Shown here: positions 1 through 64,000 of the stretch, piece by piece
Layout: each line of letters starts with the position of its first letter
How positions within the stretch are numbered: position 1 is the first letter of the stretch
From: Cyclobacteriaceae bacterium
GTDB taxonomy: Bacteria > Bacteroidota > Bacteroidia > Cytophagales > Cyclobacteriaceae
DNA length: 64,000 bases
Assembly (NCBI GenBank): GCA_016787565.1
Contig: JAEUUG010000009.1
Span: 186,001-250,000, forward strand
Direction of reading: 5' to 3'
The notes under the pieces: model-generated
The model's database searches: none
Seen by the model: the letters and a program-made list of their open reading frames with translations, nothing else
Told to the model about the DNA's origin: nothing
Made by a program: the position numbers and the translations under genes

Positions 1-950
1 TTTTCCTTATCGTTATCAACTTTAAACGGAAAACTGATTCCGAGATTTGGATTGGTGAACACTACCGTGTTATCCGGACCCGGTGCAATCAGAAAGTTAA
101 TGCTCCATTCATCTTTAACCGGCCCCAAACCATTGTGCCAAAAGAAAACCAACTCAGCTTCATTTTCGTCAGGAATAAAATCATCCATTCCAAATTGCAG
201 CTTATATTTTTCAAACTCCTCGATAAATCCAGTACGGTAAGCTGAGGTTAGCAGATCACGTTTGAGTTGCTCCGGTGCCCGCATCGAAAACATTCTGGCA
301 TAATCTCCCTCATAAATTTCCAGGGCATTTCGGTAGGCAATAAACGCATTGTTGTAATCCTTGTCGGATTGGTAAATGATTCCCATCAGTGCATGTATAA
401 AAGCATCGCGTTGATATTTCTCGGCCGATGAATACTTGTCACTTAACTGGTTGAGGCGAATATTCAGTCTTCTGCATTCCACCAGGGCTTGTTCTGTGTT
501 ACCCATCTTTAAAAAATTTATGGCTTTGAAATAAAGTACCATCAGATGTTCGTGATCTTCTCCCCTGTACACAGTGAGATTGGGATTAGTAAAGTAAGCT
601 GCAGCTTCGTTCACATAGTTGATGCGATAGTCTTCACCGAAAAGGTATGCCTTTTCAAAGTCTTCATTACTCGCCTGATAATTACCGAGCACAGCATGTA
701 ACAATCCATTGTTGGCAAAATAGATGAACTTTGCTTTCCCGGAGGCGAGGTTATCCTGCTTTTCTAATGTCGTGAGTGCTTTCTGAAGATCGCCCTTTTC
801 AAATTCTGAATTAAAATCCCAGTGTTTCTGATAATAATTTGCGCACGAAGAAATCAGAAGCAGAAGAAAAACTGAGATACCAACCTTCCATAGGTTCTTA
901 AAATTGCTGCTACCATCAGGCCGGGCTGGTTGATACAATAACCGAATCAT
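1..950 (-). CDS. COG3014-type TPR lipoprotein, 3' end outside window
   Basis: The reading frame opens at an ATG at 948-950 and stays open to the left edge, so the C-terminus is missing. The N-terminus has a lipoprotein signal: a hydrophobic stretch ending LLLLISSC, with Cys as the lipidated residue. The mature part is helical and TPR-like, with segments such as NTEQALVECRRLN and KDYNNAFIAYRNALEIYEGD that resemble the conserved core of COG3014. The gene starts 8 bp after the stop of the LpoB-like gene upstream, so the two are probably co-transcribed. COG3014 and LpoB-like genes are also neighbours in some gammaproteobacteria, which supports the assignment. The molecular role is unknown; an envelope function near peptidoglycan synthesis is inferred from the neighbour only. 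Confidence 0.75.
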   Translation of the reverse strand, partial: MIRLLYQPARPDGSSNFKNLWKVGISVFLLLLISSCANYYQKHWDFNSEFEKGDLQKALTTLEKQDNLASGKAKFIYFANNGLLHAVLGNYQASNEDFEKAYLFGEDYRINYVNEAAAYFTNPNLTVYRGEDHEHLMVLYFKAINFLKMGNTEQALVECRRLNIRLNQLSDKYSSAEKYQRDAFIHALMGIIYQSDKDYNNAFIAYRNALEIYEGDYARMFSMRAPEQLKRDLLTSAYRTGFIEEFEKYKLQFGMDDFIPDENEAELVFFWHNGLGPVKDEWSINFLIAPGPDNTVVFTNPNLGISFPFKVDNDKE

Positions 951-958
951 GGTGCAGT

Positions 959-1561
959 TTAATTCTTCACAAACTTCTTAATCTCCCGCTGGCCATACCA
1001 GATTCTTTTGTTGGTTTCTGTGTTGGTCAAAAACAATGTTGTGATATAATTAACCACACGCTTCTTCTGATAGGTATCCGTTTCGGAAGTCATCTCTCCA
1101 AATAACATCAGGTCAGCTCCTGCCTCTTTTCCCCACTGTGCGGCCGTAGCCGGATCAGCAAAATCCTGTTGTTGTGCCCGCTCCTGCCGAAGCTTATCGC
1201 GAAACTCATCCGATTCTACCAGCTCAGCAACTTGTGAATTATGAATAACGATTTCAAATTTTTTGATGTAGTTACTGGCATCGATGTGTTCGGAAGTTTT
1301 GTTCTTAATTGTTCCTACCACAATAACGGGCTTGCGACCTAATTCATTTGCATACTTCTTAAAAGCATCGGAATTGACCAGATCAAAAATCATCTGATCA
1401 GCAACCTGACGAGAATCTGTATCATTCCAGCGTCCGCTGAGATCAATGGCTGTATCCGGTGAAATTCGTGTTACAGATCGACTACATGAAATAAAGAGAA
1501 TGACAGATGATAACAGTATGGTTCGAAGCATATAAAGGATTTTTACGAAATCAATTCTCAA
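959..1561 (-). CDS. LpoB-like lipoprotein (penicillin-binding protein activator family)
   Basis: A protein of 200 residues with a lipobox FISC after a short hydrophobic segment, so probably anchored to the outer membrane. The mature domain has the LpoB/COG3417 pattern: DLSGRWNDTDSR near the start, RKPVIVVGTIKNKTSEHID, then an AGADLMLFGEM strand and a C-terminal KRIWYGQREIKK. In E. coli LpoB crosses the periplasm and stimulates PBP1b; whether this copy does so is inference. The first ATG gives a long polar leader; the internal ATG at 1529-1531 (Met11) gives a more typical signal peptide and may be the real start. The COG3014 lipoprotein follows 8 bp downstream, and rpe lies 17 bp upstream on the same strand. 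Confidence 0.75.
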   Translation of the reverse strand: MRIDFVKILYMLRTILLSSVILFISCSRSVTRISPDTAIDLSGRWNDTDSRQVADQMIFDLVNSDAFKKYANELGRKPVIVVGTIKNKTSEHIDASNYIKKFEIVIHNSQVAELVESDEFRDKLRQERAQQQDFADPATAAQWGKEAGADLMLFGEMTSETDTYQKKRVVNYITTLFLTNTETNKRIWYGQREIKKFVKN

Positions 1562-1578
1562 AAATCTTGCCTGAATTT

Positions 1579-2250
1579 TTATACCGTTGTAACAGAGATT
1601 CCTTTGAGTTGTTGGATAACATCCAGCGGATCAGGAGCACTGAATACAAAATTTCCAGCCACCAAAACATCGGCACCAGCATCCAGCAACAATTTGGCGT
1701 TCTGCATGTTCACACCTCCATCAATTTCAATACGGGCTGCCGAGTTAGTTTCCACAATAAGTTCTTTCAATTGCCGGACTTTGGCGTAGGTATTTTCAAT
1801 AAACTTCTGTCCGCCAAATCCGGGATTAACTGACATAACACAAACCAGATCAAGGTCAGCAATAACATTCTCGAGTTCAAAAACAGATGTATGCGGATTA
1901 ATTGCAACCCCGGCCTTGCAACCCAATGCTTTGATTTGTTGAATGTTACGGTGCAGGTGCGGGCAAGCTTCTACATGCACCGAAATTACCTCCGCTCCTG
2001 CTTTGCGAAATGCTTCTACAAAACGTTCGGGTTGAACAATCATCAAGTGCACATCAAGTGGCTTGGTTGCATGACGGTTTACGGCTTCCACCACAGGCAG
2101 CCCCATGGAAATATTGGGAACAAAAACACCATCCATGATATCCACGTGAATCCAGTCGGCTTCACTGTTGTTGATCATGGTAATTTCTCGTTCAAGGTTA
2201 GCAAAATCCGATGCCAATATGGAAGGTGCAATGATGGGTCTGCTCGACAT
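1579..2250 (-). CDS. rpe: Ribulose-phosphate 3-epimerase
   Basis: This 223-residue enzyme interconverts ribulose 5-phosphate and xylulose 5-phosphate in the pentose phosphate pathway. Family motifs are all present: IAPSILASDFANL at the N-terminus, WIHVDIMDGVFVPNIS (metal-binding His and Asp), VHLMIVQPE, HVEAC, VMSVNPGFGGQKFI and IEIDGGVN, followed by the phosphate-binding ADVLVAGNFVF strand. Length is normal for the family. It is cytoplasmic and metal-dependent. The next genes downstream encode envelope lipoproteins unrelated in function, so the shared strand probably reflects position only. Confidence 0.96.
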   Translation of the reverse strand: MSSRPIIAPSILASDFANLEREITMINNSEADWIHVDIMDGVFVPNISMGLPVVEAVNRHATKPLDVHLMIVQPERFVEAFRKAGAEVISVHVEACPHLHRNIQQIKALGCKAGVAINPHTSVFELENVIADLDLVCVMSVNPGFGGQKFIENTYAKVRQLKELIVETNSAARIEIDGGVNMQNAKLLLDAGADVLVAGNFVFSAPDPLDVIQQLKGISVTTV

Positions 2251-2297
2251 GGTAACGCTGTTAGATTGTCGTAAAAATAAGCATTAGCCTTATCTTC

Positions 2298-3917
2298 TCA
2301 ACGCTTCACTAGTTTGTACGTAAATCTGCGATCGCCTGTCCAAATGTTGAGGATATAGAAGCCGGATGTCAGGAGCGATAAATCAGCTTCATAGGTAAGG
2401 TTTAGCCAACTGAATTGAACCGTGTACTCACCAATCAGCTGACCCTGGGTAGAGAAGATTTCAACCCTGCTGACAGGTATTTCCGTTGGGTCATTCGGGC
2501 GAATACTGATTTTTCCATCGACCGGATTCGGGAAAACTACAAAGGGTTCAACCTGACTTGTGCGCTCCAGGTAATTTCGAACGGCTTTATAGTTCGGTAT
2601 ACCATAGCCCAGTTGGTTATCTGGATTCGAAGCCTGTGAAGCGGAATTCTTTAAAGCCTCTATCACCGCAAGCGCTGAAAGATCAGGGTATTGCTGCCAT
2701 ACACCGGCCACCAAACTGGCTATTAAAGGTGAAGCCAGCGAAGTCCCACTGGCCGAACCAACTGATCCATCCGAACGGATAACACTAACGCCTGAACCCA
2801 GCGCAGCCAAATCGGGTTTGATTCGGTTATCGGCCGAAGGACCCACTGAACTGGAAGAACTCTTTACACCCTGCGTAGTAACATTGGCTACGGCTATAAC
2901 ACCCTGAGCATCGGCAGGCGCAGTAATGATTCTCCAGGGCTTATTGCCCTCATTGCCGGCACTGCATACAACAATGATTCCGCGGTTCGCTGCCATCTGC
3001 GCTGCCCGCGATACTACTGTTGTTTTTCCATCCATATCCGACTGAATATAATTCATGGAGGCGTCATCAAAATCATAATACCCCAGCGAGGAATTGATGA
3101 TTTGAACGCCTGCACTATCGGCCCGCTCGGCTGCAAACAACCAATTATACTCCTCAATACGATATTCGGAATTAACATCTTCTGTAACATACAATTGAAA
3201 GGTAGCGTGGTAAGCACCACCTGTGTAGACGTTATTTTTTACTGCAGCAATCACCGAAAACACTTGTGTTCCATGATCATCATACTGAAAGACGTTGGTC
3301 GTATTGGACACGAAATCGAACGAAACCCCTCCATCAATTCTTCCTTCCGAAAAAAGCGGTTGAAAAGGACTGGTTTGATTCACACCAAAAAAACCTCCGT
3401 CAAAAATAGCCATGCTGATACCCTCTCCAAGGTTACCGGCATTGTGCATACTATCTACACCAATCATTTCGAGTTGTGCTTTTGTTGCCGATGCCGCGGT
3501 TGTTTTCTTCTCGCGTAGTGTGACTTGCTTCCGTCCTCCCCCAATCAGCTTCTCACCCGGTGCAACCAATTCAACCCGATCGACTATGCTCAATGCCTGA
3601 ATAGCGGGAAGTAAACCAGGCTGACATTGTACCAATACGCCATTCATCCAGCGAGTCTTGAAAAAAACAGTGGCACCAGTTGACCGGACGGTTTCAACGT
3701 AGGATTGATTAACAGGAATGTCCTGGTCATTCACGATGATCCCTTGCTTCGTTCGCCTTTCGATTGCCTTTGCGGAAAGAAAGGCTGAGGGATTTGAAAT
3801 GCTATACGGACTGCCGGCTTTATCTTTGAAAAAAACCATGTAACGGTTTTTTACTTGCGCCCATGCACTGGCACTGATCAAGAAAAGGAGTATGACAACC
3901 AGGCTACTTCTTGCCAT
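2298..3917 (-). CDS. Secreted S8 (subtilisin-like) peptidase with T9SS C-terminal domain
   Basis: An exported serine protease. The catalytic triad is visible: Asp in MAIFDGGFFG, His in DDHGTQVFSVIA, and Ser in SASGTSLASPLIA. It starts with a Sec signal peptide (SSLVVILLFLISASAWAQ) and ends with a type A type IX secretion sorting domain, opening with EPFVVFPNPVDGKISI and closing with GFYILNIWTGDRRFTYKLVKR-type strands. T9SS cargo is carried across the outer membrane and the domain removed or used for attachment. An upstream in-frame ATG (3954-3956) exists, but the ATG at 3915-3917 gives a proper signal peptide and only a 14-bp overlap with the gene upstream. The natural substrate is unknown. 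The T9SS machinery is not in this window. Confidence 0.9.
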   Translation of the reverse strand: MARSSLVVILLFLISASAWAQVKNRYMVFFKDKAGSPYSISNPSAFLSAKAIERRTKQGIIVNDQDIPVNQSYVETVRSTGATVFFKTRWMNGVLVQCQPGLLPAIQALSIVDRVELVAPGEKLIGGGRKQVTLREKKTTAASATKAQLEMIGVDSMHNAGNLGEGISMAIFDGGFFGVNQTSPFQPLFSEGRIDGGVSFDFVSNTTNVFQYDDHGTQVFSVIAAVKNNVYTGGAYHATFQLYVTEDVNSEYRIEEYNWLFAAERADSAGVQIINSSLGYYDFDDASMNYIQSDMDGKTTVVSRAAQMAANRGIIVVCSAGNEGNKPWRIITAPADAQGVIAVANVTTQGVKSSSSSVGPSADNRIKPDLAALGSGVSVIRSDGSVGSASGTSLASPLIASLVAGVWQQYPDLSALAVIEALKNSASQASNPDNQLGYGIPNYKAVRNYLERTSQVEPFVVFPNPVDGKISIRPNDPTEIPVSRVEIFSTQGQLIGEYTVQFSWLNLTYEADLSLLTSGFYILNIWTGDRRFTYKLVKR

Positions 3918-4593
3918 ACGACTCAATAGTTTGTATGAAAACAATTCCGCTTTCAATTTGTTGCTGGCCGAGGCAGTTTACCTGCGTGCAATATTTTAGT
4001 TGTGTTATTTCTTTTTGGATAAGGCCAATATTTTTTGCGTATACTTCATACCGCACATCCTGCTCTACAATCAAATCCTCATTATTTTCCTGTTCGATGC
4101 GAATGGTGTTTTCAAAAAAGTTAGTAGCAACGGTAATAGGTTTTTTCACATCGAGCAATTTGTACGAATCCGGATTTGTAATATTGAACTCGTTGGCATT
4201 CCATGACTTACCTTCCCTTACCGGAAAAGCAATCTTTACAATGGATTTGTTTCCTTCCGTAACCAAGGCGCGTTGATTATCTACCCGAATAGACCAGGTA
4301 TCGTGGTATACCCATGCAGCACTTGCATCCGGACGCGTGCTCCGATAAACAACATAGGTATACCCACCACCGGTTGTCGGGAATGAATCAACAACTTCGG
4401 TCATTAATTGATATGCTGAAACTACTGGATTTGCAGGTCCTGTATACTGCGTTTCCTGAATGTTATAAACCTGATAGATTCCCTTTTGAAGTGGTAAATA
4501 ATCCTTACCAATATCAACAGGAACCGATTCGTCCTCCGTACAGGCGAGCGCACCGAAAAAAACTAGAATTAAATATTTCGCAAAAGACTTCAC
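3904..4593 (-). CDS. Uncharacterised lipoprotein
   Basis: No family is recognised. With a GTG start at 4591-4593 the protein begins with a compact signal, KSFAKYLILVFFGALAC, and Cys would be the lipidated residue. The mature part is about 210 residues, beta-rich, with motifs such as DYLPLQKGIYQVYNI and FVREGKSWNAN-like segments typical of Bacteroidota cell-surface lipoproteins of unknown role. An in-frame ATG at 4645-4647 would add 18 polar residues in front of the signal and would lie upstream of the best promoter-like box, so the GTG is preferred. The gene overlaps the subtilase start by 14 bp, so the two are probably one transcript; this could be an accessory factor of the protease, but that is only context. 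Confidence 0.65.
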   Translation of the reverse strand: MKSFAKYLILVFFGALACTEDESVPVDIGKDYLPLQKGIYQVYNIQETQYTGPANPVVSAYQLMTEVVDSFPTTGGGYTYVVYRSTRPDASAAWVYHDTWSIRVDNQRALVTEGNKSIVKIAFPVREGKSWNANEFNITNPDSYKLLDVKKPITVATNFFENTIRIEQENNEDLIVEQDVRYEVYAKNIGLIQKEITQLKYCTQVNCLGQQQIESGIVFIQTIESYGKK

Positions 4594-4629
4594 TGATAAT
4601 GGGCTTTTTGGTAAATCCGCACCGGAATA

Positions 4630-4652
4630 CAAACGTAAGCCGGACAAAGTTA
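4630..4652 (-). promoter_or_regulatory. Two Bacteroidota -7 boxes upstream of the lipoprotein gene
   Basis: On the minus strand, TAACTTTG (4645-4652) and TACGTTTG (4630-4637) both match the TAnnTTTG -7 consensus. No clear TTTG -33 box sits at the usual distance. If either is used, transcription starts about 4625-4640, which excludes the ATG at 4647 and favours the GTG at 4593. Confidence 0.35.
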
Positions 4653-4674
4653 TTTTTTCTTTTTGGATTACCCT

Positions 4675-5244
4675 ATGCCCTTAAAAACCTTCGTTAAAGT
4701 TGGATCGATTACCAACCTCAGTGATGCACGCTATTGTGCGGGCATGGGTGTTGATTTACTTGGCTTTTGCGCCCTGGAAGGACAGGCTAATTATATCAGT
4801 CCGAAGCAGTTTCAGGAAATACGGGGCTGGGTTTCCGGCCCAAAAGTAGTAGCTGAAATTAGCGGGTTGAATCACGCGGCTGCTCTTTCTGCTATTATCG
4901 AAAACTACAGACCTGATTTTCTGGAACTGGGTGTGGCCGAGCTACCGGCTGTTGGTAAATTGTCCATTCCTCTGATTCTTCGTGGGACTGCCAGTGAGCT
5001 ACAGCAACTTACCACCGAACAAAAGAACATTGCTTTTATGCTGATTCAGGAACACGATAAGGTTGAATTATTGCCGGATGGCATACCTGTTCTTCTTGAA
5101 TTAACTTCTCTTTCAAATCTTGAAGTTTTACATCACCATCCTTCTTTTGGTATCGCGCTGAGCGGATCGTCTGAAATTAGTCCCGGACTAAAAAACTATG
5201 ATCACCTTGCCGAAGTGCTGGAGCAATTGGAAATTCAAGATTGA
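4675..5244 (+). CDS. TrpF-fold protein lacking catalytic residues
   Basis: The N-terminus follows phosphoribosylanthranilate isomerase closely: KTFVKVGSITNLSDARYCAG, GVDLLGF and YISPKQFQEI align with KICGIT..EDA, GAD..GF and YISPE of TrpF. The general base Cys of the KICGIT motif is Gly here (KVGSIT), and the general acid Asp in the ILLDT strand is Glu (VLLELT). The phosphate-binding end is altered to ALSGSSEISPGLKNY. Length (189 residues) is slightly short. No other trp gene is near. It is therefore unlikely to catalyse the Amadori isomerisation of tryptophan synthesis and is probably a paralogue with another role. The ATG at 4675 is preferred over an earlier in-frame codon at 4663. It is divergent from the lipoprotein gene. 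Confidence 0.7.
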   Translation: MPLKTFVKVGSITNLSDARYCAGMGVDLLGFCALEGQANYISPKQFQEIRGWVSGPKVVAEISGLNHAAALSAIIENYRPDFLELGVAELPAVGKLSIPLILRGTASELQQLTTEQKNIAFMLIQEHDKVELLPDGIPVLLELTSLSNLEVLHHHPSFGIALSGSSEISPGLKNYDHLAEVLEQLEIQD

Positions 5245-5254
5245 TCCAATCCTC

Positions 5255-7585
5255 TCAGATACTTAAATCCTGTCTCAGCCGTACAAAGACAGGCTCCCGG
5301 AACATGTTATCCTTCGTAATTTGTGCATAGCTTATCTCGGCTATTAACACAGGTTCAATCCAGGTGCTGATCCTTTCATCCTGGACTTTGCCAATCCCCT
5401 CAAGCTTTTTAGTGGTCTTGATTTTCTTCATTGCCGTAAGTATCTCTTTTATACGGGCCTCATCAAACCCAGTTCCCACTTTGCCCCGATACAGCAGTTT
5501 GCCTTCTACTTCTTCCGCGATATGCAAGGCACCAAAGGTTTGTCCCCTATCACCTTTTCCTTGTGTAAAGCCGATGATACAACAATCATGTGTTTGCCTG
5601 ACTTTTACTTTCAGCCAGAGGTCACTTCGCTTGCCCGGCAAATATTTTCCATCAACCCGTTTCGCCATGATCCCCTCCAACTGATGTTCCTTTGCGGCTT
5701 CAAATAATGAAACTCCGTCTGCAATTGCTTCACTGATTCGGAATGGTGTATCACTCCGGATGGAGTCTTTCAACCATGTTTTGCGCTTCAGCAATGGATC
5801 ATTAATCAGCAATCTACCATCCAGGTATAAGCAATCGAAAATGTAACAATACGCTGGATTGGATTTTGAATTTTTTTGAATGTTGGTATCACCCGAACTC
5901 ATCAGCCGATGAATAACTTTCTTAAACTCTGGTTTTCCTGTTTTGTCAAGGCATACAATCTCTGCATCAAACAACCCATTCGTACATCGAAAAGCTTTGT
6001 CCGCTATGAGTAACTCAGGAAATTGTTTTGAAATATCATTCTGGTTTCGACTTCGAATCTGCACTTGTCCGTCTTCAATGGCCAGCAACGCACGTATGCC
6101 ATCCCACTTCACCTCATACATATATTCATCGCCAACTGGCGGAACTGCCGCTGTATCGGAAAGCATAGGCTGAATAGTGTCGTGCAACCAATCTATCTGT
6201 GGTGTGTCGACTCGCTCAAAAAGAAATTCTTTTTCCTTGATTTTATATATCCTGAACTCACCATTTATTTCCTTACTGTTCAGCTTAAAATAGAAGCCAT
6301 CCCTCTTCTCTTTGGTGATTTCATACTTCCCGATTGCATAGATCCACATTTCTCCAGCCCCATATTGTCCTTTCGGAATTTGCCCATCAAACGTCAGGTA
6401 TTCCATGGGATGATCTTCCGTTTGCACGGCCAGTCGTTTTACACCCGGTCGTGGTGGTAAGCCTTTTGGAACCGCCCACGATTTCAACACGCCATCCTGC
6501 TCCAGTCGCAAATCATAATGCAAGTGAGAGGCATGATGCCGGTGTATTACAAAATTATCGTTGTTCCCTGTAACTATTGCGGGAGCCGGCTCAGGTGTTT
6601 TTGCAAAGTCTCGCTTCTTTGAATAGACTTCGAGTTGTTCGGCCGATTTATGTTTTTTATTGACGGGCAGCTTCCGGTTTTTGGATGGTGTTGCCTTCCG
6701 ATGGGTATGAAGCGCTACGGCATACGCACCAAATCCGTCCCAAGCATCACCGTCATGCATCACTTTGTCCACTGCATTTTGAATATTGAATTGCAATGGA
6801 CTCTTCACGTGGCTAAGTTCTTCCCACGTCAGTGGCATAGAAACAGGTGCGCCTTTACGCCCGCGTAAACTGTAGGGCGAAACAATACTCTGGCCTGATC
6901 GAATCCGATAGATGTCGATCAGTACCCGTCCCTTACGCGCATCTTTTTTGATATACAGCGTAGTATCATTCGGCCACCGCTCTACAAAGGGCCTGGCCAA
7001 TTGCTGAGCCGCTTCAAATACTTCAGTGAACTCCCATCTTGGTTCCAGTGGACAACAAATATGAATTCCTTTACCTCCTGTTGTTTTAACAAAAGGTGTG
7101 TAGCCAAATACTTCCAGGTGCTCCTTAAGGGCAAAGGCAATTGGCATCAGTTTTTTGAAATCATATCCTTCTGGCGGATCAAGGTCAAACACCATATAAT
7201 CCGGACGATCAAAATGCGGTTTACGGCTGTGCAACTGATGTAATTCAAGAGCTGCCAGATTAGCCAGCCAGACAAGCGATGCGGGTTCTGTCGCAATGAT
7301 ATAATCTTTCTTTTCTTCCTTCCCCAATTCCACAAACTCCAGCCAATCAGGTGCCCACTCAGGTCGGTTCTTCTGGTAAAAACTTTCTCCTTCAACTCCA
7401 TCCGGAAACCGAATCAGGGTAAGTGCTCTACCCTTAACGTGATTCAACAATGTGGGAGCAATCTTCAGGTAGTATTCTATAATTTCTGCCTTGAGTATAT
7501 GGTCATCCGGAAAAAGAACTTTTTCAAGGTTTGAAACCTCAAGCTTTCGCTTACCAACCTGAACCCATTGCGATTTCTTTGCCAT
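5255..7585 (-). CDS. ligD: ATP-dependent DNA ligase LigD (Pol-PE-Lig)
   Basis: A 776-residue multidomain non-homologous end-joining ligase. Domain order is polymerase/primase first (VFDLDPPEG at about 132-140 gives the metal-binding Asp pair, then KTTGGKGIHI), 3'-phosphoesterase second (FVIHRHHASHLHYDLRLE at about 345-362), and ligase last (YEVKWDGIRALL, Lys about 493 as the AMP-accepting residue, with the OB-fold behind it). This is the mycobacterial order, not the Pseudomonas order. The start used is the ATG at 7583-7585, 2 bp after the stop of the DUF4184 gene; the upstream codon would overlap that gene. No ku gene lies in the window, although LigD normally acts with Ku. Confidence 0.95.
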   Translation of the reverse strand: MAKKSQWVQVGKRKLEVSNLEKVLFPDDHILKAEIIEYYLKIAPTLLNHVKGRALTLIRFPDGVEGESFYQKNRPEWAPDWLEFVELGKEEKKDYIIATEPASLVWLANLAALELHQLHSRKPHFDRPDYMVFDLDPPEGYDFKKLMPIAFALKEHLEVFGYTPFVKTTGGKGIHICCPLEPRWEFTEVFEAAQQLARPFVERWPNDTTLYIKKDARKGRVLIDIYRIRSGQSIVSPYSLRGRKGAPVSMPLTWEELSHVKSPLQFNIQNAVDKVMHDGDAWDGFGAYAVALHTHRKATPSKNRKLPVNKKHKSAEQLEVYSKKRDFAKTPEPAPAIVTGNNDNFVIHRHHASHLHYDLRLEQDGVLKSWAVPKGLPPRPGVKRLAVQTEDHPMEYLTFDGQIPKGQYGAGEMWIYAIGKYEITKEKRDGFYFKLNSKEINGEFRIYKIKEKEFLFERVDTPQIDWLHDTIQPMLSDTAAVPPVGDEYMYEVKWDGIRALLAIEDGQVQIRSRNQNDISKQFPELLIADKAFRCTNGLFDAEIVCLDKTGKPEFKKVIHRLMSSGDTNIQKNSKSNPAYCYIFDCLYLDGRLLINDPLLKRKTWLKDSIRSDTPFRISEAIADGVSLFEAAKEHQLEGIMAKRVDGKYLPGKRSDLWLKVKVRQTHDCCIIGFTQGKGDRGQTFGALHIAEEVEGKLLYRGKVGTGFDEARIKEILTAMKKIKTTKKLEGIGKVQDERISTWIEPVLIAEISYAQITKDNMFREPVFVRLRQDLSI

Positions 7586-7587
7586 GA

Positions 7588-8334
7588 TTATGGTAGCGGT
7601 CTTGACCCTTTTGGAAAGAACATAACCCCAACAACCAGGAACGCAACGCAACAGGCGGTGATGCTGCTCACAACAAATCGCCCGATCGAAACAGCATGGA
7701 GATTAAAATCGAAACGAAGTAAAACAACTACCACAACAACCACTAACCACATCCACCAATATTTCCCACTTGGTTTCACAACCTCTACCGGATATGCTTG
7801 TAAGGCAATCACAACAATAGCTATTGTGCTTAATCCCACAAACGTGCTGATGTGTTGCAGTGCATACCACAACGGATAGTTAACACCTTGAAACGGTACG
7901 TATGACTGGTGGTAAAGTGCAGGCAGCGTTTTTATAAAATATCCATCACGGTGGGTGAAGGCATCCCAGAAAATATGCGAAGCTGATCCGATTACAGAAC
8001 AAAGTGCAAATGTTAATACGTGTGAACGAAAGTATTTCCTGAAATCAAATACTGCGAACGGATAAAATCGTCTTTGCAAGAATGGAGGTAAGTTTCGAAT
8101 TAAACTATGTTTAACAACTTCGTGAAAGAGAAAAGACAGTACGATAGTAACCGGCAGATTAAAATAAAACAGTCCCGCTACCGTATGGCTGTAAACACTG
8201 TCTACATCCATCTTTAGAAAATATTCGAAGTCGGGCGCAACTGCTCCAACAATCAATGCAGTGGCAGAAACATAGCGCGAATCCAATTTAAGCAGTGGAA
8301 GAATAATGGCAGGATGTGCTGGTGTGAAGGGCAT
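7588..8334 (-). CDS. DUF4184 family membrane protein
   Basis: The N-terminus MPFTPAHPAIILPLL and the following SATALIVGAVAPDFEYFL are the hallmarks of DUF4184. Several hydrophobic segments follow, including a striking run of valines near residues 210-220, so it is an inner-membrane protein with about five to six spans. Conserved His and Asp residues (TPAHPA, PDFEY, SHIFWDAFTHRDGYF) resemble the metal-dependent membrane hydrolase (YdjM-like) pattern, but no activity is established. It lies between the MFS transporter (4-bp gap) and ligD (2-bp gap) in a tight operon. The valine run arises from GT-rich codons and is coding, not a separate repeat. Confidence 0.85.
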   Translation of the reverse strand: MPFTPAHPAIILPLLKLDSRYVSATALIVGAVAPDFEYFLKMDVDSVYSHTVAGLFYFNLPVTIVLSFLFHEVVKHSLIRNLPPFLQRRFYPFAVFDFRKYFRSHVLTFALCSVIGSASHIFWDAFTHRDGYFIKTLPALYHQSYVPFQGVNYPLWYALQHISTFVGLSTIAIVVIALQAYPVEVVKPSGKYWWMWLVVVVVVVLLRFDFNLHAVSIGRFVVSSITACCVAFLVVGVMFFPKGSRPLP

Positions 8335-8338
8335 ATCC

Positions 8339-9862
8339 TTATTCCATTACTTCAGCTTTCTTACGGTTACTCAAAAATAGCATACCGATAATAGAACTGA
8401 TTCCGGCTACTGCTATCGGATACCATAACCCTGCCAATGGATCACCCGTTGGGTTGCTATTCGTTTTACTTGCCTCATATAAACTCGTAGCAATAAAAGG
8501 TGTCAGTCCACCAAAAATACCATTACCGATATGATACGGCAGCGACATGGAGGTATACCGAATTTTTGTTGGAAACAATTCGACCAGAAAGGCCGCGATA
8601 GGACCATACACCATCGTTACTAAAATAACCTGAATGACTACTATACCAATCATACTCCAATAGGGATGTGAACCTAACCGAACTTCCTTTGTAACGGTTG
8701 TCGAAATGGAAGATGTTGTTACCGATTCCAGTAGCGAAGAACCATCCGCATACTGTTTGATTGTTTGTGACGTAACAACCGAGTCGCCCGAATCCTGTAT
8801 TGAAACTAATTGGTTAGCAGTTGCCTGATCTTTTAATTCGATTTTAAGACCAGTATCTGCGAGTATAGTCATTTGCTTGTAGAGCGGCCGATACAGAAAA
8901 ACTGCGAGAATCATTCCCACCATCATAATCATTTTTCGTCCGATGCGATCGGAGAGCCATCCGAAATAAATAAAGAGTGGTGTACCAATCAGCAAGGCTA
9001 TTGCAATAATGTTTCTGGTTTGCACAAACTCAACCTGGCACGTCTTTTCAATAAATGTCATCGCATAAAACTGCCCTGTGTACCAAACAACCCCTTGACC
9101 TGCTGTTGCTCCGAACAGCGCAATCAACACCAGCTTAAGGTTTTCTTTCTTTCCAAAGCTTTCCTTGATTGGGTTTTTAGAAACTTTGCCTTCTGCTTTT
9201 ATCTTGGCAAACAAAGGTGACTCCTCCATTTTCATTCTGATAAAAACAGAAACACCAACAAGTACTGCGGAAAGGATAAAAGGAATCCGCCATCCCCAGG
9301 CGCTGAACGCTTCAATGCCAACAGATTGGCGAACTGCCAGAATAACACCAATGGAAACAAAGAGTCCGAGCGTAGCCGTAGTTTGAATAAAACTGGTATA
9401 AAATCCGCGCTTTGCTGCAGGTGCATGCTCGGCTACATACGTGGCAGCTCCACCATACTCTCCTCCCAGGGCCAAACCCTGAAGCAAGCGAAGAATCAGG
9501 ACGATCAAGGGAGCAAAAAGACCAATGCGTTCATAGCCCGGTACTAAACCAATCGCAAAGGTGGAGCCTCCCATCAGCACCAGCGTTACCATAAATGTAT
9601 ATTTCCTGCCGACAATATCGCCCAGTCTTCCAAACACGATGGCCCCGAACGGGCGAACAATAAATCCAGCGGCAAATGTTGCCAGTGTAGAAAGAAAGGC
9701 TGCTGTTGGATTAGTCTGCGGAAAAAATTGAACCGATAAAATTGTAGCGAGACTTCCAAAAATATAAAAGTCGTACCACTCGATAAGCGTACCAACTGAT
9801 GATGCCGTTATAACAAACCAAAGCTTCCTCTTTTCCTGAGGAGTAATGACCGTTGCGTCCAT
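8339..9862 (-). CDS. MFS transporter, metabolite:H+ symporter (MHS) subfamily
   Basis: A 507-residue, 12-span permease. MHS-family motifs are clear: GTLIEWYDFYIFGSLA in the first span, RPFGAIVFGRLGDIVGRKYTF (motif A) between spans 2 and 3, and RLLQGLALGGEYGGAATYVAEHAP in span 4. This group includes ProP, KgtP and ShiA, which import osmolytes or organic acids with protons; the substrate cannot be read from sequence. Unusual is a hydrophilic insert of about 65 residues (roughly 330-400, Thr/Ser-rich, including SSLLESVTTSSISTTVTKE) in an external loop of the C-terminal half. First gene of the MFS-DUF4184-ligD operon; a promoter-like pair of boxes lies just upstream. Confidence 0.9.
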   Translation of the reverse strand: MDATVITPQEKRKLWFVITASSVGTLIEWYDFYIFGSLATILSVQFFPQTNPTAAFLSTLATFAAGFIVRPFGAIVFGRLGDIVGRKYTFMVTLVLMGGSTFAIGLVPGYERIGLFAPLIVLILRLLQGLALGGEYGGAATYVAEHAPAAKRGFYTSFIQTTATLGLFVSIGVILAVRQSVGIEAFSAWGWRIPFILSAVLVGVSVFIRMKMEESPLFAKIKAEGKVSKNPIKESFGKKENLKLVLIALFGATAGQGVVWYTGQFYAMTFIEKTCQVEFVQTRNIIAIALLIGTPLFIYFGWLSDRIGRKMIMMVGMILAVFLYRPLYKQMTILADTGLKIELKDQATANQLVSIQDSGDSVVTSQTIKQYADGSSLLESVTTSSISTTVTKEVRLGSHPYWSMIGIVVIQVILVTMVYGPIAAFLVELFPTKIRYTSMSLPYHIGNGIFGGLTPFIATSLYEASKTNSNPTGDPLAGLWYPIAVAGISSIIGMLFLSNRKKAEVME

Positions 9863-9882
9863 ACTGAAAAATCTACTTCAGG

Positions 9883-9913
9883 GAAAGATAAGTAGAATTA
9901 CCATTCGTGCAAA
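9883..9913 (-). promoter_or_regulatory. Bacteroidota-type promoter for the MFS-DUF4184-ligD operon
   Basis: On the minus strand TTTG (9910-9913) is followed after 19 bp by TATCTTTC (9883-9890), a 7-of-8 match to the extended -7 consensus, at the known TTTG-N19-TAnnTTTG spacing. The start codon of the MFS gene follows 20 bp after the -7 box. Confidence 0.45.
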
Positions 9914-9933
9914 AGCCAGATAGAGCAGTATGA

Positions 9934-10836
9934 CTAAAAGAAAATCTCCTGTGCTAACCGAAATGTATTGGCATGGGCTTCAATAATGTCGCGCAGATCG
10001 GGGGAATAGCCACCACCCATACTGGCCACAATGGGAATGCGATAACGCCTGGCCAGTTGCCATACCATACGATCGCGTTCTTTGCAACCTGCTCGTGTTA
10101 CATTCAGTCGTCCGAGTTTATCCGTATCTAAAATATCAACTCCCGATTGGTAAAATATAAAATCAGGTTGAACCTCATCCAGCACTTCCTTCAGGTTAAC
10201 ATCCAGGATACCCAAATAAAATTTATCATCCGCATAATCCGGTAGGCCAATATCACGATCGGAGTTTTCCTTTTGAAGCGGATAATTATTGGCGCCATGT
10301 ATACTGAATGTGAACACCTGTGGATTATTGCGAAAAATCTGTGCGGTTCCATTGCCCTGGTGCACATCCAAATCCACAACTAAAATCTTGTTGACAAGTT
10401 TTTTGCTGAGCAGATGATGTGCCGCAACAGCAATATCATTTAACAAGCAAAATCCTTCTCCCTTGTTGGAAAAAGCGTGGTGTGTCCCTCCCGCAATATT
10501 CATGGCCACACCGTATTGTAAAGCATACGTTGCACACTGCAGGGTTCCCTGGGTAATCATAAGTTCCCGGTCAATGAGTTGCTGGGTCAATGGAAATCCG
10601 GTTCGTCTGACTTCAGCTGATGTCAGGGATAACCCGGATAACCTTCTCCAATATTCTGCATCATGTGCCAAAAGAATATGCGCTTCCGCTACCGGATGCG
10701 GATGAAAAATATTTTCACTTGAGAGCGTGCCTTCATATACCAGTTGCTGTGGAAGTATTTCATACTTGCTCATCGGAAACCGATGTCCAGGCGGAAGCGG
10801 CAAAATATAATGTTCAGTCCAAGCAACTTTTAACAT
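9934..10836 (-). CDS. Histone deacetylase family protein (zinc-dependent deacylase)
   Basis: A 300-residue arginase/deacetylase-fold enzyme. Catalytic features are intact: AGGTHHAF with the His pair at about 119-120, VVDLDVHQGNGTA with the zinc-binding Asp and His at about 157-159, YQSGVDIL carrying the distal zinc-binding Asp, and SMGGGYSPD near the C-terminus. The short form, ending shortly after the GGGY motif, resembles the class IV/HDAC11-like bacterial proteins. Bacterial members deacetylate acetylpolyamines, acetoin-pathway or unknown acylated small molecules rather than histones; the substrate here is unknown. The N-terminus MLKVAWTEHYILPLPPGHRFP is typical, so the start is secure, yet a terminator-like hairpin ends immediately before it. 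Confidence 0.9.
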   Translation of the reverse strand: MLKVAWTEHYILPLPPGHRFPMSKYEILPQQLVYEGTLSSENIFHPHPVAEAHILLAHDAEYWRRLSGLSLTSAEVRRTGFPLTQQLIDRELMITQGTLQCATYALQYGVAMNIAGGTHHAFSNKGEGFCLLNDIAVAAHHLLSKKLVNKILVVDLDVHQGNGTAQIFRNNPQVFTFSIHGANNYPLQKENSDRDIGLPDYADDKFYLGILDVNLKEVLDEVQPDFIFYQSGVDILDTDKLGRLNVTRAGCKERDRMVWQLARRYRIPIVASMGGGYSPDLRDIIEAHANTFRLAQEIFF

Positions 10837-10875
10837 AAAAAAAACAGTTGACAGGTTTCACTATCAACTGTAACT
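10837..10875 (-). terminator. Intrinsic terminator after the His-rich lipoprotein gene
   Basis: On the minus strand ACAGTTGA (10864-10871) pairs with TCAACTGT (10844-10851) around a 12-nt loop and is followed by a run of eight T. The T run ends two bases before the ATG of the deacetylase gene, so it also forms that gene's leader. Confidence 0.8.
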
Positions 10876-10895
10876 TTTTTAACACACAATACCTG

Positions 10896-11366
10896 TTAAT
10901 GTTCTTCCTTGTGATGATTATCATGACCACCGTACCACGCTTCCTGAATTTTATGAAACTGATCGTGTACCGTTGTCAGGGAGGCGGCAATCGCTTCATC
11001 GGATGAGCCTGCTTTTATAGCATCAGCCAGTGCGCGCGTATCGGCTTTAAGTTTTTCGATATTGGCTTTAACTTCATCGTTATTCACTTTCTCCGGAAGT
11101 GCAACAGAAGACCACTTTTCAGCCTCAATGGCCAGGTGCTCGGCATGCACTTTAATTGGCTCAAGGTTAGCCGAATCCTTGTACGGATGAAAGGTCTCGG
11201 CCATAATCATGTGGAAGCTGTCCATTTCTTTCCAATCGTGCTCATCACTTGCTGAGGCCTCATGTTCATGCTCGTGATCATGAGCTTCTTTTTTACCGGA
11301 ACATGCAACAACAAAAAGTGCCAGCACATACACTAAAAGCAATAATTTGGAGTAATTTTTTTTCAT
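10896..11366 (-). CDS. His-rich lipoprotein, putative metal-binding
   Basis: A small lipoprotein of about 156 residues. The signal ends LALFVVACSG, with Cys lipidated. The mature N-terminus carries a His/Glu-rich stretch (AHDHEHEHEASASDEHDW), and the C-terminus has another (GGHDNHHKEEH). Between them is an all-helical domain with spaced His residues (FHMIMAETFHPYKD, VHAEHLAIEAEKW, VHDQFHKIQEAWYG), compatible with a four-helix bundle binding metal. The family is not recognised. The start used is the ATG at 11364-11366 (MKKNYSK); earlier in-frame ATGs at 11369 and 11381 are possible. A good terminator follows the stop. Metal sequestration in the periplasm is inferred from composition. Confidence 0.7.
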   Translation of the reverse strand: MKKNYSKLLLLVYVLALFVVACSGKKEAHDHEHEHEASASDEHDWKEMDSFHMIMAETFHPYKDSANLEPIKVHAEHLAIEAEKWSSVALPEKVNNDEVKANIEKLKADTRALADAIKAGSSDEAIAASLTTVHDQFHKIQEAWYGGHDNHHKEEH

Positions 11367-11400
11367 CATGGCGTTAATCATTAGTAAGAATAATTTTTTG

Positions 11401-11408
11401 CAAATATA
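11401..11408 (-). promoter_or_regulatory. -7 box for the His-rich lipoprotein gene
   Basis: TATATTTG on the minus strand matches TAnnTTTG exactly and lies 34 bp before the preferred ATG. No convincing TTTG -33 box is seen at the normal distance. Confidence 0.35.
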
Positions 11409-11422
11409 TATTTCCAGTTTTA

Positions 11423-14400
11423 TCAGGCATCTCTCTTTCTGTACTTTCTTTTCATTTCAAAGAAATTCACCATGTACAGCAACACATCGGCATACAAGGC
11501 TACAAATAGAAAAAAAGTCATCAACCAGATAACAACTAGATTAAAGTACTGCGTTTCAAATGACCTCCCTAAAAAATGTTTAGTGGGTTGAAAGAAATTA
11601 GCGGTAAAGTCGAATACATTTTTAGGGCGGTGCTCATCGTTATAAATTGGATCAATTTTTTGGGTCAATTGCCCCCTAAACTCCACGATACGATCCTGAT
11701 CCGACACATTTTTTACCGCATCTGTCACGGCTGCATTAACGTACTGATCGCGTAATCTTTTATAACGGGTTGCCTTTTCTTCTGTATCCGTAGCTTCTTG
11801 TATGATCTTTTCCTTCTCTTCTTCTGCTTGTGCCAGTTTAGTTCCATAAAATACACGTAAGGCTGTCAGGAATTTCTGCGTTTGCTGATGAACTGCAGAA
11901 TCAAACTTGCCAATCTCCAAACGATCTATTACCGGAAATTTATCCTCTCCTACAACCTGTAATTCCTGGCGTATCTCATGCTGAAGAAGATTCAGCGAAT
12001 AGGCCAACTTTTCATGATTAGGGTTACGCCAATGATTGGAGTTGTTCAGGCAATACGCAAGCTTTGTTTCCAGATTATTGATGTAGTAATTACGCTTGTA
12101 CATGGATTTCGCGATTACCTTATCCAGCTCATAGAACTGTTTTTCAAATGGATTGTCTTTGAATTGTGTAACCATAAAAGCCTCAAAAGCCCACCGCGAG
12201 GCCATCACTTCACCCATGACGGGTATACCAATCGGCTTGCCCACACTTGGATTAAACTTATCAAAATTGATCACCACGCCACTCAATAATAGTTGAGGAA
12301 TGATGAGCAGTGGGATAAGGATGTAGATGGTGACTGCTGAATTAAAGGCAGAAGAAATGTTCAGTCCCAGCATATTTGCAAAACAGGCGCAACTGAATAA
12401 AATGAACCAATAACGTAGTTCCGTCAGTGGAATTTCCAGAATCAGATTGCCGATTAAAACAAAAAGAATTGTTTGAATGGCAGAAATGGTAAACATGATC
12501 GCCACCTTTGAAAAAAGGTAACTCCCTCTGCTCAGGTGAAGGAATTGCTCACGTTTCAAAATTTTACGGTCTCTGAAAATCTCTTCTGCACTTACCGTCA
12601 AGCCAAAGAAAAGTGCTACCACCACACTCATAAAAAAGTAGACCGGAATATTCTGATTGTTGTAAAATGTATAGGCTGCATTTCCATCCAACACATTGTA
12701 GTACTTCACCATGAAGCCAATAAAAAAAGCCAATACTGGAGCTTCCAGTAAATTGATGGTGAGGTATTGCCTGTTTGCGAGTTTCGAAAGCACATCACGC
12801 GTAATAAATACTTTTAGCTGATTAACTCCGTTCGGAATTTTCTGACTGACCGGTATCGATTCGGATATATGCTGAACTTTCGGAATTTTTATCTTTTGCT
12901 TAAAATACTGATACCATTGGCCAGGAGAAATCTTTCGTGTATTGGTCAGGCGACCATACTCATTCACCACTTTAGTTTCAATGATATTAAATATCTGTTC
13001 GGGATTAATGTTGCCGCACTCCGGGCAGGCGCCCTGATTTTTGTTTGCAGCATTAATGATGTCACGAAAATACAGCACCGCATCAACCGGGTTACCGTAG
13101 TAAATCTGAAAGCCTCCGGAATCTAAAATGATGAGCGTGTCAAACATTTTGAAAATATCCGATGATGGCTGGTGAATAACCACGAATACCATCTTTCCCC
13201 GCAGTGAAAGTTCCTTCAGCAAATCCATGATATTCTCAGAATCACGGGAAGAAAGACCAGAGGTTGGCTCATCAACAAAAAGTACGGATGGCTCACGCAA
13301 TAATTCCAGGCCAATGTTCAATCTTTTCCGCTGGCCACCGCTGATGGTTTTCTCCATAACTGAACCGACTTTCAGATCGCGAATTTCGGATAGCCCGAGA
13401 TTATATAAGACCTGCATGACGAGTTTGATAATTTCCTCATCCGTTTTATTTCCAAAACAAAGTTTGGCTGCGTAAAACAAGTTGTCGAATACAGTCAGAT
13501 CTTCAATGAGCAAATCATCCTGCGGAATATATCCGATAACACCTTCAACCTTCTTCGGATTTTCATGTACATCAAATCCATTGATGATGACACGGCCACT
13601 GGATGGGCGCTCTGTTCCATTGAGCACATTCAAAAGTGTGGATTTTCCAGATCCGCTTGCGCCCATCAATCCAATAAGCTTTCCTCCGTGCTCGGCTATG
13701 TTTACATTTTGAAGGCCTGCTTTGCCACTTTTGAAATGATAAAAGATGTGATCGGCAGAAAATGAAATCTTCAGCTGGCTTTCACCAATCAAAAATTTTC
13801 CAATAATATCACTGTAGTAAATTGTTTCAACCTTGTCACCGCGAATGGTACTGCCGGTTGGAAATATATCAACCTTTCTACTCTTCAGGAGGATACTATT
13901 CAGGTAGAGTGTTGATATACCGAGATACTTGATAAAATACGTTTCAGCATCCTGCAGGCGGAGTATCGCAATAAGTCCGGTAAGGTTTTTTTCTGTTATC
14001 CGTGGGCCCGGATAGGGTTGGTCATCTGACCCTTCATCGATTATCAATACATGCTTTGAACCAAGTTCATCAATATCCTGGCCGGTAACAAAATTCCGAA
14101 GTGCCTGAACATCGGTCTTAGGAATCCGCAACGCCTGCCCGATATAGAAAATCAAATTGCCTTGCCGATCGGAAATGGTCATATCAGCAAAAACCAATTC
14201 AATGATCTTGATGATGAGTACCAATTTCTGTTGCATCGTCAATGCCTGATTGACTTGCTTCACGATTTGCATAATCTTGGCCCAGTCATCAACAAATTGC
14301 TGCGTTTCAGGGTCAAGGTTATGACTGTGACGTTCCTCATCCGCCTCCCGGGATTGGCTGAGTTCGTCAAAGAGCTTCAGGAAGTACGTGGTGGCTTCTC

Positions 14401-14515
14401 GGTTAAGATGTACGCTAAGAAAATCTTTTACATTATTGCGTTCATCTTCCGTGATACGTTCACGTGCTACAATGGCAAAAAGCTGAATTATTGCTTTGAG
14501 AAGTTCTTCACTCAT
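11423..14515 (-). CDS. ABCG-type ABC transporter with N-terminal TerB-like domain
   Basis: A 1030-residue half-transporter. Residues 1-150 are a helical domain resembling TerB (acidic tellurite-resistance-like fold). The ATPase follows: Walker A GASGSGKST at about 285-293, signature ISGGQRKRLNIGLELL at 391-406, Walker B VLFVDEPTSGLSS at 411-423, H-loop VVIHQPSSD. A CPECGNINPEQIF motif at about 487-499 looks like half a zinc ribbon. Membrane spans at roughly 580-780 form an ABC2-type permease, then a charged coiled region (about 800-960) with a final membrane pair. The ABCG layout (ATPase before permease, export type) is clear; the substrate is unknown. Such large proteins are common in Bacteroidota but little studied. 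It stands alone, with terminators or gaps on both sides. Confidence 0.85.
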   Translation of the reverse strand: MSEELLKAIIQLFAIVARERITEDERNNVKDFLSVHLNREATTYFLKLFDELSQSREADEERHSHNLDPETQQFVDDWAKIMQIVKQVNQALTMQQKLVLIIKIIELVFADMTISDRQGNLIFYIGQALRIPKTDVQALRNFVTGQDIDELGSKHVLIIDEGSDDQPYPGPRITEKNLTGLIAILRLQDAETYFIKYLGISTLYLNSILLKSRKVDIFPTGSTIRGDKVETIYYSDIIGKFLIGESQLKISFSADHIFYHFKSGKAGLQNVNIAEHGGKLIGLMGASGSGKSTLLNVLNGTERPSSGRVIINGFDVHENPKKVEGVIGYIPQDDLLIEDLTVFDNLFYAAKLCFGNKTDEEIIKLVMQVLYNLGLSEIRDLKVGSVMEKTISGGQRKRLNIGLELLREPSVLFVDEPTSGLSSRDSENIMDLLKELSLRGKMVFVVIHQPSSDIFKMFDTLIILDSGGFQIYYGNPVDAVLYFRDIINAANKNQGACPECGNINPEQIFNIIETKVVNEYGRLTNTRKISPGQWYQYFKQKIKIPKVQHISESIPVSQKIPNGVNQLKVFITRDVLSKLANRQYLTINLLEAPVLAFFIGFMVKYYNVLDGNAAYTFYNNQNIPVYFFMSVVVALFFGLTVSAEEIFRDRKILKREQFLHLSRGSYLFSKVAIMFTISAIQTILFVLIGNLILEIPLTELRYWFILFSCACFANMLGLNISSAFNSAVTIYILIPLLIIPQLLLSGVVINFDKFNPSVGKPIGIPVMGEVMASRWAFEAFMVTQFKDNPFEKQFYELDKVIAKSMYKRNYYINNLETKLAYCLNNSNHWRNPNHEKLAYSLNLLQHEIRQELQVVGEDKFPVIDRLEIGKFDSAVHQQTQKFLTALRVFYGTKLAQAEEEKEKIIQEATDTEEKATRYKRLRDQYVNAAVTDAVKNVSDQDRIVEFRGQLTQKIDPIYNDEHRPKNVFDFTANFFQPTKHFLGRSFETQYFNLVVIWLMTFFLFVALYADVLLYMVNFFEMKRKYRKRDA

Positions 14516-14584
14516 GCGTGCTGGCTATGCAACTTCCAAAATAAGACTTAAAAGGGATACTTTAATATCAAATGCGTTAAAAAG

Positions 14585-14614
14585 AAAAAGACAGGTATTG
14601 CTGCCTGCCTTTTT
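14585..14614 (-). terminator. Intrinsic terminator after the C-terminal processing protease gene
   Basis: AAAAAGACAGG (14585-14595) pairs with CCTGCCTTTTT (14604-14614) with one mismatch; on the minus strand the stem is followed by a T-rich tail. It lies 20 bp past the stop of the protease gene. Confidence 0.7.
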
Positions 14615-14633
14615 CAATGTGTTAGTATATGAA

Positions 14634-16682
14634 CTAACCAATCTTTGAGTTGATCAGATCACTCAATACAAATAGTCCTTCACGAAGGTATTCGTCCTCA
14701 AGGGTTAAAATGTCAGTTGTCTTTCCCAACTCCTTATCCACAAGTTTCGAATTCAACTTATCATTCGCTGACTTTTTCATTTCTGCCTCCTCAAGTTCCT
14801 TTTTGCGAACTTCTTCTTTCAGAGAAATTTTTGTTTGCGCAAGATTCTTTCGAGTCTCTTCAGTTTCTTTTACAAAACGGTTCAATGAATCATCTCTTTT
14901 TAGGCGCTCCTGATAGGATTTGTTTAGTCCTGAAATAATCTTGTCGTTGATGACCGGAGTTCGTTGGTAAAGGGTGCCCCGGATTTCATCCCACGGAAGC
15001 GCACTTGGATTTGAACTCTCACCAAACTGCTCTGCATCAAGAGCTGTTGGCAATTTTACATCTGGTGTAACACCCTTATTTTGCGTACTGCTGCCAGTTA
15101 CCCGGTAGAATTTTTGAAACGTTAGTTTTAGTTCACCCACCGGATCTTTAGAATCCGTTATATAACGATCGAGATCAATAACCGTCTGCACCGTTCCTTT
15201 GCCAAAGGTTGATTCCCCCACCACTACCCCGCGGTGGTAATCCTGTATAGCACCTGCAAAAATTTCAGAGGCCGAAGCACTGAACCGATTCGTCAAAACC
15301 ACTAATGGGCCGTTATAAAATACAGTAGGATCATCATCTGTACCCACCTCAATTCTGTTGGCGGAGTTTTTCACCTGAACAACCGGGCCGTTCTTAATAA
15401 ATAGTCCTGTCAGGTCAATTGCCTCCGTCAGGGAACCCCCTCCGTTGTTACGCAAATCCAAAACCAAACCGGCCACGCCTTCCGTCTGCAATTCTTTAAT
15501 TAACCGCTTCACATCCCGTGTAGTACTGGTATAGTTCGGATCGCCTTTTTGATAGGCTGCAAAATCCATATAAAAGCTCGGCAGGGTTATAACACCCAAC
15601 TTCTGCTGTTTACCGTCTTTGTTATACTCTATAATATTTTTCTTGGCTTGCTGATCTTCCAGTTTTATCTTGTCGCGTATCAGGCTGATCTCCTTCGAAG
15701 GACCATTAATTCCAGTTTCCGATGGAAGAATCAGTAAGCGAACTTTCGTGCCCTTAGGACCTTTGATGAGTTTTACAACATCATCGATGCGCCAGCCAAT
15801 CACATCAATCATTTCACCTTCATCGCCCTGGGCGACAGCAATAATCCGGTCATTATTATGAATCAAATTACTTTTTTCGGCAGGACCACCGGGAATAACT
15901 TCTGCCACCCGGGTATAATCATTATCGGTCTGAAGCCTTGCGCCAATTCCTTCAAGTGAAAGACTCATGCTTTGTTTAAAGCGATCGGCTGCAGCTGGTG
16001 AAAAATAATTGGTGTGTGGATCGTATGCTTCTGTAATACTGTTCATGTATATCTCGAAAACATCCTCCGCATTCACATCACGCGAATATGTTTTTATCAA
16101 GCGGGTATACCGTTCGGAAATTGTCTTTTGAATTTCATCCTGCTTCTTACCGGCAAGTTTTAAACTCAATGCCTGGCTCTTGATTATCTTACGCCAAACA
16201 TCATTTAGCTCTGCTGTATTCTTGCACCAGGGTTCTTTATCACGGTCAGTTTCATAAAACTCTTCTACGGAATAGTCAAAATCCTGAGATACCAACGTAT
16301 TCAGAACATAGTCCATTCGCTCGGTAAACCGCTGCCTGAAAAGATTATATATAACGTAGGCAGGTTCAACATTTTCGGCTCGTGTTAAGTCATCAATTTG
16401 GTAACGGTATTTTTCAAAAGAGGCTAAATCAACAGTAGTGAAGTAACTCTTATTGTTATCAAGACTTTTGACGAACTGATCCAAAATAACCGATGACAAC
16501 GAATCGTTCAACTGAATTTTCCGATAATGGTTATTGTCCAGAATATACGCTACTACTTTGGCTTCCTTCCCATAAATGGGTTTGGGCTTTAACGTAGTGG
16601 TATCACCCGGAAAGCTAAACGATAAAAAGAAGGAACTCACCAGGGCTCCAACCAATACTACCTGCCGCATCACATTTTTCAT
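14634..16682 (-). CDS. prc: Carboxy-terminal processing (tail-specific) protease, S41A
   Basis: A 682-residue periplasmic protease of the Tsp/Prc type. An N-terminal signal (VVLVGALVSSFFLSFSFPG) is followed by the long helical Prc N-terminal region, a PDZ domain (SLEGIGARLQTD at about 240 and the GGPAEKSNLIHNNDRIIAV segment), and the S41 domain with GVAGLVLDLRNNGGGSLTEAI, the nucleophile Ser in RFSASASEIFAGAIQD and the Lys in ESTFGKGTVQTV. The C-terminal DUF3340-like region ends with a charged coiled coil. It degrades or trims periplasmic proteins by their C-termini. The ATG at 16680-16682 gives a proper signal peptide; the earlier ATG at 16712 adds basic residues only. It follows the zinc-ribbon membrane gene by 47 bp on the same strand. 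Confidence 0.93.
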   Translation of the reverse strand: MKNVMRQVVLVGALVSSFFLSFSFPGDTTTLKPKPIYGKEAKVVAYILDNNHYRKIQLNDSLSSVILDQFVKSLDNNKSYFTTVDLASFEKYRYQIDDLTRAENVEPAYVIYNLFRQRFTERMDYVLNTLVSQDFDYSVEEFYETDRDKEPWCKNTAELNDVWRKIIKSQALSLKLAGKKQDEIQKTISERYTRLIKTYSRDVNAEDVFEIYMNSITEAYDPHTNYFSPAAADRFKQSMSLSLEGIGARLQTDNDYTRVAEVIPGGPAEKSNLIHNNDRIIAVAQGDEGEMIDVIGWRIDDVVKLIKGPKGTKVRLLILPSETGINGPSKEISLIRDKIKLEDQQAKKNIIEYNKDGKQQKLGVITLPSFYMDFAAYQKGDPNYTSTTRDVKRLIKELQTEGVAGLVLDLRNNGGGSLTEAIDLTGLFIKNGPVVQVKNSANRIEVGTDDDPTVFYNGPLVVLTNRFSASASEIFAGAIQDYHRGVVVGESTFGKGTVQTVIDLDRYITDSKDPVGELKLTFQKFYRVTGSSTQNKGVTPDVKLPTALDAEQFGESSNPSALPWDEIRGTLYQRTPVINDKIISGLNKSYQERLKRDDSLNRFVKETEETRKNLAQTKISLKEEVRKKELEEAEMKKSANDKLNSKLVDKELGKTTDILTLEDEYLREGLFVLSDLINSKIG

Positions 16683-16729
16683 TCTTTTTTCTTTCTTGAT
16701 CAAAACGAACAAATCAAAAAATGGTCCAA

Positions 16730-17629
16730 TTAATTATCTATTTTTTTCTCGTTGACTTCATCCAGAAACTTTTGAGCTTGCATTAAGTCAGCAAACTCGA
16801 AGAATTTGGATGTGCCAGCGGCAGACCGTATTTCGACTTTAACCAGTACTACGTCCTTATTCTTTTGAAATACATGCTTTTCCTTTTTGAAATCATCCGC
16901 CTCCATGGTTGATATTTTAAACGCAGTAGCGCGGATGGACTTGCAATATGAACATTCGTAGTGCTTAATCAACTCACCTGGTGCTGTAGCAGTTGCCTGC
17001 CGCGTAATTTCTTCCCTTACAACTTTCATTGTAAAGAACCCGCAATTATTGCATTTGAGCGCCTGCAGATGCCCCTGGTATTTCTCAATTAACACATCCC
17101 CCGATGACTCGTCATACCACACATCATAATCAATAGAGAACACATCCTCCTCGGCTTTCATGCCTGAATCGAGATGAACATCTTCTTCATGCTCAGCCAG
17201 CAAACGCATTTTCTTTCCTGTTTTGGGGTTTACCCTGGGCATGTATCGCCATTTCGTTAACTTTTTATTAATCACTTTAGGGTAGTAAAATTCCAGAATC
17301 AGGAAGGAAACATAACCGACTAACGTACCACCGGCAATTGATATGAACAGACGAACAAAGAACCAGATTTCAACTTCGTAGAGCTTATCCATGCCATACC
17401 GGTTGATGACCATTGCCGCACTGATGGCGATGCAGATGAATATCCACTCGTAATTTTTGATTTCCTTCCGATTGATATAGTCATACTTCCCCTTGTAATC
17501 TTTTATGGATGCGACTTTAAGCTTGTGTATTAGATAGATCAGTATGCCAATCGCAATCATGGCAATTGCTCCAATGAGCATGGCCATATGCCAGGCCGAT
17601 AAAAAAGGACTTGACTGTATATTCTGCAT
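16730..17629 (-). CDS. Membrane protein with zinc-ribbon domain, unknown function
   Basis: A 299-residue protein. The N-terminal half has three to four membrane spans (AMLIGAIAMIAIGILIYLI, WIFICIAISAAMVI, FVRLFISIAGGTLVGYVSFLI). The C-terminal half is cytoplasmic or periplasmic and carries two Cys pairs, KCNNCGFF at about 202-209 and ECSYCKSI at about 236-243, which together form a zinc-ribbon pattern. No family is recognised. It is the first gene of a likely pair with the tail-specific protease, so a role in envelope proteolysis or quality control is possible but unproven. The minus-strand region upstream holds TTATATTTA, a near match to a -7 box. Confidence 0.75.
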   Translation of the reverse strand: MQNIQSSPFLSAWHMAMLIGAIAMIAIGILIYLIHKLKVASIKDYKGKYDYINRKEIKNYEWIFICIAISAAMVINRYGMDKLYEVEIWFFVRLFISIAGGTLVGYVSFLILEFYYPKVINKKLTKWRYMPRVNPKTGKKMRLLAEHEEDVHLDSGMKAEEDVFSIDYDVWYDESSGDVLIEKYQGHLQALKCNNCGFFTMKVVREEITRQATATAPGELIKHYECSYCKSIRATAFKISTMEADDFKKEKHVFQKNKDVVLVKVEIRSAAGTSKFFEFADLMQAQKFLDEVNEKKIDN

Positions 17630-17922
17630 AGCGTGTTTTAAAGATTTTAAATATAAGGATTAACCCTGAATTAGAAATGCTGATGGTTTTCTGTTAAGAG
17701 AACTAATCATGTCTGGCATCATTCAAATACAATTCGAAGTACGTTGTTTGACTACCCAACGCTCTTAAGCCCGATTATCTTGTTCTGCTTATGCCTTTAT
17801 ATACACAAATCAAATTCAATTATTTCTAGCAATAGATAGCCTTAACCAATATTATTTCAAGAGGTTATCGCATTTTAATGATTCACTACATGAATGTTAT
17901 TCCTTACTTCTGTACTCATGCT

Positions 17923-17943
17923 AACTTGTGCATTTTTACACAG
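17923..17943. promoter_or_regulatory. Operator copy 1 (TGTGCATTnnTACACA type)
   Basis: AACTTGTGCATT, then TT, then TACACAG. The core TGTG-N8-CACA is an inverted repeat. It is identical to copy 2 except for the two central bases and lies exactly 53 bp (about five helical turns) upstream of it. Confidence 0.6.
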
Positions 17944-17975
17944 TATTTATTTTTATTTAACTATTTTTTTACATA

Positions 17976-17996
17976 AACTTGTGCATTAATACACAG
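17976..17996. promoter_or_regulatory. Operator copy 2 (TGTGCATTnnTACACA type)
   Basis: AACTTGTGCATT, then AA, then TACACAG. With ATTAAT at its centre this copy is the better palindrome (TGTG.ATTAAT.CACA). It ends 2 bp before the ATG at 17999 and 32 bp before the alternative ATG at 18029, so a bound dimer would cover the transcription or translation start. Confidence 0.6.
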
Positions 17997-17998
17997 AT

Positions 17999-18247
17999 AT
18001 GAGCGATTACCAGAAAAGGAGAATTGAAATGGAGTTGAGATCATTCACATCCAAAAACTTTGAAAAACCATCAGATTGCAAGAATCTGGATCAGATACGA
18101 TTCTACGTAAAAGAGCTTTGTCTAAAGATTGAAAATCTGGAGGTAAACGGGCAGTACGTTCCGCAATGGGCTTATGCGCTGCTGGCCCAGTACAATGACC
18201 GGCAGAACAGTATGATTCACCTGGAATTTAGAAATATGTATTGCTGA
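17999..18247 (+). CDS. Small protein of unknown function, first gene of an operator-controlled pair
   Basis: An 82-residue basic, helical protein that I do not recognise. It shows no signal peptide, no membrane span and no clear helix-turn-helix. Its C-terminal part (NGQYVPQWAYALLAQYNDRQN) is rich in aromatic residues. The ATG at 17999 abuts operator copy 2. An in-frame ATG at 18029 (Met11) is preceded by AGGAG at a 7-base distance, a very good ribosome-binding site for this phylum, and would give a 72-residue product. The stop codon shares one base with the start of the next gene (TGATG), so translation of the two is probably coupled. Confidence 0.6.
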   Translation: MSDYQKRRIEMELRSFTSKNFEKPSDCKNLDQIRFYVKELCLKIENLEVNGQYVPQWAYALLAQYNDRQNSMIHLEFRNMYC

Positions 18248-18477
18248 TGATGCGCTATATCCCCTCTCCCATTCCATTGAAATATGATTTCGTATTTAGT
18301 GCCACGGCCAATTCTTCAGGCAGAATGCAATACCATCGTATTAAACCAGGCCAATCTAAATTGCGGATCAGTCGTACAGAATTTATAAAAGCCTATAATG
18401 AGGCACAGATAATAGCCATCAATCCCTTGCAGCAACGCGGCCAGGAGGCTGTTTTCCAATTTGAATTTTATATCTAG
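18247..18477 (+). CDS. Small protein of unknown function, second gene of the pair
   Basis: A 76-residue cytoplasmic protein, not recognised. It reads as mixed alpha/beta: PLKYDFVFSATANSSGRM as two strands, a helix around ISRTEFIKAYNEAQIIA, and a final strand AVFQFEFYI. The start is the ATG at 18247-18249, which overlaps the upstream stop by one base in the arrangement TGATG; another ATG follows directly. Its 3' end overlaps the MazG-like gene on the opposite strand by 4 bp. The coupling suggests a two-subunit product or a pair such as toxin/antitoxin or regulator/effector, but neither sequence shows a known motif. Confidence 0.55.
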   Translation: MMRYIPSPIPLKYDFVFSATANSSGRMQYHRIKPGQSKLRISRTEFIKAYNEAQIIAINPLQQRGQEAVFQFEFYI

Positions 18478-18947
18478 GATTTATTGAGAATGCCTTCCAG
18501 GTCAGCCGGACTATAATTGATCGATTTGATCGTTTTATTGTCAGATTTGCGATAGACAAGCCATTTTCCATCCTGCTGACTGTAATAACACTCGGTTCCG
18601 TCTTTCTGTAAATAATGCGCAACCGTTGCCTTTGCTTCCTCCTCCGAATTGCAGGCCTTACTCATGTTGCTGCGTTGAACTTCTTCAAAAAGGGGTTTAA
18701 ACTTTTCACCTATTCCAAATTCAAGAATGGCACCGGATAAGACATATTGAATATCGCATAAAGCATCGGCTATTCCCACAACATCCTTTTCCAGAATGGC
18801 CACTTCCAATTCTTTCAATTCTTCGGCAATAAGTGCCACCCGAAGCCTGCAGCGGTCTTCACCCGGGATTGTTGGAGTTTCTAAAATTGGATGTTTGAAT
18901 GTTTTGTGAAATTCTGCTACCAAGTTCAAGGCATCGGGCTGTTGCAT
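18474..18947 (-). CDS. MazG-like / PRA-PH-type nucleotide pyrophosphohydrolase
   Basis: A 157-residue protein whose first 95 residues have the all-alpha NTP pyrophosphohydrolase pattern: LVAEFHKTFKHP, then RLRVALIAEELKELEVAI (the metal-binding EExxE helix) and IADALCDIQYVLSGAILEFG (ExxD-like helix). The family hydrolyses nucleoside triphosphates, often for pool cleaning. The C-terminal 60 residues form a separate small domain with AHYLQKDGTECYYSQQDGKWLVYRK, which is not part of the usual MazG fold. Convergent with the two-gene unit and overlapping it by 4 bp. Substrate cannot be predicted. Confidence 0.75.
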   Translation of the reverse strand: MQQPDALNLVAEFHKTFKHPILETPTIPGEDRCRLRVALIAEELKELEVAILEKDVVGIADALCDIQYVLSGAILEFGIGEKFKPLFEEVQRSNMSKACNSEEEAKATVAHYLQKDGTECYYSQQDGKWLVYRKSDNKTIKSINYSPADLEGILNKS

Positions 18948-19126
18948 AAGGATTAAATGATTGTTGTTGAATTGTGTCTACTGTGATAAATCGATTTTGA
19001 TTATCCTGAAATTCGATCGTAAAGATAATCCGAAGGTCTGAACTCTTGTTTTTTTATAATCCGTTTTAAAGCCTTATAGGCGCTAAATACATGCGATTTC
19101 TGAAAAATTTAGACTATTATTGCGCC

Positions 19127-19486
19127 ATGTTCAGTTTTTTCAGAAAGAAAGGCATTGAAAAATTTTTAACCATCCTGACAGGATTGGTCTTTCTGAACAT
19201 GAGCTTTTTCATGGCTGAGGTTTCCGCTTTGAAGCTTTGCAAAAACCAACAGATGATGGAGAACATCATCAAGTTAATTGCCGGATCAGCTTCTGAAGAA
19301 GAAACTGACATCTTTGGTGGATCAGAGAAAGACAACACAGCCGATAAAGAAGTCGATTTTTCGGTAGAAAAAATTATCATCTTCGATTTCACCACGTTGC
19401 CTTTTCAGTTGGCCAATAAAACTTGTGATGGCGCCAAGCCCATAACGGGGAACCCCGAAACCATCAATCCCCCTCCCGAATCGTAG
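19127..19486 (+). CDS. Small membrane protein of unknown function upstream of carbonic anhydrase
   Basis: About 119 residues from the ATG at 19127; an in-frame ATG at 19091 would add 12 residues. The N-terminus is positively charged (FSFFRKKGIEKF) and followed by a hydrophobic segment FLTILTGLVFLNMSFFMAEVSA that is one membrane span or an uncleaved signal. The rest is acidic, with SEEETDIFGGSEKDNTADKEVDF, and the tail is proline-rich. No family is recognised. It precedes the carbonic anhydrase gene by 130 bp on the same strand, so it may belong to the bicarbonate uptake unit; that link is positional only. Confidence 0.55.
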   Translation: MFSFFRKKGIEKFLTILTGLVFLNMSFFMAEVSALKLCKNQQMMENIIKLIAGSASEEETDIFGGSEKDNTADKEVDFSVEKIIIFDFTTLPFQLANKTCDGAKPITGNPETINPPPES

Positions 19487-19616
19487 GGAATTCACACCAG
19501 AGAACAGATCATTCTCGTTGATCATCTCTTGCTCATCAAAAAAAGTCATCAACCAACCTATTCTTTCCTCAAGAGAAGAGGGGAATCCATTATTAACAAT
19601 TATCTGAGAATCTATT

Positions 19617-20273
19617 ATGAACATATATAATGCACTATTGGAAGGAAATAAAAAGTGGGTAGCAGAAAAGACCAAGGCCGATCCTGAGTTCTTCGAGCGG
19701 TTGTCAAAAGGGCAAAGCCCACAAGTACTGTGGATTGGTTGTTCTGACAGTCGCGTACCGGCCAATGAAATAACCGGAACCAACCCAGGTGAAGTCTTTG
19801 TGCATCGGAATATTGCCAATATGGTTGTCCATTCTGATATGAACATGCTGAGTGTTCTTGACTATGCTGTTAATATTCTGAAGGTACGCCATGTTATTGT
19901 GTGTGGCCATTACGGCTGCGGAGGTGTTAAAGCCGCAATGGAAAATGCCCAAAATGGTTTGGTTGACAACTGGCTACGTCATATTAAAGATGTCTACAGA
20001 ATTTACAGTGATGAACTGAACGCTATCGAAGATCCTACTGACCGTGTTGATCGCTTCACAGAACTGAATGTAATTGAACAAGTCTTCGATCTTTCAAAAA
20101 CCTCGATCATACAGAATGCGTGGAAAGACCGAAACTCACCAGTTATTCACGGTTGGGTTTACAGCTTAAAAACCGGGCTGATCAAAGACCTGGGGGTGTC
20201 CTTCGATTCGCAGGATTCCCTGCCGCCAATCTACCGATTTGACAGCCTCATGCCGAAAGTAACAACGGTTTAA
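19617..20273 (+). CDS. Beta-class carbonic anhydrase
   Basis: A 218-residue zinc enzyme that interconverts CO2 and bicarbonate. Zinc ligands are Cys42 in WIGCSDSRVPAN, His98 and Cys101 in CGHYGCGGVKAAM; Asp44 and Arg46 form the catalytic dyad. GEVFVHRNIANMV is the other conserved block. Length is typical for bacterial Can-like proteins. No signal peptide, so cytoplasmic. The SulP transporter gene starts 29 bp downstream, and the pair probably works together, the transporter bringing in bicarbonate and the enzyme balancing it with CO2. Confidence 0.95.
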   Translation: MNIYNALLEGNKKWVAEKTKADPEFFERLSKGQSPQVLWIGCSDSRVPANEITGTNPGEVFVHRNIANMVVHSDMNMLSVLDYAVNILKVRHVIVCGHYGCGGVKAAMENAQNGLVDNWLRHIKDVYRIYSDELNAIEDPTDRVDRFTELNVIEQVFDLSKTSIIQNAWKDRNSPVIHGWVYSLKTGLIKDLGVSFDSQDSLPPIYRFDSLMPKVTTV

Positions 20274-20302
20274 ATATTCTCTATTAGCAGCATCCGATTT
20301 CC

Positions 20303-21868
20303 ATGAACGCAGGATTTATTCGAAACATTAAAAGTGATTTATCAGCCAGTCTCGTAGTCTTTCTGGTGGCATTGCCACTATGCCTAGGACTTGGGTTGGC
20401 CTCAACCGGACGAACTGATCTGGTCTTCTCTGGAATTATTGCTGGAATTGTTGGCGGTATTGTAGTCGGACTCCTCAGTGGCTCGCCACTGGGTGTTTCC
20501 GGTCCTGCTGCAGGCCTCGTGGTTATTGTTTTGGGTGCCCTAAAAACACTGGGAACTTTCGAAACACTGCTACTAGCCGTTTTCGTGGCGGGCATTATTC
20601 AATTATTAGCTGGTTTTCTAAAAGCAGGGATCATCGCCTATTATTTCCCATCCTCTGTAATTAAAGGCATGCTGGCGGCCATTGGCCTCACCCTCATCCT
20701 AAAAGAAATACCCCATGCCCTGGGGTATGATAAGGACTTTATGGGCGACTTTGCACTTGAACAAGCAGATGGGCACAACACCTTCAGCGAAATCTACTAC
20801 GCTTTCGTTTACCATTCTCCGGGAGCCGTGGTTATCAGCGTTGTATCGATTTTATTGTTAATCGTTTTTGACTTACCCAAAGTCAGATACCTGGGTTTAT
20901 TTAAGTTCTTACCGGGTGCACTTTTTGTAGTTCTTTCAGGAATCGGACTTAATGCCTTGTTTGCTGCTGTGCTGCCAGAATGGAAAATGGGTGGCGAGCA
21001 CCTGGTGCAATTGCCGGTAGCATCTTCCCTGGGTGACTTTATTGGATTCTTCCGCCTTCCGGATTTCTCGCAATGGAACAACCCCCAGGTTTATGTCGTG
21101 GCTTTTACCCTGGCTATTGTGGCCAGCATCGAAACATTATTGTGTGTTGAGGCAACTGATAAACTGGATCCTCAAAAAAGAAGTACACCAACCAATCAGG
21201 AATTAAAAGCTCAAGGTGTAGGAAACATGCTCTCCGGGTTAATTGGCGGTCTTCCGATTACCCAAGTCATCGTGAGAAGTTCGGCAAACATCAATGCAGG
21301 CGGAAAGACAAAATTATCCTCCATCCTGCACGGGGTTATTCTTTTACTCTCGGCCATTCTGATACCCACTTTTTTGAATCTCATTCCGCTTGCCAGCCTT
21401 GCGGCCATTCTCTTGATAGTTGGGTACAAACTCTCTAAAATTTCACTTTACCAATCGATGTATAAACTCGGTTGGGAACAATTCATTCCATTCATCGTAA
21501 CCATCTTTGCTATCCTGGCAACCGATCTCCTAAAAGGGATTGGTATCGGGATGGTTTTTGCCATTTTCTTCATCCTCCGCAAAAACTATAAGCACGCCTA
21601 TCACTTTAAACGCGAGAAACATGACGATCAGGAGGTTATCACCATTCGGCTTTCGGAAGAAGTTACATTTTTGAATAAAGCCAGCATTCAATTGAGTCTT
21701 GATGATGTTCCCCAAAATGCCAAGGTAATTATTGATGGTACACACTCCATTGCCATTGACTACGATGTGCTGGAGCTCATAGAAGATTTCAAACGACAGA
21801 CAGCCCCTGGAAAAAATATTGAGGTGGAAACGCGTGGCATACGCGAGGTTCACGTGATCGGCCATTAA
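20303..21868 (+). CDS. SulP/SLC26 family anion (probably bicarbonate) transporter
   Basis: A 521-residue permease. The N-terminal block SASLVVFLVALPLCLGLGLASTG and GSPLGVSGPAAGLVVIV are SulP signatures; about 11-12 hydrophobic segments follow, with IVASIETLLCVEATDKLDP in the middle. The C-terminal 85 residues (VTFLNKASIQLSLDD to the end) form a STAS domain. Substrates in the family include sulfate, bicarbonate and dicarboxylates. The carbonic anhydrase gene 29 bp upstream points to bicarbonate; CA-SulP pairing, sometimes as fusions, is well known. A hairpin with a weak T tail follows the stop. Confidence 0.9.
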   Translation: MNAGFIRNIKSDLSASLVVFLVALPLCLGLGLASTGRTDLVFSGIIAGIVGGIVVGLLSGSPLGVSGPAAGLVVIVLGALKTLGTFETLLLAVFVAGIIQLLAGFLKAGIIAYYFPSSVIKGMLAAIGLTLILKEIPHALGYDKDFMGDFALEQADGHNTFSEIYYAFVYHSPGAVVISVVSILLLIVFDLPKVRYLGLFKFLPGALFVVLSGIGLNALFAAVLPEWKMGGEHLVQLPVASSLGDFIGFFRLPDFSQWNNPQVYVVAFTLAIVASIETLLCVEATDKLDPQKRSTPTNQELKAQGVGNMLSGLIGGLPITQVIVRSSANINAGGKTKLSSILHGVILLLSAILIPTFLNLIPLASLAAILLIVGYKLSKISLYQSMYKLGWEQFIPFIVTIFAILATDLLKGIGIGMVFAIFFILRKNYKHAYHFKREKHDDQEVITIRLSEEVTFLNKASIQLSLDDVPQNAKVIIDGTHSIAIDYDVLELIEDFKRQTAPGKNIEVETRGIREVHVIGH

Positions 21869-21893
21869 CAATTTTGTTTTTTCAGTTAACCTT

Positions 21894-21928
21894 AGCCGTG
21901 TCCTGTAATGGGCACGGCTCCTTTATAA
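21894..21928 (+). terminator. Terminator-like hairpin after the SulP gene
   Basis: AGCCGTGTCC pairs with GGGCACGGCT (one G-T pair) around a 6-nt loop at 21894-21919. The T tail is short (CTTTAT), so it may be an incomplete terminator. Confidence 0.5.
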
Positions 21929-21969
21929 CTGAAAAGTAAGGTCACGCACAAACCTCTACACAACTTTTT

Positions 21970-21977
21970 TATCTTTG
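21970..21977 (+). promoter_or_regulatory. -7 box for tyrS
   Basis: TATCTTTG matches TAnnTTTG exactly, 16 bp before the preferred ATG of tyrS. No clear TTTG at the -33 distance. The leader would be very short. Confidence 0.35.
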
Positions 21978-21993
21978 CGCCAAACTGATGATA

Positions 21994-23274
21994 ATGAAGA
22001 ATTTTGTTGAAGAGTTGCGCTGGCGCGGGATGATACACGATGTAATGCCCGGAACGGAAGAACAGCTTAATAAGGAAGTAACCTCCGGATATATTGGTTT
22101 TGACCCAACTGCCGATTCACTGCACATCGGCCACCTGGCACAAATCATGACGTTGCTTCACTTTCAAAAGGCCGGACATAAACCGTATGCACTCGTGGGT
22201 GGTGCAACCGGAATGGTCGGTGATCCTTCCGGTAAATCAGCTGAGCGCAATCTCCTCTCCGAAGATGTGCTCACGCATAATGTAGCGTGTGTAAAACAGC
22301 AACTCGAAAAGTTTCTTGATTTCACCGGGGCAAATGCTGCCGAAATGGTGAACAACTACGATTGGTTTAAAGGATTTGCGTTCCTGGATTTTATCCGCGA
22401 TGTCGGCAAACACATTACAGTGAACTATATGCTGGCTAAAGATTCGGTACAGAAACGATTGGAGTCCGGGCTTTCCTTTACTGAGTTTACCTACCAGCTT
22501 GTACAAGGCTATGATTTCTACTGGCTGTACGCGAACAAAAACTGCAAACTTCAAATGGGAGGCTCCGATCAGTGGGGCAACATTGTTACGGGCACAGAAT
22601 TGATCAGGCGCAAAGCCAATGGCGATGCCTATGCCCTGACTACCAAACTGATTACCAAGGCTGATGGCACCAAGTTCGGAAAAACCGAAGGTGGTAACAT
22701 CTGGCTTGATCCGAAAAAGACATCACCTTACAAATTTTACCAGTATTGGCTTAACGTTTCCGATGAAGATGGTGTGAACTTCATCAAAATATTTACGCAG
22801 AAAGCAAAAGAAGAAATTGATGCCCTCATTGCCGATCACGCCCTTGCTCCTCACCTGCGCAAACTTCAGCAGGCACTAGCAGAAGATATTACTACGCGGG
22901 TACACTCTGCCGAAGACTATCATCTGGCTGTAAAAGCATCCTCTATACTCTTTGGGAATTCAACTACCGAAGAGTTACAAAGTATTGATGAGGATACATT
23001 GTTGGCTGTTTTCGAAGGCGTACCACAGGTTAGCATTACACCAGACGAGTATGCGAATTGTGCTTCTGTAACCGATCTCCTGTCTACGGTTACAAAGTCG
23101 CTTGTATTTCCTTCGAAAGGTGAAGCCCGAAAAATGATTCAGGCAGGAGGCGTGAGTATCAACAAAATAAAAGTTGAAGATGCCAATCAAAAAACAGCGT
23201 ATGCGCTGTTGCAGAAAAAATACCTGCTGGCACAGAAGGGGAAGAAGAATTATTACTTGATAGTAGTAGAATAA
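21994..23274 (+). CDS. tyrS: Tyrosyl-tRNA synthetase
   Basis: A class I aminoacyl-tRNA synthetase of 426 residues that charges tRNA-Tyr. Visible motifs are the HIGH variant [14 protein letters not shown], the tyrosine-binding [50 protein letters not shown] and the KMSKS variant [14 protein letters not shown]. The C-terminus holds an S4 RNA-binding domain ([23 protein letters not shown]). The ATG at 21994 (MKNF) fits the family better than the ATG two codons earlier. A strong hairpin terminator follows the stop. Confidence 0.97.
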
Positions 23275-23290
23275 TTATCAAGGTTACCCC

Positions 23291-23331
23291 AAAAAAAAGA
23301 AGCCGCTCTTTTTTGAACGGCTTCTTTTTTT
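23291..23331. terminator. Bidirectional intrinsic terminator
   Basis: AAAAAAGAAGCCG (23293-23305) pairs with CGGCTTCTTTTTT (23318-23330) around a 12-nt loop. A-run and T-run flank the stem, so it can serve tyrS on the plus strand and the beta-barrel gene on the minus strand. Confidence 0.9.
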
Positions 23332-23344
23332 AATACCACTACAC

Positions 23345-24031
23345 TTAGTTTCCAATTAAAATCGGATAGGCTACTGTTAGTTGGAAGGAGCGGTTTTGGT
23401 TCTTCCAATCACCACTTAAACCATCTGGCTTATCATACAGATTCGACAAGCCCATTCCAAAACGGAGGTCAATAATGATTGGACCTGCCTTTACGCCAGC
23501 ACCAAATTGAGCACCAAAATCTAGTCCGTTGTCGATATAATAGTCATCACCTTCATAAAAATCTGGTTCATCACCAAACTTAATTTTTCCATCATAATCC
23601 TCCGAGAAGCCCTGATAGGAGTAGCTTTCCTTGTACTTACCACCTATTCCAAAGGCAATCGAAGGTCCGGCATTCAGATAGAAGTTTCCTAATTTGTACT
23701 TGAAAAGTACCGGTAACTCCAGATAGTTTAAGGTATAAGAAGACTCATATAACCCAAAATAATCCGTAGTCTCTTCCCATCCTTTTTGGTGAAACAGAAG
23801 TTCCGGCTGCAAAAATAGCTTATCTCCAACAATTGGAAACTCGACAGCGGCACCCAAAATGAAACCAATTTTGTAACCATAGTCGGTGTATGGAGTGAAG
23901 TCATTCTTAATGTTATCGCTGAGCGCAACGGTCGCATACGAGCTACCAAGTTTAGGAATGATCGTGATCTGTGCCTGCAATGCAGAAGAAGCAATCAATG
24001 AAACAAAAAATCCCAGAATAATTTTTTTCAT
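23345..24031 (-). CDS. Outer-membrane beta-barrel protein (PorT/OMP_b-brl_2-like), copy 1
   Basis: A 228-residue exported protein. The signal peptide MKKIILGFFVSLIASSALQA is clear with the ATG at 24029-24031; the longer in-frame ATG at 24196 adds 55 unrelated residues. The mature part alternates hydrophobic residues and turns as expected of an eight-stranded barrel: KLGSSYATV, GYKIGFILGAAVEFPI, LFLQPELLFHQKGW, LNYLELPVLFKYKLG, FYLNAGPSIAFGIGG and a final FQLTVAYPIL strand. The QPELLF and YLELPVLFKYK strands are typical of the OMP_b-brl_2 family. Two paralogues follow upstream on the same strand. Function unknown. Confidence 0.85.
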   Translation of the reverse strand: MKKIILGFFVSLIASSALQAQITIIPKLGSSYATVALSDNIKNDFTPYTDYGYKIGFILGAAVEFPIVGDKLFLQPELLFHQKGWEETTDYFGLYESSYTLNYLELPVLFKYKLGNFYLNAGPSIAFGIGGKYKESYSYQGFSEDYDGKIKFGDEPDFYEGDDYYIDNGLDFGAQFGAGVKAGPIIIDLRFGMGLSNLYDKPDGLSGDWKNQNRSFQLTVAYPILIGN

Positions 24032-24045
24032 AACATGAGGGGTTA

Positions 24046-24079
24046 AAAAGTTAAGTAAATCTAACGAACATATTTCAAA
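24046..24079 (-). promoter_or_regulatory. Promoter-like boxes for barrel copy 1
   Basis: On the minus strand TTTG (24076-24079) and TAACTTTT (24046-24053, 7 of 8 to TAnnTTTG) are 22 bp apart, 15 bp before the preferred ATG. Confidence 0.35.
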
Positions 24080-24227
24080 ACTTCTAACCCCATATACATG
24101 TAGGCCGCTTAAAAGAAGTTCCAGGTAACTTCTTAAAACAAACTTATTCTGATATTCAGTTGCATCCTGACAACCTTTTGAAAAAAAACCAATCACTCGT
24201 AATCTTACTAGTAATCAAATGCTACTT

Positions 24228-24261
24228 AAAAAAGAAAGGCCATCTTAGATGATGGCCTTCT
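24228..24261 (-). terminator. Intrinsic terminator after barrel copy 2
   Basis: AAGGCCATC and GATGGCCTT (24236-24259) form a 9-bp stem with a 6-nt loop; on the minus strand it is followed by TTCTTTTTT. It separates copy 2 from copy 1, so each has its own transcript. Confidence 0.8.
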
Positions 24262-24283
24262 AACTAAATAAATTTAATATCAG

Positions 24284-24877
24284 TTATTTTCCGCCAAATA
24301 ACCGGTATCCAATTGAAAGTTGAATTACATTGTTGGTAACCTTTCCATCAGAAGAGTCTAACTCATCTACGATGTTTGATAATCCAAGTATGTACCGGGC
24401 GCTAAAGTTTAAGCCCATGGGAAGGTCAACACCCGCTCCCAAACCAAATCCGAAATCAAGGCCTTTGAGGTCATCTTTGATGTCTTCAGAATCACCATCC
24501 GATTCTCCTTTAGCGCTCATCAAAAAGCCAAACTGTGGACCTGCATGTATATTAAAAATCGGAGCAGGATTATATTTGAACATTACTGGGACAGAAATGT
24601 AATTCAGCTTCATAAGGTAGTCTCCATCTCCAGTATACTTGGCACCAACACTGTTAAAAAGCAACTCAGGCTGTAAACTGAATGATTCGGAAAAACCAAC
24701 ATTCAAGTATCCTCCTAAATGAAAACTGGTCCGATTATCAGGACTAATGGTAAAACCTTCAACATCATAATTTTGATTTGCCAAGTTCAGACCTCCTTTA
24801 ATACCACCACTTATACCTTGTGCAAAAGCACCAAAGGCTAAGGTTAGTAATGCAAATGACAGAATGATTTTTTTCAT
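24284..24877 (-). CDS. Outer-membrane beta-barrel protein (PorT/OMP_b-brl_2-like), copy 2
   Basis: A 197-residue exported protein with signal peptide KKIILSFALLTLAFGAFAQ. The strands mirror copy 1 and copy 3: GGIKGGLNLANQNYD, GGYLNVGFSESFSLQPELLF, LNYISVPVMFKYNPA, FNIHAGPQFGFLMSA, FGFGLGAGVDLPMGLNFSARY and a C-terminal VIQLSIGYRLFGGK. The GGLNLAN opening and LxxGAGVDLP strand are characteristic. An acidic loop (KGESDGDSEDIKDD) is likely extracellular or periplasmic. A terminator follows; function unknown. Confidence 0.88.
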   Translation of the reverse strand: MKKIILSFALLTLAFGAFAQGISGGIKGGLNLANQNYDVEGFTISPDNRTSFHLGGYLNVGFSESFSLQPELLFNSVGAKYTGDGDYLMKLNYISVPVMFKYNPAPIFNIHAGPQFGFLMSAKGESDGDSEDIKDDLKGLDFGFGLGAGVDLPMGLNFSARYILGLSNIVDELDSSDGKVTNNVIQLSIGYRLFGGK

Positions 24878-24970
24878 GATTGTTTGATTGTTTAGTTTAA
24901 CACTATGCGAAAGTCCTAAATAAATTATCTAAAAGCAAAAAACTAGGATCATCAAAACAGAAAACAAATA

Positions 24971-25555
24971 TCATTTACCGATTTTGATCAACTTATACCC
25001 TACCGAAACCTGCCACACCTGGTTCTTGATGTCATAGGCAGAATCATCACTTACATTTTTTAGGCCCAGGTTGTAACGTGCATCAATACTCAGGCCAAAA
25101 GGTAAATCCCATCCTGCTCCTAACGCTAAACTTGTATCGGAGTTCTTGAGTTGATCTTTAATGTTGTTATCATCAAACTCGGCCGAAGTCAAAAAACCAA
25201 ACTGTGGCCCTACCTGAAGGTTGATTCCTGCAACCGTATAAAGTTTGAGAATAATCGGAACATTAACATAACTAAAATTAGATTCAACACTTCCAAGATT
25301 CGGGTCCTTCACCTTCGAGCCTTGTTCTGAAAAAATAATTTCAGGCTGAATACCAATTTTAGTGAACTTGAATAATGCGAATGCACCAAGGTGATAGCCA
25401 GTTCTGTTATTGTACGTTCCTTCCAGGTTTGAGACATCCAGGTTCGCAAAGTTTAATCCGCCTTTCAGTCCGAGAGAAAATTGCGCTTGCGCGAAAGCTC
25501 CTGAGCTTATCGCTACCAAGGCAAACACAAATACTACTTTTTTCAGCGTGTTCAT
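24971..25555 (-). CDS. Outer-membrane beta-barrel protein (PorT/OMP_b-brl_2-like), copy 3
   Basis: A 194-residue exported protein; the start at 25553-25555 gives the signal LKKVVFVFALVAISSGAFAQ, while the in-frame codon at 25591 adds 12 residues. Strands LGLKGGLNFANLDVS, GYHLGAFALFKFTKIGIQPEIIF, FSYVNVPIILKLYTVAG, NLQVGPQFGFLTSA, LALGAGWDLPFGLSIDARY and WQVSVGYKLIKIGK match copy 2 one for one. The three genes are a recent-looking tandem family with separate signals. A fourth relative lies at 36.5-37.1 kb. Confidence 0.88.
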   Translation of the reverse strand: MNTLKKVVFVFALVAISSGAFAQAQFSLGLKGGLNFANLDVSNLEGTYNNRTGYHLGAFALFKFTKIGIQPEIIFSEQGSKVKDPNLGSVESNFSYVNVPIILKLYTVAGINLQVGPQFGFLTSAEFDDNNIKDQLKNSDTSLALGAGWDLPFGLSIDARYNLGLKNVSDDSAYDIKNQVWQVSVGYKLIKIGK

Positions 25556-25726
25556 AATTATGGGTTTTAGTAATGTTGCTATACCTAACAAATTAAAGGC
25601 CGGAAATTTTCCATCACATTTCTCAACGCAATTCTACCAAAATTATTTGAAAAAATACTGGACACCAAGTGCATTGAAAACCAGGAAGTTAAATCCAATA
25701 GTTAGGAATTTACTAAACCTATCGAC

Positions 25727-27736
25727 TCAAATTTTAAGCTTCTCCCACACGCTGTCGTTAACCGCATTGGGTAGTGTTACCGATAAATTTTTAGTTTGTG
25801 TCAAAGCCCTGTTGATGGCTTCCATTGCATTCGGGTTTCTGGCCCAGGCTCTTCGGGAGATTCCATTGTTCACATCGAAGAATAACATATTTTTAAGTTT
25901 ACGATCAGCTTCCGGAGTTCCATCCAGCAATAGTCCAAAGCCTCCGTTGATAACTTCGCCCCAACCAACACCACCTCCGTTGTGAATGGATACCCAGGTT
26001 GCGCCACGAAATGCATCACCGATCACATTATGAATGGCCATATCGGCTGTGAACTTCGAGCCATCATAGATATTTGATGTTTCGCGATAGGGGCTGTCCG
26101 TTCCGGAAACATCGTGGTGATCGCGGCCCAGCACAACCGGACCGATTTTACCTTGTCGTATCGCATTGTTAAATGCTTCTGCTATGCGAATTCTTCCAAT
26201 AGCATCGGCATACAGGATGCGCGCCTGCGAACCAACAACCAGTTTATTTTGGTTTGCCTGCCTTATCCAACGAATGTTATCCTCTACTTGTGAATGAATT
26301 TCGGTTGGCGACTCTTTCAACATCGCTTCCAGGATTTCCGCAGCCAATCCATCGGTGTAGGCCAGATCTTCGGGTTTACCAGAAGCACATACCCATCGAA
26401 ACGGACCAAAGCCAAAATCAAAGCACAAGGGTCCCATAATGTCTTGCACATAACTGGCATACTTAAAATCTATGCCGTTAGCTGCCATTACATCAGCACC
26501 CGCTCGTGAAGCCTCCAGCAAAAAGGCATTACCATAATCAAAAAAGTACGTGCCCTTCGCAGCATGCTTATTGATAGCGGTGGCTTGTCTGCGCAACGAT
26601 TCCTGAACGTGTTGCTTGAATCTTTCCGGTTGCGAAGCCATCATATCGTTGGATTGTTCGAACGTCAATCCAACCGGATAGTACCCACCAGCCCATGGGT
26701 TGTGCAGGGATGTTTGGTCTGATCCCAACTCAACTAAGATGTTTTCATGATCAAAACGTTCCCACACATCCACAATATTCCCAATGAAGGCAATGGATAC
26801 TATTTCCATTTTTTCTTTAGCCTCCTTTACACGATTCACCAATTTGCCTGCATCTGAAATCAGTTCATCTACCCACCCCTGTTCATGGCGCTTATGGGCT
26901 GCGGCAGGATTTACTTCTGCCACCACCGATAGACAGCCGGCAATATTTCCGGCTTTGGGTTGTGCGCCACTCATACCGCCAAGTCCTGAGGATAAAAATA
27001 ATTTTCCTTCCAGCCCCTCTCCCGCTTTCGCTATCTTTCGTCCCGCATTTAAAATGGTGATCGTTGTACCATGTACAATTCCCTGTGGTCCGATGTACAT
27101 GTAGGAACCGGCCGTCATCTGTCCGTATTGCGTAACACCCAGGGCATTATATTTTTCCCAATCATCTTGTTTTGAGTAGTTGGGGATCATCATGCCATTG
27201 GTGACAACAACCCTGGGCGCTTCTTTAGATGATGGAAACAAGCCCATCGGGTGACCCGAGTACATGTGCAGGGTTTGTTCATCACATAGGGTGGCAAGGT
27301 ATTTCATGGTGAGTAAATACTGCGCCCAGTTTTGAAAGACAGCGCCATTACCACCATAGGTAATCAACTCATGCGGATGCTGAGCCACAGCCGGATCGAG
27401 GTTGTTCTGAATCATCATCATAATGGCAGCGGCCTGTAACGATTGATGTGGATAATGATCAATCGGACGGGCATGCATGGCGTACTCCGGCCGAAAGCGA
27501 TACATATAAATCCGTCCGAAGGTTTTAAGCTCATCGTAAAACTCAGGTGCGAGCGTTTCGTGATGCTTCGGATGAAAATAACGAAGTGCATTTCGAATCG
27601 CCAGTCTTTTCTCTTCTGCCGACAATGAATCTTTGCGCCTTGGTGCATGGCTCACGGTTGCATCATAAGGCTTTGGAGCCGGCAATACATCCGGAATACC
27701 CTGAAGGATTTGCTGCTGGAAATTAAGGTTACTCAT
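25727..27736 (-). CDS. hutU: Urocanate hydratase
   Basis: A 669-residue NAD-dependent enzyme that converts urocanate to imidazolonepropionate in histidine breakdown. Conserved blocks include HELITYGGNGAVFQNWAQY, LYSGHPMGLFPSS-like MYSGHPMGLFP, GQMTAGSYMYIGPQGIVHGT, LSSGLGGMSGAQPKAG, GRDHHDVSGTDSPYRET and WVSIHNGGGVGWGEVINGGFG. It is the long form of the family, with an N-terminal extension relative to the roughly 550-residue bacterial HutU. Its start overlaps the stop of the patatin gene by 4 bp, so they are co-translated. The other hut genes (hutH, hutI, hutF/hutG) are not in this window. Confidence 0.96.
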   Translation of the reverse strand: MSNLNFQQQILQGIPDVLPAPKPYDATVSHAPRRKDSLSAEEKRLAIRNALRYFHPKHHETLAPEFYDELKTFGRIYMYRFRPEYAMHARPIDHYPHQSLQAAAIMMMIQNNLDPAVAQHPHELITYGGNGAVFQNWAQYLLTMKYLATLCDEQTLHMYSGHPMGLFPSSKEAPRVVVTNGMMIPNYSKQDDWEKYNALGVTQYGQMTAGSYMYIGPQGIVHGTTITILNAGRKIAKAGEGLEGKLFLSSGLGGMSGAQPKAGNIAGCLSVVAEVNPAAAHKRHEQGWVDELISDAGKLVNRVKEAKEKMEIVSIAFIGNIVDVWERFDHENILVELGSDQTSLHNPWAGGYYPVGLTFEQSNDMMASQPERFKQHVQESLRRQATAINKHAAKGTYFFDYGNAFLLEASRAGADVMAANGIDFKYASYVQDIMGPLCFDFGFGPFRWVCASGKPEDLAYTDGLAAEILEAMLKESPTEIHSQVEDNIRWIRQANQNKLVVGSQARILYADAIGRIRIAEAFNNAIRQGKIGPVVLGRDHHDVSGTDSPYRETSNIYDGSKFTADMAIHNVIGDAFRGATWVSIHNGGGVGWGEVINGGFGLLLDGTPEADRKLKNMLFFDVNNGISRRAWARNPNAMEAINRALTQTKNLSVTLPNAVNDSVWEKLKI

Positions 27737-28491
27737 ATCTTCTCAAAATCCGATTTGCTGAAATTTGCTTTGGTAAACGAATAGCCAATATCGAAAAGCT
27801 CGCTTGCTTTGTTAAGTTCAAATCCGCTGTATTTACCTAAACCCGGTGGCTCAATCAATACATCGCACAAGGCTTTGCTGGAAATTGTATTACCGCCAAT
27901 AGCCATCAACAGGGTGCGTTCCACTACATTGCGAATATTCTTAATATCGACATCAGGACTAATAAAATTACAATGTGAACCGATTACCACATCGCATTCG
28001 TGGCGGATGCAACGTACCGGAAGATTATCCAGAATACCGCCATCAACATATACATTTCCTTTAATTTGAACAGGATTAAAAATAGCGGGCACACATGCCG
28101 AAGCCAATATTGGCGTGATCAACTCTCCGGATGAAAAATATTCAGACTTTCCTTTGCGGATGTCAGTAGTCGCAACGGTCATGGGTATTTTTAATACAGC
28201 GAAATTATTTTCAGGAATATAGTTCAACAGCATCGTTCGTAAACCATCCAGACTTAACAAGCCTGTGAAAGACCATGCCGGACGAACCGACTTAAAAAAA
28301 CCTGTGGTTGAAATGATCTCAAAAATTTTATCGGGAGAATAACCGTATGCATAGAGCGCGCCCACAATCGCACCTGCGCTCGTACCCGCGATACAATCAA
28401 CAGTAATCCCAAACTCTTCCAGCGCTTTCAGCATACCAATGTGCGCTACACCCCTGGCACCACCACCCGAAAGTACGAGCCCTGTTTTCAT
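27733..28491 (-). CDS. Patatin-like phospholipase (RssA/NTE family)
   Basis: A 252-residue serine lipid hydrolase. The oxyanion loop is VLSGGGARGVAHIG near the N-terminus, the nucleophile is Ser38 in IAGTSAGAIVGALYAYG, and the catalytic Asp lies in YVDGGILDNLPV. It uses a Ser-Asp dyad. There is no signal peptide or membrane span, so it is cytoplasmic or membrane-peripheral. Such proteins release fatty acids from phospholipids. Overlap of 4 bp with hutU downstream indicates one operon; a functional link to histidine catabolism is not obvious. Confidence 0.92.
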   Translation of the reverse strand: MKTGLVLSGGGARGVAHIGMLKALEEFGITVDCIAGTSAGAIVGALYAYGYSPDKIFEIISTTGFFKSVRPAWSFTGLLSLDGLRTMLLNYIPENNFAVLKIPMTVATTDIRKGKSEYFSSGELITPILASACVPAIFNPVQIKGNVYVDGGILDNLPVRCIRHECDVVIGSHCNFISPDVDIKNIRNVVERTLLMAIGGNTISSKALCDVLIEPPGLGKYSGFELNKASELFDIGYSFTKANFSKSDFEKI

Positions 28492-28556
28492 GTTTAATTA
28501 AGAAACACGTTCGTAGTAAGCGTCATCAAAGAATTGCACATTTTCATCTCCTTGAT

Positions 28557-29408
28557 TTATAGTACTTCCTGTAACCGAAACGTCTTGTCCAGGCGCACAC
28601 CCTTTTCGGTTCGCTTTACGGTGCAGCACTCATTTACCGGATCATGTTCTAAAAATAGTATGTAGTTATTGTCAGCGGCTTCATTTAAAAAAGCTTCCTT
28701 CTCCGATAAGGTAAGCAGTGGACGTGTATCATAGCCCATTACATACGGTAATGGAATGTGTCCAACCGATGGCAACAGGTCAGCCATGTAACAGATTGTT
28801 TTATCCTTATACTTTATTTTGGGAATCATCATTTTATCGGTGTGGCCGGACGCATAAAACATATCCATGAAATCGAATGGACTAGATCGTCCCTCCTTTT
28901 CTTTAATGAATGTTAAGTGGCCGCTGGCTTCTATCGGTAAAATATTCTCGCGTAGAAAAGAAGCCTTCTCCCGCGGATTCGGTTTCGTAGCCCATTGCCA
29001 ATGTTCTTCATTGCTCCAATACCGGGCGTTTTTGAAAACCAGTTCTAACTTTTCTCCTGCATATTTTACCCCGCCTCCGCAATGATCGAAATGTAAATGT
29101 GTTAAAAACATATCCGTTACATCATCAACTGAAAAACCAGCTTGGTTTAATGATTTTAGTAATGTGTCATCTCCATTTAAACAATAATGACTGAAGAACT
29201 TTGCATCTTGCTTGTCGCCCAAGCCATTATCGATCAGCATTACTGTATTACCCTCCTCGATCAGCAAACAACGCATGGCCCAGTTGCAGAGATTATTATC
29301 ATCAGCAGGGTTTGTTTTTTGCCAAATCGATTTGGGCACCACTCCAAACATGGCACCGCCATCTAACTTAAAAAATCCGGTATTGATAACATGAAGTTTC
29401 ATTTGCAA
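28557..29408 (-). CDS. MBL-fold metallo-hydrolase
   Basis: A 283-residue metallo-beta-lactamase-fold hydrolase. The zinc motif is FLTHLHFDHCGG (HxHxDH), a further His follows in MFYASGHTDKMM, an Asp in CYMADLLPSVGHIP, and a final His in LFLEHDPV. This layout, with no signal peptide, resembles the N-acyl-homoserine-lactonase/AttM-like group, but many MBL enzymes share it and the substrate is unknown. The start may be the second ATG (29400-29402, MKLHVINTG). The patatin-hutU pair follows after 65 bp on the same strand and may share the transcript. Confidence 0.85.
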   Translation of the reverse strand: MQMKLHVINTGFFKLDGGAMFGVVPKSIWQKTNPADDNNLCNWAMRCLLIEEGNTVMLIDNGLGDKQDAKFFSHYCLNGDDTLLKSLNQAGFSVDDVTDMFLTHLHFDHCGGGVKYAGEKLELVFKNARYWSNEEHWQWATKPNPREKASFLRENILPIEASGHLTFIKEKEGRSSPFDFMDMFYASGHTDKMMIPKIKYKDKTICYMADLLPSVGHIPLPYVMGYDTRPLLTLSEKEAFLNEAADNNYILFLEHDPVNECCTVKRTEKGVRLDKTFRLQEVL

Positions 29409-29514
29409 ATCTGTTTCCTGACGGCCAAGTTAAGGACTTCCGGCATATGAAATAAAAAAAGGCTATCGACCAATACGGCTGACAACCTTCTTAATGTGAT
29501 TACGCTTTCTAAAT

Positions 29515-30462
29515 TTATTCTTTTACCACTCCCATTGCGCAAAACTTATCGATGCGCTGTTGAATACGTTCTTCTGGCGTAAGTTTTAGCAATTCTTTGG
29601 TATGCTCCAGAATGATTCGTTTTACTTCACCGGCCATCCACTTCACGTCTGTATGCGCACCACCTAATGGTTCTTTTACGATACCATCAATGAGTTTCAG
29701 CTCCAGCATGTCTTTTCCGGTAAGCTTCAACACTTCGGCTGCCTGTTCTTTATAGTCCCAACTGCGCCACAGAATAGACGAACACGACTCCGGAGAAATA
29801 ACCGAGTACCAGGTATTTTCCAGCATCAGTACTTTATCGCCAATAGCAATACCCAGTGCGCCACCCGATGCACCTTCACCAATGATGATGCAAATAACCG
29901 GAACCTTGAGCATGAACATTTCTTTCAGGTTGCGCGCAATGGCTTCACCTTGTCCGCGTTCTTCTGCTTCGAGACCCGGAAACGCTCCGGGTGTATCAAT
30001 AAATGCAACAATGGGTTTGTTAAACTTCTCGGCCATTTTCATCAGTCGAAGTGCCTTGCGATAGCCTTCCGGATTGGCCATACCGAAGTTTCGCATTTGG
30101 CGTTGCTTGGTATTTCTTCCCTTTTGTTGCCCGATGAGCATGAAGGTTTGCCCATCAATGCTTCCAAAGCCACCGATCATGGCTTTATCATCGGCCACGG
30201 TTCGGTCACCATGGAGTTCTATAAAATCAGAGGTTATCTCATATACATAATCGAGTGTATACGGTCTGTCCGGATGCCGGGATAATTGAACCCGTTGCCA
30301 TCCCGTGAGGTTTTCAAACGTTTCCCGTTTCAGGTCGAGGATTTTCTTCTCGAGCGCTTTCACTGCGGCTTGCACTTCCTTATCACTATCGCTGGCCAGG
30401 TGTTTCATATCTTCCAGCTTTCCTTCCAGTTCAGCGATGGGTTTCTCAAAATCCAAGAGCAT
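29515..30462 (-). CDS. accA: Acetyl-CoA carboxylase carboxyltransferase subunit alpha
   Basis: A 315-residue subunit that, with AccD, transfers carboxyl from carboxybiotin to acetyl-CoA to make malonyl-CoA, the first step of fatty acid synthesis. Motifs: [18 protein letters not shown] at the N-terminus, [73 protein letters not shown] and the CoA/oxyanion region [32 protein letters not shown]. Length matches the family. accD is not in the window. An exact -7 box lies just upstream. Confidence 0.97.
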
Positions 30463-30481
30463 AGAATTGATTTTGTGGGCA

Positions 30482-30489
30482 CAAAGTTA
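30482..30489 (-). promoter_or_regulatory. -7 box for accA
   Basis: TAACTTTG on the minus strand is an exact TAnnTTTG match 19 bp before the accA start codon. A -33 TTTG is not evident. Confidence 0.35.
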
Positions 30490-30740
30490 GAAGGATTGGC
30501 TAATATCGGTAATGAAAATATAGAGAAATGCAGAAAAGATAAAAGACAGGTAAGTTGTTGGATTACAGGCTTTTTTGACTAGTTAACCTCCTTTGGCCAC
30601 GAAACCTGATGGAACATAGCTTCCACAATAAAATGATAAACATGAATGACTACCCCGCACTAAAGTATATTTGAATTGATTTCTCTGTTTCACAGAATAA
30701 CTTTAAACCGATATCATAAAACACATTTAACCTTATTTAC

Positions 30741-31661
30741 ATGAAATTATATTTTCGATTCACCTTTTTACTCATACTGCTCACCGCTTTTTCAATTCAG
30801 GCGCAACACAAACTGGAAGGCCGATGGAATATGCTTATTGAGAAAGACGGGCAGCAACTTCCCTCCTGGCTGGAAGTAGAGCACTCCGGTCATAAAACAT
30901 TAGTAGGTCGGTTTGTCTATGCCTTCGGTAGTGCTCGTCCGGTTGCTGTTGTTAATGTTATGAACAACAAGTTTAACTTCTCCATCCCACCACAGTGGGA
31001 ACCGGGCGAACGAAACATGGACTTTGAAGGCGAACTTACCGGTGAAACCTTGAAAGGAACAATGGTCTATACCGATGGAAAAAAATATTCATGGACAGGC
31101 ACACGGACACCACTGCTTAAGCGGGCTACTGAACCTGTGTGGGGCGAACCAATTCAATTATTTAATGGCAAAGACTTAACGGGCTGGCGTGCTATGGGCC
31201 CTAATCAATGGATAGTTGAAAATGGAGTCCTTAGAAGTTTAAAGTCTGGCAGCAACATGGTAAGCGAGCAAACCTTTATGGATTTTAAGTTACACGTTGA
31301 GTTTCGATATGATAAAGGTAGTAACAGTGGCGTTTACTTACGTGGCCGATATGAAGTACAAATTGAAGACGATAAAGGAAAAGAACCGTGGAAGGGCTAC
31401 CTCGGTGCAGTTTATGGATTTCTTACACCCAGTGAAATGGCCGCCAAGGATGCAGGTGAATGGCAAAGCTATGATATAACCTTGACAGGCCGGATGATTA
31501 CCGTAGTTGCCAATGGCACTACAATTATTTGTAATCAGGAAATTCCCGGAATGACCGGTGGGGCTATTGATAACAAGGAAAGTGAACCAGGACCAATTAT
31601 GTTTCAAGGTGACCATGGACCGATCGACTTTCGTAATATTGTAATTACACCTGCTAAATAA
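30741..31661 (+). CDS. DUF1080 (3-keto-disaccharide hydrolase-like) secreted protein
   Basis: A 306-residue exported protein with signal FTFLLILLTAFSIQAQ. After a 110-residue beta-rich N-terminal domain (LEGRWNMLIEKDGQQLPSWLEV) comes a DUF1080 domain starting WGEPIQLFNGKDLTGWRAMG, with FRYDKGSNSGVYLRGRYEVQI and a C-terminal GPIMFQGDHGPIDFRNIVI. The fold is concanavalin-like; members hydrolyse 3-keto-glycosides or bind glycans, often in Bacteroidota polysaccharide use. No SusCD pair is nearby. It stands alone between accA (divergent) and a convergent gene. Confidence 0.88.
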   Translation: MKLYFRFTFLLILLTAFSIQAQHKLEGRWNMLIEKDGQQLPSWLEVEHSGHKTLVGRFVYAFGSARPVAVVNVMNNKFNFSIPPQWEPGERNMDFEGELTGETLKGTMVYTDGKKYSWTGTRTPLLKRATEPVWGEPIQLFNGKDLTGWRAMGPNQWIVENGVLRSLKSGSNMVSEQTFMDFKLHVEFRYDKGSNSGVYLRGRYEVQIEDDKGKEPWKGYLGAVYGFLTPSEMAAKDAGEWQSYDITLTGRMITVVANGTTIICNQEIPGMTGGAIDNKESEPGPIMFQGDHGPIDFRNIVITPAK

Positions 31662-31984
31662 ATTTTCCTCATGTAAAATAACTGACCGAGGCTATGCCAT
31701 AAGGCACATACCATTCCTACCGGTATTCAAAAAATAACCAATCCTCCTAGGAGGGAAGATTGGCTATAGTCGAGAACCCAAACATCTCTGAGACGAAAGA
31801 AGTATGTGTTCTTCGTCCTGAAATAAAATTACGAGGCTAGTATGACTTAAACTTTTTTATTCGCTGGAATAACCAATTAAACAAGTACTTTCCAGCAGTT
31901 TAAAGACAGATGCCATTTATCGACAGAAAGCGCTACATAAAGTTGGTAAAAAACAGTACTCTAACTGCTCACCCATAGCGCAGC
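31662..31984. other. 323-bp intergenic region with two hairpins
   Basis: Lies between convergent genes. It holds an inverted repeat CCAATC...GATTGG around the palindrome CTCCTAGGAG (31738-31763) and a second, GACGAAAGAA pairing with TTCTTCGTC with one bulged A (31792-31817). Neither has a T tail. No coding frame is credible here. Confidence 0.6.
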
Positions 31985-32500
31985 TCATTTGATAGTTTGC
32001 GAGGCCAGTAGAACACCATCATTTTTTGCCGGATCGGATGGAGCTTTCTTAATAATGCGGGTACCTCCGTTATAATTTGACACCAATGCCAGATATAAAT
32101 TATCATTGCCCATATTGGTATAGTACCGAATAGTACCTTCTTCGATTATTTCATAGACATGCGTTACGAATAATTTTCCATTACTCTTTTCATACTTTTT
32201 CATAGTACTCTCAAGCTTCTCTTTTACCAACTTGGGAGCTTCATCAAACGTAATTTTTTTGCCCCACTTCATCAACTCGCCTTGTTTATTAAAATATGCA
32301 ATCAGATTATCCTGCTGACGATTAAACCGGACCAGTATTATATCTTTAGAAACATTTTCCCATCGCATATTAGAGGCACTTACGAACTCCTTCTTAAAGC
32401 TTTCGGCAATAATGGCCGGAACAGTTGTACTATTTTGGGCGCTTACTTGGGTCAAACAGATAGTAACTATTACCACTGTTGAAAGGATGGTTTTTTTCAT
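31985..32500 (-). CDS. PepSY-like secreted protein
   Basis: A 171-residue exported protein from the ATG at 32498-32500, with signal KKTILSTVVIVTICLTQVSA; the in-frame ATG at 32635 adds 45 unrelated residues. The mature part follows the PepSY-like (beta-lactamase-inhibitor-like) pattern: PAIIAESFKKEFVSASNMRWE, then IILVRFNRQQDNLIAYFNKQGEL, then a helix with VKEKLESTMKKYE and strands around THVYEIIEEGTIRYYTNM. These small periplasmic proteins are widespread in Bacteroidota; function is unknown. Divergent from the kinase operon 250 bp away. Confidence 0.75.
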   Translation of the reverse strand: MKKTILSTVVIVTICLTQVSAQNSTTVPAIIAESFKKEFVSASNMRWENVSKDIILVRFNRQQDNLIAYFNKQGELMKWGKKITFDEAPKLVKEKLESTMKKYEKSNGKLFVTHVYEIIEEGTIRYYTNMGNDNLYLALVSNYNGGTRIIKKAPSDPAKNDGVLLASQTIK

Positions 32501-32750
32501 ATGGCTTTTTTTATGTGATAATCGAAAGTACAGCCGAACAGTACACCAAATTTTCTTTTTCGCTGACCAACATCCTGAAGAGGCGAATTTAGCCGGTTGG
32601 CAGGGTGCAATGCCTTTCGTATGGACGAATGCCATTGGTCGACAAGCAGCAGTAGTCTATCTTTCATTCGTCCACAAAGCATGGTTGTTAAAATAGAGGT
32701 CAGCATTCTTTTGGTTACCTTCCATTAACACTTGAAAGGCCTTATTACCG

Positions 32751-33836
32751 ATGACTATCCAAACCTTTATCTTCTCGAATAAAAACGCTGTTCAAATCAT
32801 TCGGCACATTCTATTTTGGATTGTTTATGCTGGGGTGTTCCACTTTCAAAACGTCAATAGAACATTTCTCTATTCAGCCTCTTTTCTGCCCGCTATTGTA
32901 CTGTCGGTCTATATCTTCCTTTATATTTTGTTTCCGAAATTTTTACAACAAAAAAAGTATGCTGGTTTTATGGTTGGATTTATAATCACCTACCTCATTA
33001 CCTATTTGGTGGCGCTTGGCGGCAGCTTTTTATTTTTTTCTTTCGGCTGGGATGGAGCCGTTACAAGTCGATTGCTCTACCGGGTACCCTGGCACAATCA
33101 AACCATTGCGATTTGTCTCGGATTTATCACCATGTGCATTAAGGCTACGAAAAACTGGTACTTAAGCGAACAGGAGAATAGAGCACTGGAGAAACAAAAG
33201 GTGAAGAATGAACTAAAGTTAGAAAAAGCAAATCTTTATCCGGAGTTTATTTTGCAGGCACTGCAGAGTCTTCAGGAAAAAATTAAATCAGGCTATTCAG
33301 AGTCCCCCACTTTTCTATTGAAATTATCCGATACTCTAAGCTACATCTTGTACGATAGTCAGGATGATGCTATCGAACTAGAGAAGGAACTGACTATGAT
33401 CCAAAACGTCATTGCCTTTAAAAAACTAAAGAGTGATAAGAAGTTTGCCATCAGTTTAACGGTCCGGGGTACTCCACAAAATAAAAGTATCACTCCTCTC
33501 ACCCTGTTTCGACTGATTCAAAATTTATTTCAACTTATTGAATACAATGAGGAAGGGTTAAGTGAGGTGTCTATCAACATTCAAATAGAAAACGATTCGC
33601 TTTTTTTTAAGCTTGCAGCCTTGTATTCGTGCGACCCTGATGATTTGGAAAATTGGCAGGAGGCAGTTGCTAAGACCAGGGCACAACTAAATGGATTGTA
33701 TCACAGTGCCTGCGAATTTAAAGTGGCTGAAGACGAGTGCATGTATACCTTCTCACTTGGTTTAGGGCTGAGTCCTGTCTCTAACCTTCAAGAAAAATTT
33801 AACCAACCCGATAGTCATGAAAATAAACTGGCATAA
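32751..33836 (+). CDS. LytS/YehU-type pseudokinase
   Basis: A 361-residue protein with about four membrane spans (residues 16-135), a coiled coil (140-165) and a cytoplasmic region homologous to the His_kinase/HATPase part of LytS-type kinases. At the position of the phospho-acceptor motif (HPHFLFN in the neighbour) it has LYPEFILQAL, so the His is replaced by Tyr163. The nucleotide-binding KHG after the N-box is lost (LIQNLFQLI) and the GLGLKNV G-box is absent. It should not autophosphorylate or bind ATP normally. It overlaps the intact kinase downstream by 20 bp, so it is probably a regulatory partner, for example in a heterodimer. Confidence 0.8.
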   Translation: MTIQTFIFSNKNAVQIIRHILFWIVYAGVFHFQNVNRTFLYSASFLPAIVLSVYIFLYILFPKFLQQKKYAGFMVGFIITYLITYLVALGGSFLFFSFGWDGAVTSRLLYRVPWHNQTIAICLGFITMCIKATKNWYLSEQENRALEKQKVKNELKLEKANLYPEFILQALQSLQEKIKSGYSESPTFLLKLSDTLSYILYDSQDDAIELEKELTMIQNVIAFKKLKSDKKFAISLTVRGTPQNKSITPLTLFRLIQNLFQLIEYNEEGLSEVSINIQIENDSLFFKLAALYSCDPDDLENWQEAVAKTRAQLNGLYHSACEFKVAEDECMYTFSLGLGLSPVSNLQEKFNQPDSHENKLA

Positions 33837-35010
33837 TCTGTTCCTATCAGATGAGCTACGGTATAAACTGCCGCGCCATATTCTGTTCTGGACAATGCGA
33901 ATTATCTTCCTGATTGGCCTGACACTGATAAACTATGACATGGCACCGTGGCATGAGCGGGTCTTCCATGTAAAAATTTCCCTTGTCAAACTATTGTTAG
34001 AAATACTCTTTTGCTATTCCGCTATTTACTGGCTGGTTCCTCAGTATTTACTAAAAGAAAAGTACGTTGCCTTTGGTGCAGGATTTCTGTTTACCTCTGT
34101 CATCAACAATTCCTTGCTTCATTTATTCCTGTATTGGTTTTTACCGGCTGACGATTATCCGGGATTTTATGTAATGGCCCAAGCCATTCTAAGTAACTTT
34201 GTAACGTGGATAGGATTACCCATTTGCGTTCTGGTGATTGCTTACAAAATGCTGAAAATCTGGTATCTCAAGGAAGAAGAAAAAACGCATCTTACCATTT
34301 CCAACACAAATGCCGAGCTATTACTGCTAAAGGCCCAGGTGCATCCGCACTTTCTTTTTAACACATTGAATAATATATACTTTTTCGCGCTGTATAAATC
34401 ACCAACAGCAGGAGAATTATTGGAGAATCTTTCGCAAATTATTCGTTATATGACCCAAGAATGTGAAAATGGCTTGGTGCCACTGGAGAAAGAACTGAAA
34501 ATGTTGAAGGATTACATCGGTTTAGAAAAAGTGCGCTACAGTAATCGATTAGAGTTACAAATTAAAATAACAGGAGAGGCTAAAGACAAACTCATTGTTC
34601 CGCTGTTGATGATTCCCTTTCTGGAAAACAGTTTTAAGCATGGGGCCAGCCAGATGCTGGAAAACCCACGGATTACCTTGGATATAAAAATCAGCGATGA
34701 AAACATGTGCTTTACACTATCCAACAGCAAGCCCATAGCCAAAAATTTACCGCCTGAAGACAGCCAACCGCAATTCCCATCGGCATCACTGAAAGTAATT
34801 GACAAACACGGATTGGGATTGAAAAATGTGAAACGAAGATTAGAGATTATCTATCCTACTACTCACACCTTGAAAATCAGTTCAGATCAGGAAAAATTTG
34901 ATGTGTTCTTAGAAATACCATTAGAGAAAATACAAGTACCTTCATTATCACTAACGCATGCGGTAGACGGAACTGATTTCAATCCAACACCAAAGTATGC
35001 CAGACTTTAA
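33817..35010 (+). CDS. LytS/YehU-type sensor histidine kinase
   Basis: A 397-residue membrane kinase. Four to five spans fill residues 25-150, followed by a short coiled coil. The phospho-acceptor region is LLLKAQVHPHFLFNTLNNIYF (His176), the conserved PLEKELKMLKDYIGLEKVRY follows, the N-box is IPFLENSFKHGAS and the G-box KHGLGLKNVKRRLEIIYP, so it is catalytically complete. No extracytoplasmic sensor domain of size is seen; signals are probably sensed in the membrane or through the pseudokinase partner. It overlaps the pseudokinase gene by 20 bp and the LytTR regulator gene by 14 bp. Confidence 0.92.
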   Translation: MKINWHNLFLSDELRYKLPRHILFWTMRIIFLIGLTLINYDMAPWHERVFHVKISLVKLLLEILFCYSAIYWLVPQYLLKEKYVAFGAGFLFTSVINNSLLHLFLYWFLPADDYPGFYVMAQAILSNFVTWIGLPICVLVIAYKMLKIWYLKEEEKTHLTISNTNAELLLLKAQVHPHFLFNTLNNIYFFALYKSPTAGELLENLSQIIRYMTQECENGLVPLEKELKMLKDYIGLEKVRYSNRLELQIKITGEAKDKLIVPLLMIPFLENSFKHGASQMLENPRITLDIKISDENMCFTLSNSKPIAKNLPPEDSQPQFPSASLKVIDKHGLGLKNVKRRLEIIYPTTHTLKISSDQEKFDVFLEIPLEKIQVPSLSLTHAVDGTDFNPTPKYARL

Positions 35011-35734
35011 AAAAATAATATGCATGGCAGTAGATGACGAGCCACCAGCTTTAGGTGTGTTGCAGAAATACATGGAAGCTGTTCCAGCGCTGGAAATTGC
35101 CGCCACTTGTAATAATGCCGTTGAAGCCTTAAGTACGTTGCAACAACATCCGGTGGATCTCTTATTCCTGGATATTCAAATGCCTCAACTGCTGGGTACC
35201 GATTTCATCCGCACCCTAAAAAATCCGCCCAAAGTTATTTTCACTACTGCCTACCGGAAATTTGCGGTAGAGGGTTTTGAACTGAATGCGGTAGACTATC
35301 TTTTAAAGCCTATCTCATTTGAGAGGTTTCTAAAACCTGTGAATAAGGTAATGGATCTCACGCTTCAACTTCCAACGAACAACAGATCAATACAAGGTAC
35401 TGAAAAAGAAAAAAATCGAATAGATGATCATTTATATTTTCGAGCCGATCGCAAAATGGTCAAAGTTGTACTGGATGAAATCCTGTACATCGAAAGCCTG
35501 AAAGATTATATAAGGATTGTTACAAAATCCAGCACTGTAATTACCAAACAATCCATCTCTTCGTTGGAAGAAATGCTACCCAAAGATGGCTTTATACGGA
35601 TACACCGTTCTTACGTTGTGGCTATCAATAAAATTGAATCGTACACCCACGAGTTAATGGTGATCAATAAAAAAGAACTGCCTATTAGCCGAATGTATAA
35701 AAATGAAGTGGGAAAGATGATAACATTCGATTGA
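34997..35734 (+). CDS. LytTR-family response regulator
   Basis: A 245-residue regulator. The receiver domain has the acidic pocket AVDDEPPAL, phospho-acceptor Asp59 in LFLDIQMP, the Thr in VIFTTAY and Lys in DYLLKPIS. After a linker, the LytTR DNA-binding domain runs from about 140 to the end: LYFRADRKMVKVVLDEILYIESLKDYIRI, KQSISSLEEMLP and FIRIHRSYVVAINKIE. It is transcribed with the two upstream kinase genes. LytTR regulators bind direct repeats; no pair was confidently identified upstream of the operon. A broken outer-membrane gene follows 20 bp downstream. Confidence 0.95.
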   Translation: MPDFKKIICMAVDDEPPALGVLQKYMEAVPALEIAATCNNAVEALSTLQQHPVDLLFLDIQMPQLLGTDFIRTLKNPPKVIFTTAYRKFAVEGFELNAVDYLLKPISFERFLKPVNKVMDLTLQLPTNNRSIQGTEKEKNRIDDHLYFRADRKMVKVVLDEILYIESLKDYIRIVTKSSTVITKQSISSLEEMLPKDGFIRIHRSYVVAINKIESYTHELMVINKKELPISRMYKNEVGKMITFD

Positions 35735-35754
35735 TTCCAATCAACTCCTTGAAT

Positions 35755-36424
35755 ATGAATGTTAAGCCACCCCTTCTAATTGCCCTTCTCCTTATTGTAG
35801 GTCATTCTTATGCCCAAAAGTTGGTTGTCCATGTAAAGGTTATTGACGCTGATACCCAGAACACTATGACAAACGCCTCCGGGAATTATTCCAACCGAGC
35901 GCACGCCTGACAATTTTGGGACGTCTCAATCCTATAACCTGACAGTGAGTTTCTCTGTCAAAATAATGAAGGGCTGGAATATGCAAGTAAATGCTTTGGG
36001 TGTGTTCAGTAAGTTTGATTACGCCTATCTGGATGTACCAACAACGGTAAAGCAAATATCCGGACGAATTAATGCTTCGAATACTTTTATGTTCGGGCGT
36101 GGATGGACAGTAGAAGTAACCGGATGGGTCAGCACACCGGGGGTTTACATAATTCAGAAAACATCCTGGCTGGGGTCTGTCGATATCGGTATTCAGAAAT
36201 CCATTGGATCAGTCCTGAAAGCAAAGTTAAGCTTGCAGGATGTTTTTCATTCTAATAAGTTTATCGGCAAGATTGATTCACCCAGCTATAAAAATGATTT
36301 CACGTTGGCTTTTGACACCCGCACCCTGATCCTTAACCTAATCTATTCCTTCGGCAATCAACAACTCAGAGGGGCGCGACCACGCAGAACCGGATCAGAA
36401 GAGGAAACACAACGTACCAACTAA
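35755..36424 (+). pseudogene. Internally deleted OMP_b-brl_3 (TonB-receptor-like) outer-membrane protein
   Basis: An intact start is present: ATG at 35755 with signal KPPLLIALLLIVGHSYAQ and the beginning of a carboxypeptidase-like domain, KLVVHVKVIDADTQ. This frame stops at 35908-35910 after 51 codons. In the next frame, open from 35870, the sequence reads TPPGIIPTERTPDNFGTSQSYNL and continues to 36424 as the C-terminal barrel of an OMP_b-brl_3 protein, with SLQDVFHSNKF and the final strand LILNLIYSFGNQQLRG followed by the usual Arg/Glu-rich tail. The middle of a protein normally 750-900 residues long is missing. A deletion with a frameshift explains this. Some codons after 35945 could still be read from a GTG. 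Confidence 0.8.
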
Positions 36425-36462
36425 TCAGTTGGGGCTATTGAAATACGGTTAGTGGATTAATC

Positions 36463-36498
36463 AGAATCAGCGCCACCGGTATAGGGGACGCTGATTCT
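36463..36498. terminator. Hairpin between convergent genes, possible terminator
   Basis: AGAATCAGCG (36463-36472) pairs perfectly with CGCTGATTCT (36489-36498) around a 16-nt loop. It lies between the receptor remnant and the convergent barrel gene. The following T content is low. Confidence 0.5.
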
Positions 36499-36521
36499 AT
36501 TTACTCCTGTTGACTTAATAA

Positions 36522-37139
36522 TTAAAAGCCAAACGAAATACCAGCCGATAACGCAAACGAGTTGTTATTCACCTTACCATTCGCTTTCGATAAATCGGAA
36601 AGACCATGGGTATAGCGTGCATCAAGGATTAAATACGTTTCGGTAAAAAGAAGAAAGTTAAAACCTAATCCCCCCGTAACGCCTACATCTACTCCATTGT
36701 AGATATTCTTGTAATCACTAATATCTTCATTGCCTTTGTTGTCCACATTTTGTTTAGCCCCCGTGAGAAAACCGAATGACGGGCCAACAAAAATATTGGG
36801 ACGAATAGCACCCTCCTTGTTCAGAAAGAAGCGGCCAATGATAGGCACTTCAACATAATTAAGCGTCTGCTTCGTATTATTCACTGCAAACGAAGCCCCT
36901 TTTTGGTAATACAGAACTTTTGTTGTTACAGCAAATGTATTCAAGATGCTGTAGGTAAGGAACAGCCCACCGAGCCCACCGGGCTTATAATCATTGTCGC
37001 CAGCATCCATGCCATACCGGGATAAACTAATACCTACTTCCGGTCCCATACTCCATACTTTGTTTTGAGCTTTCGTATTGTACGGTATTGTCATCGCCAG
37101 CAACATGACCAGTGATAGAAACGTAATGTGTTTTTTCAT
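36522..37139 (-). CDS. Outer-membrane beta-barrel protein (PorT/OMP_b-brl_2-like)
   Basis: A 205-residue exported protein starting at 37137-37139 with signal KKHITFLSLVMLLAMTIPYNTKA; a longer in-frame ATG at 37337 adds 66 residues without homology. Strands such as MGPEVGISLSRYG, FLTYSILNTFAVTTKVLYYQKG, LNYVEVPIIGRFFLN, PNIFVGPSFGFLTGAKQ, VTGGLGFNFLLF and a final SFALSAGISFGF follow the same pattern as the tandem barrels at 23-25.6 kb. Function unknown. Confidence 0.85.
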   Translation of the reverse strand: MKKHITFLSLVMLLAMTIPYNTKAQNKVWSMGPEVGISLSRYGMDAGDNDYKPGGLGGLFLTYSILNTFAVTTKVLYYQKGASFAVNNTKQTLNYVEVPIIGRFFLNKEGAIRPNIFVGPSFGFLTGAKQNVDNKGNEDISDYKNIYNGVDVGVTGGLGFNFLLFTETYLILDARYTHGLSDLSKANGKVNNNSFALSAGISFGF

Positions 37140-37435
37140 AATGTTTGTATTTTCTACGTCCTGACAACAATTGCGCCCGATATAGCCATCACCGGTATTT
37201 GATGAAATCACATGAGCAAACCAATTTGATGCTACCTGACTGCTATTTCTAAAAGCGGATGATCGTAGAATAATTTCCACATGTTGAGGAAAGTGAATTC
37301 CAAAAAGTATCAATGATAGTATTGAAAGCAAATACAAGCAAGGTTAGGCCGCATTCATTTTTTGTTTGAACGTGGCATAGTTTTTACAGCAAGGTAAGCT
37401 GTCTAACCACTACCATTCTGTCGAAAGGAATTACC
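37140..37435. other. Intergenic region, nothing recognised
   Basis: Separates two divergently transcribed genes (barrel on minus, small membrane protein on plus). I see no convincing gene, hairpin or exact promoter pair; both promoters must lie here. Confidence 0.5.
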
Positions 37436-37630
37436 ATGAACATAAAAAGAATTTTTGGCGCAATATTAACAGTCCTTGGTATTGGCGCTTTGTTGTATGC
37501 CGCCATCATGTTTGTCAATAACACTGCCGGTGATGCTAATGTAAAAATATTGATCACGTTCGGAATCCTTGGACTGATCTTTTTCATTTCGGGTGTAAGC
37601 CTGGTGCGTACCACAAAAGATGAGGCATAG
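37436..37630 (+). CDS. Small two-span membrane protein
   Basis: A 64-residue protein with two hydrophobic segments, RIFGAILTVLGIGALLYAAIMFV and ILITFGILGLIFFISGVSLV, joined by a short polar loop (NNTAGDANVK), and a charged C-terminal tail. This arrangement is seen in many small Bacteroidota membrane proteins without assigned function. The PAS kinase gene follows 67 bp downstream on the same strand; co-transcription is possible. Confidence 0.65.
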   Translation: MNIKRIFGAILTVLGIGALLYAAIMFVNNTAGDANVKILITFGILGLIFFISGVSLVRTTKDEA

Positions 37631-37697
37631 ACGGAGAAATTAACACTAACCTACAACGGAATCATCAAGGATACCGTCATTAATTTAATGAACAGCA

Positions 37698-38786
37698 ATG
37701 CGTGAGCCTCAAAGTTTAGAAAAGAAAGAAATAAAAAAATTGCGGGAGCTAAATGAGGAACTGGAAAACTATTTCAGAAACACCATTATACCGCAGCTTT
37801 TTGTTGATGCTGATTTGATCCTTCGCAAATTCAGCCCTCCGGCCAATATGCACTTTAGCCTAACCACTAATGATATTGGTAAACCAATCCAGGAAATACC
37901 TTCACTGGCCCAACTTCCGGAAATGGTAGAATTCATTAACGAAGTGATTAGCAATAGCTGTGACCTTGAAAGGGAAATTCAGACAAGCGACAAGCGATGG
38001 TTCCAGGTCAACATCCTGCCCTATATTATCCGCAAAAAAAATATCACCAATGGCGTGGTTATCACCTTCGTGGATATTACAGGTCATATTAATGACAAGC
38101 GTGATATCGAACGAATAAATGCCGACCACGAAACCTTTATCTATTCTGTGTCCCATGATTTCAGGGGGCCCTTAACAAACCTGGTGCTGCTCATTGAACT
38201 CATGAAATCTGCGCTAATCAAAAATGACCAGGAGGATGTTAATAATTTATTGGAAAATATGGAGCGGTCAGCACGTTCAATGAAGACGATGATCTATGAG
38301 CTTACAGACATTACAAAAATAGGCACTGACGTGAGCGACCAGGCATCGCTAGTGAGTATTGAGCAAATTATAGAAGATGTGAGGTTTACCTTAAAAAATC
38401 AGATCTACCAGTCACACGCCAAAATCACCACCAACATTACGGTACCGGAATTATTATTTTCTAGAAAGAACTTAAGGAGCATCATGTACAATTTATTGAG
38501 TAATGCAATTAAGTTTTCGGCACCCGACAAAACACCTGAAATATTAATTAAGACAGAGAAGGCAGGAGAATACACCCTCCTTTCGATCCGGGATAATGGA
38601 GTCGGTATAGAAGAAGAAAAGCAAGGTGTCATATTCTCAAAATTCTCAAGGCTTCGGCCAGCGGTGGAAGGAACCGGAATCGGTCTTTTTATTGTGAGCA
38701 AAATGGTAAACAATCAGGGTGGAAAAATAGAAGTCCTGAGTAAAGTAGATGGTGGTACTACGTTTAATATTTATTTGAAAAGTTAA
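37698..38786 (+). CDS. PAS-domain histidine kinase (cytoplasmic)
   Basis: A 362-residue kinase with no membrane span. An N-terminal coiled coil (LEKKEIKKLRELNEELENYF) leads into a PAS domain of the kind found in CheB/CheR-fused sensors (FVDADLILRKFSPPA, IGKPIQEIP, WFQVNILPYI, VITFVDITGHI). The HisKA motif is YSVSHDFRGPLTNL (phospho-acceptor His about 152), and the ATPase has the N-box RSIMYNLLSNAIKFSAP, G1 DNGVGIEEE, and G2 GTGIGLFIVSKMV. The signal is probably intracellular. No cognate response regulator is adjacent, so it is an orphan kinase or works through a separate partner. Confidence 0.92.
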   Translation: MREPQSLEKKEIKKLRELNEELENYFRNTIIPQLFVDADLILRKFSPPANMHFSLTTNDIGKPIQEIPSLAQLPEMVEFINEVISNSCDLEREIQTSDKRWFQVNILPYIIRKKNITNGVVITFVDITGHINDKRDIERINADHETFIYSVSHDFRGPLTNLVLLIELMKSALIKNDQEDVNNLLENMERSARSMKTMIYELTDITKIGTDVSDQASLVSIEQIIEDVRFTLKNQIYQSHAKITTNITVPELLFSRKNLRSIMYNLLSNAIKFSAPDKTPEILIKTEKAGEYTLLSIRDNGVGIEEEKQGVIFSKFSRLRPAVEGTGIGLFIVSKMVNNQGGKIEVLSKVDGGTTFNIYLKS

Positions 38787-38942
38787 CCGGTCTTGAGAAG
38801 CATGCACCACTGGACATGTAAAGCGGTATGATATATATAACGTATATACAAAAGTGTGTAAGGTATCTCAGATGATTTAACCGCACCTTGTATGCCAGCC
38901 ACAAGATGCACCATGTGTAATTATAAACTAGACAATAAAACA

Positions 38943-39383
38943 ATGAAAACTAAAATGAATGTTATGGGAAGAAACATCTTCTTACTTACCGTGTTAGCAC
39001 TTTTGTTTACGGCTTGTGCTAAGAAAGTTACCTTTCTAAATTCTTCTGTTGTACCATCAGCAGAAGGAGCAGTCTCCATTAAAAAAGATAATAACAATAA
39101 CTACAACATCGATCTGGATGTTAAGCGATTAGCGGATCCGAGCAGACTTACTCCACCGAGGGCCGTATATGTGGTTTGGATGGAAACAACACAAAGCGGA
39201 GTGCAGAATATTGGTCAATTGAAAACATCTACCAAAGGGTTCTCTAAAATGTTGTCGAGTTCATTAAAGACAGTGACCCCGCATCAACCCACAGGTTTTT
39301 TTATTACAGCTGAAGATGATGCTACTGGAAATTATCCGGGTATGACGGTAGTGCTTAAAACTGCTACCATAGTGAATAAGTAA
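38943..39383 (+). CDS. Uncharacterised lipoprotein
   Basis: A 146-residue protein from the ATG at 38943; an upstream in-frame ATG at 38892 adds 17 residues. The signal IFLLTVLALLFTACAKK has a good lipobox. The mature domain is beta-rich with VSIKKDNNNNYNIDLDVKRL and AVYVVWMETTQSGVQNIGQLKT, a pattern that faintly resembles the C-terminal domain of anti-sigma-K (RskA) proteins. No sigma factor is adjacent, so I leave the function open. A clear terminator follows. Confidence 0.65.
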   Translation: MKTKMNVMGRNIFLLTVLALLFTACAKKVTFLNSSVVPSAEGAVSIKKDNNNNYNIDLDVKRLADPSRLTPPRAVYVVWMETTQSGVQNIGQLKTSTKGFSKMLSSSLKTVTPHQPTGFFITAEDDATGNYPGMTVVLKTATIVNK

Positions 39384-39413
39384 AATCAGGCATCAACTTG
39401 TCTAGTATCAAGC

Positions 39414-39448
39414 GCAGAGTCTTTGAGTAAGGGACTCTGCTACTTTTT
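39414..39448 (+). terminator. Intrinsic terminator
   Basis: GCAGAGTC (39414-39421) pairs with GACTCTGC (39433-39440) around an 11-nt loop, followed by TACTTTTT. It ends the lipoprotein transcript. Confidence 0.75.
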
Positions 39449-39602
39449 GCAACCATCGCGATCACCTGTTAATTCAAAGTTTTAACTCAGCAAAACTGAG
39501 TCTTCCGCATTGCAATACCGTACGAGCCCATGTTTGAGATTTCCGTTAGCATCTCTGTCGAACGCTGGACCTCATCGAGTCAAGGTTGTTGACTCTAAAA
39601 AC

Positions 39603-39640
39603 AAAAAAGCCTCGTAAGTTATTGACTTACAAGGCTTTTT
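39603..39640 (-). terminator. Intrinsic terminator after tRNA-Asp
   Basis: On the minus strand AAAAAGCCTTGTAAGT pairs with ACTTACGAGGCTTTTTT with one G-T or mismatch, directly downstream of the tRNA. Strong stem with a T run. Confidence 0.85.
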
Positions 39641-39641
39641 G

Positions 39642-39715
39642 CGGTCCGGACGGGACTCGAACCCGCGACCTCCTGCGTGACAGGCAGGCATTCTAACCAG
39701 CTGAACTACCGGACC
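39642..39715 (-). tRNA. tRNA-Asp (GTC)
   Basis: The minus strand reads GGTCCGG ... CCGGACC as a perfect 7-bp acceptor stem with discriminator G. The anticodon stem-loop is GCCTGCCTGTCACGCAGG, with anticodon GTC in loop CTGTCAC. The T-loop GGTTCGAGTC and D-arm AGCTGGTTAGA are standard. CCA is not encoded. Length 74 nt. A terminator follows immediately. Confidence 0.97.
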
Positions 39716-39777
39716 TCCTAAAAGGGACTGCAAAGATAGTGCTGGCATCAACTTCTCCAAAACTTGATCTGAAAATT

Positions 39778-40092
39778 TTAATATTCTGTATTTCGGTCGA
39801 TTTTCAGTTTCTCGATCATAAGCGGGCTTATGGATTCAGCATAAGCGCCATACGCATCGACCACAATTCCCTTTACTCCAGACGTAGAAGATATTGCGTA
39901 CAGCACCGAACTGTCATCCGGGTTCGTCATGCCTTCAAAACGATGCACCTCATCAACATGAAATTCCTCCGGCTTGAACTTCAGTTTTAACGGAGGACAC
40001 TCTATCCATTCAGGATGAAGATTAAAGTCCTGATCATACCCCTTATTCTTCAAGACCTGTATAGCCTCGGTCAATGTTTCAAAGGGTTGCAT
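39778..40092 (-). CDS. Small conserved protein (often mislabelled phosphoribosylpyrophosphate synthetase)
   Basis: A 104-residue cytoplasmic protein from the ATG at 40090-40092. The pattern FETLTEAIQVLKNKGYDQDFN, then LKFKPEEFHVDEVHRFEGMTNPDDSSVLYAISS and GVKGIVVDAYGAYA is that of a small family common in Bacteroidota. Databases frequently name it phosphoribosylpyrophosphate synthetase, but it is a third of the length of Prs and lacks the PRPP-binding loop, so that name is probably wrong. It follows the caspase gene by 22 bp and is the last gene of that set. Function unknown. Confidence 0.75.
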   Translation of the reverse strand: MQPFETLTEAIQVLKNKGYDQDFNLHPEWIECPPLKLKFKPEEFHVDEVHRFEGMTNPDDSSVLYAISSTSGVKGIVVDAYGAYAESISPLMIEKLKIDRNTEY

Positions 40093-40114
40093 GCTTGTTA
40101 GTGTTTTACCAGCT

Positions 40115-41587
40115 TTAAAACTTAAAATAGAATTCACCAATGATGTTCGAACTATCCCAGGTAAGTTGTTTGTCGCCCGACATCCGTAACACATTCAAGC
40201 GGACTTCCTTAAATACTTGCTCGATCGTAAGTCCGGGTTTTCGAAGGGCTTTGAGTAACTCCTGAGTATACAACCCATTTCTTCCCGATCCATCGGAAGC
40301 CACAGATCCGGGTGCGGTAGCATACGCGATAAACGATCCGCGGCCGCGTTTCATTTCACCCAACCCCTGGCTGACGGAGCGCGTGGCTGCGGGGAATGGA
40401 TTGTTTCTGCAGGCATCAAGGATAACAATGTTCATGCGGGAATTCGATCGCTCCATGTTGGCCAATACCATGCGCTGAACAGGGAAACACATGCGTGAAA
40501 TATCGTCTTCAAATTCAACTTTGGCATCGATTGGAATCATGTAATTCTCTGACTCAAACTGCACACCATGGCCGGCAAAATAAAACAAACCAACCGTCTG
40601 GTCTTTAGGTCCGTTTGCCAGTTTTTCATTGAACTTGCGCATGGCCTCACGCATTTGAATATAGGTAACATTGGTGAGCAACTGAACCTCAAATTTTGAA
40701 CTCTGAAGTTCCTTTGCCAAATCCATTGCATCGTTTACCGGATTGCGCAAGGCACCGATTTCTTTCGGATAGGCACTGTTACCGATTACCAGGGCATACC
40801 GTTTTTCATTGGCATACATTTCCGCCAGGGCAGATTTAGCATCCACTGCCGTTGCTTCCGGCTTCAATTCCTTAACGGATTCTGTGGCAGGTACACTTGA
40901 AATAACAACCGGGTTTTGAGCAGCAGGATTATTCTTATTTTGTTTGTCAACAGATTCTTTTTTGGGAGGATCTGTACGTGGTTGAGTTTCCTGTTTATTC
41001 TGCTCTTTTTTTGAATTCGATGCTACATCTTCCTGTTTACCGCTTCGGGTTTGCCTATTCAGGTTGTTCAGTTCATCTTTAATCGACTCATCGTTAGGAT
41101 TGAGTTTTGTTGCCGCTGACAGATCGTCAAATGCAGCCGTAGGGTTATTGGATCGGGAATAAAGCTGCCCGCGTTCAAAGAGCAACTTGGCATGTGTTGC
41201 CTTATCGCTTCCCAAAATTTTGATAGCCTTACCATATTCGTCCAGCGCTTTCTGCGATTGCCCAAGACGATCGTGTGACTTTGCCAAAAACCAATGGATA
41301 TTCCCGGTGTTCGAATGATTGAACTCAATGGCTTTCTCAAAGTCGGGAATCGCCATGGCATAGTCAGACTTTTTATACTGCGATAACCCACGGTAATAGT
41401 AGACTTCGACATCAATTTTCTTATCCTTAATGAGTTTGGTGAAGTAATCATTAAAGTAGGCTATGGCCTCATCATACTTTTGCGCTTTGTAACTCTCCAA
41501 TCCATTTTCATATTGTTTGTATTGCGCCAGTGACGTACCATGCAGCACAAGAAAAAATAAGAGAAAAGATAAAACCGAAATGCGCAT
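40115..41587 (-). CDS. Exported TPR-caspase (peptidase C14 family), copy B
   Basis: A 490-residue protein with signal ISVLSFLLFFLVLHGTSLAQ, three to four TPR-like repeats (about 25-175 from the earlier ATG), a low-complexity Lys/Gln/Pro/Asn linker (about 180-255) and a C-terminal caspase domain. The domain opens RYALVIGNSAYPKEIGALRN; counted from the ATG at 41602, the catalytic His is about 345 in FYFAGHGVQ and Cys about 398 in VILDACRNNPF. It lacks the p10 subunit of metacaspases, as bacterial orthocaspases do. Expected location is periplasmic or outer-membrane associated. The preferred start is the ATG at 41585-41587. A paralogue lies at 42.6-44 kb with a barrel gene between. Confidence 0.88.
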   Translation of the reverse strand: MRISVLSFLLFFLVLHGTSLAQYKQYENGLESYKAQKYDEAIAYFNDYFTKLIKDKKIDVEVYYYRGLSQYKKSDYAMAIPDFEKAIEFNHSNTGNIHWFLAKSHDRLGQSQKALDEYGKAIKILGSDKATHAKLLFERGQLYSRSNNPTAAFDDLSAATKLNPNDESIKDELNNLNRQTRSGKQEDVASNSKKEQNKQETQPRTDPPKKESVDKQNKNNPAAQNPVVISSVPATESVKELKPEATAVDAKSALAEMYANEKRYALVIGNSAYPKEIGALRNPVNDAMDLAKELQSSKFEVQLLTNVTYIQMREAMRKFNEKLANGPKDQTVGLFYFAGHGVQFESENYMIPIDAKVEFEDDISRMCFPVQRMVLANMERSNSRMNIVILDACRNNPFPAATRSVSQGLGEMKRGRGSFIAYATAPGSVASDGSGRNGLYTQELLKALRKPGLTIEQVFKEVRLNVLRMSGDKQLTWDSSNIIGEFYFKF

Positions 41588-41609
41588 ACGTAAACTCAAC
41601 ACAAAGAGA

Positions 41610-42464
41610 TTAGAAATTAAACGTCAAACCAAACTGTAGGTTTACTGAAGGAAATCCCTTTTTCACCATCGGATATTCCTCTGTTACAGCATCAATAGTG
41701 CCGCCCTCGTACGATGAGGTGCTGACAAACGTAAGCGGAAAGGTATACCCGAAAGCTGCCTGCACATAAATGGATACAGGCTTTGCGGGCATAAATTCAA
41801 TTCCGGGACCAATAAAAATACCGCCTGTAAATTCCGTTCCGGACTGCAATTTGTCACTGATCTGAACACCCAGTTCTGACCATGTGGGATCATTGGCTTC
41901 CCATGGGACTTCCGCCAGGTAAAGCCATTCATCCGGATCGTAATCATTTCCGTAAAGTTCAGCTACCCCTTTTACCGCAGAGCGGGATACCAGTGTAACA
42001 AAAGGTTTAGCAAAACCATACACTGAAATCTTAGAATCATCTTTCACGGGAACAAAATTCAACTTGAGGTTAAGTGCTGCCGATGTAAGGCCAAGATCAC
42101 CTCCGGTAAAGTTGATAACCATTCCCAGGTCATAGAGGTAGTTTCCAAATTCATCATACAACTCACTGATGAAGGCATTGTTAAACCCAGTCTGTTCAGG
42201 ATCATATTTAAAACTAATGTAACTGATGGATGGACCAATGGAGAAAACCCGGTTTACCCGCTTGATAAATCCAGCTTCGAAACTAAAGCCGGTACTGTAA
42301 TCACCAATGTTTTTTCCCAGGGTAAAGGAAGGACCACCGCCAATGAAAATTCCTTTGCTTCGTTCAAATCGGTCTTTCTTCACCACAGTACCTTCGTCCT
42401 GGGCGAGCAAGGCAAACGGTATGATAAACATTGCTATAAGAAGACTGTAAAATTTGGTTTTCAT
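41610..42464 (-). CDS. Outer-membrane beta-barrel protein between two caspase genes
   Basis: A 284-residue exported protein with signal KFYSLLIAMFIIPFALLAQ. The mature chain begins RSKGIFIGGGPSFTLGKNIGD and continues with alternating strands such as FSIGPSISYISFKYD, SAALNLKLNFVPV, GGIFIGPGIEFMPAKPVSIYVQAAFGYTF-type segments and the final SVNLQFGLTFNF ending in Phe, a usual barrel C-terminus. It is longer than the PorT-like barrels elsewhere in the window. It sits 7-22 bp upstream of caspase copy B and 89 bp downstream of copy A, so the three are likely one unit. Function unknown. Confidence 0.8.
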   Translation of the reverse strand: MKTKFYSLLIAMFIIPFALLAQDEGTVVKKDRFERSKGIFIGGGPSFTLGKNIGDYSTGFSFEAGFIKRVNRVFSIGPSISYISFKYDPEQTGFNNAFISELYDEFGNYLYDLGMVINFTGGDLGLTSAALNLKLNFVPVKDDSKISVYGFAKPFVTLVSRSAVKGVAELYGNDYDPDEWLYLAEVPWEANDPTWSELGVQISDKLQSGTEFTGGIFIGPGIEFMPAKPVSIYVQAAFGYTFPLTFVSTSSYEGGTIDAVTEEYPMVKKGFPSVNLQFGLTFNF

Positions 42465-42553
42465 AGATTAAGATGGTTGTGCATTCTACGGTTAAGGTAC
42501 TAGGTAGTGAACATAAAATCTGCCTACATGTTCATGTAGAAATACCCGCAGTC

Positions 42554-43951
42554 TTACTGGAGCTTGAAAAAAAACTCTCCAACGATGTTCGAACTATCCC
42601 ACGTATATTGCTTATCACCGGAAAGGCGAAGAACATTCATGCGCACTTCCTTAAAAACCTGCTCAATGGTTAGTCCGGGTTTGCGCAATGCTTTCAACAG
42701 CTCTTGTGTGTACAAACCATTTCTTCCGGTACCATCCGATGCCACCGAACCTGGAGCTGTAGCGTAAGCAATGAATGAACCCCTCGCCCGCTTCATTTCA
42801 GCCAGCCCCATATCAACACCCCGCGAAGTTGCTGGGAACGGATTATTCCGGCAAGCATCCAGAATAACAATATTCATCCGCGAATTTGATCGCTCCATGT
42901 TGGCCAGTACCATGCGTTGCACCGGAAAGCACATCCGTACCACATCATCTTCAAATTGAACTTTGGCATCAATGGGCACAAGATAATTTTCATCCTGATA
43001 TTGAACACCATGCCCGGCATAGTAAAACAAACCAACGGTTTGATCTTTCGGACCATTCGTCAATTTATCGTGAAACTTGCGCACCGCTTCGCGAATTTGT
43101 ACATAGGTTGCGTTCGTGAGTAACTGCACCTCAAAATCTGAATTACGAAGTTCCGTTGCAATGTCTGTGGCATCGTTTACCGGATTTCTTAACATCCCGA
43201 TTTCTTTGGGATAATTGCTGTTGCCAATGATGAGGGCATACCGTTTTTCATCTTTGTAGGCCGATGAAAGCGCGGGTACCAAACCCGTGTGCACAGACTG
43301 GTTCTGCTGCACCTGTGGTTGATTCGACTGCGGTTTAGTTTCGGATGTTGGATTATTCTTGACAATCACCTGCGTAGTTTTCTTCTCCTCTCCTGCCGTC
43401 CGGGTGGTGGGCGTTGCCGCAGACTTTTTAAGCGAGGCGCTGGCAATTTCCGGATTGTTGGGGTCAAGTGTTTTGGCTTGCGCCAGATCTTGCTGGGCTG
43501 CAGCTGCATCGCCCTGCCGGCTAAAATACTGCGCACGATCAGCTAAAATCTGCGCAGAAAGTTTTCTGTTTTTCTCTGCCGCTGTAAGCGCGAGTTTATA
43601 ATTGCTAATGGCTTCGGTTTGTTTTGCGAGTTTATCGTGGCACCGCGCCATGTACCAGTAAATCGTTCCTTTATTATAATGATTGAGCGCCAAACTCTTC
43701 TCTAAATCATAAAGAGACTTTTGATACTCATGGGTGTTGTAATACGAAAGGCCTCTGTAAAAGTATAAGTCCTCTTCTATCTTCTTGTTACGTTCGCCCT
43801 CTGCAAGCAGGCCTGAAAATTTATCGATTACAACCTGGTATTCACCAGCCTTGTAACGCGCAATACCATCATCGTAGGTTTTGTAGTCCTGGGCGGAAAG
43901 AAAACCCGAAACGAGCATCAACATCAGTAAGCCAAACCAAGACTGCCTCAT
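42554..43951 (-). CDS. Exported TPR-caspase (peptidase C14 family), copy A
   Basis: A 465-residue paralogue of copy B with the same build: signal SWFGLLMLMLVSGFLSAQ, TPR-like repeats (22-165), a Thr/Gln/Asn-rich linker (170-225) and a caspase domain beginning RYALIIGNSNYPKEIGMLRN. Catalytic His is about 314 in FYYAGHGVQ and Cys about 367 in VILDACRNNPF. The C-terminal 70 residues (GLYTQELLKALRKPGLTIEQ and the SGDKQYTWDSSN segment) are nearly identical in both copies, whereas the linkers are unrelated. It is the first gene of the set. Which proteins it cuts, and whether it needs calcium or processing, cannot be told. Confidence 0.88.
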   Translation of the reverse strand: MRQSWFGLLMLMLVSGFLSAQDYKTYDDGIARYKAGEYQVVIDKFSGLLAEGERNKKIEEDLYFYRGLSYYNTHEYQKSLYDLEKSLALNHYNKGTIYWYMARCHDKLAKQTEAISNYKLALTAAEKNRKLSAQILADRAQYFSRQGDAAAAQQDLAQAKTLDPNNPEIASASLKKSAATPTTRTAGEEKKTTQVIVKNNPTSETKPQSNQPQVQQNQSVHTGLVPALSSAYKDEKRYALIIGNSNYPKEIGMLRNPVNDATDIATELRNSDFEVQLLTNATYVQIREAVRKFHDKLTNGPKDQTVGLFYYAGHGVQYQDENYLVPIDAKVQFEDDVVRMCFPVQRMVLANMERSNSRMNIVILDACRNNPFPATSRGVDMGLAEMKRARGSFIAYATAPGSVASDGTGRNGLYTQELLKALRKPGLTIEQVFKEVRMNVLRLSGDKQYTWDSSNIVGEFFFKLQ

Positions 43952-44065
43952 ATTCTAGTTATTCACAATCAGCAATAAAGATAGTCAACAGAATGTATTA
44001 TTGAATCCTTTGCATGAACGTTTTCGCTTCGGTTAGTAAAAAATATCTATTTTTGGCCCAACTGC

Positions 44066-44236
44066 ATGCGAAGTCTAATCCTTCTTTTCCTCTTGTTCTT
44101 CCTGGTTCTGCCTTCGTGCAGCAAAAAATCCAATTCATCCGCTACTATGGTTAAGCCCAAGTATCACCATCGGTGGTATGACCGTAAAAAAGACAAGCAT
44201 ACGCCCCGAACCAGGCAAGTGAAAATCAGAAAGTAG
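44066..44236 (+). CDS. Small basic lipoprotein, 56 residues
   Basis: A short gene that automated length limits would miss. It reads MRSLILLFLLFFLVLPSCSK, a textbook lipoprotein signal with Cys18, followed by a 38-residue basic tail rich in Lys, Arg and His (KPKYHHRWYDRKKDKHTPR). TATTTTTG, an exact TAnnTTTG box, sits at 44048-44055, but this would leave an almost leaderless message. The gene is divergent from caspase copy A and converges with the TetR gene, whose stop is 1 bp away. No known family; a surface or periplasmic peptide is expected. Confidence 0.55.
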   Translation: MRSLILLFLLFFLVLPSCSKKSNSSATMVKPKYHHRWYDRKKDKHTPRTRQVKIRK

Positions 44237-44237
44237 A

Positions 44238-44864
44238 TTAAAGTCCCTTGATCAGGTTGTCGATGTTTTTGCGAAAGAAATGCTTCAACGGACTTTGTTG
44301 ATTAAGGTGTGCGGTAACAATTGAACCCAAAAATACAGACGTTAATAAGTTTGTGATGTCGCGGGTTGAACTGGTTTTTGTAATCTCCTTTTTAAAGATG
44401 GCTTCGAGGGTAAATTTCTCCATCATTTGATCGAGGGAAAGTATTTCAACGGAAGTTATGTTGTCGATATGCGGAAAGAGTAATTTCTTTTCTTCCGGTT
44501 TAACCGGAAAGGGTTTTGGTGGCCTCTTCAAATCCGCCAGATAACCAATCAGGCTCAGCATCAAGCCGGGATGGACTTCGCACTCTTCCGCCAGTTTATC
44601 AAACAGATAGTACACTCCGGTAATACCCTCTTTTGTTTTTTGCTGCAAATCAACCGAGCGGCTCAGGCACCATATCCGAAAGTGATACAGCAATACATCT
44701 TCCTTTTGCGGGAAGTATTTGAAAAATGTAACCTTGGATATCTTCACCTTCTCACAGATATCATCCACATATAAATCTTCAAAGGGTTTCTTTCCGATCA
44801 TTTTCTGGGTTTGTTCCAGAATATGAACTTTCAGGCGCGCAGCCTTTTCTTTTCGCAGGCTCAT
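44238..44864 (-). CDS. TetR-family transcriptional regulator
   Basis: A 208-residue repressor-type protein. The N-terminal DNA-binding domain has the TetR pattern: KVHILEQTQKMIGKKPFEDLYVDDICEKVKISKVTFFKYFPQKEDVL, split here as helix 1 and the helix-turn-helix VDDICEKVKISKVTFFKYF. The C-terminal ligand-binding region is diverged. It is divergently transcribed from the gamma-glutamyltransferase gene with only 59 bp between, so it may regulate that gene and itself. An inverted repeat in that gap is a candidate operator. Confidence 0.92.
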   Translation of the reverse strand: MSLRKEKAARLKVHILEQTQKMIGKKPFEDLYVDDICEKVKISKVTFFKYFPQKEDVLLYHFRIWCLSRSVDLQQKTKEGITGVYYLFDKLAEECEVHPGLMLSLIGYLADLKRPPKPFPVKPEEKKLLFPHIDNITSVEILSLDQMMEKFTLEAIFKKEITKTSSTRDITNLLTSVFLGSIVTAHLNQQSPLKHFFRKNIDNLIKGL

Positions 44865-44871
44865 GGAGTGA

Positions 44872-44913
44872 GTTAAGTTTCGTTTTGAATTAATACTTTT
44901 ATGCCGACTTAAC
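44872..44913. promoter_or_regulatory. Inverted repeat in the TetR/gamma-glutamyltransferase intergenic region
   Basis: GTTAAGT (44872-44878) and ACTTAAC (44907-44913) are perfect inverted arms 28 bp apart in a 59-bp divergent gap. The spacing is long for a single TetR dimer site. Confidence 0.3.
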
Positions 44914-44923
44914 CAAAGTCCTC

Positions 44924-46612
44924 ATGATAAAACGTCTTATTCCACTTTTACTCGTCATTTCAATAGTCGCCTGCCAGACGGCAATAAAGAAAGAACGCAT
45001 CACCGGAAGGATAACCGATTCGGCAATGGTGGTATCAGCTCACCCGCTGGCATCCAGGGCCGGTTCGGAAATTTTGCAGAAAGGTGGTAATGCCATTGAT
45101 GCCGCCATTGCTACTCAACTTGTGCTTGCTGTTGTACACCCTTCGGCTGGTAATGTCGGTGGCGGAGGGTTTATGGTCGTACGGCTGAACGATGGCTCAG
45201 CCTACACGCTGGACTATCGCGAAACAGCACCATCAGGTGCAACCACCAACATGTACCTCGGAGAAACCGGTGAAGTCATTAAGGGCTTAAGTGAAACAGG
45301 TCATTTAGCCAGCGGTGTGCCGGGTACAGTGGCGGGACTGGCAGAGGCACATAAAAAATTTGGAAAACTCCCATGGAAGGAGTTGGTTCAACCGGCTATC
45401 GATCTGGCAATGGATGGCTTTATTTTAACCGAACATGAAGCTGAAGGCTTGAACTATATTCAGGAAGACCTTGAAAAATTCAATTCTATACTACCCAATC
45501 ATCTGATGAACGCATGGAAGGCGGGTGATTCTATTCGACACACTGATCTGGGTTATGCACTGGAAAGAATTCGTGACAACGGACGTGCCGGTTTCTACGA
45601 AGGTAAAACGGCCGACCTTATTGTTGAGGAAATGAAACGCGGTAATGGATTGATTACGCATGAAGATCTACAAGCATACCAGGCCATCTGGCGCGAGCCC
45701 ATTACAGGTGAGTACAAGAATTATAAAATCATTTCCATGCCGCCACCTTCCAGCGGAGGTATTGCCCTGATACAATTATTAAAATCCGTAGAGCCATACC
45801 CGATACAGGAGTGGGGCTGGAATACCGCACCAACTGTTCACCTGATGACGGAAGCGGAACGAAGGGTTTATGCCGACCGAGCCGCCTACCTCGGTGACCC
45901 TGATTTTTTTGAAGTGCCCGTGGATAAGATCACCCATCCGGTATACATTGAAGAGCGCATGAAGACGTTTGATCCGCAAAAAGCAACACCCAGCCGCGAC
46001 ATCAAAGAGGGTGTGTTGCAACCTGGAGAATCGAGTCAAACAACACACCTTTCAGTTATTGATCAATACGGAAATGCAGTGGCTGTAACCACCACACTCA
46101 ATGACGGTTATGGATCGCGCGTAGTCGTGGCTGGTGCCGGATTTATTCTCAACGATGAGATGGACGACTTCAGTATGAAACCCGGTGTGCCGAACATGTA
46201 TGGCGCCATTGGAGGCGAAGCAAATAAAATAATGCCGGGTAAACGTATGCTCAGCTCAATGACGCCCACTATCGTGGAAAAAGACGGACATCTCCTGATG
46301 GTGGTGGGCACTCCGGGTGGAACAACAATTATCACCTCAGTCTTTCAAACTATCCTAAATGTGCTAGAACATAATATGACCATGCAGGAAGCTGTAACCG
46401 CGAAACGATTCCACAGCCAGTGGATACCCGACACTATACAGCCAGAATTCGGTGCTCTGTTAAAGGATGACAGTCTTCAACTGATTCGATACGGCCATAC
46501 GTTCGAGTCGCGGAGCAGCATTGGTCGTGTCGATGCAATCCTGGTTTTAGCGAATGGTAAACTGGAAGGTGGAGCCGACCCGCGCGGAGATGATGCCGCA
46601 GATGGATTTTAG
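44924..46612 (+). CDS. ggt: Gamma-glutamyltransferase (lipoprotein)
   Basis: A 562-residue Ntn hydrolase that cleaves the gamma-glutamyl bond of glutathione and gamma-glutamyl compounds. A lipoprotein signal (LLLVISIVACQ) places it in the envelope. The proenzyme self-cleaves before Thr373 in SSQTTHLSVIDQYGNAVA, giving large and small subunits; GNAIDAAIATQLVLAVVHPSAGNVGGGGF and MLSSMTPTIVEKDGHLLMVVG-type blocks are conserved. Length matches the family. The TetR gene is divergent 59 bp away. Following genes on the strand encode a TPR protein and an S9 peptidase, suggesting periplasmic peptide turnover. Confidence 0.95.
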   Translation: MIKRLIPLLLVISIVACQTAIKKERITGRITDSAMVVSAHPLASRAGSEILQKGGNAIDAAIATQLVLAVVHPSAGNVGGGGFMVVRLNDGSAYTLDYRETAPSGATTNMYLGETGEVIKGLSETGHLASGVPGTVAGLAEAHKKFGKLPWKELVQPAIDLAMDGFILTEHEAEGLNYIQEDLEKFNSILPNHLMNAWKAGDSIRHTDLGYALERIRDNGRAGFYEGKTADLIVEEMKRGNGLITHEDLQAYQAIWREPITGEYKNYKIISMPPPSSGGIALIQLLKSVEPYPIQEWGWNTAPTVHLMTEAERRVYADRAAYLGDPDFFEVPVDKITHPVYIEERMKTFDPQKATPSRDIKEGVLQPGESSQTTHLSVIDQYGNAVAVTTTLNDGYGSRVVVAGAGFILNDEMDDFSMKPGVPNMYGAIGGEANKIMPGKRMLSSMTPTIVEKDGHLLMVVGTPGGTTIITSVFQTILNVLEHNMTMQEAVTAKRFHSQWIPDTIQPEFGALLKDDSLQLIRYGHTFESRSSIGRVDAILVLANGKLEGGADPRGDDAADGF

Positions 46613-46649
46613 AAATCGTTATCGTAACTTGATGCTTGAATAGAACCGA

Positions 46650-48440
46650 ATGAATCGAATACTCATTATCGCACTGGTGCTTCTTGCGCCCCTGTCGTTA
46701 GCCGCTCAGAAAGTAGAACAGATCGTTGAAGCCTACCGGCAAAAAATTCAGGCCACGATCAACTCCACTGATGTTCAGAATATCTACATGGAAGGTGACA
46801 TGTGTTTTAATGAACTATGCTTTCCAGCGAAACTGTATTCGCAACAGCCCAAAGCCATGCGCATTGAACTGGCATTTCAGAACATCACCTTTATACAAAT
46901 TACAAACGACTCTTTAACGTGGGAATATAACCCCCTGACAAAGGTGAATAAGCTGGAACGTTTAAAATCAGGCGATACCGGCAAGAACAAGAAAGACAAC
47001 AATACCTTTAATTATGCCAGCAACGATCTGGCAAACTATAAAACGCTTGGCTACCATGTGAAGCTGCTTGAAAAGAAGAAACTGGATTCGCTGGAAACTT
47101 TCGTTGTTGAACTGGTGAAATCAGCGAAAGATAAAAGCAAGTATTACATCAATACGTCCAGTTACCTGATTAATAAAATTGAGGATAAGGAAGGTAGTTG
47201 GTTTTTTGCGTCCTACAAAAAATTTGATGCGATCTACTTCCCCATGCTATCACAACAGCAGGGTTCGAATGATTTTATCATGAAGTTTAAAACAGTAAAA
47301 TTGAATCAGGAATTCTCCGATACACTTTTCACCATACCTGCCATCGCGTATGCCAATTCCCTGAAAGGAACTTCTAAAAAGTCGTCCTTCGAATATTATT
47401 TCGAAAAAGCAGAAGCCCATTACGATGCGGGCCGTGCTGATAGTGCGGTGGCCTTCTACGATAAAGCCATCCGCTTAAATAAAGAATCAGAGGGTGCCTA
47501 TAACAAAAGGGGGCTTTCAAAAATTGATCTGGGCGATTACTACGGAGCCATCGGTGATTTTAACCACGCACTGGAAATTAACGCATCGAGTGCATCGGCT
47601 TATAACAATCGCGGCCTAGCCAAATATTATCTCAACGACCAGGCCAGCGCTATCGTGGATTACAATAAAGCCCTGCAATTAGACAAGACCATGGCCGTAA
47701 CGTACCAGAACCGCGGGCTCTCATACACGCGCCTGGAGAAATACGATGAAGCAATTCGGGATTTTGATGAAATCATCCGGCTAAAGCCAACGTCTGGTAT
47801 TAACTATTTCAATAAAGCCGTTTGCCTGGCTGAGCTGGAGAAATACGATGAAGCCATCTCACATTACAACCTCAGTCTGAAAAATAATTATCGCAGCGAT
47901 GAGGTCTACAACTACAAAGGTGTGTCGTTCTACCAATTGGAGCAATACGACAGTGCTATTCAAAATTTTTCTACCGCCATCAAAGCAAACACGAAAAACC
48001 TGACGTATTTCGAAAACAGAGGTCGCTCCTACTATGCAAAAGAAAAATACAAAGAAGCCATCGCAGATTTCGAACGAGGCCTGAAGCTTGATGATAAAAA
48101 CTCAGGCTTGTATAACATGATCGGCTTGAGCGAATATTTCATGGACAATCACAAAGCCGCCATTAAGCTTTATACCAAAGCTATTGAGCTCAATCCGAAA
48201 GAAGCAGTATACTTTGATAACCGGGCAGCAGCTAAAGAATCATTGGATGATTATGTTGGCGCCATTCTCGATTATGATGAATCCATCAAACTCTATCCCA
48301 ACGATGCTTCTGTTTTCTATAAGCGCGGACTTGTAAAAATTTACAGCAGTAAAAAGTATGAAGGCTGCCTCGATCTGGCTACAGCCAACGAGATGAAATA
48401 TGAAGATGCCAAAGAAGCAATCTTAAAAAACTGTAACTGA
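46650..48440 (+). CDS. Secreted protein with LolA-like N-terminal region and TPR array
   Basis: A 596-residue exported protein with signal ILIIALVLLAPLSLAAQ. Residues 20-220 are beta-rich with AMRIELAFQNITFIQITNDSLTWEYN, reminiscent of LolA/LolB-like lipid-carrier folds. Residues 230-590 are about ten TPR units, each with the A-Y-x-N-R-G-L pattern, for example SAYNNRGLAKYYLNDQASAI and AVTYQNRGLSYTRLEKYDEA. It probably acts as a scaffold in the periplasm; a partner is unknown. It starts 37 bp after ggt, and the peptidase gene follows 91 bp later. Confidence 0.8.
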   Translation: MNRILIIALVLLAPLSLAAQKVEQIVEAYRQKIQATINSTDVQNIYMEGDMCFNELCFPAKLYSQQPKAMRIELAFQNITFIQITNDSLTWEYNPLTKVNKLERLKSGDTGKNKKDNNTFNYASNDLANYKTLGYHVKLLEKKKLDSLETFVVELVKSAKDKSKYYINTSSYLINKIEDKEGSWFFASYKKFDAIYFPMLSQQQGSNDFIMKFKTVKLNQEFSDTLFTIPAIAYANSLKGTSKKSSFEYYFEKAEAHYDAGRADSAVAFYDKAIRLNKESEGAYNKRGLSKIDLGDYYGAIGDFNHALEINASSASAYNNRGLAKYYLNDQASAIVDYNKALQLDKTMAVTYQNRGLSYTRLEKYDEAIRDFDEIIRLKPTSGINYFNKAVCLAELEKYDEAISHYNLSLKNNYRSDEVYNYKGVSFYQLEQYDSAIQNFSTAIKANTKNLTYFENRGRSYYAKEKYKEAIADFERGLKLDDKNSGLYNMIGLSEYFMDNHKAAIKLYTKAIELNPKEAVYFDNRAAAKESLDDYVGAILDYDESIKLYPNDASVFYKRGLVKIYSSKKYEGCLDLATANEMKYEDAKEAILKNCN

Positions 48441-48531
48441 GCGCACGTACCTTCTATTTACCTCTTACACGAAAAGTCTTTTTGTGTCCGCAGAAACCAT
48501 TCAACTTCCCACAAGTTTTAAATCGCTTACT

Positions 48532-50898
48532 ATGTTTAAAATCTATACTACCGTTTTCGGCATATTTATCACTGTACTTTCCGTTGCACAAACAAAGCCT
48601 GAACTTACTGTTCAGCACATCATGCGCGACCCCAAAACCTGGATCGGCACGTCTCCCTCAAACCCATATTGGTCTGAAGACAGCAAGACCATCTATTTTA
48701 GGTGGAATCCGGAAGTTAACCCCGATGATTCATTGTATCAAGTTTCGATTTCGGGTGGGCAACCTAACCTTGTGAAGTCGATTGAACTAAACACACTCAC
48801 ATCGCCCTCTGGCGTTTATTCGAAAGACCGCACTAAAAAACTATTTACACGCAACGGAGATATTTTTATCATTGAAACGGGTTCAGGGAAGATCAGTCAG
48901 CTTACCAACACACTTACGTGGGAAAGTAGTCCGGCATTTACACGGATTCCCTCACGGATTACCTTTACTGCCGAGGGCAATTTATTTTTACTTGATACGC
49001 GCAACGGACAACTCACCCAGTTAACCGATTTTAAATCAGGATCAGAGAAGAAGGAAAAGAAAAAATCCGAACAGGATGAATGGCTGAGCAACGATGAACT
49101 CACAACCATGCAGGTTTTACACGATAGAAAGCAAAAAGCAGATCAAATAAAAAAAATAACGGATCAGCGAAAGCCCAAACGTCCGGTTTCGTTTTACCTC
49201 GAAGGAAGAACAGTTTCAAATTTACAACTCAGTCCGGATGAAAAATTTATCACCTTCATACTGCGCAAAAATCCGGACGATCCAAAAAGCACGATCGTTC
49301 CAAATTATGTAACCGAATCATCGTATACCGAAAGTATTTCGACACGCCCTAAGGTTGGCAGTCCGCAGGCCGATCAACAACTTGGAATATATAATATTGT
49401 AAGAGACAGTATTTACATGCTGCGTGTGGATCAGCTTCCCGGAATTACCAACCAGCCAGACTACAAAAGGGATTATCCATCCAAGAAATCAGAAGTAAAT
49501 AAACCGAAAGCGCGTGAGGCTATTGCATTTAATCCGGTGTGGTCGGAAGATGGAAAATATGCTGTGCTGAATGTACGTTCGAAAGACAATAAAGATCGGT
49601 GGATTGCCTTGCTGGACGTGGCTACGGAAAATCTGTATTCACTCGATCATCAACATGACGAAGCCTGGATTGGAGGGCCAGGCATAAACGCAGGTGACCT
49701 TGGTTGGATGCCTGACCAAAAGCGGGTTTGGTTTCAATCGGAAGTAAGTGGGTACTCCCATCTTTACACCGTTGATGTAGCAACGAACGAAAAGCGCGCG
49801 CTCACGAGCGGAAAGTTCGAAGTATACAACCCACGGATTTCCACTGACAAAAAGTTCTGGTACTTCGAAGCCAACATCAATCATCCGGGCGACCGGCAAT
49901 TGTATTACTTGCCGCTGGAAGGTGGAGCTCCAACAAAAATTACCACCCTGAGCGGTGGAAACAACACCTACTTGTCACCTGATGAAAAAAAGATTGCTGT
50001 GCTGCATTCCTCCAGCAATCAGCCGTGGGAATTGTATGTGATGGACAATCCGGTAACAACCAAAAAATCAAGCACACGTCAACTTACTCAATCACAGCGG
50101 CAAGAATTTAAATCCTATCCCTGGCGAAAGCCGGAAGTCATCACCTTTCCTGCACGTGATGGTGAACAGGTCTACGCCCGCTTATATAAACCGGAAGGAA
50201 AAGCAACGAGCGGACCTGCCGTGATCTTTGTGCACGGTGCCGGTTATTTACAAAATGCACACCTGTGGTGGAGTAGTTATTTCCGTGAATACATGTTTCA
50301 CAATCTTCTTGTTGATAAGGGCTATACTGTACTGGATATTGATTACCGCGGCAGTGCAGGCTACGGACGCAACTGGCGAACAGGAATTTATCGTCACATG
50401 GGTGGGAAAGATTTGTCCGATCATGTTGATGGTGCAAAATTTCTGGTTGAGTCTCTGGGTGTTGATCCGAAAAAGATTGGTCTCTATGGCGGTTCGTACG
50501 GTGGCTTCATGACCCTTATGGCCATGTTCACTGAGCCTGATGTCTTTGCTGCCGGTGCTGCTTTGCGTTCGGTCACCGACTGGGCACATTACAATCATCC
50601 TTATACAGCCAACATACTTAACACACCTGTTGAAGATAGCATTGCTTACCGAAAGAGTTCACCCCTATATTTTGCTGAAGGACTAAAAGGACACTTGCTG
50701 ATTTGCCACGGCATGATTGACACCAATGTGCATTTTCAGGATGTGGTGCGGCTAACGCAACGACTGATAGAATTGAAAAAAGAAAACTGGGAACTCGCTG
50801 TTTATCCGTTGGAGGATCACGGCTTTGTTGAACCCAGCAGTTGGACGGATGAATACCGCAGGATACTAAAATTGTTTGAGGATACGTTGAAAAACTAA
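48532..50898 (+). CDS. S9 family (DPP4/acylaminoacyl-like) prolyl oligopeptidase
   Basis: A 788-residue exported peptidase. The ATG at 48532 gives signal KIYTTVFGIFITVLSVAQ; an in-frame GTG at 48484 adds 16 residues and is less likely. Residues 30-530 form a DPP-type beta-propeller with DPP-IV-like repeats, and the catalytic hydrolase domain follows: nucleophile Ser in KIGLYGGSYGGFMTLM, Asp in CHGMIDTNVHFQD, His in PLEDHGFVEP. The VIFVHGAGYLQNAH loop forms the oxyanion hole. It removes dipeptides or cleaves short peptides in the periplasm. Its place after ggt and the TPR protein fits a peptide-use group. Confidence 0.93.
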   Translation: MFKIYTTVFGIFITVLSVAQTKPELTVQHIMRDPKTWIGTSPSNPYWSEDSKTIYFRWNPEVNPDDSLYQVSISGGQPNLVKSIELNTLTSPSGVYSKDRTKKLFTRNGDIFIIETGSGKISQLTNTLTWESSPAFTRIPSRITFTAEGNLFLLDTRNGQLTQLTDFKSGSEKKEKKKSEQDEWLSNDELTTMQVLHDRKQKADQIKKITDQRKPKRPVSFYLEGRTVSNLQLSPDEKFITFILRKNPDDPKSTIVPNYVTESSYTESISTRPKVGSPQADQQLGIYNIVRDSIYMLRVDQLPGITNQPDYKRDYPSKKSEVNKPKAREAIAFNPVWSEDGKYAVLNVRSKDNKDRWIALLDVATENLYSLDHQHDEAWIGGPGINAGDLGWMPDQKRVWFQSEVSGYSHLYTVDVATNEKRALTSGKFEVYNPRISTDKKFWYFEANINHPGDRQLYYLPLEGGAPTKITTLSGGNNTYLSPDEKKIAVLHSSSNQPWELYVMDNPVTTKKSSTRQLTQSQRQEFKSYPWRKPEVITFPARDGEQVYARLYKPEGKATSGPAVIFVHGAGYLQNAHLWWSSYFREYMFHNLLVDKGYTVLDIDYRGSAGYGRNWRTGIYRHMGGKDLSDHVDGAKFLVESLGVDPKKIGLYGGSYGGFMTLMAMFTEPDVFAAGAALRSVTDWAHYNHPYTANILNTPVEDSIAYRKSSPLYFAEGLKGHLLICHGMIDTNVHFQDVVRLTQRLIELKKENWELAVYPLEDHGFVEPSSWTDEYRRILKLFEDTLKN

Positions 50899-51130
50899 GG
50901 GCGATCAAAGTATCCGTACAGAATATCGATTCGCAAAAGGTTCTTGGTAAATGAACTGCCCCAGTAACAACTACCCCATGTATTTCTTTATTGGTAAGTC
51001 TCATTCAACGGCACCCACACCACCAACAAAGAGATACGTGATTAAGCGATGGATTGATTTTTTTTGAAATCAATCCTTAATTTAAACGCTCAGACTATTT
51101 TACTAATAATCTAAGTAACGATTGTAACAA

Positions 51131-54100
51131 ATGACAGCCGTAACACACAGGAAAATGGCATGGAAAAGATGGGTGATTGGAGTCCTCCTGCTTCCGGTTT
51201 TGCTCTTCGCTACCGTACTCGTGATAATTTACTGGAGACAGGATGATATCGTTCAGGAGCTAATCTCCACCGTGAATGAGGATTTTACAGGTGAAGTAGA
51301 AATTGCCGGTAGCCACGTCTCGCCCTTTGCCAATTTCCCATACATCTCCATCGATCTGGATGACGTTCGCGTCTATGAAGACAAAACTAAATTTACTACC
51401 CCCATAGTAGAAGTCCGTGATGTCTACCTCGGCTTTGATCTCTGGACCTTATTGCGCGGTACGATGGAAGTTAAGGCTTTAAAGTTAACCAATGGCTCCA
51501 TCCGACTAACTCAACACCAGGACGGCAGCTTCAATATCACCAATGCGTTATCGAGCAAAAAAGAAATTAAAGATGTCAGCGAAGAGTTTCATCTGGACAT
51601 TAAATCCATTCAACTTGTTAATATCGATTTGCTGAAGCTAAATGAAGAGAACAATATACTCATCGAGGCTTTCATTGATAATGCAAAATTGAAATTCAAA
51701 GCAACTCCGAACCATGTTATGGTTTCACTCGACAGCCGGTTCCAGGTAACTGTACTCGTTGAAGGTGATACTACATTTGTAAAGCATAAACATTTTGACC
51801 TGCAAACGCAGCTGGATTTTGCTGAAGATAAGCAGGTGCTTACCATTCAGCCATCGGAACTAAAATTGGAAAAGGCATTCTTTAAGATGGATGGAAGTAT
51901 CGACTTTGATGACGACATGAACGTAGATATTAATTTCCATGGCAATAAACCAAACTTTGATTTGTTCCTTGCATTCGCACCTGACGAATTGGCCTCTACC
52001 CTGGAGCGCTACGATAACCAGGGCCAAATATTTTTTGAAGCATCCATCAAGGGCAAATCTGCCAATGGGCACAATCCATTAGTAGTAGCCGACTTTGGTT
52101 GTGAAGATGCGTTCATCAACAACACCATTTCAAAAAAGAAAGTAGACCAACTTTACTTCAAAGGTCACTTTACCACAGGTGCGAAACGCAATGCATCTAC
52201 AATGGAATTCTCCCTGATGGATTTCTCAGCCAAACCTGAAGCTGGTATTTTCACCGGAAATCTGCTGGTGAGAAATTTTGAATCGCCAGAGATTGATATG
52301 AAGCTTCGATCAGAGTTTGACCTTGATTTTCTTTCACAATTTCTAAACATCACTGACCTTGAAGATCTAAAAGGACATGTGGCCCTGACCATGAACTTCC
52401 ACGACATCATTGATCTGGCCCACCCGGAGAAGAGTATTGAAAAATTAAACGAATCGTACTTTACGGAACTGGAAGTAAAAAATCTGAGCTTCCGAACACC
52501 GGCTTACCATCTTCCAATTCATGATATCGATATTAAGGTTGTGATGGATGGACACGAAGCCGTGATCGATCATATTCGCGTTAAGGTGGGTGACTCGGAT
52601 ATTTCCATAAAGGCGAAAGTGAGTGACCTGCCGGCCATACTCCATCACACAAACGATCCGGTAACTGCCACAATGGTCATTACATCTTCGTTACTTGATG
52701 TGAAACAACTCACATCCATGGATACTGCAAAAGCCAAACCGGTAGATGAGCAAATTAAAAATCTAAGTTTAAAACTGAAATTCACAAGTTCAGCACGTGC
52801 CTTTACAGAATCACCCACCCTGCCACGGGGTGAATTTTTTATTGAAGATCTGTACGCAAAGCTTACACACTACCCCCATGCACTTCATGATTTTCATGCC
52901 GATGTCTTTGTTGATGATCATGATTTCCGAATCGTTGATTTTACCGGAATGATTGATAAAAGTGATTTTCATTTTACCGGCAAACTAAAAAACTATGACT
53001 TGTGGTTTAATGACGATCCTCTCGGTGACACCAAAGTGGAATTCAATTTAACCTCCACCGTACTTCAATTGGAAGACCTCTTTGCCTATGGTGGGGAAAA
53101 TTATGTACCGGAAGATTACCGGCATGAAGAATTTAAAAATTTAAGCGTACATGGCTTTTCTGATCTTCATTTTAACAAGGGTTTAAAATCGGCCGACATT
53201 TACATGGATAAATTAGAAGCGCAAATGAAGATACATCCGCTTCGCTTCGAGAAATTTAAAGGCAGAGTACATTATGAAGATGAGCACCTGGTAATCGAAA
53301 ATCTAAGCGGTAAACTCGGTAAAAGTGAATTCTCAGCAAACCTGAATTACTACCTGGGCAAGGATCAAACTATTAAAAAAAGAGACAATCATTTTTCCAT
53401 CACCTCGCCACAGCTGGATTTGGATGAACTATTTAATTATAACCCACCACCCGCTGGCCAAACCACGCAGCCAAAAGATCACGAGGACGTATTCAATATT
53501 TACGATTTACCCTTTACAGACATGACATTCGATGTTGATATCCGTCACCTAAAATACCATCGATACATGCTGGATGATTTCTATGCACGGGCACGAACGC
53601 AACAAGATCACTACATCTACATTGATACCCTGTCGCTAGCTGCGGCCGGAGGTAAAATCAGATTAAACGGATATTTCAACGGATCGGATCGAAACAAAAT
53701 CTATTTTAGTCCCGATCTAAAAATGGAAAATGTAGACCTCGACAAACTCCTTTTCAAGTTTGAAAATTTCGGACAGGATCACCTGGTATCTGAGAACCTG
53801 CATGGTAAATTAAGCGGCCGAGTAAAGGGTAAAGTACACCTGCATGCCGACATGGTGCCTATTCTGGATGATTCAGAAATCCACATGGATATCCATGTAA
53901 CGCAAGGCAGACTGGAGCATTACGCTGCGTTGGATGCTGTCTCAGATTATTTCCGGGATAAGAATCTTAGCCGGGTTTTGTTTGATACGCTGAGCAACCA
54001 CCTGGATATTATAAATGGCGTGATGTCAATTCCAAACATGACCATCAACTCTACACTTGGCTTTATTGAGATTTCAGGCAAGCATGATATCAATATGAAC

Positions 54101-54313
54101 ATGGAATACTATATCAGGGTACCGTTAAAGCTTGTCACCCAGGTGGGTATGCAAAAGTTATTCGGAAACAAAGAAGGTAACACTAACCCGGAAGGTGACG
54201 ATGAAATCCAATACAAGGACGAATCGAAAAAGGTGCGTTTTGTTAATCTGAAAATTTCAGGCACTCCGGATAACTACAAAATATCGTTGGGTAAGAATAG
54301 AAGTAAGAAGTAA
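51131..54313 (+). CDS. AsmA-like protein (large envelope protein)
   Basis: A 1060-residue protein with one N-terminal membrane anchor (WVIGVLLLPVLLFATVLVIIY) and the rest a long beta-rich periplasmic region. The start DDIVQELISTVNEDFTGEVEIAGSHVSPF and FPYISIDLDDVRVYED match the AsmA family N-terminus; the C-terminal domain with SIPNMTINSTLGFIEISGKHDINMNMEYYIRV is the AsmA-like C-terminal domain. AsmA/TamB/YhdP-type proteins form hydrophobic grooves that move phospholipids between membranes; the function here is inferred. Alone on its strand. Confidence 0.88.
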   Translation: MTAVTHRKMAWKRWVIGVLLLPVLLFATVLVIIYWRQDDIVQELISTVNEDFTGEVEIAGSHVSPFANFPYISIDLDDVRVYEDKTKFTTPIVEVRDVYLGFDLWTLLRGTMEVKALKLTNGSIRLTQHQDGSFNITNALSSKKEIKDVSEEFHLDIKSIQLVNIDLLKLNEENNILIEAFIDNAKLKFKATPNHVMVSLDSRFQVTVLVEGDTTFVKHKHFDLQTQLDFAEDKQVLTIQPSELKLEKAFFKMDGSIDFDDDMNVDINFHGNKPNFDLFLAFAPDELASTLERYDNQGQIFFEASIKGKSANGHNPLVVADFGCEDAFINNTISKKKVDQLYFKGHFTTGAKRNASTMEFSLMDFSAKPEAGIFTGNLLVRNFESPEIDMKLRSEFDLDFLSQFLNITDLEDLKGHVALTMNFHDIIDLAHPEKSIEKLNESYFTELEVKNLSFRTPAYHLPIHDIDIKVVMDGHEAVIDHIRVKVGDSDISIKAKVSDLPAILHHTNDPVTATMVITSSLLDVKQLTSMDTAKAKPVDEQIKNLSLKLKFTSSARAFTESPTLPRGEFFIEDLYAKLTHYPHALHDFHADVFVDDHDFRIVDFTGMIDKSDFHFTGKLKNYDLWFNDDPLGDTKVEFNLTSTVLQLEDLFAYGGENYVPEDYRHEEFKNLSVHGFSDLHFNKGLKSADIYMDKLEAQMKIHPLRFEKFKGRVHYEDEHLVIENLSGKLGKSEFSANLNYYLGKDQTIKKRDNHFSITSPQLDLDELFNYNPPPAGQTTQPKDHEDVFNIYDLPFTDMTFDVDIRHLKYHRYMLDDFYARARTQQDHYIYIDTLSLAAAGGKIRLNGYFNGSDRNKIYFSPDLKMENVDLDKLLFKFENFGQDHLVSENLHGKLSGRVKGKVHLHADMVPILDDSEIHMDIHVTQGRLEHYAALDAVSDYFRDKNLSRVLFDTLSNHLDIINGVMSIPNMTINSTLGFIEISGKHDINMNMEYYIRVPLKLVTQVGMQKLFGNKEGNTNPEGDDEIQYKDESKKVRFVNLKISGTPDNYKISLGKNRSKK

Positions 54314-54424
54314 AGAGGAAATGGTCAGTGAGAGGAAGGATTCCCATGCCTTTGTTCATGCGAAGTACTTAGCATATTGAGAATATCCGAGTTTACGCTA
54401 AAAAATCGATAACGATCAAAATCC

Positions 54425-56062
54425 TCAATAGAGAATAACCCATTCATCAAAACGCTTTTGGTGTGAGAAGTTCCTGGTAAGCCAGATTGATGTTGGCTTG
54501 ATGGTTCCTTTATACACCAGCACACTGGGTTTTTCTAGGACTGCTTCAAGACGTTGCCGATCTTCAACTTTATCAAGTAAGAATAGCGTTTTTCGCCACT
54601 GTTCATTTTTTTCAAACTGCACTTCGCGATCAAGATTTCGATTCCCATCATGAACGGAGATAATATCCTTTTGTAAATTAAATGCGAGGGATGGAACCAG
54701 CCGGTTATAGACAATAATCTGCCGGTCAGCCAGGCTATTTTCCTGCATCCACATAGTCAATGGTCGGGTACTGTTTACCATCAGTTCATTGCCCGTGAAA
54801 ACCATCACCGAAATAATAATCAAAATTGCATTTAGCATTATAGATGAAAGCAATAGTTTGCCGATTGCATCACCTGCGGATTTTCGTGAAAACAAGATGA
54901 AGGCCATCACGCCACCAATAACAAGTATCCGCCCCACCAAAGAAATACTGACAACGGGATAAAAAATTGGGAGAAGAAAGAAGGCTATCGAAAGAATAAC
55001 CATGAACACTTGAATACTCATAACAGAAAGTGAAGCAAGTTTTTCCGGCCATTGCCTGATCCAATAGCCGATAAGCAAAGCCAAGCCACTATACAACGGA
55101 AGGATATACAACACAAGCTTTGAACTTGAAAGTGAGAAGAAGATAAATGGAAGCACAATCCATACAATGACAATTCGTTTTGCGGTTACGGATTTGCGAC
55201 TTGCGGTTTGTATAAACAAAGTCTTAACCAATGGAACGATCCAGGGAATAGCCAGTAAAGGAGCAAAAGCAAAATAATACCAGAAGGGTTGTGTGCGTAC
55301 AAATACCTTAGCTTCAGTGAGACGCTCAACCGTATGCCTGAAAAAGAAGTAGTTCAAAAAACTTCTATCTTCTGCCACCAGAAATATAAACCAACCCAAA
55401 GCAACTACCACAAACGAAATGGATGCCAGAATATAGTGATGATAGACTCCACTTTTTTCCGGATAGAATAGCCTGTTGAAGCCGATAAAAAAAAGAACGG
55501 GTATCAGTAAGGCAACCGGACCTTTTGTTAGAAAAGCGAGGCCCAGGCAAAGTGCAACCAAATAAAGCCAAAAAGGCTTACCCTTCACTCTCCAGTAAAG
55601 CCAACTGGCAATACTGCCAAGTATAAATGAATTCAAGAATGAATCGGTCGTTAATCCGCGTACAGAGGTTAATACAATGGGCAAACTACTATATACTATT
55701 GCTGACAGTAACCCCACTTTCAAATCTTCAAAAAGATGGCCCGAAATCTTGTAGACAAGAATAAGTTGAATCAGAAAACTAACACACAGGAAGAAGCGAG
55801 CACCAAAGGCATTGGTACCGAAAATTGAATAGCCGATGGCTGTTATCCAATATGTTACCGGAGGCTTATGAAAATGTTGTATGCCCATCAAGCGGGGATG
55901 AATCCAGTCACCGGATGAATACATCGCGCGCGAAATTTCTGCATACCGTGCTTCGCTAGTTTCAATAACACCCCAACTACCGGATTCCACCAGCAAAAAC
56001 AGAGTGTAGAAAATTAAAACGGCAATGAGTGTTTTACCCGGGCGCTCGAAAAAGCTAGTCAT
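54425..56062 (-). CDS. ArnT-like/GT39 family membrane glycosyltransferase
   Basis: A 545-residue polytopic protein of about 12 spans. The first loop has ETSEARYAEISRAMYSSGDWIHPRLMGI, the DxE-like catalytic motif region of the PMT/ArnT family (here ETSEARYAE), followed by FHKPPVTYW. It transfers a sugar from a polyprenyl-phosphate carrier onto a periplasmic acceptor such as lipid A; the acceptor is inferred from the neighbours. Its start overlaps the LAB_N gene by 8 bp, and it is the last gene of a three-gene operon with a GT2 transferase. Confidence 0.88.
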   Translation of the reverse strand: MTSFFERPGKTLIAVLIFYTLFLLVESGSWGVIETSEARYAEISRAMYSSGDWIHPRLMGIQHFHKPPVTYWITAIGYSIFGTNAFGARFFLCVSFLIQLILVYKISGHLFEDLKVGLLSAIVYSSLPIVLTSVRGLTTDSFLNSFILGSIASWLYWRVKGKPFWLYLVALCLGLAFLTKGPVALLIPVLFFIGFNRLFYPEKSGVYHHYILASISFVVVALGWFIFLVAEDRSFLNYFFFRHTVERLTEAKVFVRTQPFWYYFAFAPLLAIPWIVPLVKTLFIQTASRKSVTAKRIVIVWIVLPFIFFSLSSSKLVLYILPLYSGLALLIGYWIRQWPEKLASLSVMSIQVFMVILSIAFFLLPIFYPVVSISLVGRILVIGGVMAFILFSRKSAGDAIGKLLLSSIMLNAILIIISVMVFTGNELMVNSTRPLTMWMQENSLADRQIIVYNRLVPSLAFNLQKDIISVHDGNRNLDREVQFEKNEQWRKTLFLLDKVEDRQRLEAVLEKPSVLVYKGTIKPTSIWLTRNFSHQKRFDEWVILY

Positions 56063-56687
56063 GTGTTAAATTACTATGGCGGTAAATCATAATGTTACGC
56101 ACATATACCACGAAGCCCATTCCCTGTGAAATCAACAGACCAGGATCCAGTCTGTAGACGGCATAAATTATTATCATGATTGATCCTGCGAGGCTAATCA
56201 GCCAAAAACCCAACGGCAATACAGAAAGTTGGTAACGCTCGGCATAATACCATTGATAAAAAAAACGAAGATTGAGCATCAGCTGTCCGCAGGTTCCAAC
56301 AATCATCAATGCATCCGCAAAGTCATTATGCGCCATCAACTTATTCCAGAAGCCTGCATCATACCACAACACCCAGCCTAACGAAATAAACGGCAACGGT
56401 AGCAACACCCAGCGAATAACGGCTGGAATCTTTTTCCACTCCTGTTGAATCTGAAGGTTTCGGATGTAAATATAAAAGGATAGAAATTGACCGAGAATAA
56501 TCACGGCATCATTGCGCAAAATACCATAGACTAAAAAAAGAAAAGAGCCCATGAGACTTGTTTGCCAGAATAAGGTGGGTGAAACTACTTTTTTTGCCTT
56601 TTCAGACTTAATCCACTGAATAATCATGCGCGACCCGAAAAAAGCCTGCGCTAAAAAACCCAGTGCATAAATGAAAATTGAATTCAT
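56055..56687 (-). CDS. Lipid A biosynthesis N-terminal domain (LAB_N) membrane protein
   Basis: A 210-residue integral membrane protein with two copies of the LAB_N motif: GFLAQAFFGSRMIIQWIKSEK with VVSPTLFWQTSLMGSFLFLVYG, and later IVGTCGQLMLNLRFFYQWYYAERY with VLPLGFWLISLAGSIMIIIYAVYR. About six spans. In other bacteria this domain accompanies lipid A modification and polyprenyl-sugar flipping genes; its exact action is unclear. It overlaps the GT2 gene by 4 bp upstream and the ArnT-like gene by 8 bp downstream, so all three form one operon. Confidence 0.9.
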   Translation of the reverse strand: MNSIFIYALGFLAQAFFGSRMIIQWIKSEKAKKVVSPTLFWQTSLMGSFLFLVYGILRNDAVIILGQFLSFYIYIRNLQIQQEWKKIPAVIRWVLLPLPFISLGWVLWYDAGFWNKLMAHNDFADALMIVGTCGQLMLNLRFFYQWYYAERYQLSVLPLGFWLISLAGSIMIIIYAVYRLDPGLLISQGMGFVVYVRNIMIYRHSNLTHD

Positions 56688-57400
56688 TCCTCCTTATCAA
56701 TGGTATAGTTAATGAACCGTTTCTGCATCCAGCGCACCGCATAGGCATCATGCAACGGATGAATGAGTCTGTTCCACAAGTTATACTTTGCTGTTCCGGC
56801 AAACCGCGGAAAGTGCTGCACCGGTACCTGCTTCACTTTTCCTCCCTGCATTTGAACTAGGGATGGAATAAATCTGTGCATACCATTAAAAAATGGCACC
56901 TTCTTGAGGTATTCTGATTTGATAATTTTAAGCGGACACCCTGTATCGGAAATTCCATCATGGATAAGACTTCGTCTGATGCTGTTGGCTACACGGGAAG
57001 ATATTCGTTTAACTACACCATCCCTTCTATTAACGCGAATTCCCAGCACCATATCATACTCCGGGATATATTCCAGTAATTTTGGAAAATCAAGCGAGGT
57101 AGTCTGGAGGTCAGCATCAATGTAGCCAATCAGCGTAGTGTTGGTATGATCGACACCAGCTTTAAATGCAGTACTTAATCCCCTATTCGATGCTAAATGG
57201 ATATAATGGTAACGCTTATCCTGATGGCAGATATTTTCGATGAACTCCTGTGTATTATCTGTTGATCCATCGTTCACAAATAAAACCGAAGTTGGAATAG
57301 TCGCCTCAACTAAAAATGCATTCAAATCTTTTACCAATGCTTCCAAACAATCCGCTTCGTTAAAAGCCGGAACAATAATGGTGAGGGATAGCTGCATCAC
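56684..57400 (-). CDS. GT2 family glycosyltransferase (dolichyl-phosphate-mannose synthase / ArnC-like)
   Basis: A 238-residue GT-A enzyme. Motifs: SLTIIVPAFNEADCLEALVKDLN, SVLFVNDGSTDNTQEF, HLASNRGLSTAFKAGVDH and the metal-binding IGYIDADLQT (DxD variant). A C-terminal RFAGTAKYNLWNRLIHPL resembles the end of DPM1/ArnC-like enzymes. There is no C-terminal membrane pair, so it is peripheral. It likely makes polyprenyl-phosphate-linked sugar for the ArnT-like transferase encoded two genes downstream. First gene of the operon. Confidence 0.92.
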   Translation of the reverse strand: MMQLSLTIIVPAFNEADCLEALVKDLNAFLVEATIPTSVLFVNDGSTDNTQEFIENICHQDKRYHYIHLASNRGLSTAFKAGVDHTNTTLIGYIDADLQTTSLDFPKLLEYIPEYDMVLGIRVNRRDGVVKRISSRVANSIRRSLIHDGISDTGCPLKIIKSEYLKKVPFFNGMHRFIPSLVQMQGGKVKQVPVQHFPRFAGTAKYNLWNRLIHPLHDAYAVRWMQKRFINYTIDKEE

Positions 57401-57463
57401 TCGCTAGTTTTCTTATTGTTAAATCTAAATAATTATAATAGAATAACCAGAAAGCGAAAGGTA

Positions 57464-57964
57464 TCAGTCATCATCGTCTTTATCACTTTCCTGCCCGTTT
57501 TGATCAACAGCATTGCCAGTACCTGCCGAACGGATCTCAGTATGCCGGATCGCACCACCGGTTGTGCCAACCTGTTGCGCAAGAACCATGGTTGCTATGC
57601 ACAGGACTAACGTCAAGCCATACAACATCGTCCGAAAACTTTTTTCGCGAACATCGGCATATAATGTAAGAAGTGAAACGATCCCTAGTGTGCTGGTTAA
57701 CCAAATAAATAGTGAAGCGAGTTCTTCATGCTCTTCAATGATATTTTCAGATACTCCTGGAAGTCCCTCAACAACTTCTTCTGCTCCCTCTCCCGTCAGA
57801 AAGCCTGGAACGGCAAAGACAGCCGCTACGATAAAAATACCCAATGCTGTTCGCTTAACATGATTGCTCGTAAAAATAAAACCTGCGGCCAGTGTCAGTA
57901 TCCCGAACAAAGTGCCAATAATGGGGAGGTGATTTAAAAATAAATGATAGTGTGCCTGATTCAT
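57464..57964 (-). CDS. Four-span membrane protein, DUF2231-like
   Basis: A 166-residue protein from the ATG at 57962-57964; an upstream in-frame ATG at 58042 adds 26 residues. The opening NQAHYHLFLNHLPIIGTLFG has a conserved His pattern (HYHLFLNHLP), and three further hydrophobic segments follow, with an acidic region EEVVEGLPGVSENIIEEHEEL between spans and a very acidic C-terminal tail (ESDKDDDD). The His-rich first span resembles DUF2231 membrane proteins, some of which bind haem. Function unknown; it follows the DUF1349 lipoprotein gene by about 80 bp. Confidence 0.65.
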   Translation of the reverse strand: MNQAHYHLFLNHLPIIGTLFGILTLAAGFIFTSNHVKRTALGIFIVAAVFAVPGFLTGEGAEEVVEGLPGVSENIIEEHEELASLFIWLTSTLGIVSLLTLYADVREKSFRTMLYGLTLVLCIATMVLAQQVGTTGGAIRHTEIRSAGTGNAVDQNGQESDKDDDD

Positions 57965-58046
57965 ATCAAAGGGCTTTAATGATGCCCTGCGAAAGGAACG
58001 AATGGATTCTGAAGAAAGATTGAATTGCCAGTATATTTGCAATCGG

Positions 58047-58781
58047 TTAGATACCGAGTCTGAAATCCTCTATTGCTGTATCCGTTAAAGTACAACTCTC
58101 AAAAGCTGTAGAATTGCCATTACCAACTGGTGATTGCGAACTGATTCCTAGCCAAAGTATAGCAGGATATATATTCTTATATAATCTTGCTAAGTTCCAG
58201 TTTTCATTATCGGTTGAAAAATAGAAGCCTACAGTTTTTGTGTCAGATGATACTTTAAGGAAAACACTCTCCTGAGTAATTACGTCATGGTTATTATCAT
58301 CAGAAGTTTCAATCGTTCTTACACTTACAATTCGTGTTCTTCCCCGTTCATCCCTTTCAAAGGCAAACTTTTGCCAAAGTCGATCAGATGAATAAATATA
58401 GAATGTACCGGCATCATATGTAGCCTGAAAAGCTGGTGTAACCTTAGCAGTAAGTGTGAATGGTTTAGTGTTATCTACTTTTGCCAACAGAATAGGGGCA
58501 TTATTGGAAAGTTTCCCATCCGGATCATTGAAGTAGTCTGTTTTAGGATCACTTTTAATGATGATTATATCCTTCTCCACTACCGCACTCCCGGCTGCAT
58601 TGTTGAGCGATCTGGTGAAATATGCTGCTTGTAATTTTATCGAACATGCTTCACCAGGCGGCTCTTCCAGATTCGCTACTTGAGTAACTTGCCCATGCTT
58701 TTCATGGCAACCGGTTATGAATAGTGAACACAATAGTAGCATGGAAGCGAACCATATTTTTTTGTCTTTGCAAAAGTTCAT
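58047..58781 (-). CDS. DUF1349-type lipoprotein
   Basis: A 244-residue lipoprotein with signal FASMLLLCSLFITGCHEK. The mature domain has the concanavalin-like DUF1349 pattern: DYFNDPDGKLSNNAPILLAKVDNTKPFTLTAKVTP, AGTFYIYSSDRLWQKFAFERDERG and a C-terminal VGFYFSTDNENWNLARLYKN. Such proteins are thought to bind or act on carbohydrates. It lies in a minus-strand run with the DUF2231-like gene downstream and the OmpA/PD40 gene upstream. No enzyme activity is claimed. Confidence 0.75.
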   Translation of the reverse strand: MNFCKDKKIWFASMLLLCSLFITGCHEKHGQVTQVANLEEPPGEACSIKLQAAYFTRSLNNAAGSAVVEKDIIIIKSDPKTDYFNDPDGKLSNNAPILLAKVDNTKPFTLTAKVTPAFQATYDAGTFYIYSSDRLWQKFAFERDERGRTRIVSVRTIETSDDNNHDVITQESVFLKVSSDTKTVGFYFSTDNENWNLARLYKNIYPAILWLGISSQSPVGNGNSTAFESCTLTDTAIEDFRLGI

Positions 58782-58850
58782 TGCTCAATTTATTTTTTGA
58801 TTACATCGAATCCCGTCAGAAGTCAGCGTTCATTTATAAACGTGACAGAC

Positions 58851-60419
58851 TCAAAACTTCTTGATCGTAAACTCGACCCTGCGATTCAACACACGCGATT
58901 CCTCGGTATCATTACTGGCAATGGGCTTCGTACCACCATAGCCCTTACCGCTAATGCGCTTGGCGGATATGCCTTTTGAAACCAGATATTCTTTCACTTT
59001 ATTCACCCGCATGAGTGAAAGTCGGGCGTTATGCGATTGCACACCACGGTTATCGGTATGGCCGGACAATTCAATAACAACCTTTGGATTAGTCTGCATG
59101 AAATTCACAACCAAATCAAGCTCGCTATTCGATTCCGGAAGCAGGTGATCGGTTCCACGTTCAAACAATACATTTTTCAGGTTTACCGTAGTGCCCACTT
59201 CCAAAGGCTGTAATTTAAAATTCATCTCCAACTCTTTCATTTCATAGGTATGAATGTCCAGTTTCTCCAGTGTGCTCACGAAACCCTTGCTTTCTATCCG
59301 AAGGGAATACACATCCGCAGCGGGAATTTCAACATCAAAACCGGTAACCGGACTTACCGCAACAGAGGTTGTAAAGGTTGAGGACAACACCGCGATCGTT
59401 GCTTCAACAGATTCACCTGTTTTTGTATTCGTGACCCTGCCATAAAGTTTTACAGCATTGTACTTTGCTGAATCCTTTTTAACCTCTACAATTTTAATTA
59501 CCGGATCGATAACCTTAACCGGAGTAGTATCTTTTTCAAATGGTTTCTCGGGCAAAAAAAGTTTTATATCACCATACCCATCGCTATTGGTGGTACTGGT
59601 ATAGATGGCATAGCCCAATTCCGGAAGCGGACGGAAGAAAAGCTCACGCCCCCCGGTATTCAACCCCTGATTCATGTTTTCAGGCTCCGACCAACTCATC
59701 CACGTGTCATCCAGACGAGTTGCCTTAAATACATCGAAGCTCCCACTTCCTTTTTTACCATTGCTGGAATAATACAAAGTCTTTCTATCGGAACTCAGCG
59801 AAGGGCTGATTTCCTGAAACTGGGTATTGATTTTACTACCCAGGTTTCGGGGTTCCGTCCACCGGCCATCTTCATTAAAGCAAACATAAATATCTTCCAC
59901 ACCATAGGTTCCATACGTTTCTGCTGAAAACACAAATACACCGTTATCGGCACTGATATAGCCACTCAGAATGGGTGATTTGTTTTGAAAATACGGAATA
60001 GAAATATTCACCGGCCTTGACCATCCACCACCGGTATTACGGCTTACCGCGATGCCCTGCGTACGCGCAAGGCCTCCTGAAGCATCATAATGGCCATGTA
60101 AAAAAAGTTGTGATCCATCAGCCGAAATACCTGCCACTGCATTATAACCACGATCGTTCAACAGCGCACCTGCATGCACTGGTGCAGACCATTGATTCTC
60201 AATCCAGCGGGCAAACCAGATATCACCAGCATCCTTCTTCCCTCCTGCATTATCAGGATGATTGGCAATAGTGATGAACAAGGTTTTACCATCGGGACTA
60301 ATCACAGGGCTTTGTTCATCGTATGGAGAATTCACCAATTGAAATGCATTATCACCCGGTTGCGCCAACAGATAGTGTGAGCCTAAAAAAAACAGAACCA
60401 GTAAAAAAAATCGTTGCAT
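58851..60419 (-). CDS. OmpA-family protein with PD40 propeller and CarboxypepD-reg domain
   Basis: A 522-residue exported protein. Signal FFLLVLFFLGSHYLLAQ; then a PD40/WD40-like propeller (EQSPVISPDGKTLFITIANHP, ISPSLSSDRKTLYYSSNGKKG); then a carboxypeptidase-like regulatory domain (AVKLYGRVTNTKTGESVEATI, about 315-395); then an OmpA domain with VVIELSGHTDNRGVQSHNARLS and GKGYGGTKPIASNDTEESR, which binds peptidoglycan diaminopimelate. This domain order resembles PorE, a T9SS accessory protein that ties the machinery to peptidoglycan, except that no N-terminal TPR is seen. A T9SS role is only suggested. Confidence 0.88.
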   Translation of the reverse strand: MQRFFLLVLFFLGSHYLLAQPGDNAFQLVNSPYDEQSPVISPDGKTLFITIANHPDNAGGKKDAGDIWFARWIENQWSAPVHAGALLNDRGYNAVAGISADGSQLFLHGHYDASGGLARTQGIAVSRNTGGGWSRPVNISIPYFQNKSPILSGYISADNGVFVFSAETYGTYGVEDIYVCFNEDGRWTEPRNLGSKINTQFQEISPSLSSDRKTLYYSSNGKKGSGSFDVFKATRLDDTWMSWSEPENMNQGLNTGGRELFFRPLPELGYAIYTSTTNSDGYGDIKLFLPEKPFEKDTTPVKVIDPVIKIVEVKKDSAKYNAVKLYGRVTNTKTGESVEATIAVLSSTFTTSVAVSPVTGFDVEIPAADVYSLRIESKGFVSTLEKLDIHTYEMKELEMNFKLQPLEVGTTVNLKNVLFERGTDHLLPESNSELDLVVNFMQTNPKVVIELSGHTDNRGVQSHNARLSLMRVNKVKEYLVSKGISAKRISGKGYGGTKPIASNDTEESRVLNRRVEFTIKKF

Positions 60420-60488
60420 AGTGTAGTGTAAGCAGGTAAAGGTAAGACTGTTATTTAACGATAAAGAATACGAAAATTAAATTCAATA

Positions 60489-61076
60489 TTAGTGACTAAT
60501 CCACGGATTGCCTGTAATGGTAAACCGCCAGGGAAGTTTTGCATCCTCACCGGCATAATCTATGCCGATTCGGGGTGTAGCCACAATTTGTTTCTTTGTT
60601 ATGTGCATTCCCGATTCTTCTATCCAAACATCGTCATGTAAAAGTGATTTCCCATTGAAGGTTCGGTCAATACCCAATGCTTTAGACAACTTGCCCGGAC
60701 CACTGGTGAGCTGAAAAGAGCCTTTGTTGTTTCTGCGCAAACTCATCTCCTCCGCTCCCACCAGCGGTTGCAAGGATCGAATGAGCACAGCTTCAGCCAC
60801 ACCTTCTTCGTTTGTGACCACATTAAACAAGTGATGCATGCCATAACAAAGGTATACGTAAGCATGACCACCCGACCCAAACATGACGGCATTGCGAGAA
60901 GTCATCTTTGAACCAAAGGCATGGCAACCTCTTTCACGGTACGAATACGCCTCTGTCTCAACAATTAAGCCCCCGGTTATAACACCCCTGATGTTGGTGA
61001 ATAACGCTTTGCCCAACAATTCACGAGCAATCTTCACCACATCTTTCCGTTCATAAAAGCTTGCTGATAACTTCAT
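60489..61076 (-). CDS. DNA-3-methyladenine glycosylase (AAG/MPG type)
   Basis: A 195-residue base-excision repair enzyme that removes alkylated purines. It starts at 61074-61076 (KLSASFYERKDVVKIARELLGK); an in-frame ATG at 61202 would add 42 unrelated residues and overlap the neighbouring gene. Catalytic Glu is in GLIVETEAYSY, and the intercalating region is GHAYVYLCYGMHHLFNVV. LRSLQPL-type IRSLQPLVGAEEM and LTSGPGKLSKALGID are conserved. Cytoplasmic. Divergent from the DUF2911 gene. Confidence 0.93.
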   Translation of the reverse strand: MKLSASFYERKDVVKIARELLGKALFTNIRGVITGGLIVETEAYSYRERGCHAFGSKMTSRNAVMFGSGGHAYVYLCYGMHHLFNVVTNEEGVAEAVLIRSLQPLVGAEEMSLRRNNKGSFQLTSGPGKLSKALGIDRTFNGKSLLHDDVWIEESGMHITKKQIVATPRIGIDYAGEDAKLPWRFTITGNPWISH

Positions 61077-61087
61077 CTGCAATCGAT

Positions 61088-61116
61088 TTTGCCCCTCAAA
61101 AGAATAGTTATATTTG
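61088..61116 (+). promoter_or_regulatory. Bacteroidota-type promoter for the DUF2911 gene
   Basis: TTTG (61088-61091) and TATATTTG (61109-61116) are 17 bp apart, an exact match to both boxes of the Bacteroidota consensus. The ATG at 61153 follows about 30 bp after the expected start of transcription. Confidence 0.6.
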
Positions 61117-61152
61117 CGGCCTAAGTTGTCAAACAAACCACCAAAATTCAAT

Positions 61153-62010
61153 ATGAAAATGAAAAAAACACTTTTCGTTGCAGCACTTGCCTTCCTGTGC
61201 ATTGCTGCTACAGCACAAGTTCAAACACCCTCCGCCAGTCCGGCAGGTTCTGTTTCCACTACCGTGGGACTGACCGATGTTAAAATTGATTATTTCCGTC
61301 CTCGTGTTAAAGGCAGAAAAATTTTCGGAGCTGAACCTTCCGTATTGATTCCTTACGGGCAAATCTGGAGAACAGGCGCCAACAGTGGAACAAAAATCAG
61401 TTTCTCCGATGATGTAGTTGTAGAAGGTATTGCTGTGCCAAAAGGTGAATACCTGATCTTCTCCTGGCCCGGTGCTACTGAGTGGACAATCTCCTTATAC
61501 AAGGATACTTCACTAGGCGGAAATACCGGTGGCTACGACAAAACAAAAGAGGCTGCTAATTTTAAAGTGAAGTCAGAAAAACTTACTGAAAAAGTAGAGA
61601 CCCTTACGTTCAACATTGGTGACATCTCGGATGACAGCAAGAGCGCAAAGGTTCAAATGGCCTGGGAAAACACTTCGGTTAAATTTTCATTCAAGGCTGA
61701 TTATGATGCCAAAGTAATGAAGTCTATTGAAGCCAACACGCAGGTAAATCCCAATAATTACTTTTCTGCAGCCGTCTATTATTTAGAAAATGGAAAAGAC
61801 CTGAAGCAGGCATTGGAATGGGTGAACAAAGCTGTTGATGCTAACCCCACAGCATTCTGGATTTTATACCAAAAAGCCCGAATACAAAAAGGTTTAGGTG
61901 ACAAAGCCGGTGCACTCGCTACAGCCAATGCTTCGTTAGCTGCATCCAAAGAAGCTAAGAATCGCGACTACCAAATGATGAATGAAGAATTAATCAAGTC
62001 GCTGAAGTAA
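61153..62010 (+). CDS. DUF2911 family secreted protein with C-terminal TPR-like region
   Basis: A 285-residue exported protein. The ATG at 61153 gives signal KKTLFVAALAFLCIAATAQ; an upstream in-frame ATG at 61114 adds 13 residues and lies inside the predicted promoter. The DUF2911 domain (about 25-180) has VSTTVGLTDVKIDYFRPRVKGRKIFG, YGQIWRTGANSGTKISFSDDV and GEYLIFSWPGATEWTISLYKD. The last 100 residues are helical and TPR-like (AVYYLENGKDLKQALEWVNK). The domain has no assigned function. Ends at a strong terminator. Confidence 0.9.
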   Translation: MKMKKTLFVAALAFLCIAATAQVQTPSASPAGSVSTTVGLTDVKIDYFRPRVKGRKIFGAEPSVLIPYGQIWRTGANSGTKISFSDDVVVEGIAVPKGEYLIFSWPGATEWTISLYKDTSLGGNTGGYDKTKEAANFKVKSEKLTEKVETLTFNIGDISDDSKSAKVQMAWENTSVKFSFKADYDAKVMKSIEANTQVNPNNYFSAAVYYLENGKDLKQALEWVNKAVDANPTAFWILYQKARIQKGLGDKAGALATANASLAASKEAKNRDYQMMNEELIKSLK

Positions 62011-62030
62011 TTTCTGTTTACTTCATAAAA

Positions 62031-62066
62031 CAAAAAATGCCATCCGCACGCGGATGGCATTTTTTG
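62031..62066. terminator. Bidirectional intrinsic terminator
   Basis: A perfect 16-bp stem: CAAAAAATGCCATCCG (62031-62046), loop CACG, CGGATGGCATTTTTTG (62051-62066). It serves the DUF2911 gene and the convergent M16 peptidase gene. Confidence 0.93.
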
Positions 62067-62091
62067 TTGCCTCTTCTGAATGATTCTTACC

Positions 62092-64000
62092 TTATTGAAG
62101 CTTATTCCCATTCACATCCAATTCAATAACCTCATAACCTAGTCGCTGCAATCCGGGAAGAATAGCAGTCTTGTCACCCACAAGTAGAATATTCATTTTA
62201 CCAGGATTGATCCATTTTGAAGCCAGTGCATTGATTTCAGCTTTGGTAATGGTGTTGACAATTTTACTTTGCTGATCAACAAAATCCGATGGCAAATCAT
62301 ACTCCAGAATTTGGCCGATAAAGCCAGCCTTTTGAAAACCTGTTTCATAGCGCAAGGCATCACGCTGACCGATGGCACTGCGCATGAAGGTTAGTTCAGC
62401 GTCTGTTATGCCGGCCTTCGCGTATTGTGTCAGTTCATTCATCACTTCAACCAAAGCGCTGTCGGTGGCAGCAGCTTTTATTCCGGAACTGAAGCTGAAC
62501 CATCCGGTGTATTTGTCGCCTGTAAATCCACAACGTGCACCGTAGGTCCATCCCTTGTCCTCGCGCAGGTTCAGGTTAACCCGGCTGTTGAAGGCACCAC
62601 CAAGTGCGTAGTTCATCAACCCAGACTTATAATATTCACCCGTTGCGTCATATTTTAAATTGGTTACGTTACCAACCCGGAATTCCGTTTGTGCAGCCTT
62701 GGGAACATCTACGAGGTAGATTTTCGTTTTATCTACAACCGGAGCGGCTGCGAGTACCGGCAACTTTACTTCCTTGTTGGGAAGTTTCTGGAGGAACTCC
62801 AGCTTTCCGATTACTTCATTTTGGGTTACATCACCTACCACAATAATATTCAAACCGCGAGAAGTAATGTATTGATTATAGTAGGATTCGACATCGTTTA
62901 GTGAAAGATTCTTAACGCTGAATTCTGTACCAATTTCATTCAGGCCAAGAATATTTCCTTTACCATAACTGAGCACACCGGCTACATCGGTGGCAACTAC
63001 TGCTGGTTGTGACTTACGTAGTTTGAATGATTCCAACGATTGTTTCTGAATGCGCGTAAAGGCATCTTGCGTAAAGCGAGGCCGAAGCATGCGCTCCTCC
63101 AATAACACCAGTGTTTTGTCGAAGTTCTTCTTCAGCGTTTGAACTGAGACAGTAATTCCATCAAAACCACTACTGATGGATATTGAACTTCCTAACTTCT
63201 GCAATTCAATTTGCATTTGTTCTGCAGAGAAGTTTTTAGTGTCTTCGTTCATCATAGCGGCAAACATCCGGGCCAATCCGAGTTTTGATGTATCATTGGC
63301 CTGCAAGACATGACCACCCGGAATTTTAATAGAGAGCGTAACGATTGGAAGTTCTCTGCTCTCCGTGCCAATCAAACTAACACCATTATCGAGTGTCTTC
63401 TTCCAGAAAGCCGGAACTTTTACGACAGGGTTTGCACCATTACCGGGTATTTTGCTTCGATCAAAACTATCCTTTGGCTTATTGTATTTTAGTCCGGCAT
63501 AACCGTAATCCGGTGCAGCATATTTTGATTCATCAACTTTATAATTCTCCGGTGCAACTAGGTTATCCTCCTTGCCTTTCGTAACGACACTGACAATAAC
63601 CGCGGGCTTATTCTTAATGTATTGGTTGTAAACCCGAAGTACATCCTGCTTCGTAACCTTGTTATACATATCCAATAATTTACCAATCATGTTGGCATCG
63701 CCCGCCAGCGTTTGAAACTGGGCTAGCTGAAATACTTTTCCGGATACACTTTGCAGACCGTAAACGGTTTGCGCTTCGAAACTACCTTTGAACTTCGCAA
63801 TGTCATCATCGGTGATGCCGCGTGCTTCAAACGAATCCAATGCTGCATCAATATGTTTTTTCAGATCTGCCAGCGTAACACCCGGAGAAGGTGTTGCCCG
63901 GAACGTAAATTCACCCGACAATTCGGACAGGGAGCTAAAAGCCGCAGCATTCAAAGCTTTTTGTGGCTTTTCAATATGTTGATAAAAAGCAGAACTCTTT
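62092..64000 (-). CDS. M16 family (insulinase-like) zinc peptidase, 5' end outside window
   Basis: An open frame runs from the right edge to the stop at 62092, about 636 codons, so the N-terminal part, with the expected HxxEH zinc motif, is missing. The portion seen holds the end of the first M16 half (with the sequence KALNAAAFSSLSELSGEFTF and a helix-rich C-terminal region), a linker, and the second half (KTLDNGVSLIGTESRELPIVT, then SSISISSGFDGITVSVQ) with a substrate-binding Arg/Tyr pair in NLREDKGWTYGARCGF. This two-half build is that of periplasmic M16 peptidases of about 900 residues. The apparent start at 63954 is not the true one. Confidence 0.9.
   Translation of the reverse strand, partial: KSSAFYQHIEKPQKALNAAAFSSLSELSGEFTFRATPSPGVTLADLKKHIDAALDSFEARGITDDDIAKFKGSFEAQTVYGLQSVSGKVFQLAQFQTLAGDANMIGKLLDMYNKVTKQDVLRVYNQYIKNKPAVIVSVVTKGKEDNLVAPENYKVDESKYAAPDYGYAGLKYNKPKDSFDRSKIPGNGANPVVKVPAFWKKTLDNGVSLIGTESRELPIVTLSIKIPGGHVLQANDTSKLGLARMFAAMMNEDTKNFSAEQMQIELQKLGSSISISSGFDGITVSVQTLKKNFDKTLVLLEERMLRPRFTQDAFTRIQKQSLESFKLRKSQPAVVATDVAGVLSYGKGNILGLNEIGTEFSVKNLSLNDVESYYNQYITSRGLNIIVVGDVTQNEVIGKLEFLQKLPNKEVKLPVLAAAPVVDKTKIYLVDVPKAAQTEFRVGNVTNLKYDATGEYYKSGLMNYALGGAFNSRVNLNLREDKGWTYGARCGFTGDKYTGWFSFSSGIKAAATDSALVEVMNELTQYAKAGITDAELTFMRSAIGQRDALRYETGFQKAGFIGQILEYDLPSDFVDQQSKIVNTITKAEINALASKWINPGKMNILLVGDKTAILPGLQRLGYEVIELDVNGNKLQ

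Follow-up and report, generated by a model that had tools for sequence, protein, structure and literature searches.

Organization of the caspase locus

The window, a stretch of 64,000 nucleotides (G000:C6:186001-250000, from an assembly of 18 contigs with a completeness of 89%), belongs to a genome whose nearest named relatives are Chryseolinea and Chryseosolibacter. We found casA, a barrel gene and casB in this order on the minus strand, separated by gaps of 89 and 7 bp, with a small gene beginning 19 bp past casB, and the coordinates, strand and gene order given in the first-pass annotation of this DNA agreed with ours. The features of the locus are as follows.

44238 to 44864, minus strand: TetR-family regulator upstream of the gene set in Chryseolinea-type loci, a candidate regulator outside the core pair
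43976 to 43983, minus strand: putative promoter TATCTTTA upstream of casA, proposed from alignment and consensus resemblance only
42554 to 43951, minus strand: casA, a TPR-caspase of 465 aa (apparent signal peptide, TPRs, linker, Peptidase_C14), paralogue of casB and facultative neighbour
42524 to 42539, minus strand: inverted repeat CTACAT-GAAC-ATGTAG in the gap between casA and the barrel gene
41610 to 42464, minus strand: OmpA-type barrel gene, 284 aa, apparent signal peptide, predicted 8-stranded outer-membrane barrel (residues ~33-284)
40115 to 41602, minus strand: casB, a TPR-caspase of 495 aa with an apparent signal peptide, found consistently downstream of the barrel in relatives; TPRs ~27-187, low-confidence linker ~190-262, C-terminal Peptidase_C14 267-492
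39778 to 40095, minus strand: small downstream gene, 105 aa, optional, with no Pfam or NCBIfam match

casB begins at GTG 41602 or, a few codons later, at an ATG in the same frame, and the neighbours of the caspases in the window are the barrel, TetR, GGT and the small gene. Upstream of casA, TATCTTTA aligns in most relatives with TACCTTTG, which is a Bacteroidetes -7-like TAnnTTTG. In two relatives both arms of the inverted repeat's stem are changed (CCCCAT/ATGGGG), and the folding z-score of this region in the window was unremarkable; we rejected a strong intercistronic RNA hairpin, with a z-score below -2 in only one of the five folded stretches. An Rfam scan returned tRNA-Asp and no other named RNA. 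A further small gene, unlisted at first, lies divergent from casA at 44066-44236 on the plus strand and encodes a 56-aa basic lipoprotein (lipobox LPSC, motif VKPKYHHRWYDRKKD). Its family was present in 82 of 196 family genomes and in half the genera, many without the barrel, and we rejected it as a part of the system. A Dps-like gene adjoins the caspase locus in L046, L048-L050, L057, L058, L110 and L111.

Conservation of the barrel and its downstream caspase

Of 390 family genomes, 39 gave a match to the barrel protein (four of these matches weak and partial), and the samples of the order (390 genomes) and of the phylum (345 genomes) contained no barrel outside the window's own family. Among the 34 relatives' loci that we fetched (L044-L077), 33 hold the downstream side of the barrel, and L055 stops at a contig edge. 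A TPR-caspase was located directly downstream of the barrel in all 34 informative loci (the window and 33 relatives), with a gap of -23 to 38 bp. Moreover, the pairing was kept at a barrel identity as low as 29% and in at least five genomic contexts: the GGT-TetR loci, a second shared context (L059, L060, L062-L064), a third (L068, L070, L073-L075, L077) adjoining genes that resemble ribosomal proteins L9 and S6, and others (L061, L071, L072, L076). Order and adjacency of barrel and caspase were constant while TetR, casA and the flanks varied. The barrel and caspase trees agreed (distance correlation 0.62, with 0 of 999 permutations as high, and 15 of 29 splits shared), a congruence partly expected from shared descent. 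In one relative (L057, 1805-3132) casB is broken into two overlapping ORFs, a frameshift or an assembly error.

We consider it very probable that the pairing of barrel and casB is obligate, and the findings suggest that the barrel and an exported caspase make up a bipartite proteolytic unit of the cell envelope. The coupling of an exported caspase to an outer-membrane barrel, as first annotated, was thereby supported: the two were adjacent in every informative locus, also where their surroundings differed, and they are neighbours in close relatives. The claim that three genes and the small gene make one set was not supported. A complete caspase-barrel-caspase triad occurred in 12 loci (the window, L045-L054 and L056), and 22 loci had the barrel-caspase pair without casA. 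Chryseolinea serpens DSM 24574 (L042), a cultured strain, is among the carriers of the triad. Two genomes had TetR-casA with no barrel beside it (L110, L111); the L111 genome has a barrel-casB pair elsewhere (L071), and the family-genome search gave no barrel match in the L110 genome. The small gene is present after the set at 39778-40095, as had been noted, but not every relative has it, and where present it lies some 100 to 750 bp downstream.

Caspase domains and predicted specificity

Pfam Peptidase_C14 (PF00656) matched casA (1.6e-40) and casB (1.2e-40), with scores of 139.6 and 140 bits for the two caspases against a cut-off of 21.4, and TPRs were present in both. H345, C398, D291, D396 and D437 (casB numbering) were conserved in 46 of 46 aligned caspases. 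The two proteins are therefore paralogous caspase-fold proteins with TPRs and a His/Cys dyad (H345/C398), as the first-pass annotation had it, and the p20 fold above the Pfam cut-off together with the catalytic His and Cys makes them C14/orthocaspase members. With regard to a separate p10 domain, the PF00656 match in casB (267-492) extends to the C-terminus, and low confidence in the caspase loops of the casB model (pLDDT under 50) limits what the structure can show. VIA-align with this model gave TPR matches only, so it is Pfam, phmmer and Foldseek that support the caspase fold. Both casA and casB appear to carry signal peptides, with junctions read by eye from the sequence (LSA/QD in casA, SLA/QY in casB). 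The Pfam scan found no T9SS C-terminal sorting domain, and the C-terminus is taken up by the end of the caspase domain.

Among solved structures, the paracaspase MALT1 was nearest in sequence to the catalytic domain (1.2e-13), which shares with it the DxCR motif and acidic residues at aligned positions, the invariant D291, D396 and D437 aligning near MALT1 pocket residues; the catalytic dyad aligns with MALT1 as well. MALT1 itself is cytosolic, has death and Ig domains, and lacks TPRs and export. MALT1 is Arg-specific, and as the closest solved relative it therefore indicates Arg at P1. Outside the caspases, the C14 members that have been characterised favour Arg or Lys at P1 (PMC5756287). We predict from the sequence that casB is an orthocaspase cleaving after Arg or Lys.

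Divergence of casA and casB and the TPR groove

In the window, casA and casB were 83% identical in their caspase domains, 34% in their TPRs and 23% in their linkers, and inside single genomes the catalytic domains of A and B were 74-83% and the TPRs 28-35% identical. The caspase domains had been called nearly identical, which overstates the 83%, and the linkers do diverge, but not alone, as the TPRs do too. This contrast between domains had also been taken as a sign of two regulators or targets. However, A-A orthologues differ in the same way (88% in the caspase domain vs 62% in the TPRs), and because orthologue TPRs also diverge faster than caspase domains, the A/B contrast is not by itself evidence of two regulators. 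Ongoing gene conversion between casA and casB was rejected as a general process, A and B being separate in the TPR tree. The catalytic domain of the window's casB (40115-40810, minus strand) alone carries A-type residues (4 of 6 diagnostic sites), the TPR of this protein being B-type, and a local conversion may have taken place there long ago.

In TPR motifs, positions 2, 5, 9, 12, 13, 33 and 34 are ligand-facing and in general the most variable (PMC1261162). Nine of the 28 ligand-facing positions showed an invariance of at least 90% across 32 barrel-linked caspases, a set that leaves out L076, the most divergent pair. Five of these nine (Y38, Y69, L73, K77, N101) were altered in the casA clade, vs 3 of 108 other TPR positions (Fisher p 0.0095, with the TPR register set by hand and sites treated as independent), and because casA and its relatives form one clade, the five changes amount to few events. 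All of these barrel-linked caspases (32/32) have K at residue 77; casA has H, F or N there, L076 has T, and two barrel-less TPR-caspases (L116, L117) have H. The casA of L110 and L111, with no neighbouring barrel, has the same groove as barrel-linked casA, and therefore the groove change is not attributable to barrel loss. These five changes are better evidence of altered specificity than the domain contrast, and casA is probably a separable duplicate with changed specificity.

The barrel protein

Against Pfam the barrel gave only a sub-threshold OMP_b-brl_2 match. An AlphaFold2 model built from 8 sequences (pLDDT 67) matched OmpA/NspA-type barrels with VIA-align Z of 16.7-18.4 (NspA, Z 17.5, 154 residues, 3.2 A; OmpA barrel, Z 16.7, 135 residues, 2.1 A), and both Foldseek and VIA-align grouped it with the OmpA, NspA and OprF barrels. 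The match spans most of the barrel in this model of pLDDT 67; the beta-barrel first annotated between the caspases is thus found again, and we predict from sequence and model that it lies in the outer membrane. The signal-peptide junction, read by eye from the sequence, is LLA/QD, and the Ala-Gln junction recurs in relatives. The mature N-terminus QDEG..KK.R (residues 22-32) precedes the first strand and, by analogy with OmpA, would be periplasmic. Conservation was 0.63 at residues 22-36 vs a mean of 0.52 elsewhere (rank 29 of 270 sequence windows). A paralogous barrel beside gliding ABC genes, without a caspase, also keeps G25 and R32, so the tail is not peculiar to barrels with a caspase partner. 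Two weaker barrel paralogues (26% identity; L078 6698-7780, L079 6888-7691) lie between a GldA-like ATPase and a GldF-like permease, with no caspase. A mobile origin of the locus was rejected on one tblastn search of plasmids with the barrel protein and, for phages, a search of PHROGs profiles with four window proteins, in both of which the barrel had no match.

Proposed mechanism and alternatives

We propose, at a little under an even chance, that casB is a periplasmic Arg-specific orthocaspase docked on a dedicated small outer-membrane barrel and that casA is a duplicate with altered TPR specificity. The functional unit would be barrel and casB: the barrel, small, 8-stranded and OmpA-type, would be exported and insert in the outer membrane, casB would be exported to a presumed location in the periplasm, and its TPR groove may bind a conserved ligand, most plausibly the short periplasmic face of the barrel or its N-terminal tail (QDEG...R). 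Direct docking by itself we likewise put at a little under an even chance. With the groove bound to the barrel, proteolysis would be kept at the outer membrane or switched by it. casA would derive from an old duplication, with the catalytic pocket retained and the TPR groove altered, and for this reason its partner is probably a different one and the sequences that it cuts are probably similar. A fuller version, a two-component envelope switch in which the OmpA-type barrel is a sensor or an anchor at the outer membrane and has direct control of the periplasmic caspase-like protease via the TPR groove, with casA retargeted to a different signal, is possible but doubtful.

Alternatively, barrel and caspase might only be co-transcribed in one envelope response, with no contact, as the upstream TetR, the promoter-like motif before casA and the existence of casA without a neighbouring barrel would allow; we find this rather unlikely, since the pair stays adjacent and in the same order in several contexts as TetR, casA and flanks change, and since groove residues fixed in the barrel-linked set are altered in casA and in two barrel-less TPR-caspases. 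It is also improbable that the barrel is a substrate and not an anchor, with casB trimming or degrading it, perhaps at the basic N-terminal tail or in a periplasmic turn, and thereby controlling a surface receptor or envelope protein. The invariant R32 and the basic stretch in the predicted periplasmic tail suit a protease with Arg/Lys at P1, and one operon would couple protease and target; however, R32 is also kept in the paralogous barrel with no neighbouring caspase, and the invariance of the TPR groove residues favours stable binding over cleavage alone, though cleavage is compatible with it. A suicide or anti-phage protease module, like gasdermin-activating or CRISPR-linked TPR-caspases, is very improbable: a generic PADLOC caspase model matches both caspases (2.8e-12, 2.7e-11), but casA and casB appear to have signal peptides, the gene between them encodes an OmpA-type barrel, next to which no gasdermin or CRISPR effector was recognised (no gasdermin model matched among the scanned neighbours), and the barrel had no match in the plasmid and PHROGs searches.

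For the docked pair that we favour, partial counterparts exist. TPR-CHAT (Craspase) and gasdermin-activating caspases likewise join TPRs with a caspase-like protease; they are cytoplasmic defence complexes, and we know of no export or outer-membrane partner for them. The barrel resembles OmpA/NspA/OmpX-type 8-stranded barrels in predicted fold (Z 11-18), but it shares 10-16% sequence identity with them, is lineage-restricted and has no OmpA peptidoglycan-binding domain. Export signals and TPR domains are on record for prokaryotic metacaspases, as are operons with several metacaspases in four bacterial groups, Bacteroidetes among them, and 14 metacaspase operons with OmpA domains (PMC3501461). 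Like these metacaspases/orthocaspases, casA and casB have the C14 fold, His/Cys dyad, TPRs, apparent N-terminal export signals and neighbouring caspase genes; unlike them as described, the caspase is paired across contexts with a stand-alone small barrel that has no Pfam family of its own, and we found no earlier description of this pair in open-licence literature. For the study of exported prokaryotic caspase homologues, a fixed outer-membrane partner gives a defined pair, in which K77 and N101 of the TPR groove and R32 of the barrel tail are handles on docking and substrate choice. Two further C14 genes (L003, L004), long open frames of 1035 and 1084 codons, are located elsewhere in the genome.
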